Source: Sulfurimonas sp. | Lineage (GTDB): Bacteria; Campylobacterota; Campylobacteria; Campylobacterales; Sulfurimonadaceae | Length of the DNA: 64,000 bases | NCBI RefSeq assembly: GCF_029027405.1 | Contig: NZ_CP093396.1 | Location: forward strand, 1,116,001 to 1,180,000 | Direction: 5' to 3' | In this document: positions 1 to 64,000 of the stretch, in pieces | How positions within the stretch are numbered: the stretch's first letter is position 1 | Layout of the letters: every line of letters starts with the position of its first letter | Position numbers and translations under genes: made by a program | The notes under the pieces: generated by a model | The model's input: only the letters and a program-made list of their open reading frames with translations | What the model was told of the DNA's origin: nothing | Databases searched by the model: none

Positions 1-1092
1 TACCAAATAGTTTTAAAATCAGACTCTTTTGAAAACCTAGAGATAGCAAAAAATAACTTGACAAACTATATGAAAGAGAAAAAAGGCTTTGTTGATATAG
101 ATACAAATCTAGATGATATGAAACTTCAAATAGATGTAAATATTTTAAGACAAAACGCAAATAGATATGGCATCTCGGCATCTGCAATTGCACAGGCAAT
201 TTCAACAGCATTTTCAAGTGATATAGAAATTTCTTACTTTGAAGAGTATGGAAAGCAGTATAACATTACGCTGAGGTTTGATGATGACAATAGAGTTGAT
301 ATTAATGATATAAAAAAGATTCAACTTCGTGGAGTAAATGGAGAGATGATATACCTAGATGGTCTTGTTACCTTAACTCCAAGTAAGGCTATGGCATCTA
401 TAAATCACTTTGATAGACAAAGACAAATAACTATATATTCTGATCTTTTTGGACTTGATTTAGGTGGAGCTGTTTCATATACAAGAGATAAAATAGATGA
501 ATTGCTACCAGAGGGTGTTAGTTATAGATTTACAGGTTTTGCAGAAGAGATGGAAAAAACAGGTAAAGCTTTTGGTGTTGCTATTGGATTATCTGTAATT
601 TTAATGTTTATTATTTTAGCGATTCTTTATGAGTCGCTTATTCAGCCAATTATAATTATGATGGCACTTCCTCTTAGTATTATTGGTGTTTTGTTGGCAC
701 TATATATATCAGGATTACAATTTAGTCTTTTTGTGATGATTGGGTTTATGTTACTTATGGGAATGGTTGGTAAAAATGCAGTATTACTTGTTGATTTTGC
801 AAACGGTGCGATGGATAGAGGAAAAAATGCAGATGAGGCACTCATAGAAGCTGGTGAGAAAAGACTTAGACCTATTTTAATGACAACAGTGGCTATGGTC
901 TTTGCAATGCTTCCTCTAGCTATTGGAGATGGTCTTGGTAGTGAAACAAAAGCACCAATGTCAATTTCTATCATTGGTGGATTAATTAGTTCTATGGTTT
1001 TAACTTTGCTTGTTGTCCCTGTAATGTATAAAATTATAAATCCAATAGATAGATTTTTGAAAAAGTATTATGAAGTAAAGAGAATTAAGTGA
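1..1092 (+). CDS. RND efflux pump inner-membrane protein, C-terminal part (cut by window edge)
   Basis: The reading frame is open from base 1, so only the last 363 residues of a roughly 1,000-residue resistance-nodulation-division transporter are present. The segment holds the end of the second porter/docking domain (about residues 1-180), then hydrophobic helices with the AcrB-like pattern: a helix containing ILAILYESLIQP, a helix pair around GMVGKNAVLLVDFA, and RLRPILMTTVAM before the last helices. Family knowledge: these pumps exchange protons for drugs, bile salts or lipids, working with a periplasmic adaptor and an outer-membrane channel. The adaptor would lie upstream, outside the window. 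Substrate is unknown. The TetR gene 1 kb downstream is a possible regulator. Confidence 0.93.
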   Translation, partial: YQIVLKSDSFENLEIAKNNLTNYMKEKKGFVDIDTNLDDMKLQIDVNILRQNANRYGISASAIAQAISTAFSSDIEISYFEEYGKQYNITLRFDDDNRVDINDIKKIQLRGVNGEMIYLDGLVTLTPSKAMASINHFDRQRQITIYSDLFGLDLGGAVSYTRDKIDELLPEGVSYRFTGFAEEMEKTGKAFGVAIGLSVILMFIILAILYESLIQPIIIMMALPLSIIGVLLALYISGLQFSLFVMIGFMLLMGMVGKNAVLLVDFANGAMDRGKNADEALIEAGEKRLRPILMTTVAMVFAMLPLAIGDGLGSETKAPMSISIIGGLISSMVLTLLVVPVMYKIINPIDRFLKKYYEVKRIK

Positions 1093-1105
1093 TAAGAATA
1101 ACTTT

Positions 1106-2065
1106 ATGAAATATATAAAACAATTATTATTCTTAGTGTTTGTATCTACTCTAAATGCTGATCAGTTTTCATTTCAATTTAACAATGATTTTTTTGCAGG
1201 AACTGATCAGCATTTTACAAATGGGGTAACGATAAGCTGGCTTGATGATACATTTAATCAAGATGATAATTCTACTGATAAAAATCCTCTTAAAATCAGT
1301 GAGATAAATTCGAATTATAATTTTGGTCTAAGCATTTCTCAGATAGTAATAACACCTATGGATACAACAATCTCGACCCCTCAATATGATGATATTCCGT
1401 ATGCTGGATATTTAGCACTTTCTGCTTATCTCTTTGAGTGGAATGCAAATAGTTTTAACGAGTTTAGAATTGAGGTTGGTGTTGTCGGAGAAGAAGCTCT
1501 TGGAGAGCAAGTCCAAAATGGATTTCATACCCTTGTTGGAAATGAAAAATTAAAGGGTTGGGATACACAACTAGGGACACAATATACAATAAATGCTTTA
1601 TTTAGACATGGTGATATAAGTTGGAAATCACATAAAAATGAAGGCTTAAGTATGGATTGGTTTAACCACTATGGACTTAACATTGGTAATTTTATAACAG
1701 ATGTTTTTGTTGGAACTATGTTTCGTATAGGGGAAAACTATATAGAAAATTTTAATGCACATTATCCATACCTAAGAAAAGAGGCAACTCTTCTTCAACT
1801 TGCAAAGCATAATCGTGGTATTGGATGGGCATTAAGTGCCGGACTAAATGGAGAACTATTAGCATACTCACATATTTTAGATAAAGCAAAAAGTGAGGGA
1901 TATGAAACTAGCAAAAGAACTTTCAAGGCTTCACTATATATAGGTATAGATATAGTGTACAATATTCATAAAATTACATATTTTTATCAAGCTCAATCAG
2001 CAGATACATACAAACAAAATAGCCCTATTATATTTGGTGGATTTATGTATTCCTACCAATTTTAA
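1106..2065 (+). CDS. LpxR-like lipid A 3'-O-deacylase (DUF2219), outer membrane
   Basis: 319 residues with a signal peptide (residues 1-18, cleavage near LNA-D). The mature start FQFNNDFFAGTDQHFTNG matches the LpxR hallmark, in which Asn-Asp near the mature N-terminus and a later His form the active site. A second conserved stretch, QNGFHTLVGNEKLKGWDTQLG (about residues 132-152), contains that His. The C-terminus ends in an aromatic Phe, as expected for an outer-membrane beta barrel. Known role: removal of the 3' acyloxyacyl group from lipid A after export. It starts 13 nt after the RND gene on the same strand, so the two may be co-transcribed as an envelope-stress unit (inference). Confidence 0.82.
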   Translation: MKYIKQLLFLVFVSTLNADQFSFQFNNDFFAGTDQHFTNGVTISWLDDTFNQDDNSTDKNPLKISEINSNYNFGLSISQIVITPMDTTISTPQYDDIPYAGYLALSAYLFEWNANSFNEFRIEVGVVGEEALGEQVQNGFHTLVGNEKLKGWDTQLGTQYTINALFRHGDISWKSHKNEGLSMDWFNHYGLNIGNFITDVFVGTMFRIGENYIENFNAHYPYLRKEATLLQLAKHNRGIGWALSAGLNGELLAYSHILDKAKSEGYETSKRTFKASLYIGIDIVYNIHKITYFYQAQSADTYKQNSPIIFGGFMYSYQF

Positions 2066-2137
2066 GTAATTATACTTACAAGTTTATAGTATACTTTCAA
2101 TAGTGGTTATCAAAAAAAAACTACTAGGAGAAAGTAT

Positions 2138-2725
2138 TTGTCAAGTAAAAAAGAGCAAAGAAGAGAGCAAATTATGCAAAGTGCATTGGAACTTTTTGCC
2201 TTAAAAGGTTTTTACAATACAACTATTCCTGACATTGCGTCTTCACTAAAAATGAGTGTTGGAAATATGTACAATTATTTTAAATCAAAAGATGTATTAG
2301 CAAAAGAGATTATAAAATATATATCTATATATCTTGGAAATAAAATAAGAGAAGTAAATGAATTAGATATATCAACAGAGGAAAAAACCAGAAAAATCAT
2401 AGAAGTATACTTTAAAACAGCTTCTTTAAAACCTGAAATGATTGATTATTTTTTAAGAATTTATCTATCAAATCGTGAAGTTTTTCAAAACGGATGTGAA
2501 GGGATGATTTGTGTAAATGAGTTTGTTACAGAAATTATGATTTATTTTGAAGAGGGCGTAAAATGTGGAGATTTAAGAGATCAAGATTTCTTTAGTGCCT
2601 TTGGTCTTTTTATGGGTTATTTAGGTGGAATGGTATTTTTAAAAGGTGAAAATATTTTACCTCGTGAACTAAATGAATATGTAGATGATATATCTTTAAA
2701 TATTTACAGAGCTTTAAAAGTATAG
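2138..2725 (+). CDS. TetR-family transcriptional regulator
   Basis: 195 residues. The TTG start at 2138 is chosen because AGGAG lies 7 nt upstream and no ATG fits. The N-terminal helix-turn-helix (about residues 8-55) shows the TetR pattern ALELFALKGFYNTTIPDIA followed by GNMYNYFKSKDVL. The remaining two thirds is an all-helical ligand/dimerisation domain. It ends 5 nt before the hydrogenase small-subunit gene, so it is probably transcribed with it. It could regulate itself, the hydrogenase or the upstream efflux/lipid genes. The sequence does not settle which, and no operator palindrome was identified with confidence. Confidence 0.88.
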   Translation: MSSKKEQRREQIMQSALELFALKGFYNTTIPDIASSLKMSVGNMYNYFKSKDVLAKEIIKYISIYLGNKIREVNELDISTEEKTRKIIEVYFKTASLKPEMIDYFLRIYLSNREVFQNGCEGMICVNEFVTEIMIYFEEGVKCGDLRDQDFFSAFGLFMGYLGGMVFLKGENILPRELNEYVDDISLNIYRALKV

Positions 2726-2730
2726 ATAGA

Positions 2731-3609
2731 ATGGAAAAAACAAGAGTATTGTGGTTAAGTGCAGTGGCTTGCAATGGCAATACACATTCTTTTTTAAATT
2801 ATCCTTTTTTAGAACAATTTTTTAATGATTTTGAGTTTATTTATCATCCGGTTATTGACTCAGAATACTCGTTAAAAGATATAGTTAGCAAAAATATTGC
2901 TTGCGATATTTTACTTATAGAAGGTTCAATAACACCTGAACTAAAACGAGCAGATATATCAGTCGTAAAAATCATAGAAAAATACTCTAATATAGTTAGT
3001 AAAATAGTTACGGTGGGAACTTGTGCAACTTTTGGTGGTATTTTTAAAGATAGCCAATACGAAGATATAATGGGTTTACATTTTGATGAAGATAAACCAA
3101 GTAATAAATTTAAAAATATAAAACATAAAACTATCTCTATATCTGGTTGTCCAATACATCCAGAAGTTTTAGTAAACACTATGTACTCTATAAGAAAAAA
3201 TGTGAAAATACAACTAGATGGTTTCCTTAGACCAAAAGAGTATTTTTCATATACAGTTCATAATGGTTGTGTAAGAAATGAATACTTTGAGTATAAAATA
3301 GATGAACATAAATTTGGAGAGTTAGAGGGCTGTATGTTTTATGATCATGGATGCCAAGCACCATTTACACATGGTAGTTGTAATAAAATACTCTGGAATG
3401 AAGTAAATTCAAAAACAAGAGCAGGTTTACCTTGCATGGGCTGTACTGAGCCTAGTTTTCCAAAACAAAATCTTTTTAAAACAAAGAAAAATATGGGAAT
3501 ACCAGAAAACCTTCCTTTGGGAGTTGGTAAAAGAACCTACTTAACACTTGCTGGAATTAGTAAAGCGTTTACAATAGATAGATTACAAAAGAAGTTATTT
3601 GATGATTAA
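2731..3609 (+). CDS. [NiFe] hydrogenase small subunit, cytoplasmic, with CxxN at the proximal cluster
   Basis: 292 residues with no Tat signal, so probably cytoplasmic. Ligands for three FeS clusters can be read: proximal C14, C98 (VGTCATFGG) and C139 (SGCP); distal H176, C179, C200, C207; medial C216, C234, C237 (LPCMGCTEP). The usual CxxC at the N-terminus is here ACNGN, so the second proximal ligand is Asn17 instead of Cys. The codons are unambiguous (TGC AAT GGC AAT). Lack of a signal peptide and three-cluster content fit group 2 uptake or sensory enzymes (inference). It overlaps the large-subunit start by 8 nt. Confidence 0.88.
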   Translation: MEKTRVLWLSAVACNGNTHSFLNYPFLEQFFNDFEFIYHPVIDSEYSLKDIVSKNIACDILLIEGSITPELKRADISVVKIIEKYSNIVSKIVTVGTCATFGGIFKDSQYEDIMGLHFDEDKPSNKFKNIKHKTISISGCPIHPEVLVNTMYSIRKNVKIQLDGFLRPKEYFSYTVHNGCVRNEYFEYKIDEHKFGELEGCMFYDHGCQAPFTHGSCNKILWNEVNSKTRAGLPCMGCTEPSFPKQNLFKTKKNMGIPENLPLGVGKRTYLTLAGISKAFTIDRLQKKLFDD

Positions 3610-4861
3610 ACTAATAGAAAAAATAGAAGGTGAAGCAAAGCTGAATTTTAATTTTAAAGAAAAAAAAATTGATTTTGTAGATATAGAGTTTATGTCAACA
3701 AGAAGTATAGAAAAGATGCTAGAAGGAAAATCAGCACTAGATGCTCTAGTTATAAACCCAAGAGTTTGTGGCATCTGTGGACATGCTCATTTGATAGCTA
3801 CTGTTAAAGCTATAGAAGATTGTTATGATGATTTAAAGATTTCTAAAAAAGCTGAAATATTACGAGAATTAACTCTAAACTTTGAATTAATTCAAAATCA
3901 TTTTAAGTGGTTTTATTTAACTATGCGACCTCTTTTTGGAGAAAAACAGGAACTCTTCAAAGCTACCTTTCCGGCTCAACTAATGTCAAAAGCTATTGCT
4001 GTTTTTGGAGGTCAATATCCTCATACTTCTTATGCTATAGTCGGTGGAGTAGTTTGTGAAATTACAGAGATGGATATTATTAAAATCACTCATTATTTAG
4101 ATGAAACTATAAAGTTTTTTAAAGATAATGTTGTAGATGGAGATGGTGAAAATCTTTTGACATGTAGAAATATTGATAAAGTTTTAAATAAAAAAGGTGA
4201 TCTTGCAGATATTTTAAAAGAGATAAAAAAAAGAGAATGGATAAACCTTGGAAAGAGTTATGACAGATTTATAGTTTTTGGGCAAAACAGTTACTTTAAT
4301 AGTGGTAAATCTGTAAAAACTAGACTGATACAAAATTTATCATATAGCTATGTAAAAGAAGAGCAAAATAATAACTCTTTTGCAAAAAATGTAAGCTATA
4401 AAGGTAAATATTTTGAAGTAGGACCATTAGCTCGTGCAATGGTAAATAAAATTCCTTTAATTAAAGACGCTCATAGAAAGTATGGAGATAGTATATTTAC
4501 AAGAATTTTAGCTAGAGTTTGCGAAACTGCACATCTTTTGGCACATTCTAAAAAACTTTTAGATGAGTTAGATTTAAGTGAGCCTTCTTTCATCAAACCA
4601 TCAGTTGATATATCAAAAATTGATGGAGTTGGTCAGGCAAGTGTAGAAGCAGCAAGAGGCTCTTTGGTACACAAAGTAGAATTAGAAAAAGGAATCATTA
4701 AAAATTATGAAATTATTACTCCAACGCAGTGGAACTTAAGTGGTGGAACAAAAGAAAACCAAGGAGTATCGCAAAAAGCAATGATAGGCTTAAGTGATGT
4801 AAAAGTAGCAGAGCTAGTTTTTAAAACCTTTGATGTTTGTTCTGTTTGTACTACACACTGA
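3602..4861 (+). CDS. [NiFe] hydrogenase large subunit without C-terminal maturation extension
   Basis: 419 residues from the ATG at 3602; an in-frame TTG just upstream is less likely because AAAGAAG is better placed for the ATG. It carries the two NiFe ligand motifs: RVCGICGHAH (C56, C59) near the N-terminus and DVCSVCTTH at the very end (C413, C416, H419). The protein stops exactly at that His. It therefore lacks the tail removed by a HupD/HyaD-type endopeptidase, as in regulatory HupV/HoxC-type subunits. The usual DPC is DVC here. Translational coupling to the small subunit implies a heterodimer. No hyp maturation genes are in the window. Confidence 0.9.
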   Translation: MIKLIEKIEGEAKLNFNFKEKKIDFVDIEFMSTRSIEKMLEGKSALDALVINPRVCGICGHAHLIATVKAIEDCYDDLKISKKAEILRELTLNFELIQNHFKWFYLTMRPLFGEKQELFKATFPAQLMSKAIAVFGGQYPHTSYAIVGGVVCEITEMDIIKITHYLDETIKFFKDNVVDGDGENLLTCRNIDKVLNKKGDLADILKEIKKREWINLGKSYDRFIVFGQNSYFNSGKSVKTRLIQNLSYSYVKEEQNNNSFAKNVSYKGKYFEVGPLARAMVNKIPLIKDAHRKYGDSIFTRILARVCETAHLLAHSKKLLDELDLSEPSFIKPSVDISKIDGVGQASVEAARGSLVHKVELEKGIIKNYEIITPTQWNLSGGTKENQGVSQKAMIGLSDVKVAELVFKTFDVCSVCTTH

Positions 4862-4905
4862 TAAATATTTTATTTAGAGTTAATGTAGATTATATTTATT
4901 TAAGT

Positions 4906-5316
4906 TCATTCTTTACCTAAAACAATTTTGTTGTCTGTCAAATCTTTTACCCAATAACGGATTTTTCTTCCTTCAATTTGATAATCAATAATATATTCAT
5001 GACCTGCTAAATAATTTACCTTTCCAACATTAACATTAGCCAAAGCTCCACCATTATTATAAGCACAAAATATAGTGTGTTGACCCTCTTTAACCATAAT
5101 AGATCTATGCCCAGCACCAACAATAAGCTTATTAAAAAGACTTATTACTCTTTTCCCATCAACTTGTCTTATTCTTAAGCTCCCTGCAGTCTTAATTATG
5201 CTACTTTCCTCTTTTGGTGCTTTGCCTATATTTACCAGTTTTGGTTCCCTTGATGAACATCCAGTATATCCTATAATCATTGTTAGTGTAATAATCCCGT
5301 AAAGTAATTTTCTCAT
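4906..5316 (-). CDS. Predicted lipoprotein of unknown function
   Basis: 136 residues. A hydrophobic N-terminal segment (residues 4-18) is followed by GYTGC, a slightly atypical lipobox with Tyr at -3 and Cys20 as the likely lipidated residue. After a Ser/Lys-rich linker comes a small beta-rich domain of about 100 residues with LRIRQVDG and VKEGQHTIF. That pattern suggests a small carbohydrate- or peptidoglycan-binding fold, but I do not recognise the family. An AGGAAT ribosome site precedes the ATG. It is convergent with the hydrogenase operon (45 nt gap) and lies downstream of gatA on the same strand, separated by a probable terminator. Confidence 0.7.
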   Translation of the reverse strand: MRKLLYGIITLTMIIGYTGCSSREPKLVNIGKAPKEESSIIKTAGSLRIRQVDGKRVISLFNKLIVGAGHRSIMVKEGQHTIFCAYNNGGALANVNVGKVNYLAGHEYIIDYQIEGRKIRYWVKDLTDNKIVLGKE

Positions 5317-5439
5317 TGTATTCCTTTTTTAAATAAACAATTTATTGTTTCATAAAACTGTTGGTAAAGTATATCATTTATATCTTAGAATATTGTTAGA
5401 TTTTGATAAAATTTACTGTTGTAACTTTTAGAATAAATC

Positions 5440-5460
5440 TTCCCACAAAAAAAGTGGGAA
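5440..5460 (-). terminator. Probable gatA terminator hairpin
   Basis: A perfect 7-bp inverted repeat, TTCCCAC and GTGGGAA, encloses seven A residues and lies 14 nt beyond the gatA stop codon. Read on the minus strand, the loop is a T run and the hairpin is followed by an AT-rich stretch. The tail is not a clean T tract, so termination strength is uncertain. Confidence 0.5.
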
Positions 5461-5474
5461 AGTTAAAAAAATTA

Positions 5475-6818
5475 CTAAAAGTTATAGTTAAGTTGTTTTT
5501 CCAAAGAAAGAGAACCATCAAAAAGTGTTTGTTCATCATAGGCTTTTGCAATTAGTTGTAGTCCAACAGGCATACCTTCTGCATTTTTAGATACTGGAAG
5601 TGCTAGGGCAGGTAGTCCAGCAAGGTTTACAGAAATTGTGTAAATATCACTCAAGTACATATCCATTGGGTTTTCTAATTCTCCAAATTTGTTTGCTGTT
5701 GTAGGCGCAACAGGAGATAAAATCAAGTCAACATCTTCAAATATTTTTTTATAATTATCTTTTATAAGCTGTCTTGTTTTTTGAGCTTTTACATAGTAAG
5801 CTTCATAGTATCCACTAGAAAGTACAAAGTTTCCAAGTAAGATACGACGCTTAACTTCATCACCAAAACCATTACTGCGAGTTTTTATGAAAGTATCTTC
5901 AAGGTTTGAGCCTGTTACGCGATTTCCATATCGGATACCATCATATCTAGCAAGGTTTGTTGTAGCTTCTGCTGTTGCTGTGATATAGTAAGCAGAGATG
6001 TCAAATTTAGCGTTCATCATCTCTTTCTCAACTATCTCATGTCCAGCAGATTTAAGAGCCTCTATGGCTTTCTCGTAAGCTTCTTTAACATCTTTACTTG
6101 CATTTTCTAAATACTTTGGAAGTATTGCAATTTTTAGTTTTCTATTTGGGTTTAAATTTGGAGTTACTTTATCATCCATTTTTGCATTTGTAGAGTCTTT
6201 ATCATCAGATCCACTTATGATGTCATATAAAATAGCGGCATCTTCTACATTTTGTGTCATAGGCCCTATTTGGTCAAGACTAGATGCATAAGCACCAAGA
6301 CCATAACGACTGACTCTTCCATAAGTTGGTTTCATTCCTACGATACCACAAAAGGCGGCAGGTTGACGGATAGAACCACCAGTATCACTTCCTAGAGCTG
6401 CTATAGCCAAACCAGCACCAACAGCAGCAGCACTTCCACCAGAACTTCCCCCAGGTACACAATCAGAGTTATGAGGATTTAAAGTTTTTCCATAAAAGCT
6501 TGACTCAGTTGTAGAACCCATAGCAAATTCATCCATATTTGTTCTACCAAATGGGGATAATCCAGCATCTACCATTTTCTCAATCACAGTTGCATTGTAT
6601 GGAGAGATATAACCTTGAAGAATATTAGACCCAGAAGTAACAGCCCAGTCTTTTACTTGAATGTTGTCTTTGATAGCGATAGGAACACCATCCCCTTTTT
6701 CATTTACATCTATATAGGCATTTAAATCTTTATTTGCTTCTATTTTTGTGCGTAATTCTTTTTTAAACTTGTTTAATTCTTCTTTACTAAGTGAAAGAGC
6801 TTCTTTTAATGTGATCAA
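5475..6818 (-). CDS. gatA: Glutamyl-tRNA(Gln)/aspartyl-tRNA(Asn) amidotransferase subunit A
   Basis: 447 residues, a normal length for GatA. The amidase-signature triad is visible: K50 in VPIAIKDNI, cis-Ser125 in GGSSGGS and nucleophile Ser149 in [12 protein letters not shown]. GatA releases ammonia from glutamine and passes it through GatB to misacylated Glu-tRNA(Gln) or Asp-tRNA(Asn). Campylobacterota rely on this route. The TTG start at 6818 is supported by AGGA 6 nt upstream. gatB and gatC are not adjacent. A TATAAT-type -10 sequence sits within the palindrome about 30 nt upstream. Confidence 0.96.
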
Positions 6819-6839
6819 TAAAGTTCCTATCTTTTAAAA

Positions 6840-6857
6840 TATAATTTCGATTATATC
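6840..6857. promoter_or_regulatory. Palindrome with -10-like sequence between gatA and katA
   Basis: ATATAAT-TTCG-ATTATAT is an 18-bp perfect palindrome in the divergent gatA/katA intergenic region. On the minus strand it supplies a TATAAT-like -10 element at a suitable distance from gatA. The shape also resembles AT-rich Fur/PerR-type operators, which control catalase in this phylum, but it lies about 150 bp from katA. Both readings are inference. Confidence 0.35.
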
Positions 6858-7004
6858 TAAATAATAGTTGCGTATATCTTTATAAGGATTAAAAAATTTG
6901 TATATTAACTAGAGATAATCAATATGAATTATTAAAAGATAAAAATTATCCTTTAAGCTTTCCTGCGTTACAATTTCATTATTAAAGAAATGAAAGGAAA
7001 TAAA

Positions 7005-8432
7005 ATGAAAAATATAACAACCACAGCTGGTGAAGCACTTGGTAGCCATCAGGATTCATTAACGGCAGGTGTACGAGGACCGCTTTTAATGCAAGATTAT
7101 GCATTAATTGAAAAACTTGCTCATCAAAATAGAGAAAGAATTCCAGAAAGAACTATGCATGCTAAAGGTTCAGGTGCTCATGGAACTTTAACTATTACGC
7201 ATGATATTTCAAGATATACAAAGGCTGATATATTTAGTGAAGTTGGTAAAGAAACACCTCTATTTTTAAGATTTTCAACAGTTGCTGGAGAAAGAGGAGC
7301 CGCTGATGCGGAGAGAGATGTTAGAGGATTTGCTATTAAGCTTTATACTCAAGAAGGCAACTGGGATTTAGTTGGAAATAATACTCCTATATTTTTTGTA
7401 GCAGATCCGTATAAGTTTCCAGATTTTGCTCATACTCAAAAAAGAGACCCAAGAACAAATATGAGAAGCTCTACAGCTATGTGGGATTTTTGGTCACTGA
7501 CTCCAGAAAGTTTACACCAAATAACAATACTTTTTTCAGATCGTGGCTTACCAATAAGTTATAGACATATGCATGGTTTTGGTTCACATACATATAGCTT
7601 TATAAATAAGAATAATAAAAGAACTTGGGTTAAATTTCACTTCAAAACTCAACAGGGCATAAAGAATATGACGAATGAAGAGGGTAACAAAATTATAGCT
7701 AATGATAGAGAAAGTTCTCAAAAAGACTTATATGAATCTATTGAGAATAAAGACTTTCCAAAATGGGATTTTAAAATTCAGATTATGAGTGAAGAACAAG
7801 CTAATAATCATAAAGATAATCCTTTTGATTTAACTAAAGTTTGGTCACAAAAAGAGTATCCTCTTATAGATGTTGGTATTTTAGAGTTAAATAAAAATCC
7901 AAATAATTACTTTAATGAAGTTGAACAAGTGTCTTTTTCGCCATCAAATGTGATTCCAGGAATTGCTTTATCACCAGATAAGATGCTTCAGGCTAGAGGT
8001 TTTGCTTACCCAGATGCTCAAAGATACAGAGTAGGAACTCATTATGAGGCACTACCGATAAATAGACCAATATGTGAAGTAAATACATATCATAAAGATG
8101 GTTCAATGAGTTTTGAAGATATTAATAAAAAAGCAGGAATTATCTATGAACCAAATAGTTTTGATGGAGCAAAAGAAGATTCACAATATTTAGAGCCGTC
8201 TTATGCTTTAGAAGGTAATGCCGCAAGATATGATAGAAGTTTAGAGAATGATCATTTTTATCAGGCAAGAGATTTATTTAATCTTATGGATGATAGTCAA
8301 AAAAATCAACTTTTTTCAAATATAGCAGCTGCAATGGATGGAGTTCCTTCTGAGATTATTAAAAAGCAGTTAGCACTTTTTGAGCAAATTAGTTCAAATT
8401 ATGCAGCTGGTGTTAAAATGGCATTAGAATGA
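7005..8432 (+). CDS. katA: Monofunctional haem catalase
   Basis: 475 residues from the ATG at 7005, which has AAAGGA 6 nt upstream; an in-frame ATG at 6990 lacks a good ribosome site. Distal-site residues are visible: H52 in [12 protein letters not shown] and the Asn in VGNNTPIFF (about 124-125). The proximal haem-ligand Tyr is in [14 protein letters not shown]. The length matches small-subunit clade catalases. It decomposes hydrogen peroxide in the cytoplasm or periplasm; no signal peptide is seen. The stop overlaps the next start (ATGA), coupling it to an ankyrin gene, as with C. jejuni katA and Cj1386. An AT-rich 186-bp region upstream presumably holds peroxide-responsive control. Confidence 0.97.
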
Positions 8433-8908
8433 ATATTACAAAAGAAGAAGAGCAGAGATATCTTGAACTTCAACTGACTGCATTGGATTTTGCCAGAGAA
8501 GGAAAGACAAAAGAGCTGAGTTCCATGATAAAACATGGTATGAGTGTTAATCTTTGCACACATAAAGATGATTCTTTGCTTATGCTTGCAACATATAATG
8601 GAAATTTTGAAACATCTAAAATGCTTCTTAGTTATGATGTTGATATCAATAAAATAAACCTTAGGGGACAAACTCCCCTTGAAGGTGTTTGCTTTAAAGG
8701 TAATATAGATATTGTTAAATTATTAGTTGAAAATGGTGCGAATAGTGATGGAAAAGCAATTATTTATGCAACAATATTTGGAAATAAAGATATAGTTGAG
8801 TATTTAAAAAAACATGGTTCAAAGAGTTTAAAAAATAATATTTTAGGTATAAAAATAGAGCTTATAGCATTAATGATTTTCAAGTTAAAAAAATTATTTT
8901 TTAAATAA
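8429..8908 (+). CDS. Ankyrin-repeat protein coupled to catalase (Cj1386-like)
   Basis: 159 residues, translationally coupled to katA by ATGA. About four ankyrin repeats cover residues 25-135, with typical pieces [25 protein letters not shown] and [13 protein letters not shown] basic hydrophobic tail ends KLKKLFFK. In C. jejuni the equivalent gene next to katA is reported to deliver haem to catalase. The position and family here make the same job likely (inference). The 3' end overlaps a small convergent gene by 15 nt. Confidence 0.87.
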
Positions 8909-9004
8909 TTTAACAAGAAAAATCCCTAGTCCGACTCCTATAAATATAGCCCCAATGCTTAAGGCTATAAATGTAGGCTCGACAGGTTGAGAAAAATTAA
9001 GCAC
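8894..9004 (-). CDS. 36-residue single-span membrane protein overlapping ileS (small gene)
   Basis: A short frame in the gap after ileS encodes 36 residues: a polar N-terminus (MLNFSQPVEPT), one hydrophobic helix (about residues 12-31, rich in Ile and Gly) and a KLFKK tail, consistent with an N-out/C-in span. The GTG start is the first possible one, because a TAA directly precedes it in frame. It overlaps the ileS stop by 8 nt with AAGAG upstream, a typical coupled arrangement. It converges on the ankyrin gene. I do not recognise a family, and function is unknown. Confidence 0.6.
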   Translation of the reverse strand: MLNFSQPVEPTFIALSIGAIFIGVGLGIFLVKLFKK

Positions 9005-11756
9005 TTACAACTCTTGTACATCTTTGACAAGTTGTATCTTCATTTTCTGATTGATATTTCCAGCATCTAGGACATTTATGAGCTGTTGCTTTATAAATAA
9101 TAAAAGTATCATCTTTAACTTTAAAACTACCTAACTCTTTTTTTGCTTGTTCATCTGTTAGAGCAGAAACAACAAACCAATCCTCAGCATCTGTAGCATC
9201 CATTTCAAGAGCAATAGTAGAATCAGTTTTTATAACTAACTCTAAAGTGTTTTTAATAATTTTTTCTTTTTTTAAAGCGTCAACGATAGCTCCAAAACCA
9301 ACTCTCGCTTTAGTCATATACTCAGCATTAAAAGTAGATTCTCCAGTTTGGATAGCTTCATAAGTCATATCAAAAATAGACTCTGCATCACCTCTTACAA
9401 TAGCTGGAGCATTTTCGACAATCTCATCAGCAGTATAAGTTAAAATAGGAGCCATGATAAGAAGAAGTGATTTTGTGATTATAGCCATAGCGCTTTGACT
9501 AGCCATTCTTCTTGGGTCATTTTTAGCGTTACAGTAAAGAGAATCTTTTGTCATGTCAATATACATACCGCTTAGTTCATTTACTACAAAATTATTTAAT
9601 ATACTCATACCATGAACAAAGTTATATTCTGAAAAAGACTTATGAACATCTTCAAGTACGCTCTGTGCAACATCAAGTATCCACTTGTCTAATTCACCCA
9701 TATCTTCATAACTTGTAAGATTTTCTAAGTCATTTATATTTGCAAGCATAATTCTAAAAGTATTTCTAAGTTTTCTATAGTTTTCAGAAGTTTGTTTTAA
9801 TATACCTTGAGAAATTTTTAAGTCACTTTGATAGTCACTAGATGCAACCCAAAGGCGAAGGATTTCACTTCCGTATTCTTTTAAAATTTTCTCTGGAGCG
9901 ATAACATTACCTTTTGATTTGGACATTTTTTCGCCCTTATCATCAACAGTAAATCCATGAGTCACAACACCCTTATAAGGTGCTTTATGCTCAACCGCAC
10001 AAGATAAAAATAGAGATGATTGGAACCAACCACGATGTTGGTCTGAGCCTTCTACATATAAATCTGCTTGATATTTTCCAGCATCATAATTACGAGATTT
10101 TAAAACACTATTCCAAGTTGAACCACTATCAAACCAAACATCTAAAATATCTGTTACTTTTTCTAGTTCATCAGCTTTATATCCACTTCCTGGATAAAGA
10201 AGACTCTCTATTGGCATCGAGTACCAAGTGTCACTCCCTTGCATCTCAAAAATCATAGCTATATAGTTTAAAACTTTTTCATCAAAGATAACTTTACCAG
10301 TCTCTTTAACTCTAAAAAATGCGATAGGAACACCCCAATCTCTTTGACGACTTATACACCAATCAGGACGATTTTCAACCATAGAAGTAAGTCTTTTTTT
10401 ACCACTTTCTGGGATAAAAATAGTTTTTTCAATTTCATCTAAAGCTATGTTTCTAAGAGTTTTATCTTGTCCCTCTGGTTTTTGATCAACAGAGATAAAC
10501 CACTGTCTTGTTGCTCTAAATATAAGAGGAGTATGACTTCTCCAACAGTGTGGATATGAGTGAATAAATTTAGATTCTTGTAGTAAAGAATCTCCTAAAA
10601 GTTCTAAAATCCTATCGTTACATTTGAAAATGAGTTTACCTACAAACTCTTCTGGATTTGGTAATAATTTTTCTTTAACAACTGTTTCATCAAAACAGCC
10701 TGTTTCATCAACTGGCATAATAACTTCTAAGTCATACTTGAGTCCAATACGGTAATCGTCCTCACCATGCCCTGGAGCAGTATGAACACCACCTGTACCA
10801 CTATCCATTAGTACATGGTCACCTAAAACAATTTTTGAAGTTCTGCCATTTAATGGGTTAATTGCAACTTGATTTTCAAAAAGTTTTGAATCTATATCCT
10901 TTTCTATTTCACCTTTAAGTACTCCTTGTTCTAATAATGACTCAAAAAGAGCTTTCGCAACAATGTACCCATCTGTTGTAAGAACATATTTTTCTTCAGG
11001 ATGAAGAGAGATTCCTGTATTTGATGGAAGTGTCCATGGAGTTGTTGTCCAGATAACAAGAGATGCTTTAGTTGCTATATCTGCTTTAGCTTTTGCCGCG
11101 TCACTTAACTCAAAAGCTACATAAATAGAATGTGATTCTTTATCTTCATATTCTACTTCAGCCTCAGCAAGTGCAGTTCTCTCCGCCCATGACCAATAAA
11201 CAGGCTTGCTTCGCTCAATTAAAAGACCTTTTTTGGCAACAGAACAAAGTGTTCTGTAAATATTTGCTTCAAATTTATAATCCATAGTTACATAAGGATT
11301 TTCCCAGTCAGCTAAAATACCAAGAGTTTTAAATTCTTTTTTTTGAATATCAACAAATTTTGCAGCATGAGTACGACAAAGTTCTCTGACTTTTGAAACT
11401 TCTAAAAGTTCTTTTTTCTTTTTTCCGCCAAGTTTTTTCTCAACTTGTTGCTCTATTGGAAGACCATGACAATCCCAACCTGGAGTAAAACGAACAGACT
11501 TTCCATCAAAATAATTATGCTTAACAATGATGTCTTTTAAAACCTTGTTAAGTGCATGACCTATATGAATATGACCATTTGCATAAGGAGGTCCATCATG
11601 AAGAGTAAAACTAGGAGCATCTTTACGATTTGTTTTCATCTTATTATATATTTTATTTTTATCCCAAGAAGCATATCGTTTTGGTTCGTTGTTGATTAGA
11701 TTGCCTCTCATGGCAAAATTTGTAGTAGGTAAAAGTAGTGTGTCTTTGTAATCCAT
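8997..11756 (-). CDS. ileS: Isoleucyl-tRNA synthetase
   Basis: 919 residues from the ATG at 11756, which has GAGG 6 nt upstream; an in-frame TTG 12 nt earlier is less likely. Class I motifs are clear: the HIGH-type sequence GHIHIGHALNK near residues 64-74 and KMSKSKGN near residue 600. An editing (CP1) insertion lies between them, with TPWTLPSN and GTGGVHTAPGHGEDD. The C-terminus carries a zinc knuckle, CPRCWKY...CQRC, as in bacterial-type IleRS. It charges tRNA(Ile) in the cytoplasm. It is divergent from the cinA-like gene. Confidence 0.97.
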   Translation of the reverse strand: MDYKDTLLLPTTNFAMRGNLINNEPKRYASWDKNKIYNKMKTNRKDAPSFTLHDGPPYANGHIHIGHALNKVLKDIIVKHNYFDGKSVRFTPGWDCHGLPIEQQVEKKLGGKKKKELLEVSKVRELCRTHAAKFVDIQKKEFKTLGILADWENPYVTMDYKFEANIYRTLCSVAKKGLLIERSKPVYWSWAERTALAEAEVEYEDKESHSIYVAFELSDAAKAKADIATKASLVIWTTTPWTLPSNTGISLHPEEKYVLTTDGYIVAKALFESLLEQGVLKGEIEKDIDSKLFENQVAINPLNGRTSKIVLGDHVLMDSGTGGVHTAPGHGEDDYRIGLKYDLEVIMPVDETGCFDETVVKEKLLPNPEEFVGKLIFKCNDRILELLGDSLLQESKFIHSYPHCWRSHTPLIFRATRQWFISVDQKPEGQDKTLRNIALDEIEKTIFIPESGKKRLTSMVENRPDWCISRQRDWGVPIAFFRVKETGKVIFDEKVLNYIAMIFEMQGSDTWYSMPIESLLYPGSGYKADELEKVTDILDVWFDSGSTWNSVLKSRNYDAGKYQADLYVEGSDQHRGWFQSSLFLSCAVEHKAPYKGVVTHGFTVDDKGEKMSKSKGNVIAPEKILKEYGSEILRLWVASSDYQSDLKISQGILKQTSENYRKLRNTFRIMLANINDLENLTSYEDMGELDKWILDVAQSVLEDVHKSFSEYNFVHGMSILNNFVVNELSGMYIDMTKDSLYCNAKNDPRRMASQSAMAIITKSLLLIMAPILTYTADEIVENAPAIVRGDAESIFDMTYEAIQTGESTFNAEYMTKARVGFGAIVDALKKEKIIKNTLELVIKTDSTIALEMDATDAEDWFVVSALTDEQAKKELGSFKVKDDTFIIYKATAHKCPRCWKYQSENEDTTCQRCTRVVSA

Positions 11757-11879
11757 CTGTGACCTCAAAAGTGTTTAAAATTTTTGGATTATACTTACAA
11801 TGTGTTTAAAAGCTTCTTTAAAGTAGTAATATGGTGCTATAATACTTTTAAAAAATTTGCGTTTTGGGTAGGTAAACAC

Positions 11880-12974
11880 ATGAAATTAAATCTTTTATTT
11901 ATAGGCAATAAATTTATATATAATGAGTCTTTACATGAATATATAATGCGAAAAATCAAAGAAAAAGTTGACTTTATTGATTCTATAACTTATTTTAAGG
12001 AGAGTGATAATTCACTTTTTTTATATTTAGAAGAAGAATTGAACTTATCAAATAAACTTATAATCATCACTTCAAAAAAACATTTTTCTACTATCGGAAA
12101 ACTTATATGCACTGTAACTAGCGATAATCAAGTGTTAAATGAAAATATGTTGATTCCATCAAACTCTTCACTCTTTGAAGATGCTAGTTATCTCTTGGAG
12201 TATAAAGATTCTATAACAAATGTATTGCATATCGATGAGATGCAAAAGATGCCAGAAATACTTTTCAATTTAGAACAGAGTAAAGCGGTGATTCATATAT
12301 TTGAAAAAACTAAAGAAGAAGTAACCGAATTTTTATCGCAATTAGCACAAACTTTTGATGTTAATATTGATGTTATTCTTATTATAGACGGATGGTTAAG
12401 AGTTGATATAACAAGTAAAAAGTATGGAAATTTATCAGAGTTTATAAAATCTGCAAAAGAGTTATTGCCTCAAAATCTAATTACTTCTTCAAATATTGTT
12501 GGTTTAATCATAGAAAAACTATCAAATGCAAATAAAAAGATAACTTTTGCAGAGAGTTGCAGTGGTGGTTTGTTAAGTTACTACTTTACAAAAGAAAATG
12601 GAGCTTCAAAAATCTTAGACGGATCATTAATAACATATTCAAATGAAATAAAAGAAAATTGGCTTGCAGTTGGACATGAAACTTTGGAGAATTTTGGAGC
12701 AGTGAGTTCTGAAGTAGTTGGAGAGATGAGTGAAGGGGCATTAAATGTAAGTAATGCTGATTATGCACTTTCTATTAGTGGAATTGCTGGAGATGGAGGA
12801 GGAAGTGAATTAAAACCTGTTGGAACTGTTTATATTGGAGTGAGTAGTGAAACGCATCATGCTAATTTGTATTTAAATTTAGATGGTGATAGAAACTATG
12901 TGCAACAACAAAGCGTGTTATTTGCCATAAAAATGCTCATATTAATGGATAAAGAGATGTTTTTTAAAATTTAA
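11880..12974 (+). CDS. CinA-like protein with NMN-deamidase-type C-terminal domain
   Basis: 364 residues from the ATG at 11880; upstream in-frame codons exist but have no convincing ribosome site. The C-terminal 160 residues are a typical CinA domain: TFAESCSGGLLS, a GASKILDGSLITYSNE segment, GAVSSEVVGEMSEGA and SGIAGDGGG...KPVGTVYIG. The N-terminal 200 residues begin LLFIGNKF and look like a strongly diverged MoCF-fold domain lacking obvious motifs. Family knowledge: the C-terminal domain recycles nicotinamide mononucleotide. A separate MoCF-domain protein is encoded at 44193-44930. The gene lies just upstream of the tRNA cluster. Confidence 0.85.
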   Translation: MKLNLLFIGNKFIYNESLHEYIMRKIKEKVDFIDSITYFKESDNSLFLYLEEELNLSNKLIIITSKKHFSTIGKLICTVTSDNQVLNENMLIPSNSSLFEDASYLLEYKDSITNVLHIDEMQKMPEILFNLEQSKAVIHIFEKTKEEVTEFLSQLAQTFDVNIDVILIIDGWLRVDITSKKYGNLSEFIKSAKELLPQNLITSSNIVGLIIEKLSNANKKITFAESCSGGLLSYYFTKENGASKILDGSLITYSNEIKENWLAVGHETLENFGAVSSEVVGEMSEGALNVSNADYALSISGIAGDGGGSELKPVGTVYIGVSSETHHANLYLNLDGDRNYVQQQSVLFAIKMLILMDKEMFFKI

Positions 12975-12985
12975 GCGAAAATTTA

Positions 12986-13014
12986 TTGACATATAAAATC
13001 TATTTGCCTATAAT
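12986..13014 (+). promoter_or_regulatory. Consensus sigma-70 promoter of the tRNA cluster
   Basis: TTGACA and TATAAT match the consensus exactly and are separated by 17 nt. The -10 ends 29 nt before the first tRNA. A full -35 box is notable in this phylum, where most vegetative promoters lack one, and suits a strong stable-RNA promoter. Confidence 0.85.
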
Positions 13015-13043
13015 TTCGTCCTCTTAAGCATTTAGGAGAATCT

Positions 13044-13119
13044 GTCTTGTTAGCTCAGCTGGTAGAGCACGTCACTTTTAATGATGTGGCCGATGGTTCG
13101 AATCCATCACAGGACACCA
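13044..13119 (+). tRNA. tRNA-Lys (TTT)
   Basis: 76 nt including an encoded CCA. The acceptor stem GTCTTGT pairs with ACAGGAC, with one G-T pair. The D arm is GCTC/GAGC, the anticodon loop CTTTTAA gives TTT, and the T loop is TTCGAAT. It is the first gene of the cluster, 29 nt after a consensus promoter. Confidence 0.96.
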
Positions 13120-13133
13120 TTTTATTTACGGTT

Positions 13134-13210
13134 GCGGTGGTAGTTCAGCTGGTTAGAATACCTGCCTGTCACGCAGGGGGTCGCGAGTTCGAATCTCGTC
13201 CACCGCGCCA
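13134..13210 (+). tRNA. tRNA-Asp (GTC), copy 1
   Basis: 77 nt with encoded CCA. The acceptor stem is GCGGTGG/CCACCGC, the anticodon loop CTGTCAC gives GTC, and the T loop is TTCGAAT. It is identical to the copy at 14005. A long inverted repeat begins at its 3' end. Confidence 0.97.
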
Positions 13211-13297
13211 TTTTTTTGATTATTTGCACTTCAGTGGTTAGCTCATGTACTTAAAGTACACTTCGTTAAAAACTTCAGCACAACTAATTCAAAAAAA
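13211..13297. repeat. Long imperfect hairpin repeat, copy A1
   Basis: An 87-nt inverted repeat directly follows tRNA-Asp. The outer arms are T7-GA...TTA...TTG and CAA...TAA...TCA7. The tip is the perfect palindrome TGTACTT-A-AAGTACA. The arms pair imperfectly in between. A second copy (A2) lies at 13777-13862. It could be a tRNA-linked terminator/processing hairpin or a small REP-like element. Confidence 0.65.
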
Positions 13298-13311
13298 TCA
13301 AGTTTATTTAA

Positions 13312-13391
13312 TTTTTTGTTTAGACAAGGCGAGACTGATTGAGGAATAGTTTACTATCCGAAAGAGGGAACAACGAAGTATAAACTAAAAA
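13312..13391 (+). repeat. Structured inter-tRNA spacer, copy B1
   Basis: This spacer ends 5 nt before tRNA-Val. The outer stem is TTTTTTGTTTA (13312-13322) with TAAACTAAAAA (13381-13391). Inside is a hairpin GGAATAGT/ACTATCC, preceded by CAAGGCGAGACTGATTGA. Compared with copy B2 the outer stem carries a G-C pair where B2 has C-G, a compensating change. Confidence 0.65.
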
Positions 13392-13396
13392 GCAGA

Positions 13397-13472
13397 GGGC
13401 GTTTAGCTCAGTTGGTAGAGCGCTACCCTTACAAGGTAGATGTCACAAGTTCGAGTCTTGTAATGCCCACCA
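13397..13472 (+). tRNA. tRNA-Val (TAC), copy 1
   Basis: 76 nt with encoded CCA. The acceptor stem is GGGCGTT/AATGCCC with a G-T pair, and the anticodon loop CTTACAA gives TAC. It is identical in sequence to the second copy at 13701. Confidence 0.96.
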
Positions 13473-13498
13473 TTAATAAACCTTTTGTTTATGAAAGT

Positions 13499-13574
13499 GA
13501 CCCTTTCGTCTAGTGGCCAAGGACACTATCACTTCATGGTAGGGACAGAGGTTCAAATCCTTTAGGGGTCGCCA
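13499..13574 (+). tRNA. tRNA-Glu (TTC) with C33 in the anticodon loop
   Basis: 76 nt with encoded CCA. The acceptor stem is GACCCTT/AGGGGTC, the D arm GTCT/GGAC, the anticodon stem CTATC/GGTAG (one T-G pair), and the T arm AGAGG-TTCAAAT-CCTTT. The seven-base loop is ACTTCAT, so the anticodon TTC is preceded by C at position 33, where tRNAs almost always have U. Confidence 0.9.
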
Positions 13575-13617
13575 TTTTTTGGTGTTATAAATTTTAGATT
13601 TAATTTTAAACTTTTGA

Positions 13618-13695
13618 TTTTTTCTTTAGCCAAGGCGAGACTGATTGAGGAATAGTTTACTATCCGAAAGAGGGAACCGAAGTATAAAGTAAAAA
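13618..13695 (+). repeat. Structured inter-tRNA spacer, copy B2
   Basis: Same plan and near-identical interior as B1. The outer stem is TTTTTTCTTTA (13618-13628) with TAAAGTAAAAA (13685-13695), and the central hairpin is GGAATAGT/ACTATCC. It ends 5 nt before the second tRNA-Val, as B1 does before the first. Confidence 0.65.
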
Positions 13696-13700
13696 GCAGA

Positions 13701-13776
13701 GGGCGTTTAGCTCAGTTGGTAGAGCGCTACCCTTACAAGGTAGATGTCACAAGTTCGAGTCTTGTAATGCCCACCA
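13701..13776 (+). tRNA. tRNA-Val (TAC), copy 2
   Basis: 76 nt, base-for-base the same as the copy at 13397, including the CCA end and about 70 nt of upstream spacer. This points to a local duplication of a spacer-plus-tRNA unit. Confidence 0.96.
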
Positions 13777-13862
13777 TTTTTCGATTATTTGCACTTCAGT
13801 GTTTAGCTTATGTACTAAAGTACACTTCGCTAAAAACTTCAGCACAACTAATTCAAAAAAAA
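13777..13862. repeat. Long imperfect hairpin repeat, copy A2
   Basis: Near-copy of A1, here directly after tRNA-Val. The tip palindrome is TGTACT-AA-AGTACA, and the outer T and A runs are kept (5-6 T against 8 A). The shared core runs from GATTATTTGCACTTCAG to CTTCAGCACAACTAATTC, with scattered substitutions. Confidence 0.65.
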
Positions 13863-13890
13863 TAGACAATTTGTTATATAAAATTCTTGA

Positions 13891-13989
13891 TTTTTTCTTT
13901 AATCAAGGCAGGTTCTTGAGTGAATGAAGGAGCATAGTTATACTGTGTGACGAATGAGCGAAAGGTTCTAACGCCGAGTAAAGTAAAAA
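13891..13989 (+). repeat. Structured inter-tRNA spacer, copy B3 (diverged)
   Basis: It shares the outer stem TTTTTTCTTTA (13891-13901) with TAAAGTAAAAA (13979-13989) and the CAAGGC start. The interior is different and longer, with a hairpin CATAGT-TAT-ACTGTG. It precedes the second tRNA-Asp by 15 nt. Confidence 0.55.
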
Positions 13990-14004
13990 GCAATATTTTA
14001 GAGT

Positions 14005-14081
14005 GCGGTGGTAGTTCAGCTGGTTAGAATACCTGCCTGTCACGCAGGGGGTCGCGAGTTCGAATCTCGTCCACCGCGCCA
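14005..14081 (+). tRNA. tRNA-Asp (GTC), copy 2
   Basis: 77 nt, identical to the copy at 13134. It is the last gene of the cluster and ends 7 nt before the stop codon of the convergent rodA gene. Confidence 0.97.
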
Positions 14082-14087
14082 TTCTTT

Positions 14088-15203
14088 TTAAATAAAACTT
14101 TTAGTTCCTCTATCATCATACATATCTTTATATCTAAATGTAATCAGATTTTGCATAATCGCAAACAAAATCATAAAGTTTAAAAAACTACTTCCTCCAT
14201 AACTAAACATAGGCAAAGGAATTCCTACAACTGGTGCATATCCAATAGTCATAGCAATATTCACCCCCATATAGATAAAAATCATAAAAGAGATGGAAAT
14301 AGTTACAACTTTTATATAATAATCTGTATTATAAATACTAAGACTCATAAGATGAAGTATGAGAGTAATATATACTAGAATAATGGCTAGAGCACCTAAA
14401 AAACCACTTCTTTCTACTAAAAAAGCAAAGATAAAATCACTTGTGGCAATAGGAAGAAATTTCATTTGAGTTTGTGTGGCTTCTTCTTTTGACTTACCTG
14501 TTAAACCACCAGAACCTATGGCAATGATGGATTGTTGAACATGATAGGAAGGTTTTTCACTCAAAAAATCTTTGATTCTTACTTTTTGATAATTATGCAA
14601 ACCAAATTTATAAACAAGAGGAGAAGCTAGTAAAATTGTCACAATAATTGCTGTCCATATTTTCCAATGAACTCCTATAAAAAATAAAACTCCATATCCA
14701 ATAAGAAGCAAAATAAGAGCTGTTCCTAAATCAGGTTCTTTAGCTATGAGAATAAATGGTAAAAGTATGTAAAAACTAATTATTAAAAAGTCTTTTACTC
14801 TATAGCCATTTTCAGGTGGTGGTTTTCTTTGAATAAGATAAGCCAACATCAATATTAAAGCAGGTTTAACAAATTCTGAAGGTTGTATAGTTGCATTTAC
14901 AAATGGTAGTTCTATCCATCTTTGAGCACCCATACCTCGTGTAGTTCCAAAAAACTCAACTGCAAATAAAAGACCTATATTCGCCCAGTATATAATAGGT
15001 ATAAGCCAATTCCTTCTGCGTATAGGAAGTAAAAAAACAAAAAGAAAAGTTATAACGGCTACGCCAATATAAGCAGTTTGTTTTTGAGCCAATACAGGAA
15101 CAGCTTCACTGATAAGCCAATTTGAAGTTAGTACTAAAGGGATTATTAAGATAATAGAAAAAAAATCAAATTGTGCTAAAATACGCTTATTAAATTTCCA
15201 CAA
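14088..15203 (-). CDS. rodA: Rod-shape SEDS glycosyltransferase RodA
   Basis: About 371 residues, polytopic (roughly ten helices). SEDS features: QRWIELPFVNATIQPSEFVKPALI, the putative catalytic Asp in AKEPDLGTALILL, GSGGLTGKS and the C-terminal AMTIGYAPVVGIPLPMFSYGGSS. It polymerises lipid II for side-wall peptidoglycan in the elongasome with a class B PBP. The start is uncertain: a TTG at 15203 has GGAG 9 nt upstream, while an earlier in-frame TTG at 15218 has no ribosome site. C. jejuni keeps mrdB next to the pseudouridine synthase and FlpA genes, the same order as here. Confidence 0.93.
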   Translation of the reverse strand: MWKFNKRILAQFDFFSIILIIPLVLTSNWLISEAVPVLAQKQTAYIGVAVITFLFVFLLPIRRRNWLIPIIYWANIGLLFAVEFFGTTRGMGAQRWIELPFVNATIQPSEFVKPALILMLAYLIQRKPPPENGYRVKDFLIISFYILLPFILIAKEPDLGTALILLLIGYGVLFFIGVHWKIWTAIIVTILLASPLVYKFGLHNYQKVRIKDFLSEKPSYHVQQSIIAIGSGGLTGKSKEEATQTQMKFLPIATSDFIFAFLVERSGFLGALAIILVYITLILHLMSLSIYNTDYYIKVVTISISFMIFIYMGVNIAMTIGYAPVVGIPLPMFSYGGSSFLNFMILFAIMQNLITFRYKDMYDDRGTKSFI

Positions 15204-15251
15204 GGTTAATAACTCCAAATTTTTTTAAAATTGTAACACAAAAGGGACATA

Positions 15252-16229
15252 ATGAGTGATATAAAAAATTATATCTGTGATAATGAACAAAGATTAGACG
15301 CATTTTTAACATTAAAAATAGAGCAAACACGTTCTCAGGTAGCGATGCTTATAAAGAATAAGTATGTATTCGTAGAAGATAAATTAGTAACTCGTCCAGG
15401 AGTAAAACTAAAGCTTGAGCAGAAGATAAGAGTAGAATTTCCTAAAGTAAAAGAAACGCCTGCTTTAGAAATTGATTTTGATGTCGAGATTCTTTATGAA
15501 GATGAAGATGTTTTAGTGATAAATAAACCAAGTGGTCTAACAGTACATCCTGCACCGAGTGTTAAAGAAGCAACTTTGGTAGATTGGCTTAAGCACAAGG
15601 GCATCAGACTCTCTACAATAAGTGGTGAAGAGAGACATGGAATAGTTCATCGTTTAGATAAAGGAACAAGTGGAACTATGGTTGTTGCAAAGAATAATAA
15701 GGCTCATGAGTTCTTATCGAATCAGCTTCAAGATAAAAGCATGGGAAGATACTATTTAGCAGTAGTAAATCCTCCATTAAAAGACGATTTAACTACGATT
15801 GAACAAAATATAGGTAGAAGTTCTCATAATAGACTTAAGATGGCATGCACTCAAGATTCAAAATCAAAATATGCAAAAACAACATTTAAAATTTTAGCAA
15901 TGTCAAATGATGAAAAACATCAGTTTATTGCTTGTAAACTTTTTACTGGTCGTACGCATCAGATTAGAGTTCATTTAGAGAGTTTAAATCGTCATATTAT
16001 TGGTGACCATATTTATGCTTTAAGCCCTAAAATAGAGAAGTCGGAACGAATTATGCTTCATGCATATATGATATATTTTATTCATCCAACGAGTAAAGAA
16101 AAAGTATCTTTTGTTGCAGCATTTGATGATACAATGAAAACTTATATAGATAAAAAATTTGATATGGAGCAAATAAATGAAGTTATGGACACTAATAGCA
16201 TCATCAGCAGTTTTTCTGCTAATTCTTAG
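15252..16229 (+). CDS. rluD: 23S rRNA pseudouridine synthase, RluD/RluA family
   Basis: 325 residues. An N-terminal S4 RNA-binding domain (about residues 10-70) is followed by the RluA catalytic fold with HRLDKGTSGTMVVAKN, where the Asp is the nucleophile, and GRTHQIRVHL. It isomerises uridines in large-subunit rRNA. RluD is the most likely member given the S4 domain. AAAGGGA precedes the ATG. The last 53 nt overlap the start of the next gene in another frame, so the operon begins here and continues through the division genes. Confidence 0.92.
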   Translation: MSDIKNYICDNEQRLDAFLTLKIEQTRSQVAMLIKNKYVFVEDKLVTRPGVKLKLEQKIRVEFPKVKETPALEIDFDVEILYEDEDVLVINKPSGLTVHPAPSVKEATLVDWLKHKGIRLSTISGEERHGIVHRLDKGTSGTMVVAKNNKAHEFLSNQLQDKSMGRYYLAVVNPPLKDDLTTIEQNIGRSSHNRLKMACTQDSKSKYAKTTFKILAMSNDEKHQFIACKLFTGRTHQIRVHLESLNRHIIGDHIYALSPKIEKSERIMLHAYMIYFIHPTSKEKVSFVAAFDDTMKTYIDKKFDMEQINEVMDTNSIISSFSANS

Positions 16230-17532
16230 TGGTTGTGGTTTATCACCAAAACCATCTGCTGAGATTAAAATAGACGCAACACTTCCTGTTATTGAATTAA
16301 CACCAAGAGGAACATTTGTAGATATGAATGCAATTGCATTTGAATGGAAGTCGATTCAAGATGAGAGAGTTAAGGGTATATATATTTATAAACAGGTTGA
16401 GGGTGAAAATAGTGGTGAGCGAGAGCATTATAAAACTATAGATAATCGTTTTACAACACACTACTTAGATGAAAATATAAAACCAGACAGTGCTTATACT
16501 TATAGTTTTAAAACATTCTCTAAAGATGCTGAGTCAAGAATGAGTAAATCAAAAACTCTTAACTCTTTGCCTATTTTACAGTCTGTTTCATGGATACAAA
16601 GTATTCAAAATATGCCCAGAACTGCAAAAATTATTTGGAGACCACATACAAATCAAAAGGTTAAATCTTATATCATTGAAAGAAGAACTTTGGAAGATGA
16701 TAAATGGAATGCTATTGCCACAGTAGATGGAAGACTAAATGCTGAATATATAGATAAAAAACTTAAAGATGATTTTGTATACAAATATAGAGTTCGTGTA
16801 GTTACTTATGATAATATTACTTCAAGTCCTAGTGAAATAGTTCAAGTTGTAACAAAGGCACTACCAATAAGTATAGAAAATATCACAGCTTCAACTAACT
16901 TACCAAAAAAGATTGAAATTAATTGGGATAAATCAATAGAAGAAGACTTTGCTCGCTACTATCTTTACAAATCTGAGGAATCAGATGGTTCTTATGATCT
17001 TATAGCAAAACTTTATAATAATACTTTTATAGATGCAGTAGAAGAAGATGGAAAAGAGTACTTTTATAGAGTAAGTGCAGTTGAGAAGAATGGACTTGAG
17101 AGTATTTACGATAAACTCTCTATTCAAGGGCTAACATTAGTTAAACCATTAACTCCATCATTATTAGAAGCAAAATTAGTAAATAATAGTATTCAAATAA
17201 AATGGAAGTCTAAGGATTTAAGAGTAAAAAGCTTTATAGTTGTTAAAAAAGCAAAATCTGGTTGGTTTGATGCCAAGGAAGAAGAGTTTGTTGATATTAG
17301 TGGAAGTAAATTTATAGATTCTGAAATTGCTCCAAATATAACTTATTATTACAAAGTTTTTTCTGTTGATAAGTTTGAAATAAAATCTGAGCCAAGTATT
17401 GAAATAACTGTTAGAACACCAAATACAATAAAAGATAATGTGAAAAAAAAAGAATCAACAAAGAAAGAAGATAATTTACAAAAGAAAGAAGTAGAAGAAG
17501 TGTTAATCGTGCCTAATAAAGATTTTAGTTAA
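16177..17532 (+). CDS. FN3-domain lipoprotein, FlpA-like
   Basis: 451 residues. A signal peptide ends in the lipobox LILSGC (Cys20). Four fibronectin type III-like repeats follow (about residues 40-125, 135-225, 235-325 and 330-415), with repeated YxYRVRV / YFYRVSA / YYYKVFS strands. The tail is rich in Lys and Glu. GGAG 7 nt upstream supports the ATG at 16177 despite the overlap with the previous gene. C. jejuni FlpA (Cj1279c), reported as a fibronectin-binding adhesin, has the same neighbours. Here the genes around it act in cell-wall growth and division, so an envelope role is a fair alternative (inference). Confidence 0.87.
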   Translation: MKLWTLIASSAVFLLILSGCGLSPKPSAEIKIDATLPVIELTPRGTFVDMNAIAFEWKSIQDERVKGIYIYKQVEGENSGEREHYKTIDNRFTTHYLDENIKPDSAYTYSFKTFSKDAESRMSKSKTLNSLPILQSVSWIQSIQNMPRTAKIIWRPHTNQKVKSYIIERRTLEDDKWNAIATVDGRLNAEYIDKKLKDDFVYKYRVRVVTYDNITSSPSEIVQVVTKALPISIENITASTNLPKKIEINWDKSIEEDFARYYLYKSEESDGSYDLIAKLYNNTFIDAVEEDGKEYFYRVSAVEKNGLESIYDKLSIQGLTLVKPLTPSLLEAKLVNNSIQIKWKSKDLRVKSFIVVKKAKSGWFDAKEEEFVDISGSKFIDSEIAPNITYYYKVFSVDKFEIKSEPSIEITVRTPNTIKDNVKKKESTKKEDNLQKKEVEEVLIVPNKDFS

Positions 17533-17542
17533 ACGGGGATAA

Positions 17543-18715
17543 ATGCCACATTTACATATTGAAGAGTTCAAAGAGATAGATTTTCCTAAAAGCTATGATG
17601 ATGTTTTATTTAATTTCATGGCAAAAAATGCAAAACATGAAGATGAAATTCTTATAAGTGTCAGTATTGATGGGGATGATTTCTTTTTACTCGTAAAACA
17701 AGAAGAAAATAAAAAACTTTTAAAATCAGATAAATTAACAAGACCAGCAACTGTACATAGTGTGCATAAAGCACTTTTAGCTTATGCAAGTCTTGCAAAC
17801 TTAAATATTTTATCTTCAAATGTTCCAAATAAAGAAAAAAACACTCACCTAGAAGAGTCAACGGCTTTAAAATCAATAGATTATTTTGTTGATAATTTTC
17901 CTGATGTGTCCAAAATGAGAATAGAAGTTGGTTTTGGTTCAGGTCGTCATTTACTCCATCAAGCAAAAGAAAATCCAGATATTTTATTTATAGGTATAGA
18001 GATTCATAGAGCATCAATTGAGCAGGTTTTAAAGCAAATTAGTATTCAAAAGCTAGATAATTTACTTTTACTTGATTATGATGCAAGACTATTTATGGAG
18101 CTAGTGCCATCTAATCTCATTGGAAAAATTTATGTACATTTCCCTGTTCCTTGGGATAAAAAACCACATCGAAGAGTTATATCAACTTCTTTTATTGAGG
18201 AGTCCAAAAGAGTTTTAAAAGTTGATGGACGCTTAGAACTTAGAACAGATAGTGAAAATTATTATGCTTACTCTTATGAAACTTTTATTAATTTCAATAA
18301 AACTATACTTCAAATAAATAAAAATAAAGATATAGCAATAAGCTCCAAATATGAAGATAGATGGAAAAAAATGGAAAAAAATATCTATGATGTAACTATG
18401 ATAAATGAAGAATCTTCTTCTCCTTTGAGCATAGATGGAAATTTTGAATTTTCTAAATTAAAACTATCAATATCTGAATTAATAGATTTACATGGAGTAA
18501 CAAAAAGGTTTGAAGGTGGATTTATTCACTTTGAGAGAGTCTATACTCTTGAAAATGGAGTAATGATGCGTATATCTATGGGAAGTTTTGATAGACCTGA
18601 ACACTTATATGTAATTGTAGATGCTTCGTCGATCTGTTATCATCCAAGTCTACCTCTTAAGTCTAAAAGTAATCTAAGTGCACATAAATTTTTAGATGGA
18701 GTTTTTAATGGATAA
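17543..18715 (+). CDS. trmB: tRNA (guanine-N7-)-methyltransferase, long Campylobacterota form
   Basis: 390 residues, longer than the usual ~230. An N-terminal extension of about 125 residues precedes the SAM fold, and a C-terminal extension of about 100 residues follows. Core motifs: [14 protein letters not shown] (SAM binding, about 131-144), [16 protein letters not shown] (the TrmB FPDPWxKxxHxxRR motif) and [13 protein letters not shown]. It places m7G46 in tRNA variable loops. ATG 18708 of ftsE overlaps its stop by 8 nt. The added domains match the family in this phylum as I recall it; what they do is not visible. Confidence 0.88.
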
Positions 18716-19379
18716 AGTTATAATCGCTCAAGATATGTCACTATCATATTCAAATAGCGAGACAATTATAAATAAAGCAAATTTTTCTATTAATTCTAGT
18801 GATTTTATTTTTATAACAGGTGCTAGTGGTAGTGGAAAATCAACTCTTTTAAAATCTCTTTATGGTGCGTTAAAACCAATGCAGGGAAGCTTGATTGTTG
18901 GAGGAGTTGAACTTAATGGAGTTAGTATTTCTAAACTTAATTTTTTAAGAAGACATATTGGGATAGTGTTTCAAGATTATAAGCTTGTAAAGGAGTGGAC
19001 GATTGAGAAAAATATAATGTTACCTCTACTCATAAATGGTTATGAAAAAGATGTTACACAAAATCAAGTAAACTCTCTTTTAAAGCATGTTAGGCTTAAG
19101 CACCAAGCTGGAAAATATCCACTAGAACTAAGTGGAGGGGAACAACAAAGAGTTGCAATGGCGAGAGCTTTAGCGCATAATCCAATTTTAATTCTTGCGG
19201 ATGAGCCAACAGGTAATCTTGATGATTATTCATCACAACTTATTTGGAATCTTTTAGAAGGTGCGAATGAGCAACTAAAGACTACGGTAATTGTTGTTAC
19301 TCATAATATTCCTCAAACTATGAATGTTGAATACAAGCACTATCATATTGAATATGGGAGTATAAATGAAGTCATTTAA
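18708..19379 (+). CDS. ftsE: Cell-division ABC ATPase FtsE
   Basis: 223 residues from the ATG at 18708, with GGAG 6 nt upstream inside trmB; an ATG at 18696 lacks a site. Walker A is GASGSGKST, the signature [15 protein letters not shown] and Walker [14 protein letters not shown]. With FtsX it forms the membrane complex that relays the division state to a periplasmic amidase activator. The identity rests on the motifs plus the ftsX and EnvC-like genes that follow with overlaps of 14 and 4 nt. Confidence 0.93.
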
Positions 19380-20178
19380 AAATCACTTATCTTTAGTTGT
19401 GGCACTCCTTAGCATACTTTTTTCTATGCAAATTTTTATAGTTGCCGATAGATCAATAGAAGCATATAAAGTAAATTTGACAAATAATTACTCGATTATA
19501 ATAGTTAGTCAAAAAAAGTTAGATACAAAAATAATATTAAACATTAATAGCCTGATTTCTAGTGTAAGTAAAATATCTGCCGATAATGTAATAAAAAGAT
19601 TAAACACGGGTATAAATGCTAAAAATATAAAATTGTTAAAACTAACTCTTCCAAAATTTTATAAATTAAATTTATCTCAATATCCAAATCCAAAACAGAT
19701 TAAAAAATTAAAAAAAGATTTATTAAAAAATAAATATATTACAAAGGTAGAAGATTTTTCACGTAGTCATGATAAAACATATAAACTTTTACAATTATTT
19801 AAGAATGTTGTATTCTTATTTTCAGTAGTAGTTTTTATAGTAACATCACTTCTCATATTTAAAGAGCTGCGTATTTGGCAGTTTAAGCATAGTGAACGAA
19901 TGAGTATTATGAGACTGTTTGGTGCTCCTGTATGGTTACGGTCGGCAGTTTTATTTAGGTTAGCCATAGTAGATGCTATTATAGCTAGTATATTAGCAAT
20001 TGGACTGTTTTCTTATACAGCATCTCTTTCGTTGGTTAAAGAACATTTTTTAAATATAGGTATAGAGGTTAATATATTCGATATAGTCAATGACAGTTCA
20101 CTGTTATTTGCTTCCGCTCTTACTTTATCAATTATGTTAGCTTTTCTGATAGTTCTAGGGCATAAAGAAGAGGTATGA
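19366..20178 (+). CDS. ftsX: Cell-division permease-like protein FtsX
   Basis: 270 residues. One N-terminal helix (about 9-27), a periplasmic domain of about 110 residues rich in Lys, then three C-terminal helices (about 147-168, 195-222 and 245-266): the four-helix FtsX layout. The cytoplasmic stretch IWQFKHSERMSIMRLFGAP resembles the FtsE-coupling motif of the family. GGGAG lies before the ATG, inside ftsE. The periplasmic domain presumably holds the coiled-coil partner encoded next. Confidence 0.9.
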   Translation: MKSFKNHLSLVVALLSILFSMQIFIVADRSIEAYKVNLTNNYSIIIVSQKKLDTKIILNINSLISSVSKISADNVIKRLNTGINAKNIKLLKLTLPKFYKLNLSQYPNPKQIKKLKKDLLKNKYITKVEDFSRSHDKTYKLLQLFKNVVFLFSVVVFIVTSLLIFKELRIWQFKHSERMSIMRLFGAPVWLRSAVLFRLAIVDAIIASILAIGLFSYTASLSLVKEHFLNIGIEVNIFDIVNDSSLLFASALTLSIMLAFLIVLGHKEEV

Positions 20179-21398
20179 TTCGTTTAATAATAATTTGTAT
20201 TTTAATACCATTAATATTATTTGCAAAGACAAGTGTAGATGCCAATATAAAAAAAACAAGTACTAAGTTAAACTCTTTTTCTAAAAACTACACTACAGTA
20301 AATAGGAAAATGGCTAAAACAGCAACTGCTATCTTAAGGCAAAAAAGAGAAATAATAAAACAGCAAAGAGATTTAAATTCACTTAAAAAAGAGTTAAAAG
20401 AAAAAGAAAAAAGTTATAAAATAAATAAGAAAGAGCTAAAAATAATGAAGAAAACTCAATTAAACTTAAAAATCTCTCAAGATAAGTTAGAAGAAGAGTT
20501 GTTATTTACAATTGCTCAAAGTGTCTCTTTATCTGTAATATTGGAAGAAGAGGTTAGTGGAAGTGAAGAATCTTTGATAGAGTTTGAAGTTTTAAAAATT
20601 ATGTTAAAAAGTTCGAAGAAAAAAGTAAAATTATTAAATAGGAAATTTTATATAAATTCAAAAAATATAGATACTTTAAATATTTATGCTAGTTCATTAG
20701 AAGTTGCAATAGCAAGTATAGATACAAAAAGAAAAAAAATATTATCAATTCAGAAAAAAAATAAAAAAGCATTAAAAAAGCTAAAGTTCGCAAAATCTTC
20801 ATATAAAAAAGAGTTAAAAAAATTATTAAATAAACAAGATTTACTCAAAAAAACATTAGCAAAATTAAATATTATAAAAGTAGATGAAATTAAAAAAGCT
20901 AAAGAAGAAGAGTTTAGAAAAAAGGCCTTTAAATCTAAAACAATATTGTCAAATAATAACCTTCCTGTTGTCAAAAAACATGGAAGTAGTTATCAAAAAG
21001 TAAAAACAAAAAAATATTATGGACGCAAAACAATAGCACCATTTTCTCCATATAAAATAACTAAAAGATATGGAACCTACATCGATCCTATATATGGAAT
21101 TAAAGTTTTTAATGAGTCTATATCATTAAAGCCTAGTAGAAAAAATACAAAAGTTAAAACAGTATTTAATGGAAAAATTATATACGCTGATAAAACATCA
21201 GTTTTAAATAATATTGTAATTATAGAGCATAAGAATGGCTTACATACTATTTATGCAAATCTCTCACAAATCTCACCAAATATTAAAAAAGGTAAAAAAA
21301 TTAAAAAAGGTTACACCATTGGTCGCGTAAGTGAAGAGTTGATTTTTGAAGTTACTCAAAAGTCTTTTCATATCAATCCAATAAGATTATTTCAATAA
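20175..21398 (+). CDS. EnvC-like periplasmic factor: coiled coil plus degenerate LytM (M23) domain
   Basis: 407 residues. A signal peptide (1-17, LFAKT) is followed by long Lys/Glu-rich coiled coils (about 20-250) and a C-terminal LytM fold (about 280-405). The zinc-site residues look lost: the usual HxxxD reads GIKVFNE, and the usual YxHL/HxH region reads HTIYANLS. A catalytically dead LytM domain after a coiled coil is the design of EnvC, which activates cell-wall amidases under FtsEX control. Its place directly after ftsX (4-nt overlap) supports that role. C. jejuni Cj1275c is the positional equivalent. Confidence 0.87.
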   Translation: MIRLIIICILIPLILFAKTSVDANIKKTSTKLNSFSKNYTTVNRKMAKTATAILRQKREIIKQQRDLNSLKKELKEKEKSYKINKKELKIMKKTQLNLKISQDKLEEELLFTIAQSVSLSVILEEEVSGSEESLIEFEVLKIMLKSSKKKVKLLNRKFYINSKNIDTLNIYASSLEVAIASIDTKRKKILSIQKKNKKALKKLKFAKSSYKKELKKLLNKQDLLKKTLAKLNIIKVDEIKKAKEEEFRKKAFKSKTILSNNNLPVVKKHGSSYQKVKTKKYYGRKTIAPFSPYKITKRYGTYIDPIYGIKVFNESISLKPSRKNTKVKTVFNGKIIYADKTSVLNNIVIIEHKNGLHTIYANLSQISPNIKKGKKIKKGYTIGRVSEELIFEVTQKSFHINPIRLFQ

Positions 21399-21429
21399 AA
21401 ATATAAAATATTTTAGAAGGAGTAAGTTT

Positions 21430-21793
21430 ATGGAATTTGACAAAGACGAACATAATATGGCTTATTATAATCAAATACTTCTATTCAGATACAAAAAAGA
21501 AAAGAAAAAAAACTCAAAGTTTTGCTAAGCAAGAAGTGAATTTTAAAGATTATCTTTATATTCCAAATGGTTGGGAACCAGTTTTATATGTTGTTTATTT
21601 TCTACTTATTTTATATGTTATAGGAGCAATCTTTCTATTTTTTAGTATTGCTGGTGCTGATTTTGCAAACTTCAAATTACTTAACATGGCATCATTTTTT
21701 ATAGTTTGGATTATTGGATATGAGATTGTAGCCACTATTTTACTTATAAGAATACTTGTAATGTTTCTTAAGTATGATGAGGATGACGATTAG
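21430..21793 (+). pseudogene. Small two-span membrane protein, frame broken at an A8 run
   Basis: AAGGAG sits 7 nt before the ATG at 21430, but that frame (MEFDKDEHNMAYYNQ...) stops after 32 codons at 21526-21528. The +1 frame continues without interruption to 21793 and encodes two hydrophobic helices, with GWEPVLYVVYFLLILYVIGA and an acidic KYDEDDD tail. The only start in that second frame, a TTG at 21437, is badly placed. Removing one A from the A8 run at 21505-21512 joins both parts into about 120 residues. This may be a true frameshift, a slippage/phase-variable site or a read error. Family and function are unknown. Confidence 0.7.
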
Positions 21794-21828
21794 GTATACT
21801 TTTATAAAATAATTAAATAGAGAGAAAA

Positions 21829-23298
21829 ATGGAATTTATTCAAACTCGCGGATGCGATGAAAACAGACCTCAAAGTGTAACCTTTTCCCAAGCTATTTTA
21901 AGCCCAATAGCTTCATTTGGTGGGTTATATGTACCAGAAACTTTACCTAAACTTGGATTAGAGTTTTTAAATAAGCATCTAGACTCATCATACAAAGAAT
22001 TAGCAGCTGATATGCTAAGTAGTTTTGAAATAGATATTGAACAAAGTGTTATAGATGAAGCTTTATCTCTTTATGATAATTTTGATGATTCTAAAAATCC
22101 TGTGCCTGTGATAAAATTAAAAGAAAATTTATTTGTAAGTGAGTTATATCACGGTCCAACTCGTGCTTTTAAAGATATGGCACTTCAACCTTTCGGACAT
22201 ATACTCTCTAGTGTAGCTCAAAAAAGAAATGAAAATTACTTAATATTAGCAGCTACTAGTGGTGACACAGGACCAGCAGCCTTAGAGACTTTTAAAAATA
22301 AAAAAAATATTCAAGTTGTTTGCATGTATCCTGCAAATGGAACTTCTGATGTTCAAAGACTTCAAATGGTTACAGAAGAAGCGAGTAACTTAAAAGTTAT
22401 AGGAATAAAGGGAAATTTTGATGATGCTCAATCAGCATTAAAAAATCTTTTATCATCGAAAAGTTTTGAGAAAACTTTAAAAGAAAAAAATATTTTACTT
22501 TCTGCCGCAAATTCTGTTAACTTTGGACGAATTATTTTTCAGATTGTTTACCATCTACATAATTATCTTGAACTTGTTAGACAGGGTTCTACAAAAATGG
22601 GAGATAAGGCTTACATAAATGTTCCAAGCGGAAATTTTGGAAATGTATTAGGTGCTTACTATGCAATGCTTATGGGACTTCCTGTAGAGAAGTTAATAAT
22701 TGCATCAAATGAAAACAATATTTTAACTAGACTCATTAAAACAGGCATTTATGATATGCGTAATCAAGAGTTGATATTAACTACTTCCCCTGCAATGGAT
22801 ATTTTAAAATCATCAAATGTTGAGAGAATACTTTTTGACTTATATGGCTCAGAAAGAACGAAAGAATTGATGCATGATCTAGATACAAAGAAAGTATATA
22901 CCCTAACATCAGGGGAGCTTTTAAAACTTCAAAAAATATTTGTTGCTGATTTCTCTAATGATAATGAAGGTAAAGAATATATAAAAAATAGTTTTAAAGA
23001 TGGTTATCTTATGGATCCACATACTGCAACTTGTTTTAAAGCCTATGAGTCATGCGCTATTAAAGATATAGATACTATTATTTACTCAACGGCAGAGTGG
23101 ACAAAATTTTCTCCTGTTATTGCCAATGCTCTCACTGGAGAAGAAAATGCTCAAGATATAGTAGCATTAGAATCAATATCAAAAGAGGCTAATGTTAAGA
23201 TTCCTTCAATGATTAAAAAGTTGTTTAATAAAACAATAATTCATAAAAATATTATAGAAAAAGATACAATTGAGAAGGAAATACTAGACTTCTTGTAA
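21829..23298 (+). CDS. thrC: Threonine synthase
   Basis: 489 residues, within the range of the longer proteobacterial form. The PLP-binding Lys is in HGPTRAFKDMALQPFG, and the phosphate-binding region AATSGDTGPAALE and PSGNFGNVLGAYYA are typical. It turns O-phosphohomoserine into threonine. A weak AGAGAG precedes the ATG. It follows the frameshifted gene by 35 nt and has no other threonine genes beside it. Confidence 0.96.
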   Translation: MEFIQTRGCDENRPQSVTFSQAILSPIASFGGLYVPETLPKLGLEFLNKHLDSSYKELAADMLSSFEIDIEQSVIDEALSLYDNFDDSKNPVPVIKLKENLFVSELYHGPTRAFKDMALQPFGHILSSVAQKRNENYLILAATSGDTGPAALETFKNKKNIQVVCMYPANGTSDVQRLQMVTEEASNLKVIGIKGNFDDAQSALKNLLSSKSFEKTLKEKNILLSAANSVNFGRIIFQIVYHLHNYLELVRQGSTKMGDKAYINVPSGNFGNVLGAYYAMLMGLPVEKLIIASNENNILTRLIKTGIYDMRNQELILTTSPAMDILKSSNVERILFDLYGSERTKELMHDLDTKKVYTLTSGELLKLQKIFVADFSNDNEGKEYIKNSFKDGYLMDPHTATCFKAYESCAIKDIDTIIYSTAEWTKFSPVIANALTGEENAQDIVALESISKEANVKIPSMIKKLFNKTIIHKNIIEKDTIEKEILDFL

Positions 23299-23361
23299 AA
23301 AGTATATTCTCCATTGCAAGTTTACAAAATCAAGATATAATAACAGCAATTAGGAGAATAT

Positions 23362-25059
23362 ATGAAAAATGTACTAATCCCATTTTATGTCAAGGCTATT
23401 GTAGGTCCAACTGTTATAATGTCTGCTCTGGCATATATTATCATTCTCTTTTCTGAATTTAGTCTTGGATTACCTTTTATTTTAATATTTTCATTTCTTG
23501 GGTCATCCATTACTGTTCTTGGTTTTCACATACTAATGTTTAAGCCAATTATAGAAAGTGCAGATGTATTAGATAAATTCTCTACTAGAAATTTTAAAAA
23601 ACAAAGAGAATATAAGAAAAAATTTGTGCAACTGGAGTCAAAAACAGTTTTCGTTCGTGCCTTTTACAATAAAATATATCAAACTTTAGACTTACTTATG
23701 AATATGGCAGAAATATTATCAATTGATGCTGGAAAAAACTCGATATATACAGCAGACTTATCGGGCTCAATCGATAAATTATCAAATAAATTAGATCAAC
23801 AAGCACAAACTGTTGAAGTAATCTCTGGTACAACTAGTAAAGTTATGCAAAATATTACAAGTGTTACTCAAAATGCTGAAGAAGCTGCCACTTTTACAAC
23901 TAAAACTATGAAGGGAAGTATTCAGAGTCAAAAAGACTTACAAGATATCATAAGCAGTATGCAAAATATAAATGAAGTTGTTTTAAGTGCATCTCAAAAA
24001 GTTTCAGAGTTAAGTAAAAAATCTGTTGATATTAAAAGAGTGACTGATGTTATTGATGATATCGCAGAAGGAACAAACTTATTAGCATTAAATGCTGCTA
24101 TAGAAGCAGCTCGTGCAGGTGAACATGGTCGTGGTTTTGCAGTTGTTGCAGAAGAAGTTAGAAACTTAGCAGAAAAGACTGTAGATGCAACTCGTGAAGT
24201 AGATATGTCTATAAGTCAAATGCAAGAAGATACAGAAGAAGTTACAAAAGAGATAAAAACACTCTCAGTTCAGATTGGTGATGGTGTAAGTAGAATAGAA
24301 GAAGTGGCATCACAAATTAATGATTTCTTAGAGCAATCAAAATATATAGAAGAGAAAATAAGTCAAATTGCTAGTAATGCTTCAACTAACAATAGTGATG
24401 TAAATGAGATAGCCACTTCAATTAAAGAATTTAGTATTGGGTTGCAAGAAGGTACTGTGGAGATGAAGAAAATATCTGAATCAACACATGAGCTTATATA
24501 TGCAGCTGAAAGCTCTTATGAGTCTGTTAGTGAATTTGCTCTAGATGAATATCATGAAAATATTTATAATCTTGGAACAAATGCTGCCTCTAAGATAGAA
24601 AAATTATTTGAAGATGCTATTAAAAAAGGGCAGTTAAGCGAAAGTAATTTATTTGATAGAAACTATAAACAAATAGAAAATACAAGCCCTCAGAAATTCT
24701 CAACAGCTTATGATAAATTTTGTGATACAAATTTGCCTGCTATCCAAGAAAAAGTTCTCTTGGATAAAACTGTAGGTTATGCGATTGTAACAGATAACAA
24801 GGGTTATGTTCCTACTCATAACAATAAATTTGCTCAGCCTCTAACTGGAGACTATGATAAGGATTTAGTTGGGAATAGAAGTAAAAGAATTTATGATGAT
24901 AGAACAGGTTCTAGATGTGGTAGTCACACTAAAAGACTTCTTTTGCAAACTTATTTAAGAGATACTGGTGAAACAATGCATGATTTATCTGTTCCAATAT
25001 ATATCAATGGAAAACATTGGGGTGGATTTAGAATAGGCTACTTGCCAAATAAGGCCTAA
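23362..25059 (+). CDS. Methyl-accepting chemotaxis protein with C-terminal cytoplasmic sensor domain
   Basis: 565 residues. Two helices lie at residues 9-32 and 37-56 with almost no periplasmic loop. A coiled signalling domain has its hairpin tip at about 225-265 ([30 protein letters not shown], quoted in two parts: [15 protein letters not shown] and [15 protein letters not shown]). A further domain of about 150 residues then contains [26 protein letters not shown] and [11 protein letters not shown]. That last part looks like a PAS/Cache-type sensor, so the receptor appears to sense inside the cell from its C-terminus. Ligand unknown. GGAGA precedes the ATG. Confidence 0.9.
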
Positions 25060-25065
25060 AGAGTT

Positions 25066-25824
25066 TTACAACTCTGTGGCTCTTTTATACGCCTTACTTA
25101 TAGCATCTATACAAGCCCCTCTGACTTTACCATTTTCTAGAGCAACATAACCAGCAGCAGTTGTGCCACCTGGACTCATTACTCCATCTTTTAGTATAGC
25201 TGGATGAATGTCTTGTATTAAACCACCAAAGCCATTAAATAAACCTCTCATAATAGCCATTGCGTCATCTCTTTTTAGTCCTTGTTGGACTGCTCCATCT
25301 GCTAAAGCTTCAGCAATTAAAGCAAGATATGCTGGACCACTACCAGCTAAAGCAGTTGCTATGTCTATCTCTTTTTCACTACTTAGCCACCTTGTAGTTC
25401 CAATTGTTCCTAGTAGTTCTAAAGCTTCTTCTTTAAACCCTTCATCCCCAGTAAGTGTTGTCATAGATTTATTTACACTTGCTGCTAAATTTGGCATCGT
25501 TCTTACAACAGCTAATGGATCTAGGTTTTCTCTTATTTTGCTTAATGATGTTCCTGCTAAAACAGAAAATATAACTCTAGCTTTACCTTTTAACCTTCTA
25601 GAAATTTCTTCAACATTTGCAGGTTTTACGCATAAAAGTATAGTCTTATCACTCATGTCAAAATCATCTAGTAGAGCTTTTTGTATATTAACGCCAAGTT
25701 TCTTCTCAAACATATCAATTTTTTCAAAACTTCTTCCAACGACTTGGATATGGTAGTTGTTTTTTAAGCCTTTTGCAATACTTAATGCCATATTTCCATT
25801 CCCTATAAAAGTGATAGTTTTCAT
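25066..25824 (-). CDS. proC: Pyrroline-5-carboxylate reductase
   Basis: 252 residues. The N-terminal Rossmann motif is TFIGNGNMALSIAKGL. The conserved C-terminal signature, ...LKDGVMSPGGTTAAGYVALE, is the ProC pattern; the usual MRDxVTSPGGTT is slightly changed. It makes proline from pyrroline-5-carboxylate. AGGAATATA precedes the ATG. It is divergent from proA, the preceding pathway step, with only 54 nt between the starts, so the two probably share a promoter region. It converges on the chemoreceptor gene. Confidence 0.95.
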   Translation of the reverse strand: MKTITFIGNGNMALSIAKGLKNNYHIQVVGRSFEKIDMFEKKLGVNIQKALLDDFDMSDKTILLCVKPANVEEISRRLKGKARVIFSVLAGTSLSKIRENLDPLAVVRTMPNLAASVNKSMTTLTGDEGFKEEALELLGTIGTTRWLSSEKEIDIATALAGSGPAYLALIAEALADGAVQQGLKRDDAMAIMRGLFNGFGGLIQDIHPAILKDGVMSPGGTTAAGYVALENGKVRGACIDAISKAYKRATEL

Positions 25825-25878
25825 TATATTCCTTGAGTTTTTATGATATTATAGCATTATAAAATTCAAGGCAAAAAT

Positions 25879-27111
25879 ATGGAACAGTTTTTACAAGAAG
25901 CAAAAAATGCAAGTAGAATATTATCTTCAATAAGTGGAGCTAAAAAAAAGATACTTTTAAATGAGATGGCAACAGCAATAAGAGAAAATACAAAAGATTT
26001 ACTTGTTGCAAATGCACTTGATATGGCAGATGGAGAAAAAAATAATCTTTCAGAAGCATTGATGGATAGACTTTTTTTAGATGAAGAACGCATAGATGGC
26101 ATGGCAGTAGCAATAGAAGAAATTGCTGCACTAAAAGAGCCTGTTGGTAAAGTTTTAGATGGTTGGGTTACAGATGATGGACTTAATATTCAAAAAGTAA
26201 CTATTCCAATAGGTGTAATTGGTATCATCTACGAATCGCGACCTAATGTTACAAGTGATACAGCAGCTTTATGTTTTAAAAGTTCTAATGTTTGTGTTCT
26301 AAAAGGTGGAAAAGAAGCCGAAAATTCAAATAGAGCGATAGCTAGAGTTCTTCAAAGTGTTTTAGCTAAAAATGATTTACCAACTGCTTTAATCTCACTA
26401 TTAGAAGATTCTTCAAGAGAAGGGGTTGCTAAATTAATTAAGATGGATAAATATGTTGATTTGATTATTCCTCGTGGTGGAGCAGGGCTTATCAAATATG
26501 TTGGAGATAATGCAACAGTAAGTGTAGTTAAACATGATAAAGGGCAGTGTCATACTTACATAGATAAGGATGCAAAACTTGATGATGCTATTGCTATATC
26601 TATAAATGCAAAGGTTCAACGACCTGGAGTTTGTAACGCGATGGAAACACTTTTGGTTGATAAAGAGATAGCTAAAATAGCTTTAGTTGAGTTAAAAAAA
26701 GAGTTTGATAAAGAGGGTACACTGTTAAAAGGTTGCGTTAATACTCAGGCAATTATTAAAGTTGAGAATGCTACTGATGAAGATTATGATACGGAATATT
26801 TAGACAATATATTAAATATAAAAGTTGTTGATGGAGTCCAAGGTGCTATTGAGCATATTGTTAAGTTTGGATCAGGTCATTCTGAAGCTATTATAACGGA
26901 AGATATTACAACAGCTGAGAAGTTTTTAAATGCGATAGATGCTGCTGCTGTATATGTTAATGCTTCAACTCGTTTTACAGATGGTGGAGCTTTTGGTTTT
27001 GGAGCAGAAGTAGGTATAAGTACAAATAAACTTCATGCACGTGGACCTATGGGGATAGAAGGACTAACTACTTATAAATTTAAAATTTATGGAAGTGGAC
27101 AAATTAGGTAA
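25879..27111 (+). CDS. proA: Gamma-glutamyl phosphate reductase
   Basis: 410 residues. Aldehyde-dehydrogenase-type fold with the catalytic Cys in QRPGVCNAMETLLVD (about residue 251) and the family signature VNASTRFTDGGAFGFGAEVGIST near 355-377. It reduces glutamyl-5-phosphate to the semialdehyde in proline synthesis. AAGG lies 7 nt before the ATG. It is divergently paired with proC. The glutamate kinase gene proB is not in the window. Confidence 0.96.
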   Translation: MEQFLQEAKNASRILSSISGAKKKILLNEMATAIRENTKDLLVANALDMADGEKNNLSEALMDRLFLDEERIDGMAVAIEEIAALKEPVGKVLDGWVTDDGLNIQKVTIPIGVIGIIYESRPNVTSDTAALCFKSSNVCVLKGGKEAENSNRAIARVLQSVLAKNDLPTALISLLEDSSREGVAKLIKMDKYVDLIIPRGGAGLIKYVGDNATVSVVKHDKGQCHTYIDKDAKLDDAIAISINAKVQRPGVCNAMETLLVDKEIAKIALVELKKEFDKEGTLLKGCVNTQAIIKVENATDEDYDTEYLDNILNIKVVDGVQGAIEHIVKFGSGHSEAIITEDITTAEKFLNAIDAAAVYVNASTRFTDGGAFGFGAEVGISTNKLHARGPMGIEGLTTYKFKIYGSGQIR

Positions 27112-27182
27112 AGTTGATACAAATCAATGCTAAATCAACAAATATTTACTAGAATATGCTTAACAAAAAAAAGGATAATATC

Positions 27183-27524
27183 ATGTCATTAATTCCAAGT
27201 GAAGCTGTTAAAATTGAAGTAAATGGAGCAACTGTTGATTTTTTTGAATTAGTAAAAAATACTTCAAGTACATACTACTTCGATACATCAAAATGTGGAC
27301 CACCAGATCCAATGGTAAACGCAATGAGCGGTTTAAAACTTATTAAAAATACTAATAACACTTTAGTTATGATCAATCATAAAGCACCTGGTGGATTATT
27401 TGCAAAGCTTGAAGCAGATATAGCTCATAGTGCAGAGAATGTAGATGGTGGTTTAGTTAAAATAACTTTTTCAAATGTAAACGCAGGTATTGATTCTGAT
27501 TTAACTCAAACAGCTTGTCACTAA
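27183..27524 (+). CDS. Small DUF2249/TusA-fold-like protein
   Basis: 113 residues from the ATG at 27183 (AAGGA upstream); an earlier in-frame ATG at 27156 lacks a site. The stretch TSKCGPPDPMVNAMSGLKLI resembles the DUF2249 / SirA-like pattern (CPxPE/PPP-EPM followed by a helix), with Cys near residue 39. A second Cys is next to last (TACH). Function is unproven. It is 9 nt from a polytopic membrane gene, and a MIP18-type gene follows, a grouping often seen near nitric-oxide and denitrification genes (inference from family knowledge). Confidence 0.65.
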   Translation: MSLIPSEAVKIEVNGATVDFFELVKNTSSTYYFDTSKCGPPDPMVNAMSGLKLIKNTNNTLVMINHKAPGGLFAKLEADIAHSAENVDGGLVKITFSNVNAGIDSDLTQTACH

Positions 27525-27533
27525 AAGAATAAA

Positions 27534-28778
27534 ATGTTTTCTATCTCGCAAGATTTTGCACCTCCATTTAAACTTATCTCTCCATTCTTTATTTTGGGGA
27601 GTCTGTTTTACTTATTAGCTTCTTTTTCAATATTTTCTTTTTCATCTGAAAATCTTTTCATGTTAGATACAAAAGTTTTAAGCTTGGTACATTTATATCT
27701 ACTAGGTTTTGTTATGATGGTTGTTTTTGGGGCTATGGCACAGTTAGTACCAGTTGTACTAGAAGTAGGTCATGCTGCAGTTGAACTCTTTTATATTATT
27801 TGGCCACTTCTTGGTATTGGTGTTATTTTAATGGTTCTTGGATTTATTGCATATCCTTCATTTTTACCATATGGTGGAACAGTAGTTTTAATTTCTATGA
27901 TGCTATTTGTTATGGAAATTTTTGCAACCATGAGAAAAGTAAAAAAATTAAATGTAGTAATAAGTAGTGTTCTAATCTCAAATACATTTTTGTTTTTTGG
28001 TATTATTTTCGGTCTTGTGATGGCTCTAGGCTATTCAGGAACTATTGACATAGATATTATTACTCTTCTTCGATCACATGTTTATTTAGTAATAGGGGGT
28101 TATATAACTATAACACTTATGGGCTTATCTGTTGTTCTACTGCCAATGTTTGGACTCTCTCATGGATTTTCAATGAAACCACTTCACATATCTATTACTT
28201 TGATGAGTATTTCAATCATATTAGTAGTAGTTTCATCATTTGTTGAATACTTATTTATAGAATATCTAGCTTATGCATTAGCTGTAGCATCTATGCTGTT
28301 ATATTTTTATCTTACATATACAATTTTTAAAACAAGAGCAAGAAAAGAAATAGATATATATGTTATGTCACTTATGTATGCTTACTTTTCAATGATAATT
28401 TCTTTGGTTTTTGGAGTAGCATATCTAATATTGTCTAATGAGATTCTACTACTTACTAGTGCTTGGCTTTTATTTTTTGGATTTTTTGGTTTTGCAATAA
28501 CAGGACATATTTATAAAATAGTTCCATTCCTTGTCTGGTTTGAGCGTTTTTCTCCACTTGTTGGAAAAGAAAAAGTACCGATGTTAGCAGATATGTTACC
28601 AAAGAAAAGCTCTCATGCACAATTTGTTTTTTGTGCTATTGGAGTTAGTACAGTAGCTATTGCAATTTTGATGCAGAATGAAACACTAATAAAAGCAGGT
28701 GCTTCATTTTTAGTTGTGGGTGCAATGGCGCTTGTTAGAAATGTTTTATATATGATAAACTATAAAGTAAAACACTAG
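27534..28778 (+). CDS. Polytopic membrane protein, NnrS/haem-copper-like candidate
   Basis: 414 residues with about twelve hydrophobic helices and short loops. Potential metal or haem ligands occur inside helices: His in LSLVHLYLLGF (about residue 52), GHAAVE, RSHVYLVIGGY and LSHGF. The His-in-helix pattern and the neighbours suggest an NnrS-like or quinol-oxidase-related protein tied to NO or metal handling, but I cannot assign a family with certainty. It follows the DUF2249-like gene by 9 nt, so it belongs to the same transcript. Confidence 0.6.
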   Translation: MFSISQDFAPPFKLISPFFILGSLFYLLASFSIFSFSSENLFMLDTKVLSLVHLYLLGFVMMVVFGAMAQLVPVVLEVGHAAVELFYIIWPLLGIGVILMVLGFIAYPSFLPYGGTVVLISMMLFVMEIFATMRKVKKLNVVISSVLISNTFLFFGIIFGLVMALGYSGTIDIDIITLLRSHVYLVIGGYITITLMGLSVVLLPMFGLSHGFSMKPLHISITLMSISIILVVVSSFVEYLFIEYLAYALAVASMLLYFYLTYTIFKTRARKEIDIYVMSLMYAYFSMIISLVFGVAYLILSNEILLLTSAWLLFFGFFGFAITGHIYKIVPFLVWFERFSPLVGKEKVPMLADMLPKKSSHAQFVFCAIGVSTVAIAILMQNETLIKAGASFLVVGAMALVRNVLYMINYKVKH

Positions 28779-28784
28779 TGTTTT

Positions 28785-28922
28785 GGGCTTTCTGCCGAAG
28801 AAAATAAAGCGTTAGCGTAGGTATCGGAATTACTTCCGATACCGTAATAAAAAGATGAAGGGTTTCCTTCATTTTACAAGGTGCCCCTTGAGGGTATAAA
28901 ATAAAATTAAGGAATTTTAATT
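28785..28922 (+). promoter_or_regulatory. Three-hairpin leader element, copy 1
   Basis: Upstream of the MIP18-type gene: hairpin 1 TTTCT-GCCGA-AGAAA (28789-28803), the linker AAGCGTTAGCGTAG, hairpin 2 GGTATCGGAA-TTAC-TTCCGATACC (28820-28843) and hairpin 3 ATGAAGG-GTTT-CCTTCAT (28855-28872) followed by TTTTA. An extra CAAGG/CCTTG hairpin and the ribosome site AAGGA come next. The whole unit is repeated at 49401-49516 before an unrelated gene. Confidence 0.7.
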
Positions 28923-29228
28923 ATGATGTACTCAAAAGAAGAATTATTTTTAGCTATCTCTACTGTTATAGACCCAGAAGTTGGTTTTAATCTTGTTGAA
29001 ATGGGACTTATATACGATGCTGAGTGTGATGATGAAGGAAATGCAAATGTAACTATGACTCTTTCTACAAAGGCTTGTCCTATGCATCAAATGATACAAC
29101 AATGGGTAAAAGAGTCAGTAGAAAAAATGGCTAATATAAGAGAAGTTGAAGTAGAAGTTGTTTGGGAACCAGTATGGAATATTACAATGGCTGATGATAA
29201 TGTTAAAAAAGCTCTTGGAGGGGCTTAA
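28923..29228 (+). CDS. MIP18/PaaD-family (DUF59) iron-sulfur assembly-type protein
   Basis: 101 residues. DUF59 features: TVIDPEVGFNLVEMGLIYD near the N-terminus, MTLSTKACPMHQMI with the conserved Cys in the middle, and VVWEPVWNITMA near the end. Relatives (SufT, PaaD, the MIP18 part of Cia2) help mature FeS proteins. Here it may serve a metalloprotein made by the neighbouring cluster. The start ATG at 28923 lies 9 nt after AAGGA within the structured leader. It overlaps the convergent REC gene by 4 nt. Confidence 0.85.
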   Translation: MMYSKEELFLAISTVIDPEVGFNLVEMGLIYDAECDDEGNANVTMTLSTKACPMHQMIQQWVKESVEKMANIREVEVEVVWEPVWNITMADDNVKKALGGA

Positions 29229-29244
29229 GACTTATATGTCTTAA
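29225..29244. terminator. Bidirectional hairpin at a convergent gene pair
   Basis: TTAAGAC and GTCTTAA form a perfect 7-bp stem with a six-base AT loop exactly over the two stop codons of convergent genes. On the plus strand it is followed by AATCTCTTTTAG, a weak T-rich tail. Confidence 0.4.
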
Positions 29245-30289
29245 TCTCTTTTAGTAGAATATGAAGAGAGTGAACATAATTTTTAAATAGTTCAACATAC
29301 CTTCTATCTTTTGGAGTAGTTATAGCCATTTTTAAATCTAAAACTATTTTGCTTATGTTATTTGCTCCAATATTTGCACTTATGCCACTTAAATCCAGTA
29401 GATATTTATCTGCCTCAATCATTTTTTTGTTGTTTAAAAAAGTTTTTATTGCATTCGGAGATTTGGTGTATGTATTGACAAACTCATTGAGTATTTCAAA
29501 GTAAAATTCTTCATCGTCACCACATATATTTAAACCACTTTGAATTTCAAGCTCTTTTGTATTATTTTGTTTAGAAGTATCTTTAGAATACGCATATAAT
29601 ATTTTATAAAGTGCTTCCATTCTTAATGGTTTTTCTAGGTGCTCCTCCATTCCAGCTTCTGTCATTTTTCTAACATCATCAGTTGCAACATCACCACTTA
29701 GTGAAATAATAACTATATGATTATATTTAGAGTTTTTTCTTATTCTCTTGCTTGCTTCAAATCCACTTATTCGTGGCATGTGTACATCCATTAGAATAAA
29801 GTCATAATTTAAATCTTTTTCTAATATATCAAGTGCAAATTGTCCATCATCAGCCAAAGTAATATCTATACCTGAACCAGTAAAGAGTCCTGTAATTACT
29901 TTTTGATTAATTATATTGTCTTCCGCAACTAAAATTCTTTGTCCTGCAAATAGTTTAAAGTTTTCTTTAGTTATTTTGCCAATATTTGGAACAGGCCTTT
30001 TTACTCTTTTTATTGTTTGTTCTATTTTTTCTTCATGTAAAGTTTCTTTTTCTTGAATATTTTCAAAGCTTTTTTTTTCATCGCTATCAAGTACAATTTC
30101 TTTAACAATCTTTGTTACTTTTTCTTTTTTTATGTCAAATCTATCATTAATTGAGTCTTTGTTTTCTATAAGTTCTTCTAGTTGAAAATTATTTTTTTTT
30201 TGTAATTTTTTAATAATTATATAAATAATTGTTATTATTAATATTGCGATAGTTGCTATTATTTCATTAAAGTATATTTCAAACATCAT
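29225..30289 (-). CDS. Membrane-anchored receiver protein with degenerate Hpt-like domain
   Basis: 354 residues. One N-terminal helix (about 8-28), a charged linker (30-110), a CheY-like receiver (about 117-235) with ILVAEDN, FILMDVHMP (phospho-Asp) and the conserved Lys in HLEKPLR, then a helical domain (about 250-350). The last part looks like an Hpt module, NIGANNISKIV being the usual tail of the motif. The expected AHTLKG reads LLDLSG, so the phosphorylatable His is missing. No kinase domain is present. A partner kinase must lie elsewhere. Role unknown. Confidence 0.8.
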   Translation of the reverse strand: MMFEIYFNEIIATIAILIITIIYIIIKKLQKKNNFQLEELIENKDSINDRFDIKKEKVTKIVKEIVLDSDEKKSFENIQEKETLHEEKIEQTIKRVKRPVPNIGKITKENFKLFAGQRILVAEDNIINQKVITGLFTGSGIDITLADDGQFALDILEKDLNYDFILMDVHMPRISGFEASKRIRKNSKYNHIVIISLSGDVATDDVRKMTEAGMEEHLEKPLRMEALYKILYAYSKDTSKQNNTKELEIQSGLNICGDDEEFYFEILNEFVNTYTKSPNAIKTFLNNKKMIEADKYLLDLSGISANIGANNISKIVLDLKMAITTPKDRRYVELFKNYVHSLHILLKEIKTYKS

Positions 30290-30396
30290 TTATTCCCTTG
30301 ATACTTTTTTATATACTATATCTTTTTTTACCTTTAAATATATAGTGAATTAATAAAAATGCTGTATAATTACTTAAAAATTGATTAGAGGTCTTT

Positions 30397-31323
30397 TTGC
30401 AAAATATTCCGCATATTCCCGTTTTATACAGAGAAACAATATCTGCATTCCAAACAATCCAAGAGGGTGTAATTATAGATTGTACTATGGGGTATGGTGG
30501 GCACTCGTCCATGATACTAGAATCAAATTCAAAAATAAAATTAATGGCAATAGACCAAGATCAAACAGCCATAGATTTTTCAACAAAACGATTAAAACAT
30601 TTTGGGGATAGAGTAAGTATACGAAAAGGTCGTTTTTCATCTGTAGTAAAAGAGATTATACAAGAAGTTGGAGTTGATAATATTAAGGGGATTTTGGCTG
30701 ATATAGGAGTTTCATCACTTCAGCTAGATCAAAAAGAGAGAGGGTTTTCTTACGAGAGTAATACCTTAGATATGAGAATGGACTTAGATGCACCTTTGAA
30801 TGCTTCTACTGTTGTTAATGAGTATTCACTCAAAGAGTTAGAAAAAATATTATTTGAGTATGGTGAACTTAGAAATTATAAAAAAATAGCTTCTGCCATC
30901 GTAGATGCTAGACCTTTTTCTTGTGCGAAAGAATTAAGTGACGCCCTTATGCATCTCTTGCCAAAAGGAAAAAAAATTCATCCTGCAACACTTTTGATGC
31001 AAGCTATACGCATAGAAGTAAATGATGAACTTGGTGAACTAAAGTCACTTTTACAAAGCATAGAAGAAGCAAAGTTTAGCGATACAGTTGTAGCTATCAT
31101 ATCTTTTCATTCACTTGAAGACAGAATTGTAAAACAAACATATAGTAGATGGTCAAAAAACTGCATATGTCCTGCTGAAGCGATGAGATGTAGTTGCTCA
31201 AGAGATAATACACTTGGAAAAATTTTAACAAAAAAACCACTTATGGCACAAAAAGATGAACTTAAAAGCAATATAAGAAGTAGAAGTGCCAAGATGCGAG
31301 TTTTTGAGATTGGCGAACAATGA
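30397..31323 (+). CDS. rsmH: 16S rRNA m4C1402 methyltransferase RsmH
   Basis: 308 residues. The TTG start at 30397 is preceded by AGAGG; no ATG is available before the conserved HIPVLYRETI. Motifs: VIIDCTMGYGGHSSMIL (SAM binding), ADIGVSSLQLDQKERGFSY and FHSLEDRIVK near the C-terminus. It methylates C1402 in the ribosomal P site. In many bacteria this gene (mraW) heads the division/cell-wall cluster, and here too it overlaps an ftsL-like gene by 4 nt. Confidence 0.96.
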   Translation: MQNIPHIPVLYRETISAFQTIQEGVIIDCTMGYGGHSSMILESNSKIKLMAIDQDQTAIDFSTKRLKHFGDRVSIRKGRFSSVVKEIIQEVGVDNIKGILADIGVSSLQLDQKERGFSYESNTLDMRMDLDAPLNASTVVNEYSLKELEKILFEYGELRNYKKIASAIVDARPFSCAKELSDALMHLLPKGKKIHPATLLMQAIRIEVNDELGELKSLLQSIEEAKFSDTVVAIISFHSLEDRIVKQTYSRWSKNCICPAEAMRCSCSRDNTLGKILTKKPLMAQKDELKSNIRSRSAKMRVFEIGEQ

Positions 31324-31598
31324 GTGATAAACATGAGTTATTGGAAGAAGTTGATCTAATTTTAAATGTTAAGAAAAAAGTTGATTTTCAATATCTTGTT
31401 TTTGTTTTGCTAATTATGAGTTTTGTAACTATTACACTTTTCCCAAAAATATATATTCAACAAAGAATTTATTTTAAAAGTAGAGAAATATATAAGTTAA
31501 AAGGTGAGTATGATATATTGATAGAAGAAAATAAACTTATTAAGGCTTCCGTTGAGTCAATAAGATATAAAAATCAAATATTAGACACACTTTTTTAA
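31320..31598 (+). CDS. FtsL-like small bitopic division protein
   Basis: 92 residues. A short charged cytoplasmic N-terminus (1-22), one transmembrane helix (about 24-43) and a periplasmic coiled coil (45-90) with heptad-like Leu/Ile spacing give the FtsL layout. It overlaps rsmH by ATGA, the place where ftsL lies in other bacteria. Sequence similarity in FtsL is always low, so the call rests on topology and position. In E. coli FtsL bridges FtsB and FtsQ in the septal complex. It is 9 nt from the RND gene. Confidence 0.7.
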   Translation: MSDKHELLEEVDLILNVKKKVDFQYLVFVLLIMSFVTITLFPKIYIQQRIYFKSREIYKLKGEYDILIEENKLIKASVESIRYKNQILDTLF

Positions 31599-31607
31599 AG
31601 GTTAAAA

Positions 31608-34600
31608 ATGATTCGTCGCTTTTTAGAATTTGCAATTGATAAACCACTACTAAATCACATACTTCTAACATTTATAATGTTGCTTTCTATTTTTGCATAC
31701 ATTAATATACCAAAAGAGATATTCCCTCCAATGAATATGGATAAAATAACTATCTCAGGTGGGTATGTTGGAACATCAGCAGATGTACTTGATAAAATGG
31801 TTGTTAAAAGTATAGAAGATGATTTACAAAATATTGATGAGTTAGATAGTATAAAAACAACTATAAAAAATGGCTTTTTTTCAATAATTAGTGATATAAA
31901 AGCAGGTTCACAAAATGCAACTGTACTTAGTGATGTAAAAGATATATTAAATGGAGTTAGAAAAGATTTACCAGCAGATATGGCTGAACCGATAGCAAAA
32001 ATACAGCTACACAGTTTCCCATTGGTTTTAATAGCCTTAGCCGGAGATAGAAGTAAAAAAGAGTTACTTCTTTTGGCTGAAGAACTAAAGAGTGATTTAA
32101 GTAGGTTTAAAGACCTGAGTGATATAACAATTCGTGGAGATGCTGATGATGAAGTTGTTATAACTTTAAATGAGCAAAAACTTATGGCATTTGGTTTGAA
32201 CCCAGCTCAAGCTGTTTTATCACTAAAAAATATTAGTTCAATATTTCCTATTGGTACTATAAAAGAAAAAGGTAAGCATCTATACATATCCACTTTTAAT
32301 GGAGAAAAGTCTAAAGAATCAATTGAAAATACCATTATAAGTGTAGGAGAAGTTAGAGTTCGTATTGGCGATATCGCAGATGTTGAATTTAAACTAAGTG
32401 ATGAGTCTGAACTCTCTCACTATAATGGCATTAGAAATGTTTCCATAAATGTTACTAAGTCTAAAGATGGAAACGCTATTGCTCTTGTTAAGCAGATAAG
32501 AGAATTGTTGAAGAAATACTCTACTAAAGATGAAATAGTAAAGTATGAAATCTATACAGATACTTCTGTTTGGATTAAAAATCGTTTAAATACTGTCTTT
32601 GCCAATATTGCTTTTGGACTTATGTTAGTGTTTATAGCGATGCTTATTTTTATTAACCGTGGAATTGCTATGGTTGTTGCTATTGGAATTCCTGTGAGTT
32701 TTATGACAGGTTTGATAGTGACAGAACTTATGGGAGATAGTTTAAATATGCTATCTTTATTGGGTGCTTTAATCGCTCTTGGTATGTTAGTTGATGAAGC
32801 TATTGTTGTTGCTGAAAATATATATAGACATTTAGAAGAAGGTATGGAGAAAAGAGAAGCAGCTATTGTTGGTGCATCTGAGATGTTTCCAGCTGTTCTT
32901 ACTGCTACACTGACAACCATCTTTGCTTTTTTACCGATGCTATTACTTACTGGTGAAATGGGAATGTTTATTAAAATTATTCCTATTATGATAACTGTTC
33001 TCTTACTTTCGTCTTTATTTGAAGCATTTTATTTTTTACCACTTCATGCACATGACTTTTTAAAAGTTTCTCATGATGAAAGTTTTACCAAAAAAATATG
33101 GAAAAAGTTAGGTTCCCTTCATAGTAAAACTTTGCATTTTGTTTTTAAGCGTAAATGGTTGTCGTTAATAGTAATGGTAACAACTATATTATTTTTGACA
33201 TTTGCTCTTATTAAAAATTCAAAGTTTCAACTTTTCCCAGATTTTGATAATACTCAAATATATGTATATGGAAAAGTAAATATTAATAACGAGCTAGAAG
33301 ATACAGAAAATATTGTTACAGACCTAGAAAAAGTACTTTTAGCAAATACAAATGAAAATGATTTTTCTTCCATAACTTCAGTAATCGGTTTTAAAATGGA
33401 TGCTAAAAATATGGTGGAAACTGGAGATAATCTTTTTCATATATTTATAGATTTAAAAGAGAGAGCACCAACAAATTTATTTGATAAATATATTAGCCCT
33501 TATTTGTCAATTGAGTATGATTCAACAGTATTAACCAGACAAAATGATGCAGAAAAAATTGCTTCAAATATTGAAAAATTAATAGCAAAGTTTAAAACTT
33601 TAAAAGAAGATAACAATTTAGTTTATGAAGAACTTGTTGTAAAGGTACCAGGAGCAGGTATTGTGGCATCTGATATAGAGTTGAGTCTTAGTGGAAAGAG
33701 TGAAGAAGATATTTTACAGGGAGTGAAATATTTAAGAAATGCCTTAGAAAATATAGATGGAGTAAGCAATGTTTCAGATGATGCAAATCCAGGGGAAAAA
33801 GAGTTAAAGCTTCGGGTAAATGAGTATGGACAACAGTTGGGCTTTAATGAAGAGGGAATATCTAGTGAATTAAGATCATACTACTTAAAAGGTGAATACG
33901 CAAAAATGTTCAACTCGGAAGGTTTAGTTCGTATAAGAATTGAGAGTGGTATAAATAAAAAAATTGACTCAATTGATAGAATTGAGGTTCAAGTACCATC
34001 AAGTAATCAGTTTGTTCTTTTAAGAGAGGTATGTGATTTTATAATGATTCAAGGTTTTGTGGCTCTTAAAAAAGAAGATGGAGTTAGAATAAGAACAGTA
34101 CTAGCAACTTTAGATAAAAAAATAATAACTTCAGCAGAGGCTATTAAAGAACTTAGCACTACATTTGAAAAACTTAAAAGTGAAGGTTTTAAAGTAGATG
34201 TAAAAGGCGAAGAACAAGAGAATGCCAAAAACAAAAGAGAGATGATGCAATCTGCTGTAATAGCAATATTTTTGATTTTCATAACACTTGTTTGGCTTTT
34301 TGATTCTATAAAAAAATCTTTGATTGTTATAAGTACAATTCCTTTGGTTTTACTTGGTGTTTATTTTGGGCATATGGTAATGGGTATAAATATGACGATG
34401 CCAGGAATGATAGGAATAGTCGGTCTTGCAGGAGTTGTTGTTAACGATGGTCTTATAGTAGTAAACTTTATAAAAAATGCATCTGATACTGAAGAGTTGA
34501 TGAAAAAAGCAGGAACTAGGTTAAGACCTATTCTGCTGACTTCTTTAACAACCGTGCTAGGACTATCAACACTCATTTTCTTTGCTTCAGGGCAAGCTAT

Positions 34601-34712
34601 GATACTCCAGCCAATGGCAATATCATTAGGTTTTGGAATAGCATGGGCAACAGTTTTAAACTTGATTTATGTGCCATTACTTTATGCCGTAGTTTTTAAA
34701 ATCAAAGAATAG
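31608..34712 (+). CDS. RND-family transporter, full length
   Basis: 1034 residues, the size of AcrB/HAE-type pumps. The first helix (about 14-32) is followed by porter domains, a six-helix block starting near 335 with the conserved GMLVDEAIVVAENIYRHLEEG (proton-relay Asp region), then second porter domains and the last helices with GLAGVVVNDGLIVVNFI and RLRPILLTSLTT. No adaptor or outer-membrane factor gene is next to it. It could use shared partners, or act alone on lipophilic substrates. It may be co-transcribed with rsmH and the ftsL-like gene. It is paralogous to the partial gene at the window start. Confidence 0.92.
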   Translation: MIRRFLEFAIDKPLLNHILLTFIMLLSIFAYINIPKEIFPPMNMDKITISGGYVGTSADVLDKMVVKSIEDDLQNIDELDSIKTTIKNGFFSIISDIKAGSQNATVLSDVKDILNGVRKDLPADMAEPIAKIQLHSFPLVLIALAGDRSKKELLLLAEELKSDLSRFKDLSDITIRGDADDEVVITLNEQKLMAFGLNPAQAVLSLKNISSIFPIGTIKEKGKHLYISTFNGEKSKESIENTIISVGEVRVRIGDIADVEFKLSDESELSHYNGIRNVSINVTKSKDGNAIALVKQIRELLKKYSTKDEIVKYEIYTDTSVWIKNRLNTVFANIAFGLMLVFIAMLIFINRGIAMVVAIGIPVSFMTGLIVTELMGDSLNMLSLLGALIALGMLVDEAIVVAENIYRHLEEGMEKREAAIVGASEMFPAVLTATLTTIFAFLPMLLLTGEMGMFIKIIPIMITVLLLSSLFEAFYFLPLHAHDFLKVSHDESFTKKIWKKLGSLHSKTLHFVFKRKWLSLIVMVTTILFLTFALIKNSKFQLFPDFDNTQIYVYGKVNINNELEDTENIVTDLEKVLLANTNENDFSSITSVIGFKMDAKNMVETGDNLFHIFIDLKERAPTNLFDKYISPYLSIEYDSTVLTRQNDAEKIASNIEKLIAKFKTLKEDNNLVYEELVVKVPGAGIVASDIELSLSGKSEEDILQGVKYLRNALENIDGVSNVSDDANPGEKELKLRVNEYGQQLGFNEEGISSELRSYYLKGEYAKMFNSEGLVRIRIESGINKKIDSIDRIEVQVPSSNQFVLLREVCDFIMIQGFVALKKEDGVRIRTVLATLDKKIITSAEAIKELSTTFEKLKSEGFKVDVKGEEQENAKNKREMMQSAVIAIFLIFITLVWLFDSIKKSLIVISTIPLVLLGVYFGHMVMGINMTMPGMIGIVGLAGVVVNDGLIVVNFIKNASDTEELMKKAGTRLRPILLTSLTTVLGLSTLIFFASGQAMILQPMAISLGFGIAWATVLNLIYVPLLYAVVFKIKE

Positions 34713-34747
34713 AAGCATATAAAAGAAAAATATAAGGAAAATTTGAC

Positions 34748-34753
34748 TATAAT
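34748..34753 (+). promoter_or_regulatory. -10 element of the CAT-anticodon tRNA gene
   Basis: TATAAT lies 35 nt before the tRNA and is followed by TTCGCC, nearly the same as after the -10 of the tRNA cluster. No consensus -35 box is present 17 nt upstream, consistent with the usual promoters of this phylum. Confidence 0.55.
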
Positions 34754-34788
34754 TTCGCCCTACAAAGCGAAAGCTTAGTCTAGAAAGT

Positions 34789-34865
34789 GGGTCTTTAGCT
34801 CAGTTGGTTAGAGCCCTCCGCTCATAACGGAGTGGTCATGTGTTCGAGTCACATAGGACCCACCA
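34789..34865 (+). tRNA. tRNA with CAT anticodon (Ile2 or elongator Met)
   Basis: 77 nt with encoded CCA. The acceptor stem is GGGTCTT/AGGACCC, the D arm GCTC/GAGC, the anticodon arm CTCCG-CTCATAA-CGGAG and the T arm ATGTG-TTCGAGT-CACAT. A fully paired acceptor end excludes the initiator. Deciding between Met and lysidine-modified Ile2 needs identity-element comparison. Confidence 0.92.
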
Positions 34866-34923
34866 TCCTTTATTCAAATAAATTCGCCAATTAATTTTTT
34901 ATGTATACAATGTTTATAAAAAA

Positions 34924-35044
34924 TAGGTGGTCTTTTAGTGGACTTAGTTTTTTTTACTAATATAGAAAACACTCAAAACTATGTATGACAAGGCAAAGGA
35001 GCAAGTTTATGTTAACAAAATACTCAGAATTTGTTATTCAGTAA
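34924..35044 (+). mobile_element. Likely scar: IS3-type left end fused to the fliL 3' tail
   Basis: TAGGTGGTCTTTTAGTGGAC (34924-34943) and the following AT-rich leader look like the left end of an IS3-family element. AAAGGAG then drives an ATG at 35009, whose first codons (MLTKYSE) resemble the start of an IS3 OrfA. The frame ends after 11 codons, because from 35025 the sequence is a 19-nt exact copy of the fliL 3' end (36814-36832, opposite strand). The IS identification is from memory and unverified. The fliL match is directly visible. Confidence 0.45.
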
Positions 35045-35401
35045 ATGATTGGTATAGACCTTATAAAAATCTCTCGAATGAGTCACTTAATTGAGCGATT
35101 TGGAGACAAAGCATTACTTAGATTTTTATCCAAAGAAGAGATAAAACTAGTTAAAAATCACAAAACAGCATCTGGCTTTTGGGCTTCTAAAGAAGCTACC
35201 GCAAAAGCACTTGGAGTTGGAATAGGAAAAGAGTGTTCATTTGAAGATATTACAATATCTAAAACTATCAAAGGTGCTCCTATACTAAAGTTATCTCAAA
35301 GAATAAATAAAAACTTTAATATTAAAAGCACATCTTTATCTATCACTCACGATGGTGACTATGCAGTTGCCGTTGTTGCTCTAGAGGAGAACAAATCTTA
35401 A
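35045..35401 (+). CDS. acpS: Holo-[acyl-carrier-protein] synthase
   Basis: 118 residues. AcpS motifs: [12 protein letters not shown] at the start, the Mg-binding Asp in [21 protein letters not shown] in the middle and [14 protein letters not shown] at the end. It transfers phosphopantetheine from CoA to ACP. The ATG follows directly after the TAA of an 11-codon peptide (TAAATG), so translation may depend on that peptide's strong AAAGGAG site. In C. jejuni acpS lies directly after fliL. Here only the last codons of a fliL copy precede it. Confidence 0.95.
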
Positions 35402-35403
35402 AA

Positions 35404-35604
35404 TCAACCACCACCAACAAAATCTAGTAATTCTAACTTATCGGACTCTTTCATTATATATGAACCCCATTCATTTTGCTTTACTATATTCATATTTACA
35501 GCTGCAGCCATAACCTTACCTTCTAATGATAACTCTTGAAGTACTTTGTTTAAAGTAATGCTATCTTTAAATTTTTTTAATTCACCGTTTATAACTATGT
35601 TCAT
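35404..35604 (-). CDS. thiS: Sulfur carrier protein ThiS
   Basis: 66 residues of ubiquitin-like beta-grasp type, with the hallmark C-terminal GlyGly (LLDFVGGG). Typical pieces are MNIVINGELKKF at the start and VMAAAVNMNIV in the middle. The C-terminal glycine is adenylated and thiocarboxylated to donate sulfur for the thiazole ring of thiamine. It is convergent with acpS, 2 nt apart. No other thi genes are next to it. MoaD is less likely, given the length and the MAAAVN motif. Confidence 0.9.
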   Translation of the reverse strand: MNIVINGELKKFKDSITLNKVLQELSLEGKVMAAAVNMNIVKQNEWGSYIMKESDKLELLDFVGGG

Positions 35605-35743
35605 TTTAGCTCTTTATTAATATTTTGTAACATATCTTTATGTATTTGAAGTAATTTTTGCATATTGTACCTATTTTTATTGAAATTATTATAAATAATT
35701 GATATACTATTTAGTTATAAATAAACTTTAAAAAGAATAATAA

Positions 35744-36493
35744 ATGTTAACTTCTAAAGAAATATTACAATATACAAAAAAATTTTCAATTCTATTTGTT
35801 GAAGATCACACTGAACTAAGAGAAAATACGTCAGAAATCTTAAAAAGTTTTTTTGATACAGTTGACTCGGCTGAAGATGGAAAAGTTGCACTTCAAAAAT
35901 ATAAAGATTATTATAAAAATACTTCAAAGTATTATGACATAGTTCTAAGTGATATTCAGATGCCTAATATAAATGGTGTTGAATTAACATCAAATTTATA
36001 CAACATTAATCCAGCTCAACTTTTAATTATACTATCTGCTCACGATGATTCTAGATACCTTATGCCACTTATTAATTTAGGTATTGAACAATTCATAAAA
36101 AAACCTATTGACTATCAAGAACTTCTTAGAGCTTTACTAAATAGTTCTAAAAAAATTATCTCTAAATCAATGGAACCAGTTACTACACAATCAAATAAAA
36201 TTTACTTCAGTGAGAATGTTTTTTTTGATAAGTCAAATAGTTCATTATCAAATAATTCTCAAATTGTTTATTTAACCAAATATGAAATAATTTTCATACA
36301 ATTATTAAGTGATGACATTGGAAAGATATACTCAAATGAAGCTATATCAGAACATTTTAGGTCATTAAGTGAAAATCTAGATACTCAAAATATTAGAAAA
36401 TTGGTTTCAAAATTCAGAAAAAAACTGCCAGAAAGCGCTCTAGAAAGCATTTACGGCATCGGTTATAGAATAATTCCTTCTATATACATCTAA
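35744..36493 (+). CDS. OmpR-type response regulator, orphan
   Basis: 249 residues. The receiver (about residues 14-130) has FVEDHTELRENTSEIL, phospho-Asp in DIVLSDIQMP and Lys in FIKKPIDY. A winged-helix DNA-binding domain follows (about 155-245) with LTKYEIIFIQLL and IRKLVSKFRKKLPESALESIYGIGYRI, the recognition region being VSKFRKKL. No histidine kinase gene is adjacent. It is flanked by a rearranged region and faces fliL. Target genes cannot be read from the sequence. Confidence 0.88.
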   Translation: MLTSKEILQYTKKFSILFVEDHTELRENTSEILKSFFDTVDSAEDGKVALQKYKDYYKNTSKYYDIVLSDIQMPNINGVELTSNLYNINPAQLLIILSAHDDSRYLMPLINLGIEQFIKKPIDYQELLRALLNSSKKIISKSMEPVTTQSNKIYFSENVFFDKSNSSLSNNSQIVYLTKYEIIFIQLLSDDIGKIYSNEAISEHFRSLSENLDTQNIRKLVSKFRKKLPESALESIYGIGYRIIPSIYI

Positions 36494-36812
36494 GAAAAGA
36501 ACTTTTAAGTTTATAATTAGCGTATTTTAACTCCCTAGATGATGTTATATCAGTCGGTGTTTATAATGGAGATAGTTTGGATTTAGGTATAAAGAGAAAA
36601 TCATACAGTTTAAAAAGTTAGGTATTATTCAATAGTTAAACTTAACATATATCGCAGGTGGATTGTTGAATAGAGAACAAAAAAGTTCACCTATAGCCCA
36701 CTTTTAGTAGTTAATTTTGCTTTTTTTTACTTAAGTGTGAAGATAGTATTTCATAAGAAACCCCCTACGTAAAGGGGCTTTGATAGGTTTAATGGAATTT
36801 GTTTAAATTAGC
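36494..36812. other. 319-nt convergent gap with probable gene remnants
   Basis: No intact gene is seen. A stop-to-stop frame at 36517-36621 (reads VISVGVYNGDSLDLG, no start codon) and a short frame reading NIYRRWIVE (about 36645-36671) look like decayed coding sequence. The latter recalls the YRxRWxIE motif of DDE transposases. Neither is long enough to identify. The 3' part holds a GC-rich hairpin. Confidence 0.4.
36762..36777 (-). terminator. Probable fliL terminator hairpin
   Basis: CCCCT and AGGGG flank a six-base loop (ACGTAA). On the minus strand the stem is followed by GTTTCTTAT. It lies 36 nt beyond the fliL stop. It could also stop transcription of the response regulator from the other side. 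Confidence 0.5.
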
Positions 36813-37373
36813 CTACTGAATAACAAATTCTGTAAAATATATACCTTGTATTGTCCCATCTGAAACCATTGCATTTAAAGTATCCATAATTTGGTCACTA
36901 ACTTTTTGTTTACCCTTTTTTGAAGAAATTTCTTCTAATGATTTAGATGTTAAAATTCTAATAATTCTATCTCTTAAAACAGGAGCTTTACTATCTAGTT
37001 CTAAACTTAACTCTTCTCCTTGTAATTCTAAAGACAAAGTTACTTTTAGATAACGACGACCAGCATCACTTTTTAAGTTTACCGTGAATGTATCTACTGG
37101 ATACAAGATACCAATATCACTCAATTTTCTTGAGTTACTATAATCTCCAGAACTTTTTCTAGGTTTTGTTATACTTTTTTCATTAGCCCGTGATGCTGAT
37201 CTTTGTACCATCGCTTCATCATCATCACCCATTAATAAAAGAGCGACTACACTACCACCAATAATTATAAGCACTAACACAACAATGATGATAATCATAA
37301 GCATTTTGCTAGATGCTTTTTCTTTTGAAGCGCCTTCTGACGCTATCTCTTCTTTATTTTCTTCTTCAGCCAT
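36813..37373 (-). CDS. fliL: Flagellar basal-body-associated protein FliL
   Basis: 186 residues. An acidic/Lys-rich cytoplasmic N-terminus (1-20), one transmembrane helix (about 24-48, rich in Ile and Val), a Ser-rich linker and a periplasmic domain with DTFTVNLKSDAGRRYLKVTLSLEL and a C-terminal GIYFTEFVIQ, matching FliL. It surrounds the stator and affects torque. No other flagellar gene is nearby, as is usual for this phylum's scattered flagellar genes. The last 19 nt of coding sequence recur inverted at 35025-35043. Confidence 0.92.
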   Translation of the reverse strand: MAEEENKEEIASEGASKEKASSKMLMIIIIVVLVLIIIGGSVVALLLMGDDDEAMVQRSASRANEKSITKPRKSSGDYSNSRKLSDIGILYPVDTFTVNLKSDAGRRYLKVTLSLELQGEELSLELDSKAPVLRDRIIRILTSKSLEEISSKKGKQKVSDQIMDTLNAMVSDGTIQGIYFTEFVIQ

Positions 37374-37430
37374 TTTAGATTTCCTTAGTTATTGTATTTA
37401 TTATATCGGAATTTATAAATTTTTTATAAA

Positions 37431-38078
37431 TCATCTTGTCTTTGTTAAGTCTGTTAAAGGTAAAAACTCATAACTTTGTGCATCATAGTAGTCGATATTA
37501 CCAGTTGCAATATCGTAATACCAACCATGTATAGATAAATCACCATCTTCAAAGCGTTTTTTTACAACAGGGTAAGTTAAGATATTTTCGATTTGTTTCA
37601 TTACAGATAATTTTTCTGTTAATCTTAGTAAACTCTCTTTTGGAGCATTGGCACCTAAGCTAAGAATGGCCGTTGTTTTTGCACTTTCACCAAGTTCTAA
37701 CCACTTTTTTGTATGTATAAGGGATGGATCAGTTATATCTTCATAAAGAGATTTACAAGCACCACAGTGCGTATGCCCACAAATTATGATCTCTTTAATT
37801 TTTAAGATGCTAACTGCATACTCAATTCCAGATGCTGTTGCGTGAAAATCTTCATCAGGCTTATAAGGAGGAACAAAATTTCCTACATTTCTTATAACAA
37901 ATAAATCACCTGGATCAGACTGAATCATTAAATCTGGGATGACTCTAGAGTCAGAGCATCCAATAAAGAGTGATTTTGGACTTTGTCCACTGCTAACAAG
38001 AGCTAAAAGAGCTTCTTTATTCTCTTTAAAATAGCTTCTAAATAGTTTATTGCCTTTGGCATATGCTTTCAAGTTCAA
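37431..38078 (-). CDS. Beta-class carbonic anhydrase
   Basis: 215 residues from the TTG at 38078, with AAAAGG 7 nt upstream; an alternative in-frame TTG at 38099 would add seven residues. Zinc ligands and the Asp/Arg dyad are visible: FIGCSDSRVIPDL (Cys, Asp, Arg) and CGHTHCGACKSL (His, Cys). It interconverts CO2 and bicarbonate. In an autotrophic or capnophilic campylobacterote this would feed carbon fixation or carboxylases (inference). It follows a 91-residue unknown gene with overlapping or adjacent ends. Confidence 0.93.
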   Translation of the reverse strand: MNLKAYAKGNKLFRSYFKENKEALLALVSSGQSPKSLFIGCSDSRVIPDLMIQSDPGDLFVIRNVGNFVPPYKPDEDFHATASGIEYAVSILKIKEIIICGHTHCGACKSLYEDITDPSLIHTKKWLELGESAKTTAILSLGANAPKESLLRLTEKLSVMKQIENILTYPVVKKRFEDGDLSIHGWYYDIATGNIDYYDAQSYEFLPLTDLTKTR

Positions 38079-38089
38079 AATATGGCCTT

Positions 38090-38365
38090 TTAACAACACT
38101 CTTTTATTTCTAAAACTTTTAAAATTTTTTCAAAAATATCACCAGCTTTTCTATCCATGTCATCATGGTACTCAATAACAAGCACTTCTCTACCTTTTGA
38201 TATACTTGTTGTATATGTTTCAGGTTTGATTGAGTATTTTGATATTATTGTTTCTATGCAAGTTACTACTTTTTGTTTTTCTTCTTCACCTTTATAAGCT
38301 AATGATAATCTTGAAAATCTCTCTTCACTTCTAAACTCAGCATCTATCAATTTGATATCCTTCAT
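38090..38365 (-). CDS. Small conserved-looking protein of unknown function
   Basis: 91 residues, soluble, with mixed alpha/beta prediction (RFSRLSLAYKGEEEKQKVV, GREVLVIEYHDD) and a terminal Cys pair (KECC). I do not recognise a family. It lies between radA and the carbonic anhydrase gene on the same strand, 55 nt after radA's upstream end is reached in the opposite direction. Its 3' end carries the ribosome-binding region of the carbonic anhydrase gene, so the two are probably co-expressed. Confidence 0.65.
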   Translation of the reverse strand: MKDIKLIDAEFRSEERFSRLSLAYKGEEEKQKVVTCIETIISKYSIKPETYTTSISKGREVLVIEYHDDMDRKAGDIFEKILKVLEIKECC

Positions 38366-38420
38366 TTGTTATATTTGAAGATTATACATTTTTTATAGTA
38401 AATTTTATATTAAAAGTTCT

Positions 38421-39767
38421 TTAATACCATTCTAGTAGCTTTGATACTTCATCTACAATAAATATTTTTAGTGGCGTTTTTTCTAATGGTTTTTTAGATA
38501 AAAGTACTTTTGTGATATTTTGCATCTTTGCCTCTTTTAATCTAGCATCAAGTCCAAAAACTTCTCTAACATCCCCAACAAGAGAAACTTCTCCTATGAA
38601 AATAGTTTCTTTTGATATAGCACGGTTTCTGAAGCTGCTTAAAATTGCTGCTAGAACAGCTAAGTCTGCACTTGTCTCTGTAATTTTAATTCCACCTGTA
38701 ATATTTATAAATACATCATATCCAGATAGTGGAATTTCAAGTTTTCTCTCTAGTAAAGCTAAGAGCATATTTAATCTATTATTATCAAACCCAGTAGCTT
38801 GTCTTTTAGAATTGGGAGTATGTGATTCTGAAACAAGTGCTTGAACTTCTAGAATTATAGGGCGAGAGCCTTCCATAACAACTGTAAGTGCTGAACCAGC
38901 TTGTTTAGAGTTTCTGTTAAAAAAACGAGAAGATATATTTGTAGCAGATACTAAACCTTCACTTCTCATTTCAAAAACACCTATCTCACTAGTCGGTCCA
39001 AAACGATTTTTAAAACCTCGAAGTATTCGTAACTCTTGAGAACTATCACCTTCGAAATACAAAACAGTATCTACCATATGTTCGAGTACTCTTGGACCAG
39101 CTATAGAACCTTCTTTTGTGATATGACCTATGATAAATATTGCAATGTTTCTTTCTTTTGCAATCCTCATTAACTCAAAAGTGATTTGTCTTACTTGTGT
39201 TACTGAACCAGGTGCAGATGAAATATTCTCAGAATACATAGTTTGAATAGAGTCAATAATTAAGAATTCATATTCTTTATGTTCCAATTCAACTATAACT
39301 TGTTCTAATCTAATCTCATTCAAAAGATATAAATTTTCAACATTTGAGTTAAGGCGATTTGCTCTAAGTTTAATCTGTCCGCTTGATTCTTCTCCTGTTA
39401 CATAGAGAACATTTTTACCTGTAGAAGCTATATTAGAGGCAACTTTTAGAAGTAATGTTGATTTTCCAACTCCTGGACTACCACCAATTAAAGTTAATGA
39501 CCCTGGAACAACTCCACCTCCAAGAACACCATCTAGTTCTTGATCAAGTGAACTAAACCTATAAACTTCAGTTTCTACAATAGCTTTTATGCTTACAGCT
39601 TTTGAAGATCTACTTGATGAGGACTTTGTTTGTTTTACTACTTCTTGTTGATGTTCATTGAGTTCTATAAAAGAGTCCCAACCACCACAATTTGTACATT
39701 TTCCCATCCATTTAGGAGTTGTAAATCCACAATGTTGACATTCAAAAAGAATTTTTTTCTTAGCCAT
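38421..39767 (-). CDS. radA: DNA repair protein RadA
   Basis: 448 residues. A zinc finger at the N-terminus (CQHCGFTTPKWMGKCTNCGGW, given as C-x2-C...C-x2-C), a RecA-like core with Walker A GGSPGVGKST, the RadA-specific KNRFGPTSEIG, and a C-terminal Lon-protease-like domain lacking the catalytic Ser (FINITGGIKI, LAVLAAILSS). It promotes branch migration during recombination. AGGTTA precedes the ATG. Upstream (toward 40243) lies a 476-nt gap containing a MITE-like element. Confidence 0.96.
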   Translation of the reverse strand: MAKKKILFECQHCGFTTPKWMGKCTNCGGWDSFIELNEHQQEVVKQTKSSSSRSSKAVSIKAIVETEVYRFSSLDQELDGVLGGGVVPGSLTLIGGSPGVGKSTLLLKVASNIASTGKNVLYVTGEESSGQIKLRANRLNSNVENLYLLNEIRLEQVIVELEHKEYEFLIIDSIQTMYSENISSAPGSVTQVRQITFELMRIAKERNIAIFIIGHITKEGSIAGPRVLEHMVDTVLYFEGDSSQELRILRGFKNRFGPTSEIGVFEMRSEGLVSATNISSRFFNRNSKQAGSALTVVMEGSRPIILEVQALVSESHTPNSKRQATGFDNNRLNMLLALLERKLEIPLSGYDVFINITGGIKITETSADLAVLAAILSSFRNRAISKETIFIGEVSLVGDVREVFGLDARLKEAKMQNITKVLLSKKPLEKTPLKIFIVDEVSKLLEWY

Positions 39768-40243
39768 AATTAACCTCTATCTTTAGAATTTATAAATTAT
39801 ATGATTTTAAAAATAAAAATTGTAAAAGTATGACATTTTGTCATGTAATGAGTGTTAATAAAAAATATGGGGGTCTAAATAATCATCAACTATTTTCAAC
39901 TTCAGGTTTTTAGTAAATCCATTATGTACTTTTAGCAGTTTTTTCATTGGAGAAAATACTCCACTAGATATTAAATTTGTAGTGTTATGGATTTAAATAT
40001 TTTTCTAATTTTTGTATGTAAAAAGAGCACGAAGCTTGCCCTTGGGGTACAGCCATTTATAAATTAACCTTTGTTTACTCCTGATATACCATACTTTCAA
40101 GCACTTTTTAGACCCCCGTATCTTTCATTAAGCCTATAAATATTATTATGGATTATCTCTACTCTTAAAGTAGAACTAGGTACTTTTAACTTTTCTATTT
40201 CTTTCAACACAAGACTATTATAACAAAAAAAAAGTATTTTTCT
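39768..40243. other. 476-nt intergenic region holding a MITE-like element
   Basis: No gene is evident between radA and ftsY. Most of the region is the 255-bp inverted-repeat element at 39866-40120. The remaining ~98 bp on the radA side presumably holds the radA promoter. The ~120 bp on the ftsY side is AT-rich with no recognisable signal. Confidence 0.6.
39866..40120. mobile_element. 255-bp MITE-like element with TA-flanked terminal inverted repeats
   Basis: The ends are TATGGGGGTCTAAA (39866-39879) and TTTAGACCCCCGTA (40107-40120), which are inverted repeats with 13 of 14 bases matching. If the outer TA is the duplicated target, the termini are 12 bp, as for IS630/Tc1-mariner-derived MITEs. 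The interior has no full transposase. A minus-strand frame near the left end ends KIVDDYLDPHIFY and may be a decayed coding remnant. Confidence 0.6.
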
Positions 40244-41122
40244 CTAAGATACTTCTTCAAAGATAGCATCAAGTAAGCTATCAACAAATTCATACTTGTC
40301 AAATGGAACTAGGTCTTCAGGTTGTTCTCCTGTCCCTACATAAAGGATAGGAAGTTCAAGTGCATAAGCAATTGAAAAAACTGAACCACCTTTAGCAGTT
40401 CCATCTAACTTTGTTATGATGATTCCATCTATGCCTATCATCTCATTAAAAGCTTTAGCTTGAGCAATAGTTGAGTTTCCTTGAGTTCCATCTATGACTA
40501 AAACTGTTCTATGTGGGGAAGCAATATGAGCTTTATTACAGATACGCTTTATTTTTTTGAGTTCATTTGAAAGGTTTGCTTGAGTATGAAGTCTTCCCGC
40601 TGTATCTATTATGACATTGTCAAAACCTTTTGATTTTGCAGAGTCAATAGTATCATAGGCAACGGCTGATGAATCATGTCCTTGAGAGGATGATACTATA
40701 GGAATATCTAATTTTTTTGACCAAAGTGTTAGTTGTTCTATGGCCGCAGCACGAAAAGTATCCCCTGCACCTAAGATAACTTTTTTGCCTTCATTTTTAT
40801 ATCTTTGAGCTAACTTGGAAATAGTTGTTGTTTTTCCTGCTCCATTTACTCCAACTATAAGTTCTACAAAAGGTGATGTATATTCTGGCTCCTTGTAAGT
40901 TGTGTATGCCAAGGTTGCTAAAAGTTTTGAGCGTAAAACATCTCTAGTTATTTTACTCTGATATGTTTGCTCAATAATTATTTCAACTAAGTCATACTCA
41001 ACATCAGCTTCTAGTAAAATATCTTCAAGTTCATCTTTTGTAAAAAAAACTTTCTTTTTAGGAGCAACACTTTTTATAGCCTCAGCTGTTTTAGATAATG
41101 ACTCTTTTATAAAACCAAACAT
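40244..41122 (-). CDS. ftsY: Signal recognition particle receptor FtsY
   Basis: 292 residues, the short FtsY form without a long acidic A domain. An N domain of about 90 residues is followed by the SRP GTPase with [15 protein letters not shown] (P-loop), [22 protein letters not shown] and [13 protein letters not shown]. It docks ribosome-bound SRP at the membrane. The start ATG (MFGFIKESL) lies 8 nt beyond the stop of the thioredoxin-like gene, which precedes it in the same direction. Confidence 0.96.
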
Positions 41123-41130
41123 AATTTTAC

Positions 41131-41688
41131 CTACTTTTCTAAGGCTAGTTTTATATCATTTTCTATAAGTTCTTCTTCTATTGTACCAATGTAATGATTT
41201 ATATATTTTCCATCTTTATAAAGTGCCATAATAGGTATAGGATATCTCTCTCCAAGTTTTAACTCATTTACAATAGTATCAGCTAAACGGCGATTTTGAT
41301 CAGAATTTACAAGAGTATAAGTTGCATCATATTTTTGTCTGAAATCCTGAAGTTTAGAATCAATAATTTTATCTTCAATGCTTATACCAATGATAATTAA
41401 ATCATCTTTGTATTTTTTTTGTAATGAGCTAAGATGAGTTGCTGCTCCACGACATGGAGGACACCAAGTTGCAAAAATATCAAAAATAATAACTTTTCCT
41501 TGGGCTCCTTTTAATACGAATCCAGAACCCTCTTTTTTTACAATATATTGTTTTTTATCCAGAGATGTAAGTATATATTCATTTGCTGAAACCATGCTAT
41601 TTGCATCTTTAGTAGTATCATTATCACTGCAACCTAAAAAGAGTAGTGTAGATGCTAAGATAAGCGAAAGTGTTAGTTTTTTAAACAT
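41131..41688 (-). CDS. TlpA-like thioredoxin-fold lipoprotein
   Basis: 185 residues. A signal peptide ends in the lipobox LFLGC (Cys20). The thioredoxin fold (about 45-180) has the active site [14 protein letters not shown] and the cis-Pro in [10 protein letters not shown]. Such proteins reduce disulfides in the periplasm, for example in cytochrome c apoproteins. AGGTCTTTT precedes the ATG. It is divergent from the 5-FCL gene and 8 nt upstream of ftsY. Anchoring by lipid is inferred from the lipobox. Confidence 0.88.
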
Positions 41689-41749
41689 AAAAGACCTTTG
41701 TTTTATTTTTTATAGTAGAATATATGAAATTATAACGGAAAGTTTTTAT

Positions 41750-42325
41750 ATGCCTCTTACAAAATCGATATTTAGAAAAAATTGTATAAAAAAAATAAAA
41801 AATACTCCCAAAGAGAGTAGATATTATCGTAATGCAATGATAAATAGACGATTGATGTTTGAACTTAAAAATGTTAAAAATGCAAAAATACTATTTTATT
41901 ACCCTTTAGAATTTGAAGCAGATATAAGAAAAGCACTTAACAAAATGCGTAAAAATTGTGAAATATTGATACCATTTATGCAAGATTCAAGTTTTAAGAT
42001 AGTACCATTTAGATTACCGCTCAAAAGAAAGAATTTTGGAATTTATGAAGCGGGAAATACGATAAAAAATATAAATAAAATTGATATAGCCATAGTACCT
42101 GCGGTTGGTGTTGCGACTAGCAAAGATGGTAGATTACAAAGAGTAGGATTTGGAAAAGGAATGTATGATCGTTTCTTTGCAAAGTTAAAAAAAAGACCAT
42201 ACACAATTTTTATACAACCAGAAATTTGTTTTACTAAAGAAGATATTTGCGATTCATATGATATCGCGTGTGATTTACTATTGACACCCAAAATTGCTAT
42301 AAGACCCAAACGGTATGTTGGTTAG
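41750..42325 (+). CDS. 5-formyltetrahydrofolate cyclo-ligase family protein
   Basis: 191 residues from the ATG at 41750 (GGAAAG upstream); the longer frame back to 41594 runs into the divergent gene and is not used. Family features: an N-terminal KSIFRKNCIKKIKN, ILFYYPLEFEADI and the signature RVGFGKGMYDRFF, where a GxGxGxYDR pattern binds ATP. It converts 5-formyl-THF to 5,10-methenyl-THF. It is 15 nt upstream of rny, so they are probably co-transcribed. Confidence 0.88.
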   Translation: MPLTKSIFRKNCIKKIKNTPKESRYYRNAMINRRLMFELKNVKNAKILFYYPLEFEADIRKALNKMRKNCEILIPFMQDSSFKIVPFRLPLKRKNFGIYEAGNTIKNINKIDIAIVPAVGVATSKDGRLQRVGFGKGMYDRFFAKLKKRPYTIFIQPEICFTKEDICDSYDIACDLLLTPKIAIRPKRYVG

Positions 42326-42340
42326 AGAATAGGAAATAAA

Positions 42341-43909
42341 ATGATAAATGAAGTTCTGCTAGGTGGCTCAATAGCCACTGTGAGTGGGCTTATTGGATTT
42401 TTCATCTCTAAAAAAATTACTAATGCTAATTTTGATATTTACGTAGATAAGGCAAAGGCAAAAGCAAGTGCTATCGAAAATGAAGCACAACATCTTTTAC
42501 ATAAGTCAAACCTCAAATCAAAAGAGATTGAGTTAGAAGCTACAAAACATTATGAGAATGCAAAAGACAGAGCAAAGGCAGATTTACATCAAAGAGAAGA
42601 TGATGTAATTAGAAAAGAAAATAGTTTTAAGCGTTATAAACAGAGTGAAGATAAGAGAATAAATACCGAAGCTAAAACTATCCAAGCAAAAAAAATAGAT
42701 TTGCAAAGAAATGAGAAATTACTAAAATCTTTAAAAGATAAATATGAAAGAAAAATAGATGAAGCCTTACATGCGATAGAGCATAGTGCTGGCATGACAC
42801 AAGATGAAGCAAAAGATGTTTTACTTAAAAAAATAGAAGAAAAATCTCGTGGTGATATTGCTCATATAGTTAGGCGTTATGAAATACAAGCAAAAGAAGA
42901 GGCTAAGAAAAAAGCAAATTATATACTTGCAGTTGCGACAAGTCGTTTTGCAGGAGATTTTGCATCTGAGAGATTAACTTCTCTTGTGCATCTAGATAAT
43001 GATGAGTTAAAAGGTAGAATCATTGGGAAGGAGGGTCGAAATATTAAAGCCCTTGAAACCTTAATGGGCGTTGATATTATTATTGATGATACACCAAATG
43101 CAATACTTGTAAGCAGTTTTAACCTTTATCGTCGTGCTATAGCAACTAAAACTTTAAAACTTTTAATAGAAGATGGACGAATTCAACCTGCTAGGATAGA
43201 GGATATTTTCTCTAAAGTAAATGAGGAGTTTGAAGCTGGAATCCTTAGTGAAGGTGAAGAAATAGTTGCCAATATGGATATCGGTGTTATGCATCCTGAG
43301 TTAATGAAGCTTATTGGAAAACTCAGGTATCGTGCAAGTTATGGACAAAATGCATTAGCTCATACGCTAGAAGTTTCACATCTGTCTGGTTTGATGGTTG
43401 GAGAAATGGGTGGAGATGTTAGACTGGCAAAAAGAGCAGGATTACTGCATGATATAGGAAAGTCTTTAACACATGAACATGATGGAAATCATGTCGATTT
43501 AGGTGCTAATTTATGCAGCCGTTATGATGAGCATAGTGTTGTTATAAATGCTATTTATGCTCATCATGGACATGAAGATATAAACTCCATAGAGTGTGCT
43601 GCAGTTTGTGCTGCAGATGCACTCTCAGCAGCTAGACCAGGAGCAAGACGAGAGGTATTAGAGAGTTTCTTAAAAAGAGTAACTCAAATAGAAGAGATAG
43701 CATCTGAGCATAGTGGAGTAAAACAAGCTTACGCAATAAATGCAGGTAGAGAAGTTCGTGTTATAGTAAATGCTACTCTTGTAAATGATGATGAGTCTGT
43801 ACTACTTTCTGGTGAAATTGCAAAAGAGATAGAAGAAAAAGTTCAATATCCAGGTGAGATAAAAGTAAATGTTATACGAGAGAGTAGAGCAGTTCAATAT
43901 GCTAAATAG
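42341..43909 (+). CDS. rny: Ribonuclease Y
   Basis: 522 residues. An N-terminal transmembrane helix (about 5-24), a long charged coiled coil (30-200), a KH domain around GRIIGKEGRNIKALETLMGV (about 226-245) and an HD domain with HTLEVSHLSGLM...LLHDIGKSLTHEHDGNH. It is a membrane-anchored endoribonuclease that starts mRNA decay, replacing RNase E in many bacteria including this phylum. TAGGAAATAAA precedes the ATG. Confidence 0.96.
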   Translation: MINEVLLGGSIATVSGLIGFFISKKITNANFDIYVDKAKAKASAIENEAQHLLHKSNLKSKEIELEATKHYENAKDRAKADLHQREDDVIRKENSFKRYKQSEDKRINTEAKTIQAKKIDLQRNEKLLKSLKDKYERKIDEALHAIEHSAGMTQDEAKDVLLKKIEEKSRGDIAHIVRRYEIQAKEEAKKKANYILAVATSRFAGDFASERLTSLVHLDNDELKGRIIGKEGRNIKALETLMGVDIIIDDTPNAILVSSFNLYRRAIATKTLKLLIEDGRIQPARIEDIFSKVNEEFEAGILSEGEEIVANMDIGVMHPELMKLIGKLRYRASYGQNALAHTLEVSHLSGLMVGEMGGDVRLAKRAGLLHDIGKSLTHEHDGNHVDLGANLCSRYDEHSVVINAIYAHHGHEDINSIECAAVCAADALSAARPGARREVLESFLKRVTQIEEIASEHSGVKQAYAINAGREVRVIVNATLVNDDESVLLSGEIAKEIEEKVQYPGEIKVNVIRESRAVQYAK

Positions 43910-43949
43910 TTGAAAATCTTTGCTATAATGCCAAAAACAAGGAAATAAT

Positions 43950-44201
43950 TTGTCAAAAAGAAAACCAGCTAATAATATCGAAAAACCAAAAAAAAGTACA
44001 AAAGTTGTAGATACTATGGTAGATTTTTTAATCATAGTTGGTGTTAGTTTAACTCTTTATTTCGGTGCAAATCTTCTAGGTGCTCCAATATGGTTAAGCT
44101 TAGGTATAGTTGCCATTTGGGGTGGTTTTACTGGTTATAAACCTGAAATCGTTCGAATTCCTTTTGGTTTTATGTATAAAAAAGATGAAGATTCAAAGTA
44201 G
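43950..44201 (+). CDS. Small two-helix membrane protein of unknown function
   Basis: 83 residues. The TTG start follows AAGGAAA by about 6 nt. A Lys-rich N-terminus (1-20) is followed by two hydrophobic helices (about 25-42 and 46-62) separated by a GAPIW turn, then a polar tail (RIPFGFMYKKDEDSK). The shape resembles small envelope proteins described as 2-TM, DUF-type. I cannot name the family. It is 40 nt after rny and overlaps the convergent MoCF-domain gene by 9 nt. Confidence 0.7.
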   Translation: MSKRKPANNIEKPKKSTKVVDTMVDFLIIVGVSLTLYFGANLLGAPIWLSLGIVAIWGGFTGYKPEIVRIPFGFMYKKDEDSK

Positions 44202-44930
44202 AGTGTAATCCACTTTGAATTTTTTAAGTTCATTTATAAATAGTTCAAAATACTTTTTAACTTCTTTTTCTTTATAACCACAAAGTGAAAGTTCAACTTG
44301 AGGTTTTTTATTTATAAAAACAGGTAGAGATGATAACTCAACACTTGGTGGTAAAAGTTTCATTTGCCCTATGAGTGTATCTTCACTTGTCTTAGCAAGT
44401 AGAGTAAACCTAAACTTCTTTTTACTTTTAGCACATATATTTTTTATAACATTCTTTATCATTGGGTGTGCCATTTCTGGAAATCCAGGAGTGAAGAAAA
44501 ATCTATCATTTAAAGAAAAGCCAGACATATTGTTTATTTCATTGAAAAGTAGCTTAGCATCTGTAGGTAAATCTGACATGTGAATTCTATTTGGATAGGC
44601 TTTTTCTTTAAACCTATCTATAATATCTTTCTCAAACTTTTTATGACGTACTAAAGGTAAGCGTGTAAAAACTTCAGATGCTACTTCTCTTGTTAAATCA
44701 TCAGGAGTAGAGCCTATACCACCAAAAGAAAAAAGTACAGAGTTTTTATCGGATTTAATAAGCTCAAAACTTTTTTTCATAAGTTCTTTATCATCTTTTA
44801 CAATAAAAGAGGCAAAAAGTTCTTCATTATATTTTTTTAATTCATCACGAACAAATTTAAAATGCTTATCTTCTCGTCGTGCATTTAAGATTTCAGTTCC
44901 TATGATTAGAGCATAAAAATTAATACTCAT
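44193..44930 (-). CDS. MoCF-domain (CinA N-terminal / MoaB-like) protein
   Basis: 245 residues. The first 165 residues match the molybdopterin-binding fold: LIIGTEILNARREDKH, VLFSFGGIGSTPDDLTREV (the GGxGxTxDD motif) and FFTPGFPEMAHPM. No CinA amidase domain follows; the CinA-like protein at 11880-12974 has that domain with a decayed MoCF half. It may act in ADP-ribose pyrophosphate breakdown, as the CinA N-terminal half does in some species, or in an unknown step. It overlaps the cation transporter gene by 11 nt. Confidence 0.82.
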   Translation of the reverse strand: MSINFYALIIGTEILNARREDKHFKFVRDELKKYNEELFASFIVKDDKELMKKSFELIKSDKNSVLFSFGGIGSTPDDLTREVASEVFTRLPLVRHKKFEKDIIDRFKEKAYPNRIHMSDLPTDAKLLFNEINNMSGFSLNDRFFFTPGFPEMAHPMIKNVIKNICAKSKKKFRFTLLAKTSEDTLIGQMKLLPPSVELSSLPVFINKKPQVELSLCGYKEKEVKKYFELFINELKKFKVDYTLL

Positions 44931-45813
44931 TTTTTATCTCATTTATTTCTGAATCATCATAAGGGTCCATATGAATTATAGTATGAACTATTTTATCTTC
45001 AAAAATATTTTTTATTTTTAGCTCTATTTTATCCGTAATAGTGTGTGCATCATATAGAGATATACTTACATTAAAAACTGCATGAACAGAAATAAAAATA
45101 TGTGAACCAGACTCCCTTGTTTGAAGAAAATGATAATCAGTAATATCTGCTTGATTTGTTAAAATATTTTCTATGTTTTCTATGTCTTCTTGAGATAGAG
45201 CAGCATCTAAGAGCATTAAAACACCTTCTTTAATTATGGGAATAGAAGAGTAAATCATAAAAATAGCTATCCCAATACCTATAACAGGGTCTATTAATTG
45301 TTCTCCTGTCATTGAGATAAGAGCTAGTGCAATTAGAACTGCGCTATTTGAGAAAAGGTCAGTTTTGTAATGAAGTGCATCTGCTTTTATGACCATATTT
45401 TTTGTTTTTTTAGCAACATAGTTTAAGAACATTACTAAAAAAAAAGTAATAAAAATAGAAACCAACATTACCCAGATGCTACTTTGCATAAATGCCACCT
45501 CTCTTGGGTGAAATATTTTAACGAGAGCTTCATAAAGTATGAAAATAGCAGATAGAGAGATAACTGTTCCTTCTATTACAGCAGCAAGTGGTTCAATCTT
45601 GTTTCTTCCAAAGTTAAATTGCTCATCAGCATTTTTTTCTGCAGTATTTAGAGCAAAATAATTAAATAATGAAACAGTAAGGTCAAGTAAACTATCGATT
45701 GCAGATGCTAAAACAGCAATAGAACCACTTAAGATGCCAACTGTCATTTTCATTAAAACAAGTGCGCCTGCAACCGAGGTGGATACAACAGTAGCTTTTT
45801 TTTCTAATCGCAT
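44920..45813 (-). CDS. Cation diffusion facilitator (FieF/ZitB-type) exporter
   Basis: 297 residues from the ATG at 45813 (AGGA 6 nt upstream); the upstream in-frame start at 45849 is less likely. Six helices are expected over residues 10-205. Metal-site residues are in SAIDSLLDLTVS (helix 2) and ADALHYKTDLFSN (helix 5), the latter an HxxxD pair as in Zn/Fe/Cd exporters. A cytoplasmic C-terminal domain includes HIFISVHAVFNV and a terminal Asp-rich HMDPYDDSE. It exports divalent metal from the cytoplasm. The metal is not determinable here. Confidence 0.9.
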   Translation of the reverse strand: MRLEKKATVVSTSVAGALVLMKMTVGILSGSIAVLASAIDSLLDLTVSLFNYFALNTAEKNADEQFNFGRNKIEPLAAVIEGTVISLSAIFILYEALVKIFHPREVAFMQSSIWVMLVSIFITFFLVMFLNYVAKKTKNMVIKADALHYKTDLFSNSAVLIALALISMTGEQLIDPVIGIGIAIFMIYSSIPIIKEGVLMLLDAALSQEDIENIENILTNQADITDYHFLQTRESGSHIFISVHAVFNVSISLYDAHTITDKIELKIKNIFEDKIVHTIIHMDPYDDSEINEIKNEY

Positions 45814-45873
45814 TAAAGTTCCTATGAGTATTTGGATACAATTATACAAAAATTTAAATATATAAAGAATAAA

Positions 45874-46764
45874 ATGAACTTAAAAGATTTAAAAGAAGAT
45901 AGACAAAAATGGATGACTTGGAAAAATATAAAACCTCTTCAAGAAGCACTGAGTTTACTTAAGGAAGGCTCATTTGATGTTGAACTTGGTGATGTGGTTA
46001 AAGTAAGTGGAAAAACAGAAGACAATATAACAAATATTGCAAAAATGATGATGCCTTGGAGAAAAGGTCCATTTGAACTTTTTGACACACATATAGATGC
46101 TGAGTGGAAAAGCAATATAAAATACAATCTTTTGAGAAAGCATTTTAATTTAAAAGATAAGAAAGTTGCCGATATAGGATGTAATAATGGTTACTACCTC
46201 TTTCGTATGCAAGAAGATAAACCGAAACTTTTAGTTGGTTTTGACCCATCTCCTTTATATAAAACGCAGTTTGATTTTATAAATCATTTTGTAAAGAGTA
46301 AGATAGTTTATGAGTTGCTTGGTGTTGAGCATCTAGAGATTTACGATGAGAAGTTTGATACTATTTTTTGTTTAGGCGTTCTTTATCACAGAAGTGATCC
46401 AGTAGCGATGCTAAAGTCACTATTTAAAGGTTTAGAAAATAAAGGTGAAGTAATATTAGATACTTTTTATATTAATGGAGAAGAGGAGATGTGTTTATGC
46501 CCAGAGTCATCTTATTCTAAAATACCAAATATATATTTTGTACCTACCATACCTGCGCTTAAAAACTGGTGTTTAAGAGCAGGATTTAGTAGTTTTGAAG
46601 TTTTAGAAACCTCAACTACAGATGCCCAAGAGCAGAGAAGAACACCTTGGATAGAAGGACAATCATTGGAAGACTTTTTAGATAAAGATGATAAAACAAA
46701 AACGATAGAAGGCTATTCTGCTCCACAAAGAGTATATGTTAAATTGATTAAGGAGAAAAAATGA
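45874..46764 (+). CDS. cmoB: tRNA U34 carboxymethyltransferase
   Basis: 296 residues from the ATG at 45874; the longer frame to 45832 would overlap the divergent transporter gene. CmoB features: the [13 protein letters not shown] start, [20 protein letters not shown] motif [27 protein letters not shown] and [15 protein letters not shown]. It uses carboxy-SAM to make cmo5U at the wobble base of tRNAs. CmoA is not adjacent. C. jejuni has the same pair order with the next gene (Cj0976/Cj0977). The ATGA overlap with the hot-dog gene implies joint translation. Confidence 0.95.
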
Positions 46765-47258
46765 GTGAAAATAAAAATAAGCTCCAAAAAGAAGAGCTAA
46801 ATGATGAAGATTTAGAACTTGATGATTATAGAGAAAGAGAGGAACATCTTGTTGAAATAAATACACATGAATCAATAAATAGAGATTTAGTTGGTGAGGT
46901 TATTAAACTAGAAAAAGGCTATGTTCAAACGAAATTAATTACTACTTCTGAAATGGTTGCTGATGATGAAGGTTTAGTGCATGGAGGTTTTGTTTTTAGT
47001 GCTGCAGATTATGCTGCGATGCTTGCTGTAAATGAAAAAAATGTAGTTCTTGTTGGAAGCGATTGTCAATTTTTATCTCCTGTTAAATTTTCTGATGAAG
47101 TGAGTTTTATAGCAAAGGTAAGACATAAAGAAGGAAGAAAAAGAAATGTTCATGTAGAAGGATATGTTTTAGATATAAAAGTTTTTGAAGGAGAATTCAA
47201 AACTGTTATAACTGAAAGGCATGTTCTAAAATTAAAACTTCTTGATGAAGAAGCTTAA
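46761..47258 (+). CDS. Hot-dog-fold protein, Cj0977-like
   Basis: 165 residues. An acidic N-terminal tail (1-35) precedes one hot-dog domain (about 40-160) with [20 protein letters not shown], the HGG helix seen in PaaI-type thioesterases, and [20 protein letters not shown]. The order cmoB then this gene equals Cj0976-Cj0977; Cj0977 is reported to be a hot-dog protein needed for full motility and virulence. A thioesterase activity is expected from the fold but not proven. It overlaps cmoB by 4 nt. Confidence 0.85.
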
Positions 47259-47260
47259 TC

Positions 47261-47863
47261 TTAGCTTGTTTTTTTAGCTGTTAGTAAAAAAATTCCAAAT
47301 TTTTTATGTGGTTTACTTATGTTATTTATATTTTCAAATTTAACATGAGTAAAACCAGCATTTGTTACAATCTCAGATAATTTTTTTTCATCAAAACCAA
47401 AGTGAAATACACCTACATTATCCGAGTGAAAACTTCCATCTTCTTTTTCTAAATCTGCAATAGCTATAAAACCCTCATCATTTAAATTTTTATATATTAT
47501 GCTAAAAAATAGTTTTAGATTTTGGACATGATGAAGAGTCATGGAACTAACTAAACCATCAAATTTTCTTTTAAGAGGTTCTTTCACAATATCTTGACAA
47601 TAAGTTTGGATGTTAAGCTCAGGAGTGTTTTTAGCTTTTAGTTTTTCAAGCATATTTTGGGAAGTATCAACACCGTAAACTTGTTGTACTTTTTTTGCTA
47701 TTTCAAAGCCAAGGAGTCCTGTACCAACACCAAAGTCTAAAACTTCCATTTTTGATGTTAATTTTATTTTCTCAAAAATAGCATCTGCTATTTTTTTAGC
47801 ACCATTAGTTCTTCTTGTTTCTTGATCCCAGCCATTTGCTCTTTTTTCAAAATGGTCTTTCAT
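47261..47863 (-). CDS. SAM-dependent methyltransferase, class I
   Basis: 200 residues. The SAM-binding motif MEVLDFGVGTGLLGFEIA (about 37-54), an acidic loop VYGVDTSQNMLEKL and the post-motif SSMTLHHVQNLKLFF are typical of UbiE/TehB-like methyltransferases. The N-terminus (FEKRANGWDQETRR) contains a small substrate-side helix. The substrate is not evident. It lies 1 nt from the metallo-beta-lactamase gene on the same strand and faces the hot-dog gene. Confidence 0.85.
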   Translation of the reverse strand: MKDHFEKRANGWDQETRRTNGAKKIADAIFEKIKLTSKMEVLDFGVGTGLLGFEIAKKVQQVYGVDTSQNMLEKLKAKNTPELNIQTYCQDIVKEPLKRKFDGLVSSMTLHHVQNLKLFFSIIYKNLNDEGFIAIADLEKEDGSFHSDNVGVFHFGFDEKKLSEIVTNAGFTHVKFENINNISKPHKKFGIFLLTAKKTS

Positions 47864-47864
47864 A

Positions 47865-48458
47865 TTAAAGTTGTCCTATCCAATAATCAGCATATTGCTG
47901 TTCTTGTTTTATGGTTGTAGTTCCACCATGTCCAGGGTAAAGAGTTTTATCAAAATCAAATTTTTTAAACCTCTCTAAACTATCTTTCATATCAGATGGA
48001 GATGAGTATGGAAAATCAGTTCGCCCGATTGAACGCTCAAAAAGAAAATCACCACTAAACATAGCGTCCCCTATTTCTATCATAGAACAGCCTGGACAAT
48101 GTCCAGGAAAGTGGTGAAATTTAATCTTAACTCCTTGTAAGTCTAACTCTTCATTTGGCTCTACTTCAACATCTGGAGTAGAGGGAGGAAGGTCTGGCAT
48201 CCAACTACTTTCTTTTAGTAGCATAACATCACCTTTTGGAGTGTAGAGCTTTATGTTTAGTTTTTTTTGAAGCTCATTATTTGACCAAACATGATCAAAA
48301 TGTCCATGCGTGTTTAAAATAGCAACGGGGTTTGTTACATTTTTCATAACCCAGTCAGTCGCATTTACGCCTGGGTCTATTATAAAATCTTTATCATTAA
48401 CAGTGATAATGTAGCAATTTGTTTGGTAAACACCCATAGCTTGAACTTTAATCTGCAT
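47865..48458 (-). CDS. Metallo-beta-lactamase-fold hydrolase, glyoxalase II-like
   Basis: 197 residues from the ATG at 48458 (AGGAAAACTT upstream); the 11-codon-longer frame has no ribosome site. Metal motifs: LNTHGHFDHVWS (HxHxDH), HFPGHCPGCSMIE (His), FSGDFLFERSIGRTDFPY (Asp) and LYPGHGGTTT (His). This length and the GRTDFPYSSP stretch fit the short, single-domain glyoxalase II-like branch. It probably hydrolyses thioesters or related small molecules. It is 1 nt upstream of the methyltransferase gene. Confidence 0.87.
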   Translation of the reverse strand: MQIKVQAMGVYQTNCYIITVNDKDFIIDPGVNATDWVMKNVTNPVAILNTHGHFDHVWSNNELQKKLNIKLYTPKGDVMLLKESSWMPDLPPSTPDVEVEPNEELDLQGVKIKFHHFPGHCPGCSMIEIGDAMFSGDFLFERSIGRTDFPYSSPSDMKDSLERFKKFDFDKTLYPGHGGTTTIKQEQQYADYWIGQL

Positions 48459-48575
48459 AAGTTTTCCTGATTTTTTTTTTGATTGTAACAAAATTATATA
48501 AATAGTGGAACTAATTAGTTACTAAATTTAGTTATAATGTCTTTTCTTAAAGAAATTTAAAGGTTTAATAAAAGC

Positions 48576-49382
48576 ATGAATAAATATTCACAAATATCAG
48601 ATTATTTAGAGCGATTTTTAGACAATGAAGTTCGTAAAACTGGTATTAAAAAAGTTGTTTTAGGTCTTAGTGGTGGACTTGATTCTGCTGTTGTAGCAGT
48701 TTTAGCACACAAAGCTTTTCAAGATGATTTACTTTGTGTTAAAATGCCTTCTCATTACTCATCTCAAAGCTCTTTAGATGATGCAGATGCGCTTTGTAAT
48801 GATTTTGGTATGAGATGTGAAGAAGCTTCTATTGCAACTTTATTAAAAGCATATGAAAAGTTAAACCCAAATATGGAAAATTTAAGAAAAGGAAACTTTT
48901 CATCTCGCATGAGAATGTCAACAATTTTTGATATCTCTGCAAGAGAAAATGCTTTAGTTTTAGGAACAAGTAACAAAAGTGAGTTGATGTTGGGTTACGG
49001 GACGCTCTTTGGTGACTTGTCAAGTGCCATAAACCCCATAGGCGACCTTTATAAAAGTGAAGTTTATGAACTAGCAAGATATTTAGGTGTAACACAAAGC
49101 ATCATTGATAAAGCACCATCTGCTGACTTATGGGATGGACAAAGTGATGAAGTAGATTTGGGGTACACTTATGCACAACTTGACGCGGCAATGAAGCTTT
49201 ATGTTGAAGATAGGTTAACAAAAGAAGAGATAGTTGAAAAAGGTATAAATGCTAAGATGTTAGACATGATAATAGGGCGAATTTTTCGTAATCATTTTAA
49301 GAGAAAGATGCCTGTTATTGCAAAGCTAACTTCAAGAACTATAAATCATGATTTTAACTATCCTAGAGATATAACCTTGTAA
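48576..49382 (+). CDS. nadE: NAD+ synthetase, ammonia-dependent type
   Basis: 268 residues, without the glutaminase domain of the long form. The ATP-pyrophosphatase P-loop is LGLSGGLDSAVVAVLA (about 30-45), followed by LVLGTSNKSELMLGYGTLFGD and KAPSADLWDGQSDE. It amidates NaAD to NAD+. AAGG lies before the ATG (about 13 nt, a long spacing). The stop is followed by a 7-bp hairpin and then by copy 2 of the three-hairpin leader element. Confidence 0.94.
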   Translation: MNKYSQISDYLERFLDNEVRKTGIKKVVLGLSGGLDSAVVAVLAHKAFQDDLLCVKMPSHYSSQSSLDDADALCNDFGMRCEEASIATLLKAYEKLNPNMENLRKGNFSSRMRMSTIFDISARENALVLGTSNKSELMLGYGTLFGDLSSAINPIGDLYKSEVYELARYLGVTQSIIDKAPSADLWDGQSDEVDLGYTYAQLDAAMKLYVEDRLTKEEIVEKGINAKMLDMIIGRIFRNHFKRKMPVIAKLTSRTINHDFNYPRDITL

Positions 49383-49400
49383 AAATCGCACTTGTGCGAT

Positions 49401-49516
49401 GAGCTTACCGCTGAGGTAAACTAAGCGTTAGCGTAGGTGTTGGGACTAGTTCCGATACCGTGTAAATAGATGAAGGGTTTCCTTCATTTTATGAAATAAA
49501 ATCAAGGAATATGATT
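49401..49516 (+). promoter_or_regulatory. Three-hairpin leader element, copy 2
   Basis: Between nadE and the aminotransferase gene: hairpin 1 TTACC-GCTGA-GGTAA (49405-49419), the linker AAGCGTTAGCGTAG, hairpin 2 GGTGTTGGGAC/GTTCCGATACC (49436-49459, with G-T pairs) and hairpin 3 ATGAAGG-GTTT-CCTTCAT (49470-49487), then TTTTA and AAGGA before the ATG. A separate hairpin (ATCGCAC/GTGCGAT, 49385-49400) precedes it. Confidence 0.7.
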
Positions 49517-50638
49517 ATGAAAATACCATTTAATAAATATAATAGCGGACGAGAAGAACATAGTAATGTAGCAGATGTATTAGATGCTGAAGATTTAAAT
49601 CAAGTTTCTAAATTAGAAGATGAATTTGTTTCATATATTGGAGCGGGATATGCACTAGCAACTTCTCATGGAACTTCTGCACTTCACTTGGCAATGTTAG
49701 CGCTTGATTTAAAACGAGGGGACAAAGTTGTTTGTAGTGTAAATGCGCATCCAAGTTTGCCAGAAGTTGTTCGCCACTTTGATGCTGAACCTATTTTTAT
49801 AGATATAGAGCCTCTAAATTATAATATTAACTTAGATTTACTAGAAACTTACCTTGAAGACAATCAATCTAAAAAATTAAAGGCAGTTATAGTTACGCAT
49901 ATTGGTGGATTAAGTGTAGACTTAGACAGACTTTACTCAATTGCTAAGATTTATAATGTAAAAATAGTCGAAGATGCAAGTGAAGCCTTAGGTGCAACTT
50001 TTAATGGTGTAAAAATAGGATCTACTGGTGCAGACATTACCTGTTTTAACTTCTCTTCTCACTTAAAGAAGAACGTTTGTAATGGTGGGATGCTTGTAAC
50101 TGATGATGATGAAATCATGGAGAGAGCAAGACTTTTAAGTAACCATGCAATCGAGCGTGATGAAGATGCTTTAGAGTATATTTATGATGTTGTAGATATT
50201 GGCAATAATTATTCTATGAGTGAGTTAGATGCTGCCTATATTAGAGCTCAAATAAAAAAACAAGATAAAAATTTAGCAAGACAGAAAGAGATAGCAAGTA
50301 TGTACAGTGGAAGTCTTGAAGGTACGGCGCATATAACCTTACCAGATATGTCAAATAAAGAGCATCCTTTTTCTTTGTTTATTGTAAAAGTAGATAAAAA
50401 TCGTGACTCTTTTGCACTAGAGCTTAAAAAAGTAGGTGTGGAGTGTGGGCTTCACTACATTCCACTTCATCTTTTAACTTACTACAAAGCAAAGTACTCT
50501 TTAAAAATTAACAATTTTCCAAAAGCCCTACAAAGCTATCAGCAAATATTATCTATCCCTATCTATTCAAGTATGGATGATAAAGATGTTAAATTTGTTT
50601 GCGATAAAATAAAACAAATAGCAAAAACTAGAGTTTAA
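49517..50638 (+). CDS. DegT/DnrJ/EryC1-family PLP aminotransferase
   Basis: 373 residues from the ATG at 49517, which is 8 nt after AAGGA; the ATG at 49511 is too close. Family features: YALATSHGTSALHLAMLAL (cofactor phosphate region), IVEDASEALGA (Asp holding the PLP ring), CFNFSSHLKKNVCNGGMLV (Lys for the Schiff base) and YSMSELDAAYIRAQI. These enzymes transfer amino groups to nucleotide-linked keto sugars for LPS, capsule or flagellar glycans. It is 5 nt upstream of lpxK, in line with surface glycolipid synthesis. Confidence 0.9.
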   Translation: MKIPFNKYNSGREEHSNVADVLDAEDLNQVSKLEDEFVSYIGAGYALATSHGTSALHLAMLALDLKRGDKVVCSVNAHPSLPEVVRHFDAEPIFIDIEPLNYNINLDLLETYLEDNQSKKLKAVIVTHIGGLSVDLDRLYSIAKIYNVKIVEDASEALGATFNGVKIGSTGADITCFNFSSHLKKNVCNGGMLVTDDDEIMERARLLSNHAIERDEDALEYIYDVVDIGNNYSMSELDAAYIRAQIKKQDKNLARQKEIASMYSGSLEGTAHITLPDMSNKEHPFSLFIVKVDKNRDSFALELKKVGVECGLHYIPLHLLTYYKAKYSLKINNFPKALQSYQQILSIPIYSSMDDKDVKFVCDKIKQIAKTRV

Positions 50639-50643
50639 TAACT

Positions 50644-51549
50644 TTGAAGAAAAGTTTAGTTTTTTTGGTTGAGCAGTATTTTTATAGTCCTACTTTACTT
50701 CAAAAATTACTCTCTACTTTACTACTTCCACTAAGTTGGATTTACTGCTTTGGTATGTTTATCCGATTTAAAACTTCAAAACAAATAGATTTTGGTATAG
50801 ATATTGTTAGTATTGGAAACTTAAGTGTTGGTGGAAGTGGAAAAACACCACTCGTAACTGCTCTTGCTTTAAAATATGAAAATGTTTGCGTAATCCTTCG
50901 TGGATATGGAAGAGGTAGTGAAGGTCTACAAGTTGTTAAAGATAGGGATAAAATCTTGTGCGATGTCGGTGTTAGTGGCGATGAAGCTATGATATACGCA
51001 CATAAACTCCCAAGCGCAATGGTTATAGTTAGTGAAGATAGAAAAAAAGCGATACTAAAGGCTAAGAAAATGGGAGCAAAGATAGTTTTTTTAGATGATG
51101 CCTACTCAAAGCATGATATAAAAAAATTAGACTTTATTATTGATGTAAAAATAGATAACAAAAGTTGTCTTCCTTCAGGTGCTTTTAGAGAGAAACTTTG
51201 GAACGCTAAAGAGGCTTTTGTACTAAAAGAAAACAAAGATTTTACAAGGCTAGTAGAACTTAAAAATAAAAGTGCTAAAATGTCATTAGTAACAGCCATA
51301 GCAAGACCATCACGATTGGATGAGTTTTTACCTGAAGTTGTAAGTAAGAACTATTTTGAAGACCATTACAGTTACAAAAAAAAAGAGTTAGAAGAGATTT
51401 TAATAAAAGATAAATCAGACACTCTTTTAGTAACTTACAAAGATTATGTAAAGATTAAAGCTTTTGAATTACCAATATCTTTACTTGATTTGGAAGTAAA
51501 AGCCGAACAAAAAATATTTGATAAAATAGACCAATATAGGAATAAATAG
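50644..51549 (+). CDS. lpxK: Tetraacyldisaccharide 4'-kinase
   Basis: 301 residues. An N-terminal hydrophobic helix (about 15-36) is followed by the kinase P-loop SIGNLSVGGSGKTPLVTALA (about 53-72), then VILRGYGRGSEG, VGDEAM-like SGDEAMIYAHKLPSA and FLDDAYSKHDI. It phosphorylates the lipid A precursor at the 4' position at the inner membrane. The TTG start has no clear ribosome site, so translation may depend on the upstream gene (5-nt gap). The final A of its stop overlaps the argB GTG by one base. Confidence 0.93.
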   Translation: MKKSLVFLVEQYFYSPTLLQKLLSTLLLPLSWIYCFGMFIRFKTSKQIDFGIDIVSIGNLSVGGSGKTPLVTALALKYENVCVILRGYGRGSEGLQVVKDRDKILCDVGVSGDEAMIYAHKLPSAMVIVSEDRKKAILKAKKMGAKIVFLDDAYSKHDIKKLDFIIDVKIDNKSCLPSGAFREKLWNAKEAFVLKENKDFTRLVELKNKSAKMSLVTAIARPSRLDEFLPEVVSKNYFEDHYSYKKKELEEILIKDKSDTLLVTYKDYVKIKAFELPISLLDLEVKAEQKIFDKIDQYRNK

Positions 51550-52400
51550 TGCAAAAAAAGATAGAAACAGTAAAGACTCTACTTGAGGCATTGCCTTTTA
51601 TAAAAGAGTTTAGAAATGAGATAGTAGTTATAAAATATGGTGGTTCAGCACAAACATCTGCAAAACTAAAAGAAAAATTTGCTGAAGATATTTTACTTAT
51701 GTATCTTGTTGGGATTAAGCCTGTTATAGTTCATGGTGGTGGAAGTAAAATTACTGAGATGCTAGATGCACTAAATATAGAAACAAAGTTTATAGATGGA
51801 CAAAGAGTTACAACTAAAGAAGTTATGAGAATAGCAGAAATGATTTTAAGTGGAGAGATAAACAAAGAGATAGTATCTTTGCTAAACTCTCATGGAGCAA
51901 AAGCCATAGGTATAAGTGGCAAAGATGCTCACTTTATAACTGCAAAAGCAAAAGATTTTGCAAAATGGGGACTAACTGGAAACATCAATGCTGTTAAACC
52001 AATAGTACTTTCAAAACTTATCGCTGATAAGTTTGTACCTGTAATCGCTCCAATAGCAGCTGGAGAAGAGATGGGACATCCTGGGTTTAACATAAATGCA
52101 GACCTCTGTGCATCTCATGTAGCAAAAGCAATAGGAGCAAATAAAATTATCTTTTTAACAGACACAGCAGGTGTTTTAAACAAAGACAAAGAACTCCTCG
52201 TAACACTTACAAAAGCTGAGGTAGAAGCACATAAAGCAGATGGAACTATAAATGGTGGAATGGTACCAAAGGTAGATGCTTGTTTAGAAGCCATAGACGG
52301 TGGAGTAAAAAAAGCTCACATAATTGATGGAAGACTAGAACACTCAATGATACTAGAACTTTTTACCTCTGAAGGCGTTGGTACTGAGATAGTTCAGTAG
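51549..52400 (+). CDS. argB: Acetylglutamate kinase
   Basis: 283 residues with a GTG start overlapping the lpxK stop by one base. Amino-acid-kinase motifs: VVIKYGGSAQTS (ATP site Lys), PVIVHGGGSKIT, NINADLCASHVAKA and FLTDTAGVLNKD...GTINGGMVPKVDAC. It phosphorylates N-acetylglutamate in arginine synthesis. Another arginine gene, argH, lies at the end of the window. AGGAATAA just upstream serves as the ribosome site. Confidence 0.96.
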   Translation: MQKKIETVKTLLEALPFIKEFRNEIVVIKYGGSAQTSAKLKEKFAEDILLMYLVGIKPVIVHGGGSKITEMLDALNIETKFIDGQRVTTKEVMRIAEMILSGEINKEIVSLLNSHGAKAIGISGKDAHFITAKAKDFAKWGLTGNINAVKPIVLSKLIADKFVPVIAPIAAGEEMGHPGFNINADLCASHVAKAIGANKIIFLTDTAGVLNKDKELLVTLTKAEVEAHKADGTINGGMVPKVDACLEAIDGGVKKAHIIDGRLEHSMILELFTSEGVGTEIVQ

Positions 52401-52456
52401 AATATTGCTACTCCCTCTAATTACACTTCTCCTTTTTCTATTATTATAGTTGTATA

Positions 52457-54415
52457 TTATTCTAAATTTAAATATTTATGTAAATCTTCTTTTAAATGTT
52501 CTGCATTACTGGCTCTTAAATAAAAGGTGTTACCATTTTTCAACTTAACTTCGATTAATGGTTTCCAAAAAAAGATTGCTGAACCAATAATCTTTATAAA
52601 TTTACTTATACTCCATTTTACAACATCAATTTTTTCAATCATATCTTTAGAGACGACAGTAATATTATTACCTATAAGATACATATTTTCCTTGTCAATA
52701 TCTAACTGGGCATAATACTTAAATGCATACCTATAAATAATCAAGAATATTATAATCGAAAATATCCCGTCCATAACCGTCACAATATAACTATAAGGGA
52801 CATTTACTGTATAAATAAAATATGGGTCTCCTAATAAAAATTTACTAAGAAGATATTTAATCCATTCCCAGATAAGTGAAGCTAATAAAAATACAAATAG
52901 GAATTTTAAAAAACCTAAAAAACGATTTGATAGCCTACGGTTTAGTATAACTTCCCTTTTTGTGTAAGTTAAACCTTTTTGATAATAATCAATACGATGC
53001 ATCTTAAAATAAACGATAGCCAATAAAATCATTAGTAATAGGCTCAATATAAACATTTCAAATGGAAAGAAATAATAATCACGATAAATTATTTCATACC
53101 CATTTTCTGTTGTAAATGTATTTTGAACTACTTTACGAAATTCATCATGTGTTATAGAGTGAAATATCTGATGGGCTGTATTGTCAGTAATATTTTGCTC
53201 ATCACGCAAGTATTGTGCAGTATTTACAAGTGACATTAAAGATTTACTATCATGTTCTATTGAAGTATAAAAGTCTGTCTCATATTTTCTTAAAGCATCA
53301 TCAATTGTAGAATCACTCAGATGTGAGACATCATTTAAAAAAGCCTCTTTAACATATTTAATATTATTGTTAAACTCATCTCCTAAGCCATCAAAATATA
53401 TACTTGCGATACCTGCTTTTCTATCAGTAAACATATTTGCTTGCACGCTGTAGGTATTACCATTTTTATTACGTAGATGTTGTTGAATACGTAGTGCAAC
53501 ATTATTAGTATATGCACTTAATATAAGATACTTTTTATAATTATCTTGTAAATACTTTGCACCTATATAGCCAGCATTTTTGTCTAAACCTTCATAATAA
53601 CGTTTATAATTATTTTTATTTAAAGTAGGATTTTCCAGTGGTTTGATGGCTTTTTTAGTTCCACTTTTATCATACTGCCCATACTCTTTTTCAATAACTT
53701 TTTTCATCTTTTGTATATCAAAATTTCCAACTACCGTTAAACACATATTTGCAGGATAATAGTAAGTATCGTAATGCTGTAATACTCTTTTTAATGAAAA
53801 ATTTTTATTATTTTGTTGTGATAGGTATAGAGGAAGCGAAGGCTTTATACTTTTTAGTCCAAACTCGTCTCTATGTATATTTTCTTTAGGTGGGGCAATC
53901 CACTTTAAAGTACTTAGAAGATTAGAAATTTTTTTCTTGTACCATTGATACTCTCCTATTTCCGTCTGAAGAGCACCTTTTTCTACTTCTAAATCTAAGT
54001 TTGTGACTTTTTTATCAAATAGCATCTTGGCAAAAGTCTTTGTAATCCAATACGAATGCTTACTATCTATGGTTGCAGTATACTCTGTTTCATAACGTCT
54101 TGTGTAGCCATTAACATAAGTACCACCCTCTTCGAGAATATAATCCATATAATCTCTATGTGGTATCCTTTCATCCCGAAATACAAGATGCTCTAGAAGA
54201 TGAGTAAGTCCTAATGTTTTTTCATCCTCTACAACACTTCCAACTTTTATCTTGATACGAATCTGTGTATTCTCAGACTTTTCATCATTAAGTAAATATA
54301 CTTCTAAGCCATTATTTAATTGATAGTATTGAATATCCTCATATCGATCTTGATTATTTTTATTACTGGCATTTACTACGGAAAGAAAAAGTAATATCAA
54401 TATAACTGCTCTCAT
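52457..54415 (-). CDS. M16 zinc peptidase fused to a membrane and PH-like module
   Basis: 652 residues. A signal peptide (1-17) precedes an M16 peptidase (about 25-445). The inverted zinc motif is HLLEH (H72, E75, H76) with the distal Glu at about 152 (QTEIGEYQ). Three to four hydrophobic helices follow (about 455-475, 505-530 and 545-570), then a small beta domain (575-652) with KIDVVKWSISKF and VKLKNGNTFYLRAS that looks PH-like. M16 enzymes are normally soluble, so the fusion is unusual. It probably faces the periplasm, anchored by its C-terminal half. Substrates are unknown. Confidence 0.85.
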   Translation of the reverse strand: MRAVILILLFLSVVNASNKNNQDRYEDIQYYQLNNGLEVYLLNDEKSENTQIRIKIKVGSVVEDEKTLGLTHLLEHLVFRDERIPHRDYMDYILEEGGTYVNGYTRRYETEYTATIDSKHSYWITKTFAKMLFDKKVTNLDLEVEKGALQTEIGEYQWYKKKISNLLSTLKWIAPPKENIHRDEFGLKSIKPSLPLYLSQQNNKNFSLKRVLQHYDTYYYPANMCLTVVGNFDIQKMKKVIEKEYGQYDKSGTKKAIKPLENPTLNKNNYKRYYEGLDKNAGYIGAKYLQDNYKKYLILSAYTNNVALRIQQHLRNKNGNTYSVQANMFTDRKAGIASIYFDGLGDEFNNNIKYVKEAFLNDVSHLSDSTIDDALRKYETDFYTSIEHDSKSLMSLVNTAQYLRDEQNITDNTAHQIFHSITHDEFRKVVQNTFTTENGYEIIYRDYYFFPFEMFILSLLLMILLAIVYFKMHRIDYYQKGLTYTKREVILNRRLSNRFLGFLKFLFVFLLASLIWEWIKYLLSKFLLGDPYFIYTVNVPYSYIVTVMDGIFSIIIFLIIYRYAFKYYAQLDIDKENMYLIGNNITVVSKDMIEKIDVVKWSISKFIKIIGSAIFFWKPLIEVKLKNGNTFYLRASNAEHLKEDLHKYLNLE

Positions 54416-54601
54416 TTACACACCTTAACTAATAATATAATTTGTATATTATATCATTAAATTCAACATGTTAGTTTTAAAAATATACTCCATTGTGAAT
54501 GAATTTCCACTTATAGAAAAAATAGTAACTAAAAAGAAGTTAAGCTGTTATTATCATTGTGATGATATAATCGCAATTAAATAATATAATTAAGGTTTAA
54601 A

Positions 54602-54883
54602 ATGTACGGATTATTTGAAGATGAAGATGATATATTTATGGGTTCTCCTGAGAGTAAGTTGATGGACATAATATTCAATGCGAACAACGATGTCGTTAGA
54701 TTTGACTTAACAAATTTTATAAGAAGAAGAGCCGCTATGGAACTTATTTTAGAAAAAGAACTTGGTGAAGATTATGATGATAAAATCTCAAGATTTATGG
54801 GAAGTGATCGTGATGAAGTTGAAAATAAAATGAAGAGTTTATGTATAGAGTTGATGGGTGAAATAGTTTCAAAAAGTGAGTAG
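54602..54883 (+). CDS. DUF2018-like protein
   Basis: 93 residues, acidic and predicted helical (NFIRRRAAMELILEKEL, DRDEVENKMKSLCIELMGEI). Its position first in the string prenyl synthase, hemA, proS, fxsA, hemC, ubiD equals C. jejuni Cj0539, a DUF2018 protein restricted to this phylum as I recall. Function unknown. TTAAGG lies before the ATG and a TATAAT-like -10 at about 54566 suggests that the operon promoter is here. Confidence 0.75.
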   Translation: MYGLFEDEDDIFMGSPESKLMDIIFNANNDVVRFDLTNFIRRRAAMELILEKELGEDYDDKISRFMGSDRDEVENKMKSLCIELMGEIVSKSE

Positions 54884-54888
54884 ATAAA

Positions 54889-55305
54889 GTGAAAATTTTT
54901 TTACAATTTTTTCTTTTTTTAGTGCTAAGCGTTAGCGTAGTTCACGCGGACGAGTTTAGAGATATAGTTAGTGTATCTTTAAAAAAAGATGAAGTAAAGA
55001 AAATTCTTGTAAAATATGGTTCAGTTTCTAAACTATTGAAATTTAGATGGACATTGTATAAAAATGATGGGTTAATTATTCATCGTTCTTACGACAGAGT
55101 AATAGCACAAAATATTCTTTATCTTAGATATAAAAATGAAAGTTTTAGAGTTGTGCTAAAACCTAAAGGTGCTGATTATTACAAGGTTCCTTATTTATTA
55201 GTACAATTTAAAAAATTTGATTTTGAAAAAGATGAAGCAATATTTGACTTACTTCTGTCTGATAAAAGTATGTCAGTTAATTTAAAATATTTGAAGAATA
55301 ACTAA
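54889..55305 (+). CDS. Exported protein of unknown function (Cj0540-like position)
   Basis: 138 residues. The GTG start gives a signal peptide (1-20, cleavage after VVHA) followed by a basic beta-rich domain: KKILVKYGSVSKLLKFRWTLYKN and FRVVLKPKGADYYKVPYLL. I do not recognise the fold. C. jejuni has an exported protein (Cj0540) in the same place. Codons 10-15 of the signal peptide contain AAGCGTTAGCGTAG, a 14-mer also found in both copies of the three-hairpin leader. Confidence 0.72.
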   Translation: MKIFLQFFLFLVLSVSVVHADEFRDIVSVSLKKDEVKKILVKYGSVSKLLKFRWTLYKNDGLIIHRSYDRVIAQNILYLRYKNESFRVVLKPKGADYYKVPYLLVQFKKFDFEKDEAIFDLLLSDKSMSVNLKYLKNN

Positions 55306-55315
55306 AGAGGTGTTG

Positions 55316-56203
55316 ATGCAAAGAGTAGAGCATGAAATACAAAGACTGATAAAAGAGATTGATTATGACGAGGTTACTCGCCTTTTTGATATGCTTAGTG
55401 GTGGTAAAAGATTACGAGCAAAACTAATCTTAAAAATTGCACCCGAACAAAAAAGTGCTCCTCTCTTAGCTGCAATAGTTGAGCTTATTCATGGTGCAAG
55501 TTTGCTTCATGATGATGTGATAGATGAAGCACTTACAAGAAGAGGTGTAGCATCTGTAAATGCAACTGATGGAAGTAAAACTGCTGTAATGCTAGGAGAT
55601 GTTCTGTATTCAAAAGCTTTTAGTGAACTTGTGCAGTTTGACAAAGAGATAGCTAAGAGTATCGCTTCTTCTGTTACTTCTCTTTCTTGTGGAGAGATGC
55701 AAGATGTGAAAATGGCGGAAGAGTTTAATGAAGATGAAGATAAATACTTAAAAATGCTTTATCTTAAAACTGCTACCCTCATAGAGTCAGCAGCTTACGC
55801 ATCTGCACTTTTAGCTGGTAAAGATGCACACTCTTATGGCATCTATGGCAAAAACCTTGGTCTTTCTTTTCAGATAATAGATGATATTTTAGATATTACT
55901 TCAGACCCTGCAACACTTGGAAAACCTGCTATGAATGACTTTGTAGAAGGTAAATGTACACTTCCTTACATTCATCTTTACAAAGAATTAAACCAAGAGG
56001 ACAAACAAAGACTGAAAAAGTCACATGCAAAAAGTATAGATGCCAAAGAAGCTCTTTGGATAAAAGAAAAAATGAAAGAGCATAAAAGTATTGAAAAATC
56101 ATACGAATTGGCTAAGACATTATCTAATGAGGCAATGCTTGCCGTAAAAGATGAAGTTGCCTTAATAGAGATATTAAAAACAATGATAAAAAGAAGTTAC
56201 TAA
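55316..56203 (+). CDS. Polyprenyl diphosphate synthase
   Basis: 295 residues from the ATG at 55316, with AGAGG 5 nt upstream; the GTG at 55310 is less likely. Both Asp-rich motifs are visible: LLHDDVIDEALTRRG (FARM) and FQIIDDILDITSD (SARM), plus SGGKRLRAKLIL near the start. The lengths suggest an octaprenyl/heptaprenyl-type enzyme that makes the side chain of menaquinone. UbiD-like decarboxylase further down the operon fits quinone synthesis. Its stop overlaps the hemA ATG (TAATG). Confidence 0.92.
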   Translation: MQRVEHEIQRLIKEIDYDEVTRLFDMLSGGKRLRAKLILKIAPEQKSAPLLAAIVELIHGASLLHDDVIDEALTRRGVASVNATDGSKTAVMLGDVLYSKAFSELVQFDKEIAKSIASSVTSLSCGEMQDVKMAEEFNEDEDKYLKMLYLKTATLIESAAYASALLAGKDAHSYGIYGKNLGLSFQIIDDILDITSDPATLGKPAMNDFVEGKCTLPYIHLYKELNQEDKQRLKKSHAKSIDAKEALWIKEKMKEHKSIEKSYELAKTLSNEAMLAVKDEVALIEILKTMIKRSY

Positions 56204-57510
56204 TGCATTATTTAAATATAAGTTTTTCACATAAAAATTCTCCTCAAGAGATACGAGAAAAATTATCTTATCCAGATAAAGAACATTTAAACGGATGTTT
56301 AACAAAACTTAATGAAAGTCCATCAATCAATGAAAGTATACTTATCTCAACTTGCAACAGAATGGAAATATTTTGTAGCTGTAATGATATAGTTGGTGCG
56401 ACACAACATATTTTTGAAAAGTTGACAGATAGAGTTGGTATCAGCATCGAAGAGTTGGAAGGTCGTGCTGATATTTATGATGATAGTAGTGCTATTCATC
56501 ATCTGTTTATGGTTGCATCTTCACTTGACTCTATGGTTGTTGGTGAAACACAAATCGCAGGACAACTCAAAGATGCTTTTAGATTTTCATATGACAATGG
56601 TTTTTGTGGTCAAAAATTAGCTCGTGCAATGCATAATGCTTTTAAATGTGCGGCAAAAGTTAGAAATGCAACAGAGATTTCATCAAAACCTGTTTCCATT
56701 GCGAGTGTAGCAGTTGCAAAACTAAAATCTGTTTTGGATAGCGTAGAAGGAAAAAAGACTCTTATCATTGGTGTAGGTGAGATGTCACAAATCACAGCTA
56801 AACACATGGTTTCTAATGGTGCGGATGTTTACATTATGAACAGGACAAAAGAAAAAGCTGACATTTTAGCCCAGGAGTGCGGAGCTAAATTTTTAGATTT
56901 TGACCAACTTCATACTGTTATAAATGAGTTTGAAATAATTTTTACAGCTACATCTTCACCCGTTCCTATCATAACAGATGACATCATAAAACCATGTGAT
57001 TTTGATAGATATTGGTTCGATTTAGCACTTCCTAGAGATATAAACTATCATAAAGGTGAACGAATTAATCTTTACCAAGTTGATGATTTAAAAACTATTG
57101 TTGATGAGAATAAAGGTCTAAGAGAAGAAGAAGCTAGAAAAGCACATACAATTATCGGAAGAAGTACAGTTGCATTTTTTGAATGGCTAGACACTCTAAA
57201 TATAGAACCGATGATAAAAGAAATATATGCAAAAGCATTTGAAGCCGCAAAGTTAGAGAGTGAACGAGTTTTAAATAATGGCTATATTCCAAAAGAGTAT
57301 GAAAAAGAAGTTCATAAAATGGCAAAGCAAGTTGTTAAACGCTTTTTACATAATATGACCTCAAAGATGAGAAGTGTGTCTGAAGAATCAAAGTCAGATA
57401 TGATAACAGGTGCCTTGCAGTTTTTAATTAAAGCAGATGAAAATGTAGAGATGCCAGATAAATACAAATGTGAACATGCATTAAATGTAATTCAAGGATC
57501 AAGTAAATGA
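56203..57510 (+). CDS. hemA: Glutamyl-tRNA reductase
   Basis: 435 residues. Catalytic Cys51 lies in [11 protein letters not shown], with the substrate region [33 protein letters not shown]-binding [16 protein letters not shown] and a C-terminal dimerisation helix. It reduces Glu-tRNA to glutamate-1-semialdehyde, the first step of haem synthesis by the C5 route. It overlaps proS by 4 nt (ATGA). hemC lies further down, so two haem steps share this operon. Confidence 0.97.
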
Positions 57511-58802
57511 GAAGAAGTAAAGCCTTTATCCCTACAACAAAAGAGGTACCTTCAGATGCTTCGCTTCCATCACATCAGTTTTTAGTTCGTGGGGGTTTTA
57601 TTAACCAACAAGGAGCAGGACTTTACAACTATATGCCACTGGGCAAAATTGTTTTAGACAAGATTAGAGCTATTGTAAAAGAAGAGTTAGATAAGTCTGG
57701 TTGTATAGAAGTGCAACTTAGTTTTGTTACTCCTATGGCTTTATGGGACAGAAGTGGTCGAGCAGATGATATGGGCAAAGAGATGCTTCGCATACAAGAT
57801 AGACATCAAAACTCGTTTGTTCTGAGTCCTACAAATGAAGAAGCTATGGTTGAGTTGGTTAAAAATAGAGTAAATAGTTATAAAGATTTACCTCTAAACT
57901 TATACCAAATAAATACAAAATTTCGTGATGAAGCTAGACCTAGATATGGCTTGTTGAGAGGTCGTGAATTTTTGATGAAAGATGGTTATTCTTTTCATGC
58001 ATCTACTGAGGACATGATTAGAGAGTTTGGCTTGATGGAGCAAACTTATAAAAATATTTTTACTAGACTTGGTCTTGATTTTAGAGTAGTTCAAGCTGAT
58101 AGTGGAGCTATTGGTGGAAGTGGAAGTAAAGAGTTTCATGTTTTAGCAGATAGCGGTGAAGATACTATTGTGATTTGTGACAGTTGTGCTTATGGTGCAA
58201 ATATTGAAACTATTGACAGCATAGATGATGAATATAATGAATTTACTTATGAAGAACTACAAACAAAAAACATAGAAGAAAAATGTTCTTGTGGTGGAGT
58301 TCTTAGTTTTAAAAAGGGCATAGAAGTTGGACATATCTTCCAACTTGGAACTAAATACTCTACGGCATTAGAAGCAAACTTTAATGATGAAAATGGAAAA
58401 CCAAGACCATTTGAAATGGCAACTTTTGGCATAGGGGTAAGTCGCCTAATAGCATCTGTGATAGAGCAAAATCATGATGAAAATGGTTGCATCTGGACAA
58501 AATCAACAGCACCATACATGGTGAATGTAATGGTTTCAAATATTAAAGAAGCACCCCAAGTGGAGTTGGGTGAAGAGTTATACTCTAGACTCGTAGAGTC
58601 TGGAGTAGAAACTATGATTGATGATAGAAAAGAGAGATTTGGCTTTAAAATGAAAGATGCTGAACTCATTGGTTTTCCTTTCACAGTTATAATAGGAAAA
58701 GAGTTAGCTAACGGTCTCGTGCAAATTTATGATAGAAAAACAAAAGAGAAAACCTCTGTAAACAAAGATGAAGTTTTTGATAAAATAATGGAACTTATAT
58801 AA
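57507..58802 (+). CDS. proS: Prolyl-tRNA synthetase lacking the INS editing domain
   Basis: 431 residues against about 570 for the usual bacterial type. Class II motifs are intact: [58 protein letters not shown] and [15 protein letters not shown]. Where the roughly 180-residue INS (YbaK-like editing) domain normally sits, between [11 protein letters not shown] and [12 protein letters not shown], there is only a short linker with CDSC and CSCGG, possibly zinc-binding. Aminoacylation should be normal. Hydrolysis of Ala-tRNA(Pro) would need a separate protein. Confidence 0.95.
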
Positions 58803-58803
58803 G

Positions 58804-59244
58804 ATGAAATATTTTGTAATTTATCTCTTTTTAGAAGTATTGATTTCGGTTAATGTATCATCTGCCATAGGTGGACTGGTTACATTTTTTGAAATTATAC
58901 TGACGGCTACAATAGGAATATATCTTCTTATGAATTTCAGAGAAACATTACTTCAAAACATAACTGCGGTTTCTTATCATGCTATTGACTTACGAGAGTT
59001 TAAAAGGTTAAATCTGTTTACAATTATAGGAGCAATACTACTTATAATACCGGGTTTTTTAACAGATGCCATAGGTGCTTTAATGCAGTTTAGCGTTTTT
59101 ACGAGCATGTTAGTAACAAGATACAATGTTAATGCTGGTAATTATGAAGCACAAAAGCAAGAAGAACATATACAAAAAAATATAAAAAAGGATTCAGATG
59201 TCATTGATGTTGAAATTATTAGCGACGACACTTCTACTAAGTAG
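58804..59244 (+). CDS. fxsA: FxsA-family membrane protein
   Basis: 146 residues. Hydrophobic helices at about 1-22, 25-45 and 75-105; typical FxsA residues include RETLLQNI, LIIPGFLTDAIGALM and a polar C-terminus. In E. coli FxsA affects phage F exclusion; its normal role is unknown. C. jejuni has the family at the same place (Cj0544). The start lies one base after the proS stop. The last 47 nt also code for the start of the next protein. Confidence 0.87.
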   Translation: MKYFVIYLFLEVLISVNVSSAIGGLVTFFEIILTATIGIYLLMNFRETLLQNITAVSYHAIDLREFKRLNLFTIIGAILLIIPGFLTDAIGALMQFSVFTSMLVTRYNVNAGNYEAQKQEEHIQKNIKKDSDVIDVEIISDDTSTK

Positions 59245-60034
59245 TTTATTAAATGCGACTATATTAAATAAAGATATAGAAAATTTTCTAAAAAAATCGT
59301 TTAAAGGCAATCCAAATATTGTTGCACTAAAGGTAAAAGTTGAGCATAGAGTTCCTGTGGAAAAATTAAAAGGCTGGGAAGCTTTTGTTGTAAGTGTAGA
59401 TGCTACTTTAAAAGCAAAACCTAAAAATAGAAATGTAAAGCAAAAGATGATTTGGTTTAGTAACGGTGAAATAATGACACAAGATTTTGTAGATATGAAA
59501 TCAGGTATTAGTTTAAAAGAATTAGTTTCTCCATCTTTTAAGCCAGAATATTATAAAAAAGCAAATCTTATTTATGGCAATGAAAATGCAAAACACAAAG
59601 TAGCTATATTTTCAGACCCGTTGTGTCCGTTTTGTAGAAACTATGTACCAGAAGCTATAAACTATATGAAAAAGCAACCAAATAAATTTGCAATATATTA
59701 TTATCATTTTCCACTTCCATCTTTGCATCCAGCAGCTGTTGAGTTAGTAAAAGCGGCAGTTGTTGCTGAACTTCAAGGTAAAAAAGATGTTGTTTTAAAA
59801 CTTTATAAAGTGAATGTAGATGCAAAAGAAAGAGATGTTAAAAAAATATTAGCAGCTTTTAACTCTGTAATGAAGACAAATATTAAACCATCAGACTTAA
59901 ACTCAGATGCTGTAAAAAAGCATATAGTACATGACCTATTTGTGGCTGATTCAGTTATGGTTAGTGGAACACCTACTATATTTTTTGATGGAAAGTTAGA
60001 TAAAACAAAAAGAAAATTTCGAGAAATTAAGTAG
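59198..60034 (+). CDS. Periplasmic DsbC/DsbG-like thiol-disulfide protein
   Basis: 278 residues. A signal peptide (1-19, SLLNA) is followed by an N-terminal domain of about 100 residues and a thioredoxin domain (about 120-275). The active site is FSDPLCPFCRNYVPEA, the cis-Pro is in SGTPTIFFDG. AAGG 7 nt upstream supports the ATG, even though it lies inside fxsA. Such proteins form or reshuffle disulfides in exported proteins. This gene is not part of the C. jejuni operon as I recall it, so it may be an insertion into the operon. Confidence 0.86.
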   Translation: MSLMLKLLATTLLLSSLLNATILNKDIENFLKKSFKGNPNIVALKVKVEHRVPVEKLKGWEAFVVSVDATLKAKPKNRNVKQKMIWFSNGEIMTQDFVDMKSGISLKELVSPSFKPEYYKKANLIYGNENAKHKVAIFSDPLCPFCRNYVPEAINYMKKQPNKFAIYYYHFPLPSLHPAAVELVKAAVVAELQGKKDVVLKLYKVNVDAKERDVKKILAAFNSVMKTNIKPSDLNSDAVKKHIVHDLFVADSVMVSGTPTIFFDGKLDKTKRKFREIK

Positions 60035-60994
60035 ATGGAAAAGTTAGTCATTGCAACAAGAGTCTCTCAGCTAGCACTTTGGCAAGCTTACCACATAAAA
60101 GAAAGAGTTGAAGCATCGTTTCCAGAGATAGAAGTTCAACTAAATGAGATTGTAAGTAATGGTGATAAAATTTTAGATAAACCTTTAGCTTTGATTGGTG
60201 GTAAGGGGCATTTTACAAAAGAACTTGAAGATGAAATGTTAGCTGGAAATGCTGATATGGCAGTTCATAGTTTAAAAGATGTTCCTACATATATTCCAGA
60301 TGGATTAGAACTTGTTGCAGTAACGCAAAGACAAGACCAAAGTGATGTTTATCTTTCACATACTCACGCAACACTTGAAGATTTACCTAAAGGTGCAGTA
60401 GTTGGAACAACTAGCCTTAGAAGAAGAATGCAACTTTTACAAAAGCGTCCAGATTTAAAGGTAAAAGATTTAAGAGGAAATGTAAATACTAGACTTAGAA
60501 AGTTAGAAGAAGGTCAGTATGACGCAATCATTTTAGCATGGATAGGTCTTAAAAGATTAGACTTATTAAAAGATATTCCTTTTACACAAAAACTTTCCCT
60601 TGATATGATGATACCTCCAATGGGGCAAGCCGCTCTTGGTATAGAGATAGTTTGTGGTAATGAAAAAGTAAGAGAGATAGCCCAGAGTTTAAAAGATGAA
60701 AATACTTTTATTTGTACACAAATAGAAAGAGATTTTATATCTAAAATTGGAGCAGGGTGTTCAGCTCCTGTTGCTTGTAATGCTGTAATGAAAGATAATG
60801 TTATTACATTTAGAATAATGTTAGGTTTTTCAGATGGAACAAATATTATGCAAGAAAAAGTAGTTGTAAATGTTAGTGAGTCAGAAGATTTAGGCTCTAA
60901 ACTTGCTAAAAAAATGATAGATAATGGTGCTTTAGATTTACTAAAAAATGCACAAAAAGTAGCATTTAAAGAAGAGATGCCACAAAGATTGTAA
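60035..60994 (+). CDS. hemC: Porphobilinogen deaminase
   Basis: 319 residues. Motifs: LVIATRVSQLALWQAYHI at the start, GGKGHFTKELEDEML, AVHSLKDVPT, GTTSLRRRMQLL, and the dipyrromethane cofactor Cys in KIGAGCSAPVACNAV (about residue 245). It joins four porphobilinogens into hydroxymethylbilane. The ATG follows the previous stop directly with only weak AAG-type pairing, so translation may be coupled. It is the second haem gene in the operon after hemA. Confidence 0.96.
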   Translation: MEKLVIATRVSQLALWQAYHIKERVEASFPEIEVQLNEIVSNGDKILDKPLALIGGKGHFTKELEDEMLAGNADMAVHSLKDVPTYIPDGLELVAVTQRQDQSDVYLSHTHATLEDLPKGAVVGTTSLRRRMQLLQKRPDLKVKDLRGNVNTRLRKLEEGQYDAIILAWIGLKRLDLLKDIPFTQKLSLDMMIPPMGQAALGIEIVCGNEKVREIAQSLKDENTFICTQIERDFISKIGAGCSAPVACNAVMKDNVITFRIMLGFSDGTNIMQEKVVVNVSESEDLGSKLAKKMIDNGALDLLKNAQKVAFKEEMPQRL

Positions 60995-61008
60995 GAAAAG
61001 AGTAAAGT

Positions 61009-62823
61009 ATGAAAAAAACAATAGAACTTCTAAAACAAAATAATGAATTAACAGTTATAGATGCTGAGTTAGATATATATCTTGAAATTCCGCATCTAGC
61101 ATATGCTGAAGTAAAGAAAAAAAATGGAGGTAAGGCTCTTCTTTTTACGAATGTTGTAGATAAAAAAAGTGATACAAGATTTAGTGAAGATATATTTATG
61201 AATGTTTTTGGTTCATACAAACGATGTGAATTGCTTTTTGGTCGTACTATTGAGTCTGTTGCAGATGAGATAACAAATCTTCTTCATATGAAACCACCAG
61301 AAGGATTTATGAATAAAGTATCTATGGCAAAAGAGCTTTTTTCACTAAAAAATATTTTTCCAAAACGCTTAAAAGGTAGGGGTTCTTGTCAAGAGAAAAT
61401 ATATTTAAATGAAGATATAGACCTTTATAAACTTCCTGTATTAACAACTTGGGAACAAGATGGTGGTCCATTTATTACGATGGGACAAGTTTATACGCAA
61501 AGCTTAGATGGACAACTTGTGAACCTTGGAATGTACAGACTTCAAGTTTATGATAAAGAGCATCTAGGAATGCACTGGCAGATTCATAAAGATAGTTCTC
61601 ACTTTTTTGATCAGTATCAAAAAGCTGGGAAGAAGATGCCTGTAACTGTTGCTATTGGAGGTGACCCGCTTTATACTTGGTGTGCAACTGCTCCTTTACC
61701 TTATGGTGTAAATGAGCTTCTTATGTATGGGTTAATTACAAAAAAATCAGCGCAACTAGTAAAATCTTTAACAACACCTCTTTATATTCCTAAAGATGTT
61801 GATTATGTGATAGAAGGATGGGTTGATACACAAGAGATGAAAATCGAAGGTCCTTTTGGTGATCATACAGGTTACTACACCTTAGAAGAACCATATCCAG
61901 TTATGCAAGTGAGTGCAATAACTACAAAAAAAGCACCAACATTTTTAGCAACAGTTGTGGGGAAACCACCTTTAGAAGATAAGTACATGGGTTGGGCTAC
62001 TGGTAAGATATTTTTTCCACTTTTAAAAACTACAGTTCCGGATTTACTTGATTATCACATGCCCGAAAATGCGGGTTTTCATAATCTAATATTAGCAAAG
62101 ATGCAACCACATTATAAAGGACATGCTAAACAGTTTATGCACGCTTTTTGGGGTGCAGGGCAGATGAGTTTTGTTAAACATGCAATATTTTTAGATGAAA
62201 ACTCTCCAAAGCTGAATAATTATGAATCTTTAAGTACTTATATTTTAAATAGATTTACGCCTAAAACATTGTTTATTTCTGAAGGAATTTTAGACGCACT
62301 TGATCACTCTTCTCCAGAAACATTAGTTGGAGGAAAGTTAGGTATAGATGCAACAGCTGCACATAATGTAGAAGCTCCTCAGCTTTTAGGTGACGAAGAA
62401 CTATTAGATAAGATTCAAGAAATTGTTCCAGATGCTACTGGCGTACATCAGTATATGAGACATACTAAAAATCCTGTAACTGTGATTAGTGTTGATAAGA
62501 GTAAAAATGCAAAAGAGTATTTTGAAGCACTTGTAAGTCTTAGTAGAAATATTAGAATTATTATTTTTGTAGATGAAAAAAATAATGATATTTTAAATCC
62601 ATATATGCTTATTTGGCGTGTTACAAACAACATGGACGCATTAAGAGATGTATTTATATCAGGTCTTATGGTTGGAATTGATGGTACAAATAAAAGCAGC
62701 GTAGATGGCTTTACTCGTGAGTGGCCTGATGATGTTGATTGTACTAAAGAAGTTGTAGCTAGTTTAAAGCAAAAAGGCTTGTGGGATTTAGATGAAGAAC
62801 TATACAAAGATTATCAGTTATAA
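61009..62823 (+). CDS. ubiD: UbiD-family decarboxylase, likely menaquinone pathway
   Basis: 604 residues, the long Campylobacterota form. Family features: LGMYRLQVYDKEHLGMHWQIH, VTVAIGGDPLYTWCATAPLP, the catalytic Glu region EGPFGDHTGYYTLEEPYPVMQ, and QMSFVKHAIFLDE. UbiD enzymes use prenylated flavin to decarboxylate aromatic acids. In this phylum menaquinone comes from the futalosine route and such a gene sits with the prenyl synthase, so a quinone role is likely (inference). A UbiX partner is not in the window. AAGAGTAAAGT precedes the ATG. Confidence 0.92.
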   Translation: MKKTIELLKQNNELTVIDAELDIYLEIPHLAYAEVKKKNGGKALLFTNVVDKKSDTRFSEDIFMNVFGSYKRCELLFGRTIESVADEITNLLHMKPPEGFMNKVSMAKELFSLKNIFPKRLKGRGSCQEKIYLNEDIDLYKLPVLTTWEQDGGPFITMGQVYTQSLDGQLVNLGMYRLQVYDKEHLGMHWQIHKDSSHFFDQYQKAGKKMPVTVAIGGDPLYTWCATAPLPYGVNELLMYGLITKKSAQLVKSLTTPLYIPKDVDYVIEGWVDTQEMKIEGPFGDHTGYYTLEEPYPVMQVSAITTKKAPTFLATVVGKPPLEDKYMGWATGKIFFPLLKTTVPDLLDYHMPENAGFHNLILAKMQPHYKGHAKQFMHAFWGAGQMSFVKHAIFLDENSPKLNNYESLSTYILNRFTPKTLFISEGILDALDHSSPETLVGGKLGIDATAAHNVEAPQLLGDEELLDKIQEIVPDATGVHQYMRHTKNPVTVISVDKSKNAKEYFEALVSLSRNIRIIIFVDEKNNDILNPYMLIWRVTNNMDALRDVFISGLMVGIDGTNKSSVDGFTREWPDDVDCTKEVVASLKQKGLWDLDEELYKDYQL

Positions 62824-62840
62824 AAATATGAGGAAATAAT

Positions 62841-64000
62841 ATGGATAAAATGTGGTCAGGTCGTTTTTCGGCCAGTGCATCTTCTCTTTTAGATGAGTTT
62901 AATGCATCTATAATGTATGATAGAAAGTTATATAAAGAAGATATTGAAGGTTCTCTTGCTCATGCAGCGATGCTTGCAAAACAAGAAATTTTAACAACAG
63001 AAGAACTTCGTCAAATTACAGATGGACTAAATCAAGTTATGGCTGAGATAGAGTCAGATAAATTTGAATGGAATATATCTGATGAAGATTTACATATGGC
63101 AATTGAGAAGCGATTGACAGTTTTAATAGGTGATGCTGGTAAAAAACTTCATACTGCAAGAAGTAGAAATGATCAAGTTGCTGTTGATTTTCGTAGATGG
63201 GTTTTAAAAAGAAATCTTGATGTAGTAGATGCACTTAAGCTTTTAATGAAAGAGATTTTAGTTGTAGCCCAGATACACACAACTACCCTTATCCCTGGTA
63301 TGACACATCTTCAACATGCTCAACCAACTAACTTTGGTTTTCATCTTGGAGCATATCTCTCAATGTTTAAAAGAGATATAGTAAGATTTGAAGACTCGTA
63401 TAAAAGAAACAATGTATCTCCTCTAGGTTGTGCAGCACTTGCTGGGACTCCTCATAATGTAGATAGAGATATGACAGCTCAGCTTTTAGGATTTGATAGT
63501 GTTAGTGTAAATTGTTTAGATACAGTAAGTGATAGAGATTTTGCACTAGAAATTTTGTTTAATATTTCTACCATGATGATGCATATTTCAAGGCTTTCTG
63601 AAGAGCTTGTAATGTGGTCAAGTTATGAGTTTGGTTTTGTTGAACTTAGTGATGAATACTCAACAGGTAGCTCAATCATGCCACAAAAGAAAAATCCAGA
63701 TGTTCCTGAACTTTTAAGAGGGAAAACAGGTAGAGTTTATGGTTCTCTAATGGGACTTTTAACCGTTATGAAAGGTCTTCCTTTAGCCTACAATAAAGAC
63801 ACACAAGAAGATAAAGAAGGGGTCTTTGATTCAGTTGATACGGCTCTTATCTCTTTAGAAATTTTAAAAGAAGCTATAAAAACTATGGAAGTAAAAGCTC
63901 ATAATATGCGAAGTGCTTGTAGTGTAGGGCATCTAGCCGCAACAGATTTAGCTGATTATTTAGTTGAGAAGTGTGATATACCATTTCGTGAAGCACACTT
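62841..64000 (+). CDS. argH: Argininosuccinate lyase, N-terminal part (cut by window edge)
   Basis: The ATG at 62841 (GAGGAAATAAT upstream) opens a frame that runs to the window end, giving about 386 of some 460 residues. Recognisable parts: [42 protein letters not shown] and the fumarase-superfamily signature [19 protein letters not shown]. It splits argininosuccinate into arginine and fumarate. It follows ubiD by 17 nt and may be read from the same promoter. Confidence 0.95.

Follow-up and report, generated by a model that had tools for sequence, protein, structure and literature searches.

Neisseria REP2 sequences are short dispersed repeats that lie upstream of several unrelated genes and influence their expression (PMC3898611). 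The pneumococcal BOX, RUP and SPRITE repeats are intergenic, structured if transcribed and MITE-like, and in some cases the preceding gene ends at a stop codon that the repeat provides; BOX is modular, and the spread of these repeats belongs to the past, new insertions being few (PMC3049150). GTAG REPs, which are linked to RAYTs and reported also from the epsilon division, are palindromic, intergenic sequences of 20-40 bp, often arranged as dimers, in which an unpaired GTAG precedes a stem with compensated changes (PMC3733652). In the sulfur-oxidising Beggiatoaceae, unfolded direct repeats of the heptamer TAACTGA lie just upstream of unrelated start codons and have a proposed role in translation, in genomes where canonical ribosome sites are rare (PMC4679880). 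Riboswitch-type leaders, finally, form mutually exclusive hairpins by which the Shine-Dalgarno (SD) sequence is either exposed or masked. The small interspersed repeats of bacteria are generally regarded as parasitic, with side effects on occasion.

The element described here, from Sulfurimonas, resembles Neisseria REP2, pneumococcal BOX and SD-sequestering leaders in its behaviour. The account of REP2 with which it was compared mentions neither a covarying multi-hairpin core nor dual SD pairing (PMC3898611). Unlike the MITE-like pneumococcal repeats, the element shows no terminal inverted repeats, for which reason a MITE was rejected (in the alignment its 5' end, the palindrome of hairpin H0, and its 3' end, ATAAAATTAAGGA, are by eye not mutual inverted repeats), and those copies that carry its 3' module sit at the SD in one orientation. 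Compared with the REPs it is longer, mostly single, pairs the G of its GTAG and has no RAYT link, and in contrast to the TAACTGA heptamers it is folded and accompanied as a rule by a canonical ribosome site. Compared with riboswitch-type leaders, its downstream genes are unrelated and its occupancy sporadic, and no Rfam family reaches its gathering score for the element. An integron attC site is one long imperfect hairpin; the core of the element is a chain of separate hairpins and is unlikely to be an attC site. A literature search on Sulfurimonas intergenic repeats, stem-loops and riboswitches, which covered few subscription journals so that a description elsewhere is possible, returned neither this element nor any regulatory RNA of the kind in the genus. 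The sole match in a search of annotated plasmids was in a coding gene.

Copies in the window, the genome and the genus

The window, the stretch of 64,000 nucleotides that was analysed, contains two copies of the element, both on the + strand. The original prediction held that two intergenic gaps share one plan (hairpin H1, the linker AAGCGTTAGCGTAG, hairpins H2 and H3, then the SD), and every feature it described in them was found letter for letter. The element is longer than the unit it had outlined, with H0 preceding H1 and a further hairpin, H4, extending into the SD. In copy 1, H0 is the palindromic hairpin AAAACACTAGTGTTTT (28769-28784), within which the upstream ORF terminates (stop codon TAG, 28776-28778); in copy 2 it is ATCGCACTTGTGCGAT (49385-49400), directly after the stop codon of an NAD synthase gene (ORF end 49382; PF02540 match). 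H0 is compensated between the two copies, and in both cases the upstream same-strand gene ends at the element. H1 reads TTTCT-GCCGA-AGAAA in copy 1 (28789-28803) and TTACC-GCTGA-GGTAA in copy 2 (49405-49419), the stems differing by two compensating pairs. It is crossed by another pairing, of GGC (28786-28788) with GCC (28794-28796) in copy 1 and, compensated relative to this, of AGC (49402-49404) with GCT (49410-49412) in copy 2. The linker is identical in the two copies (28807-28820, 49423-49436; about 0.12 matches with up to two mismatches are expected by chance), and within it lies a mini-hairpin, GC-GTTA-GC in copy 1 (28809-28816) and GCGTTAGC in copy 2 (49425-49432).

Copy 1 H2 is GGTATCGGAA-TTAC-TTCCGATACC (28820-28843); that of copy 2 (49436-49459) differs at three places in its 5' arm, each giving a G-T pair. 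H3, ATGAAGG-GTTT-CCTTCAT, is the same in both copies (28855-28872, 49470-49487). In copy 1 it contains the anti-SD tetramer CCTT (28866-28869), from which the H4 region runs to the SD AAGGA (28909-28913) of a gene for a 101-aa FeS_assembly_P (MIP18-type) protein (28923-29228; PF01883, E 2.1e-15). Copy 2 H4 is CCTTCATTTTAT-GAA-ATAAAATCAAGG (49481-49507), whose last AAGG belongs to the SD AAGGA (49504-49508) of a DegT/DnrJ/EryC1/StrS aminotransferase gene (49517-50638; PF01041, E 2.7e-79).

The H4 loop of copy 1 additionally harbours a separate 17-base hairpin repeat, GGTGCCCCTTGAGGGTA (28880-28896, + strand). The same repeat, GGTRCCCCTTGAGGGTA, recurs in this genome and its congeners inserted in the H1, H2 or H4 loops of the element, with one orientation shared by the copies seen, and was also found in apparent coding sequence and within a larger repeat of another genome (G011); it represents a second, smaller dispersed hairpin.

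A covariance model and a genome search had been proposed along with the two copies. The model (R1) was built from seven copies and found 11 significant ones in this genome, a single contig of 2.83 Mb. Since five of these are further full copies and four are divergent or partial, the sample is far larger than the original two. The genes behind them, named from N-terminal sequences, are the MIP18-type gene, degT, hypB, ilvC, yajQ, an HP0268 homologue, era, tkt, ilvD and secG, and one further copy precedes a 67-aa protein without a Pfam match. A third exact linker 14-mer in the window (54927-54940, in the signal-peptide region of the ORF at 54889-55305) was rejected as a copy, as flanking hairpins are absent and its R1 score is 19 bits (E 1.5); it is chance or a relic.

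Copies are carried by 32 of 37 Sulfurimonas genomes (this one included), with 1-22 in each, and weaker copies were seen in five genomes of other families. Matches to the core pattern across genome contigs were nearly all in Sulfurimonas and other Campylobacterales. The core measures 88 nt and the elements 88-140 nt, and most stand singly. On these grounds the window copies are members of an undescribed, predicted RNA family of about 130 folded bases in Sulfurimonas and its relatives, for whose annotation across many genomes the element is a ready model. Core-only relatives were also observed in other families of the order, at 20 loci in genome G055 and seven in genome G039, several of them with a 3' hairpin of their own in place of the SD module (AGAGTTCT..AGAACTCT in G055; TTCGGCGGAGCCGAA in G039).

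Covariation of the fold

The core consists of H0, H1 with its crossing pairing, the mini-hairpin and H2. Segments from 55 copies were cut out via their fit to R1 and re-aligned with MAFFT, giving a nearly gap-free alignment in which we found 288 two-sided compensated cells against 78±10 in shuffled data, spread over 23 of the 26 pairs; 95.9% of core cells are paired, compared with 33-55% in slid controls. For the whole element in 90 copies the corresponding figures are 500 against 126±16, with two-sided changes in 31 of 32 modelled pairs. Within the 55 cores, H0 covaries and is 93% paired, H1 is 98% paired with two-sided changes in four of its five pairs, and nine of the ten H2 pairs show such changes. 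The mini-hairpin forms either GC-GTTA-GC or GT-GTTA-AC (inner pair UA in 26 and CG in 24), and the last G of GTAG, in the ..CGTAG before H2, is base-paired and covaries (GC in 45, AU in 6). The crossing interaction joins the three bases GRC before H1 to GYC in the H1 loop and is paired in 99.4% of cells; its outer pair (columns 26-36) is GC in 36 and AU in 19 of the 55 copies, with zero exceptions. With zero linker bases in its crossing geometry, the interaction could represent either a tight pseudoknot or else an alternative hairpin.

G-T and T-G together occupy 53 cells versus 9 for A-C and C-A (two weak pairs excluded). Because G-T so far exceeds A-C, the folded strand is the + strand of the element, which at genes is the mRNA strand; taken by itself this asymmetry marks the strand and would fit either RNA or single-stranded DNA of that strand. 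Covariation also continues at fixed loci: close orthologous copies differ by 38 double-changed pairs where 9.4 are expected, and 36 are still paired (19 genome pairs, not fully independent), which suggests that the fold is under selection where it resides. The earlier suggestion of selection for RNA structure is hence strongly supported for the folded sense strand, by core, whole-element and ortholog covariation together with the G-T/A-C asymmetry. The original prediction had named two patterns that would point to a plain DNA repeat, namely genome-wide copies lacking pairing support and copies in random orientation inside genes; pairing is supported in the former, and copies with the 3' module do not show the latter.

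The 3' module and its position at Shine-Dalgarno sequences

The 3' module is made up of H3 (AAGG..CCTT) followed by H4 (CCTT-n-ATTTTAT-gaa-ATAAAAT-n-AAGG), the last AAGG being the SD. Its CCTT can pair with the upstream AAGG, forming H3, or with the SD AAGG, forming H4; 62 of the 67 modules have one tetramer capable of both pairings. As judged from this pairing potential, the SD-free and SD-paired structures would be mutually exclusive. H4 carries 31 two-sided changes against 8.7±2.2 in shuffled data (e.g. ATTTTGT/ACAAAAT and ATTTTAC/GTAAAAT), and retains a mismatch beside the CCTT:AAGG block, which is itself unable to covary because the SD is fixed. The predicted energies of the two states are close, with the SD-free state favoured by a median of 2.2 kcal/mol and the preference reversed in some copies, yajQ among them. 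In a search for stand-alone SD modules all eight in this genome were attached to an element, and several in other genomes were attached to other core types. Three loci carry a second type of core (..ACTTTAGTCGCC..GGCGCAAGCGGAG..) and five a third (..AAGCTTTAGTGCC..AGCGGCTAGCG..), in each case on the same H2-H3-H4-SD module, and at luxS-like and dnaK orthologues the core type differs between species.

Of the 90 R1 copies, 80 have directly downstream, in sense, an SD with the start codon of an ORF whose minimum length was set at 60 codons; in antisense 8 do. The module is present in three of the ten remaining copies, for which short contigs or ORFs appear to be the limit. The SD forms part of the R1 model, which makes the finding of SD-adjacent copies partly circular, and a model of the core only (R2) was run on complete genomes to test for this ascertainment. 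It added few Sulfurimonas copies, and the core-only ones were 4 sense and 4 antisense of 13, with 14 and 7 of 20, respectively, in the distant genome G055. A purely ascertained SD bias was rejected, the core-only copies being few and unbiased. As these copies show no orientation bias, the link to the SD belongs to the 3' module, and cores need not stand at translation starts.

Other genes found downstream include dnaK, rplS, luxS and flgG, and the downstream genes share no function. A metabolite riboswitch was rejected, given that they do not belong to one pathway (ilvC, hypB, yajQ, dnaK, rplS, luxS, flgG and others). At ilvC a TATAAT-like sequence common to the congeners stands upstream of the element, which would place the element within the transcribed leader. 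A covarying fold on the mRNA strand and a same-strand position adjoining the SD, both of which were found here, would characterise a cis-regulatory leader that controls the SD. The idea of a cis-regulatory RNA therefore stands in part, for a selected-looking mRNA leader that abuts the SD; the regulation itself belongs to the putative scheme set out below.

Insertion, persistence and alternative readings

Comparison with congeners revealed three empty sites. At the MIP18 locus congeners read ..AATTATAAATAAGGAAA..ATG, and this genome reads ..AACTATAAA, the element and AAGGAATTTTAATTATG, with the upstream gene now terminating at the TAG inside H0. Between nadE and degT the empty site is ..ATAACTCTATAAAGGAAAA..ATG, and the occupied one ..ATAACCTTGTAA, the element and AAGGAATATGATTATG; at ilvC, ..TTACTCAAGGAAATACAATGG compares with the element and AAGGAAATAAAATGG. 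At each of these loci the native SD follows the element immediately, and by eye none shows a clear target-site duplication beyond A/T-rich bases. The last part alone (ATAAAATTA-AGG-like) is kept in genome G017 at MIP18 and degT and in G015 and G002 at ilvC, and these sequences look like remnants of the element. The MIP18 copy was found in one of about 20 genus genomes having the gene, the ilvC copy in three of about 24 inspected (plus the two remnants) and the degT copy in this genome alone among those read. Because occupancy is so sporadic, no single gene needs the element.

Mean core similarity is 0.77 for orthologous copies, 0.62 within a genome and 0.64 for the unrelated background. Since a copy resembles its orthologues more closely than it does the other copies of its own genome, most copies are old and inherited, and a recent within-genome burst was rejected, 0.62 being the level of background. 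The mobile structured repeat that had been proposed holds in part, in that the element is dispersed and was inserted.

The best reading of these sequences, to which we would assign a probability of roughly 55%, is that of dispersed, formerly mobile structured RNA leaders, inserted 5' of SDs with their fold retained, in which competition between H3 and H4 would control access to the SD. Small elements would have inserted exactly 5' of existing SDs, often between neighbouring co-oriented genes, and then been kept while selection maintained the fold. On the transcript, H3 would be the first to form, with the SD left accessible; if H3 were opened or the core changed, the CCTT would pair with the SD in H4 and translation would fall. 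Candidate triggers are a protein, temperature, or ribosomes arriving from the gene upstream, and the core might either tune the H3/H4 competition or do a second job, such as processing. A dispersed element would in this way have landed at a ribosome-binding site carrying its complement and evolved there by compensating changes, which makes the transition from a mobile repeat to a means of translational control directly testable.

The main rival, on balance unlikely but a serious one, is a selfish miniature element of the IS200/IS605 or REP type, with hairpins kept for mobility. A Y1-type transposase would place it on the 3' side of a bottom-strand TCCTT, equivalent to the 5' side of AAGGA. AAGGA sites other than SDs are mostly within coding regions, from which insertions would be purged, so that the element would come to be seen at SDs. 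The three loci with an insertion exactly 5' of AAGG suit such an enzyme, as does a CCTT that complements the target in a manner resembling guide-target pairing, but two complete and copy-rich genomes (G031 and G032) have no Y1 gene, Y1 presence does not track copy number, and the three Y1 genes of this genome have no element nearby. RAYT/IS200-IS605 was accordingly rejected as the present mobiliser, Y1 genes being absent from those two genomes and unlinked to copies, and these facts, together with the 88-nt multi-helix core, led us to reject REP/RAYT membership as well. The ..CGTAG before H2 resembles that of GTAG REPs (PMC3733652), yet its G is paired and covarying. A selfish element would also account for the copies inside a 23S rRNA gene and next to a tRNA gene, whereas it leaves unexplained the compensatory changes that accrue between resident orthologous copies, and within-genome copies are no more alike than background.

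A bolder extension of the SD-access reading, which we consider doubtful, is a mobile riboregulatory cassette: an SD-targeting element would install a ready-made translational switch before housekeeping genes and place them under one shared signal genus-wide. If so, the distinct 5' cores that share one SD module would serve as different sensors with a single output.

Somewhat less probable again is an RNA processing or stability element, whose intercistronic hairpins would, as reported for ERIC and Correia repeats, offer a site to an endonuclease or shield a 3' end and decouple the genes of an operon, the H3/H4 module merely keeping the SD accessible. A sense gene ends within -40 to +20 of the element in 50 of 89 copies, and in 26 its stop codon is inside the element, as such a role would have it; the conservation of H4 and of CCTT:SD complementarity nevertheless goes beyond the needs of a shield. 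One locus (G012, contig C1, 465501-465660) holds two cores, head-to-head inverted, inside a 23S rRNA gene (an LSU_rRNA match spans it), at a point that looks like helix 45, a recognised place of intervening sequences. Intervening sequences of 23S rRNA are excised by RNase III. The inverted pair favours processing, but single copies form no one long duplex. Transcripts of ERIC and Correia repeats are cleaved (review PMC3049150). Very improbable is the transcription attenuator or terminator that was also proposed, since a chain of hairpins does stand in front of a gene but the + strand of neither copy has a terminator-like GC-rich hairpin with a T run, and the last hairpins run into the SD with which the element ends.

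Elsewhere in the window, six tRNA genes lie at 13044-14078, two pairs of them with identical scores, and the spacing of 304 bases between the tRNA matches at 13397, 13701 and 14005 suggests tandem duplication.
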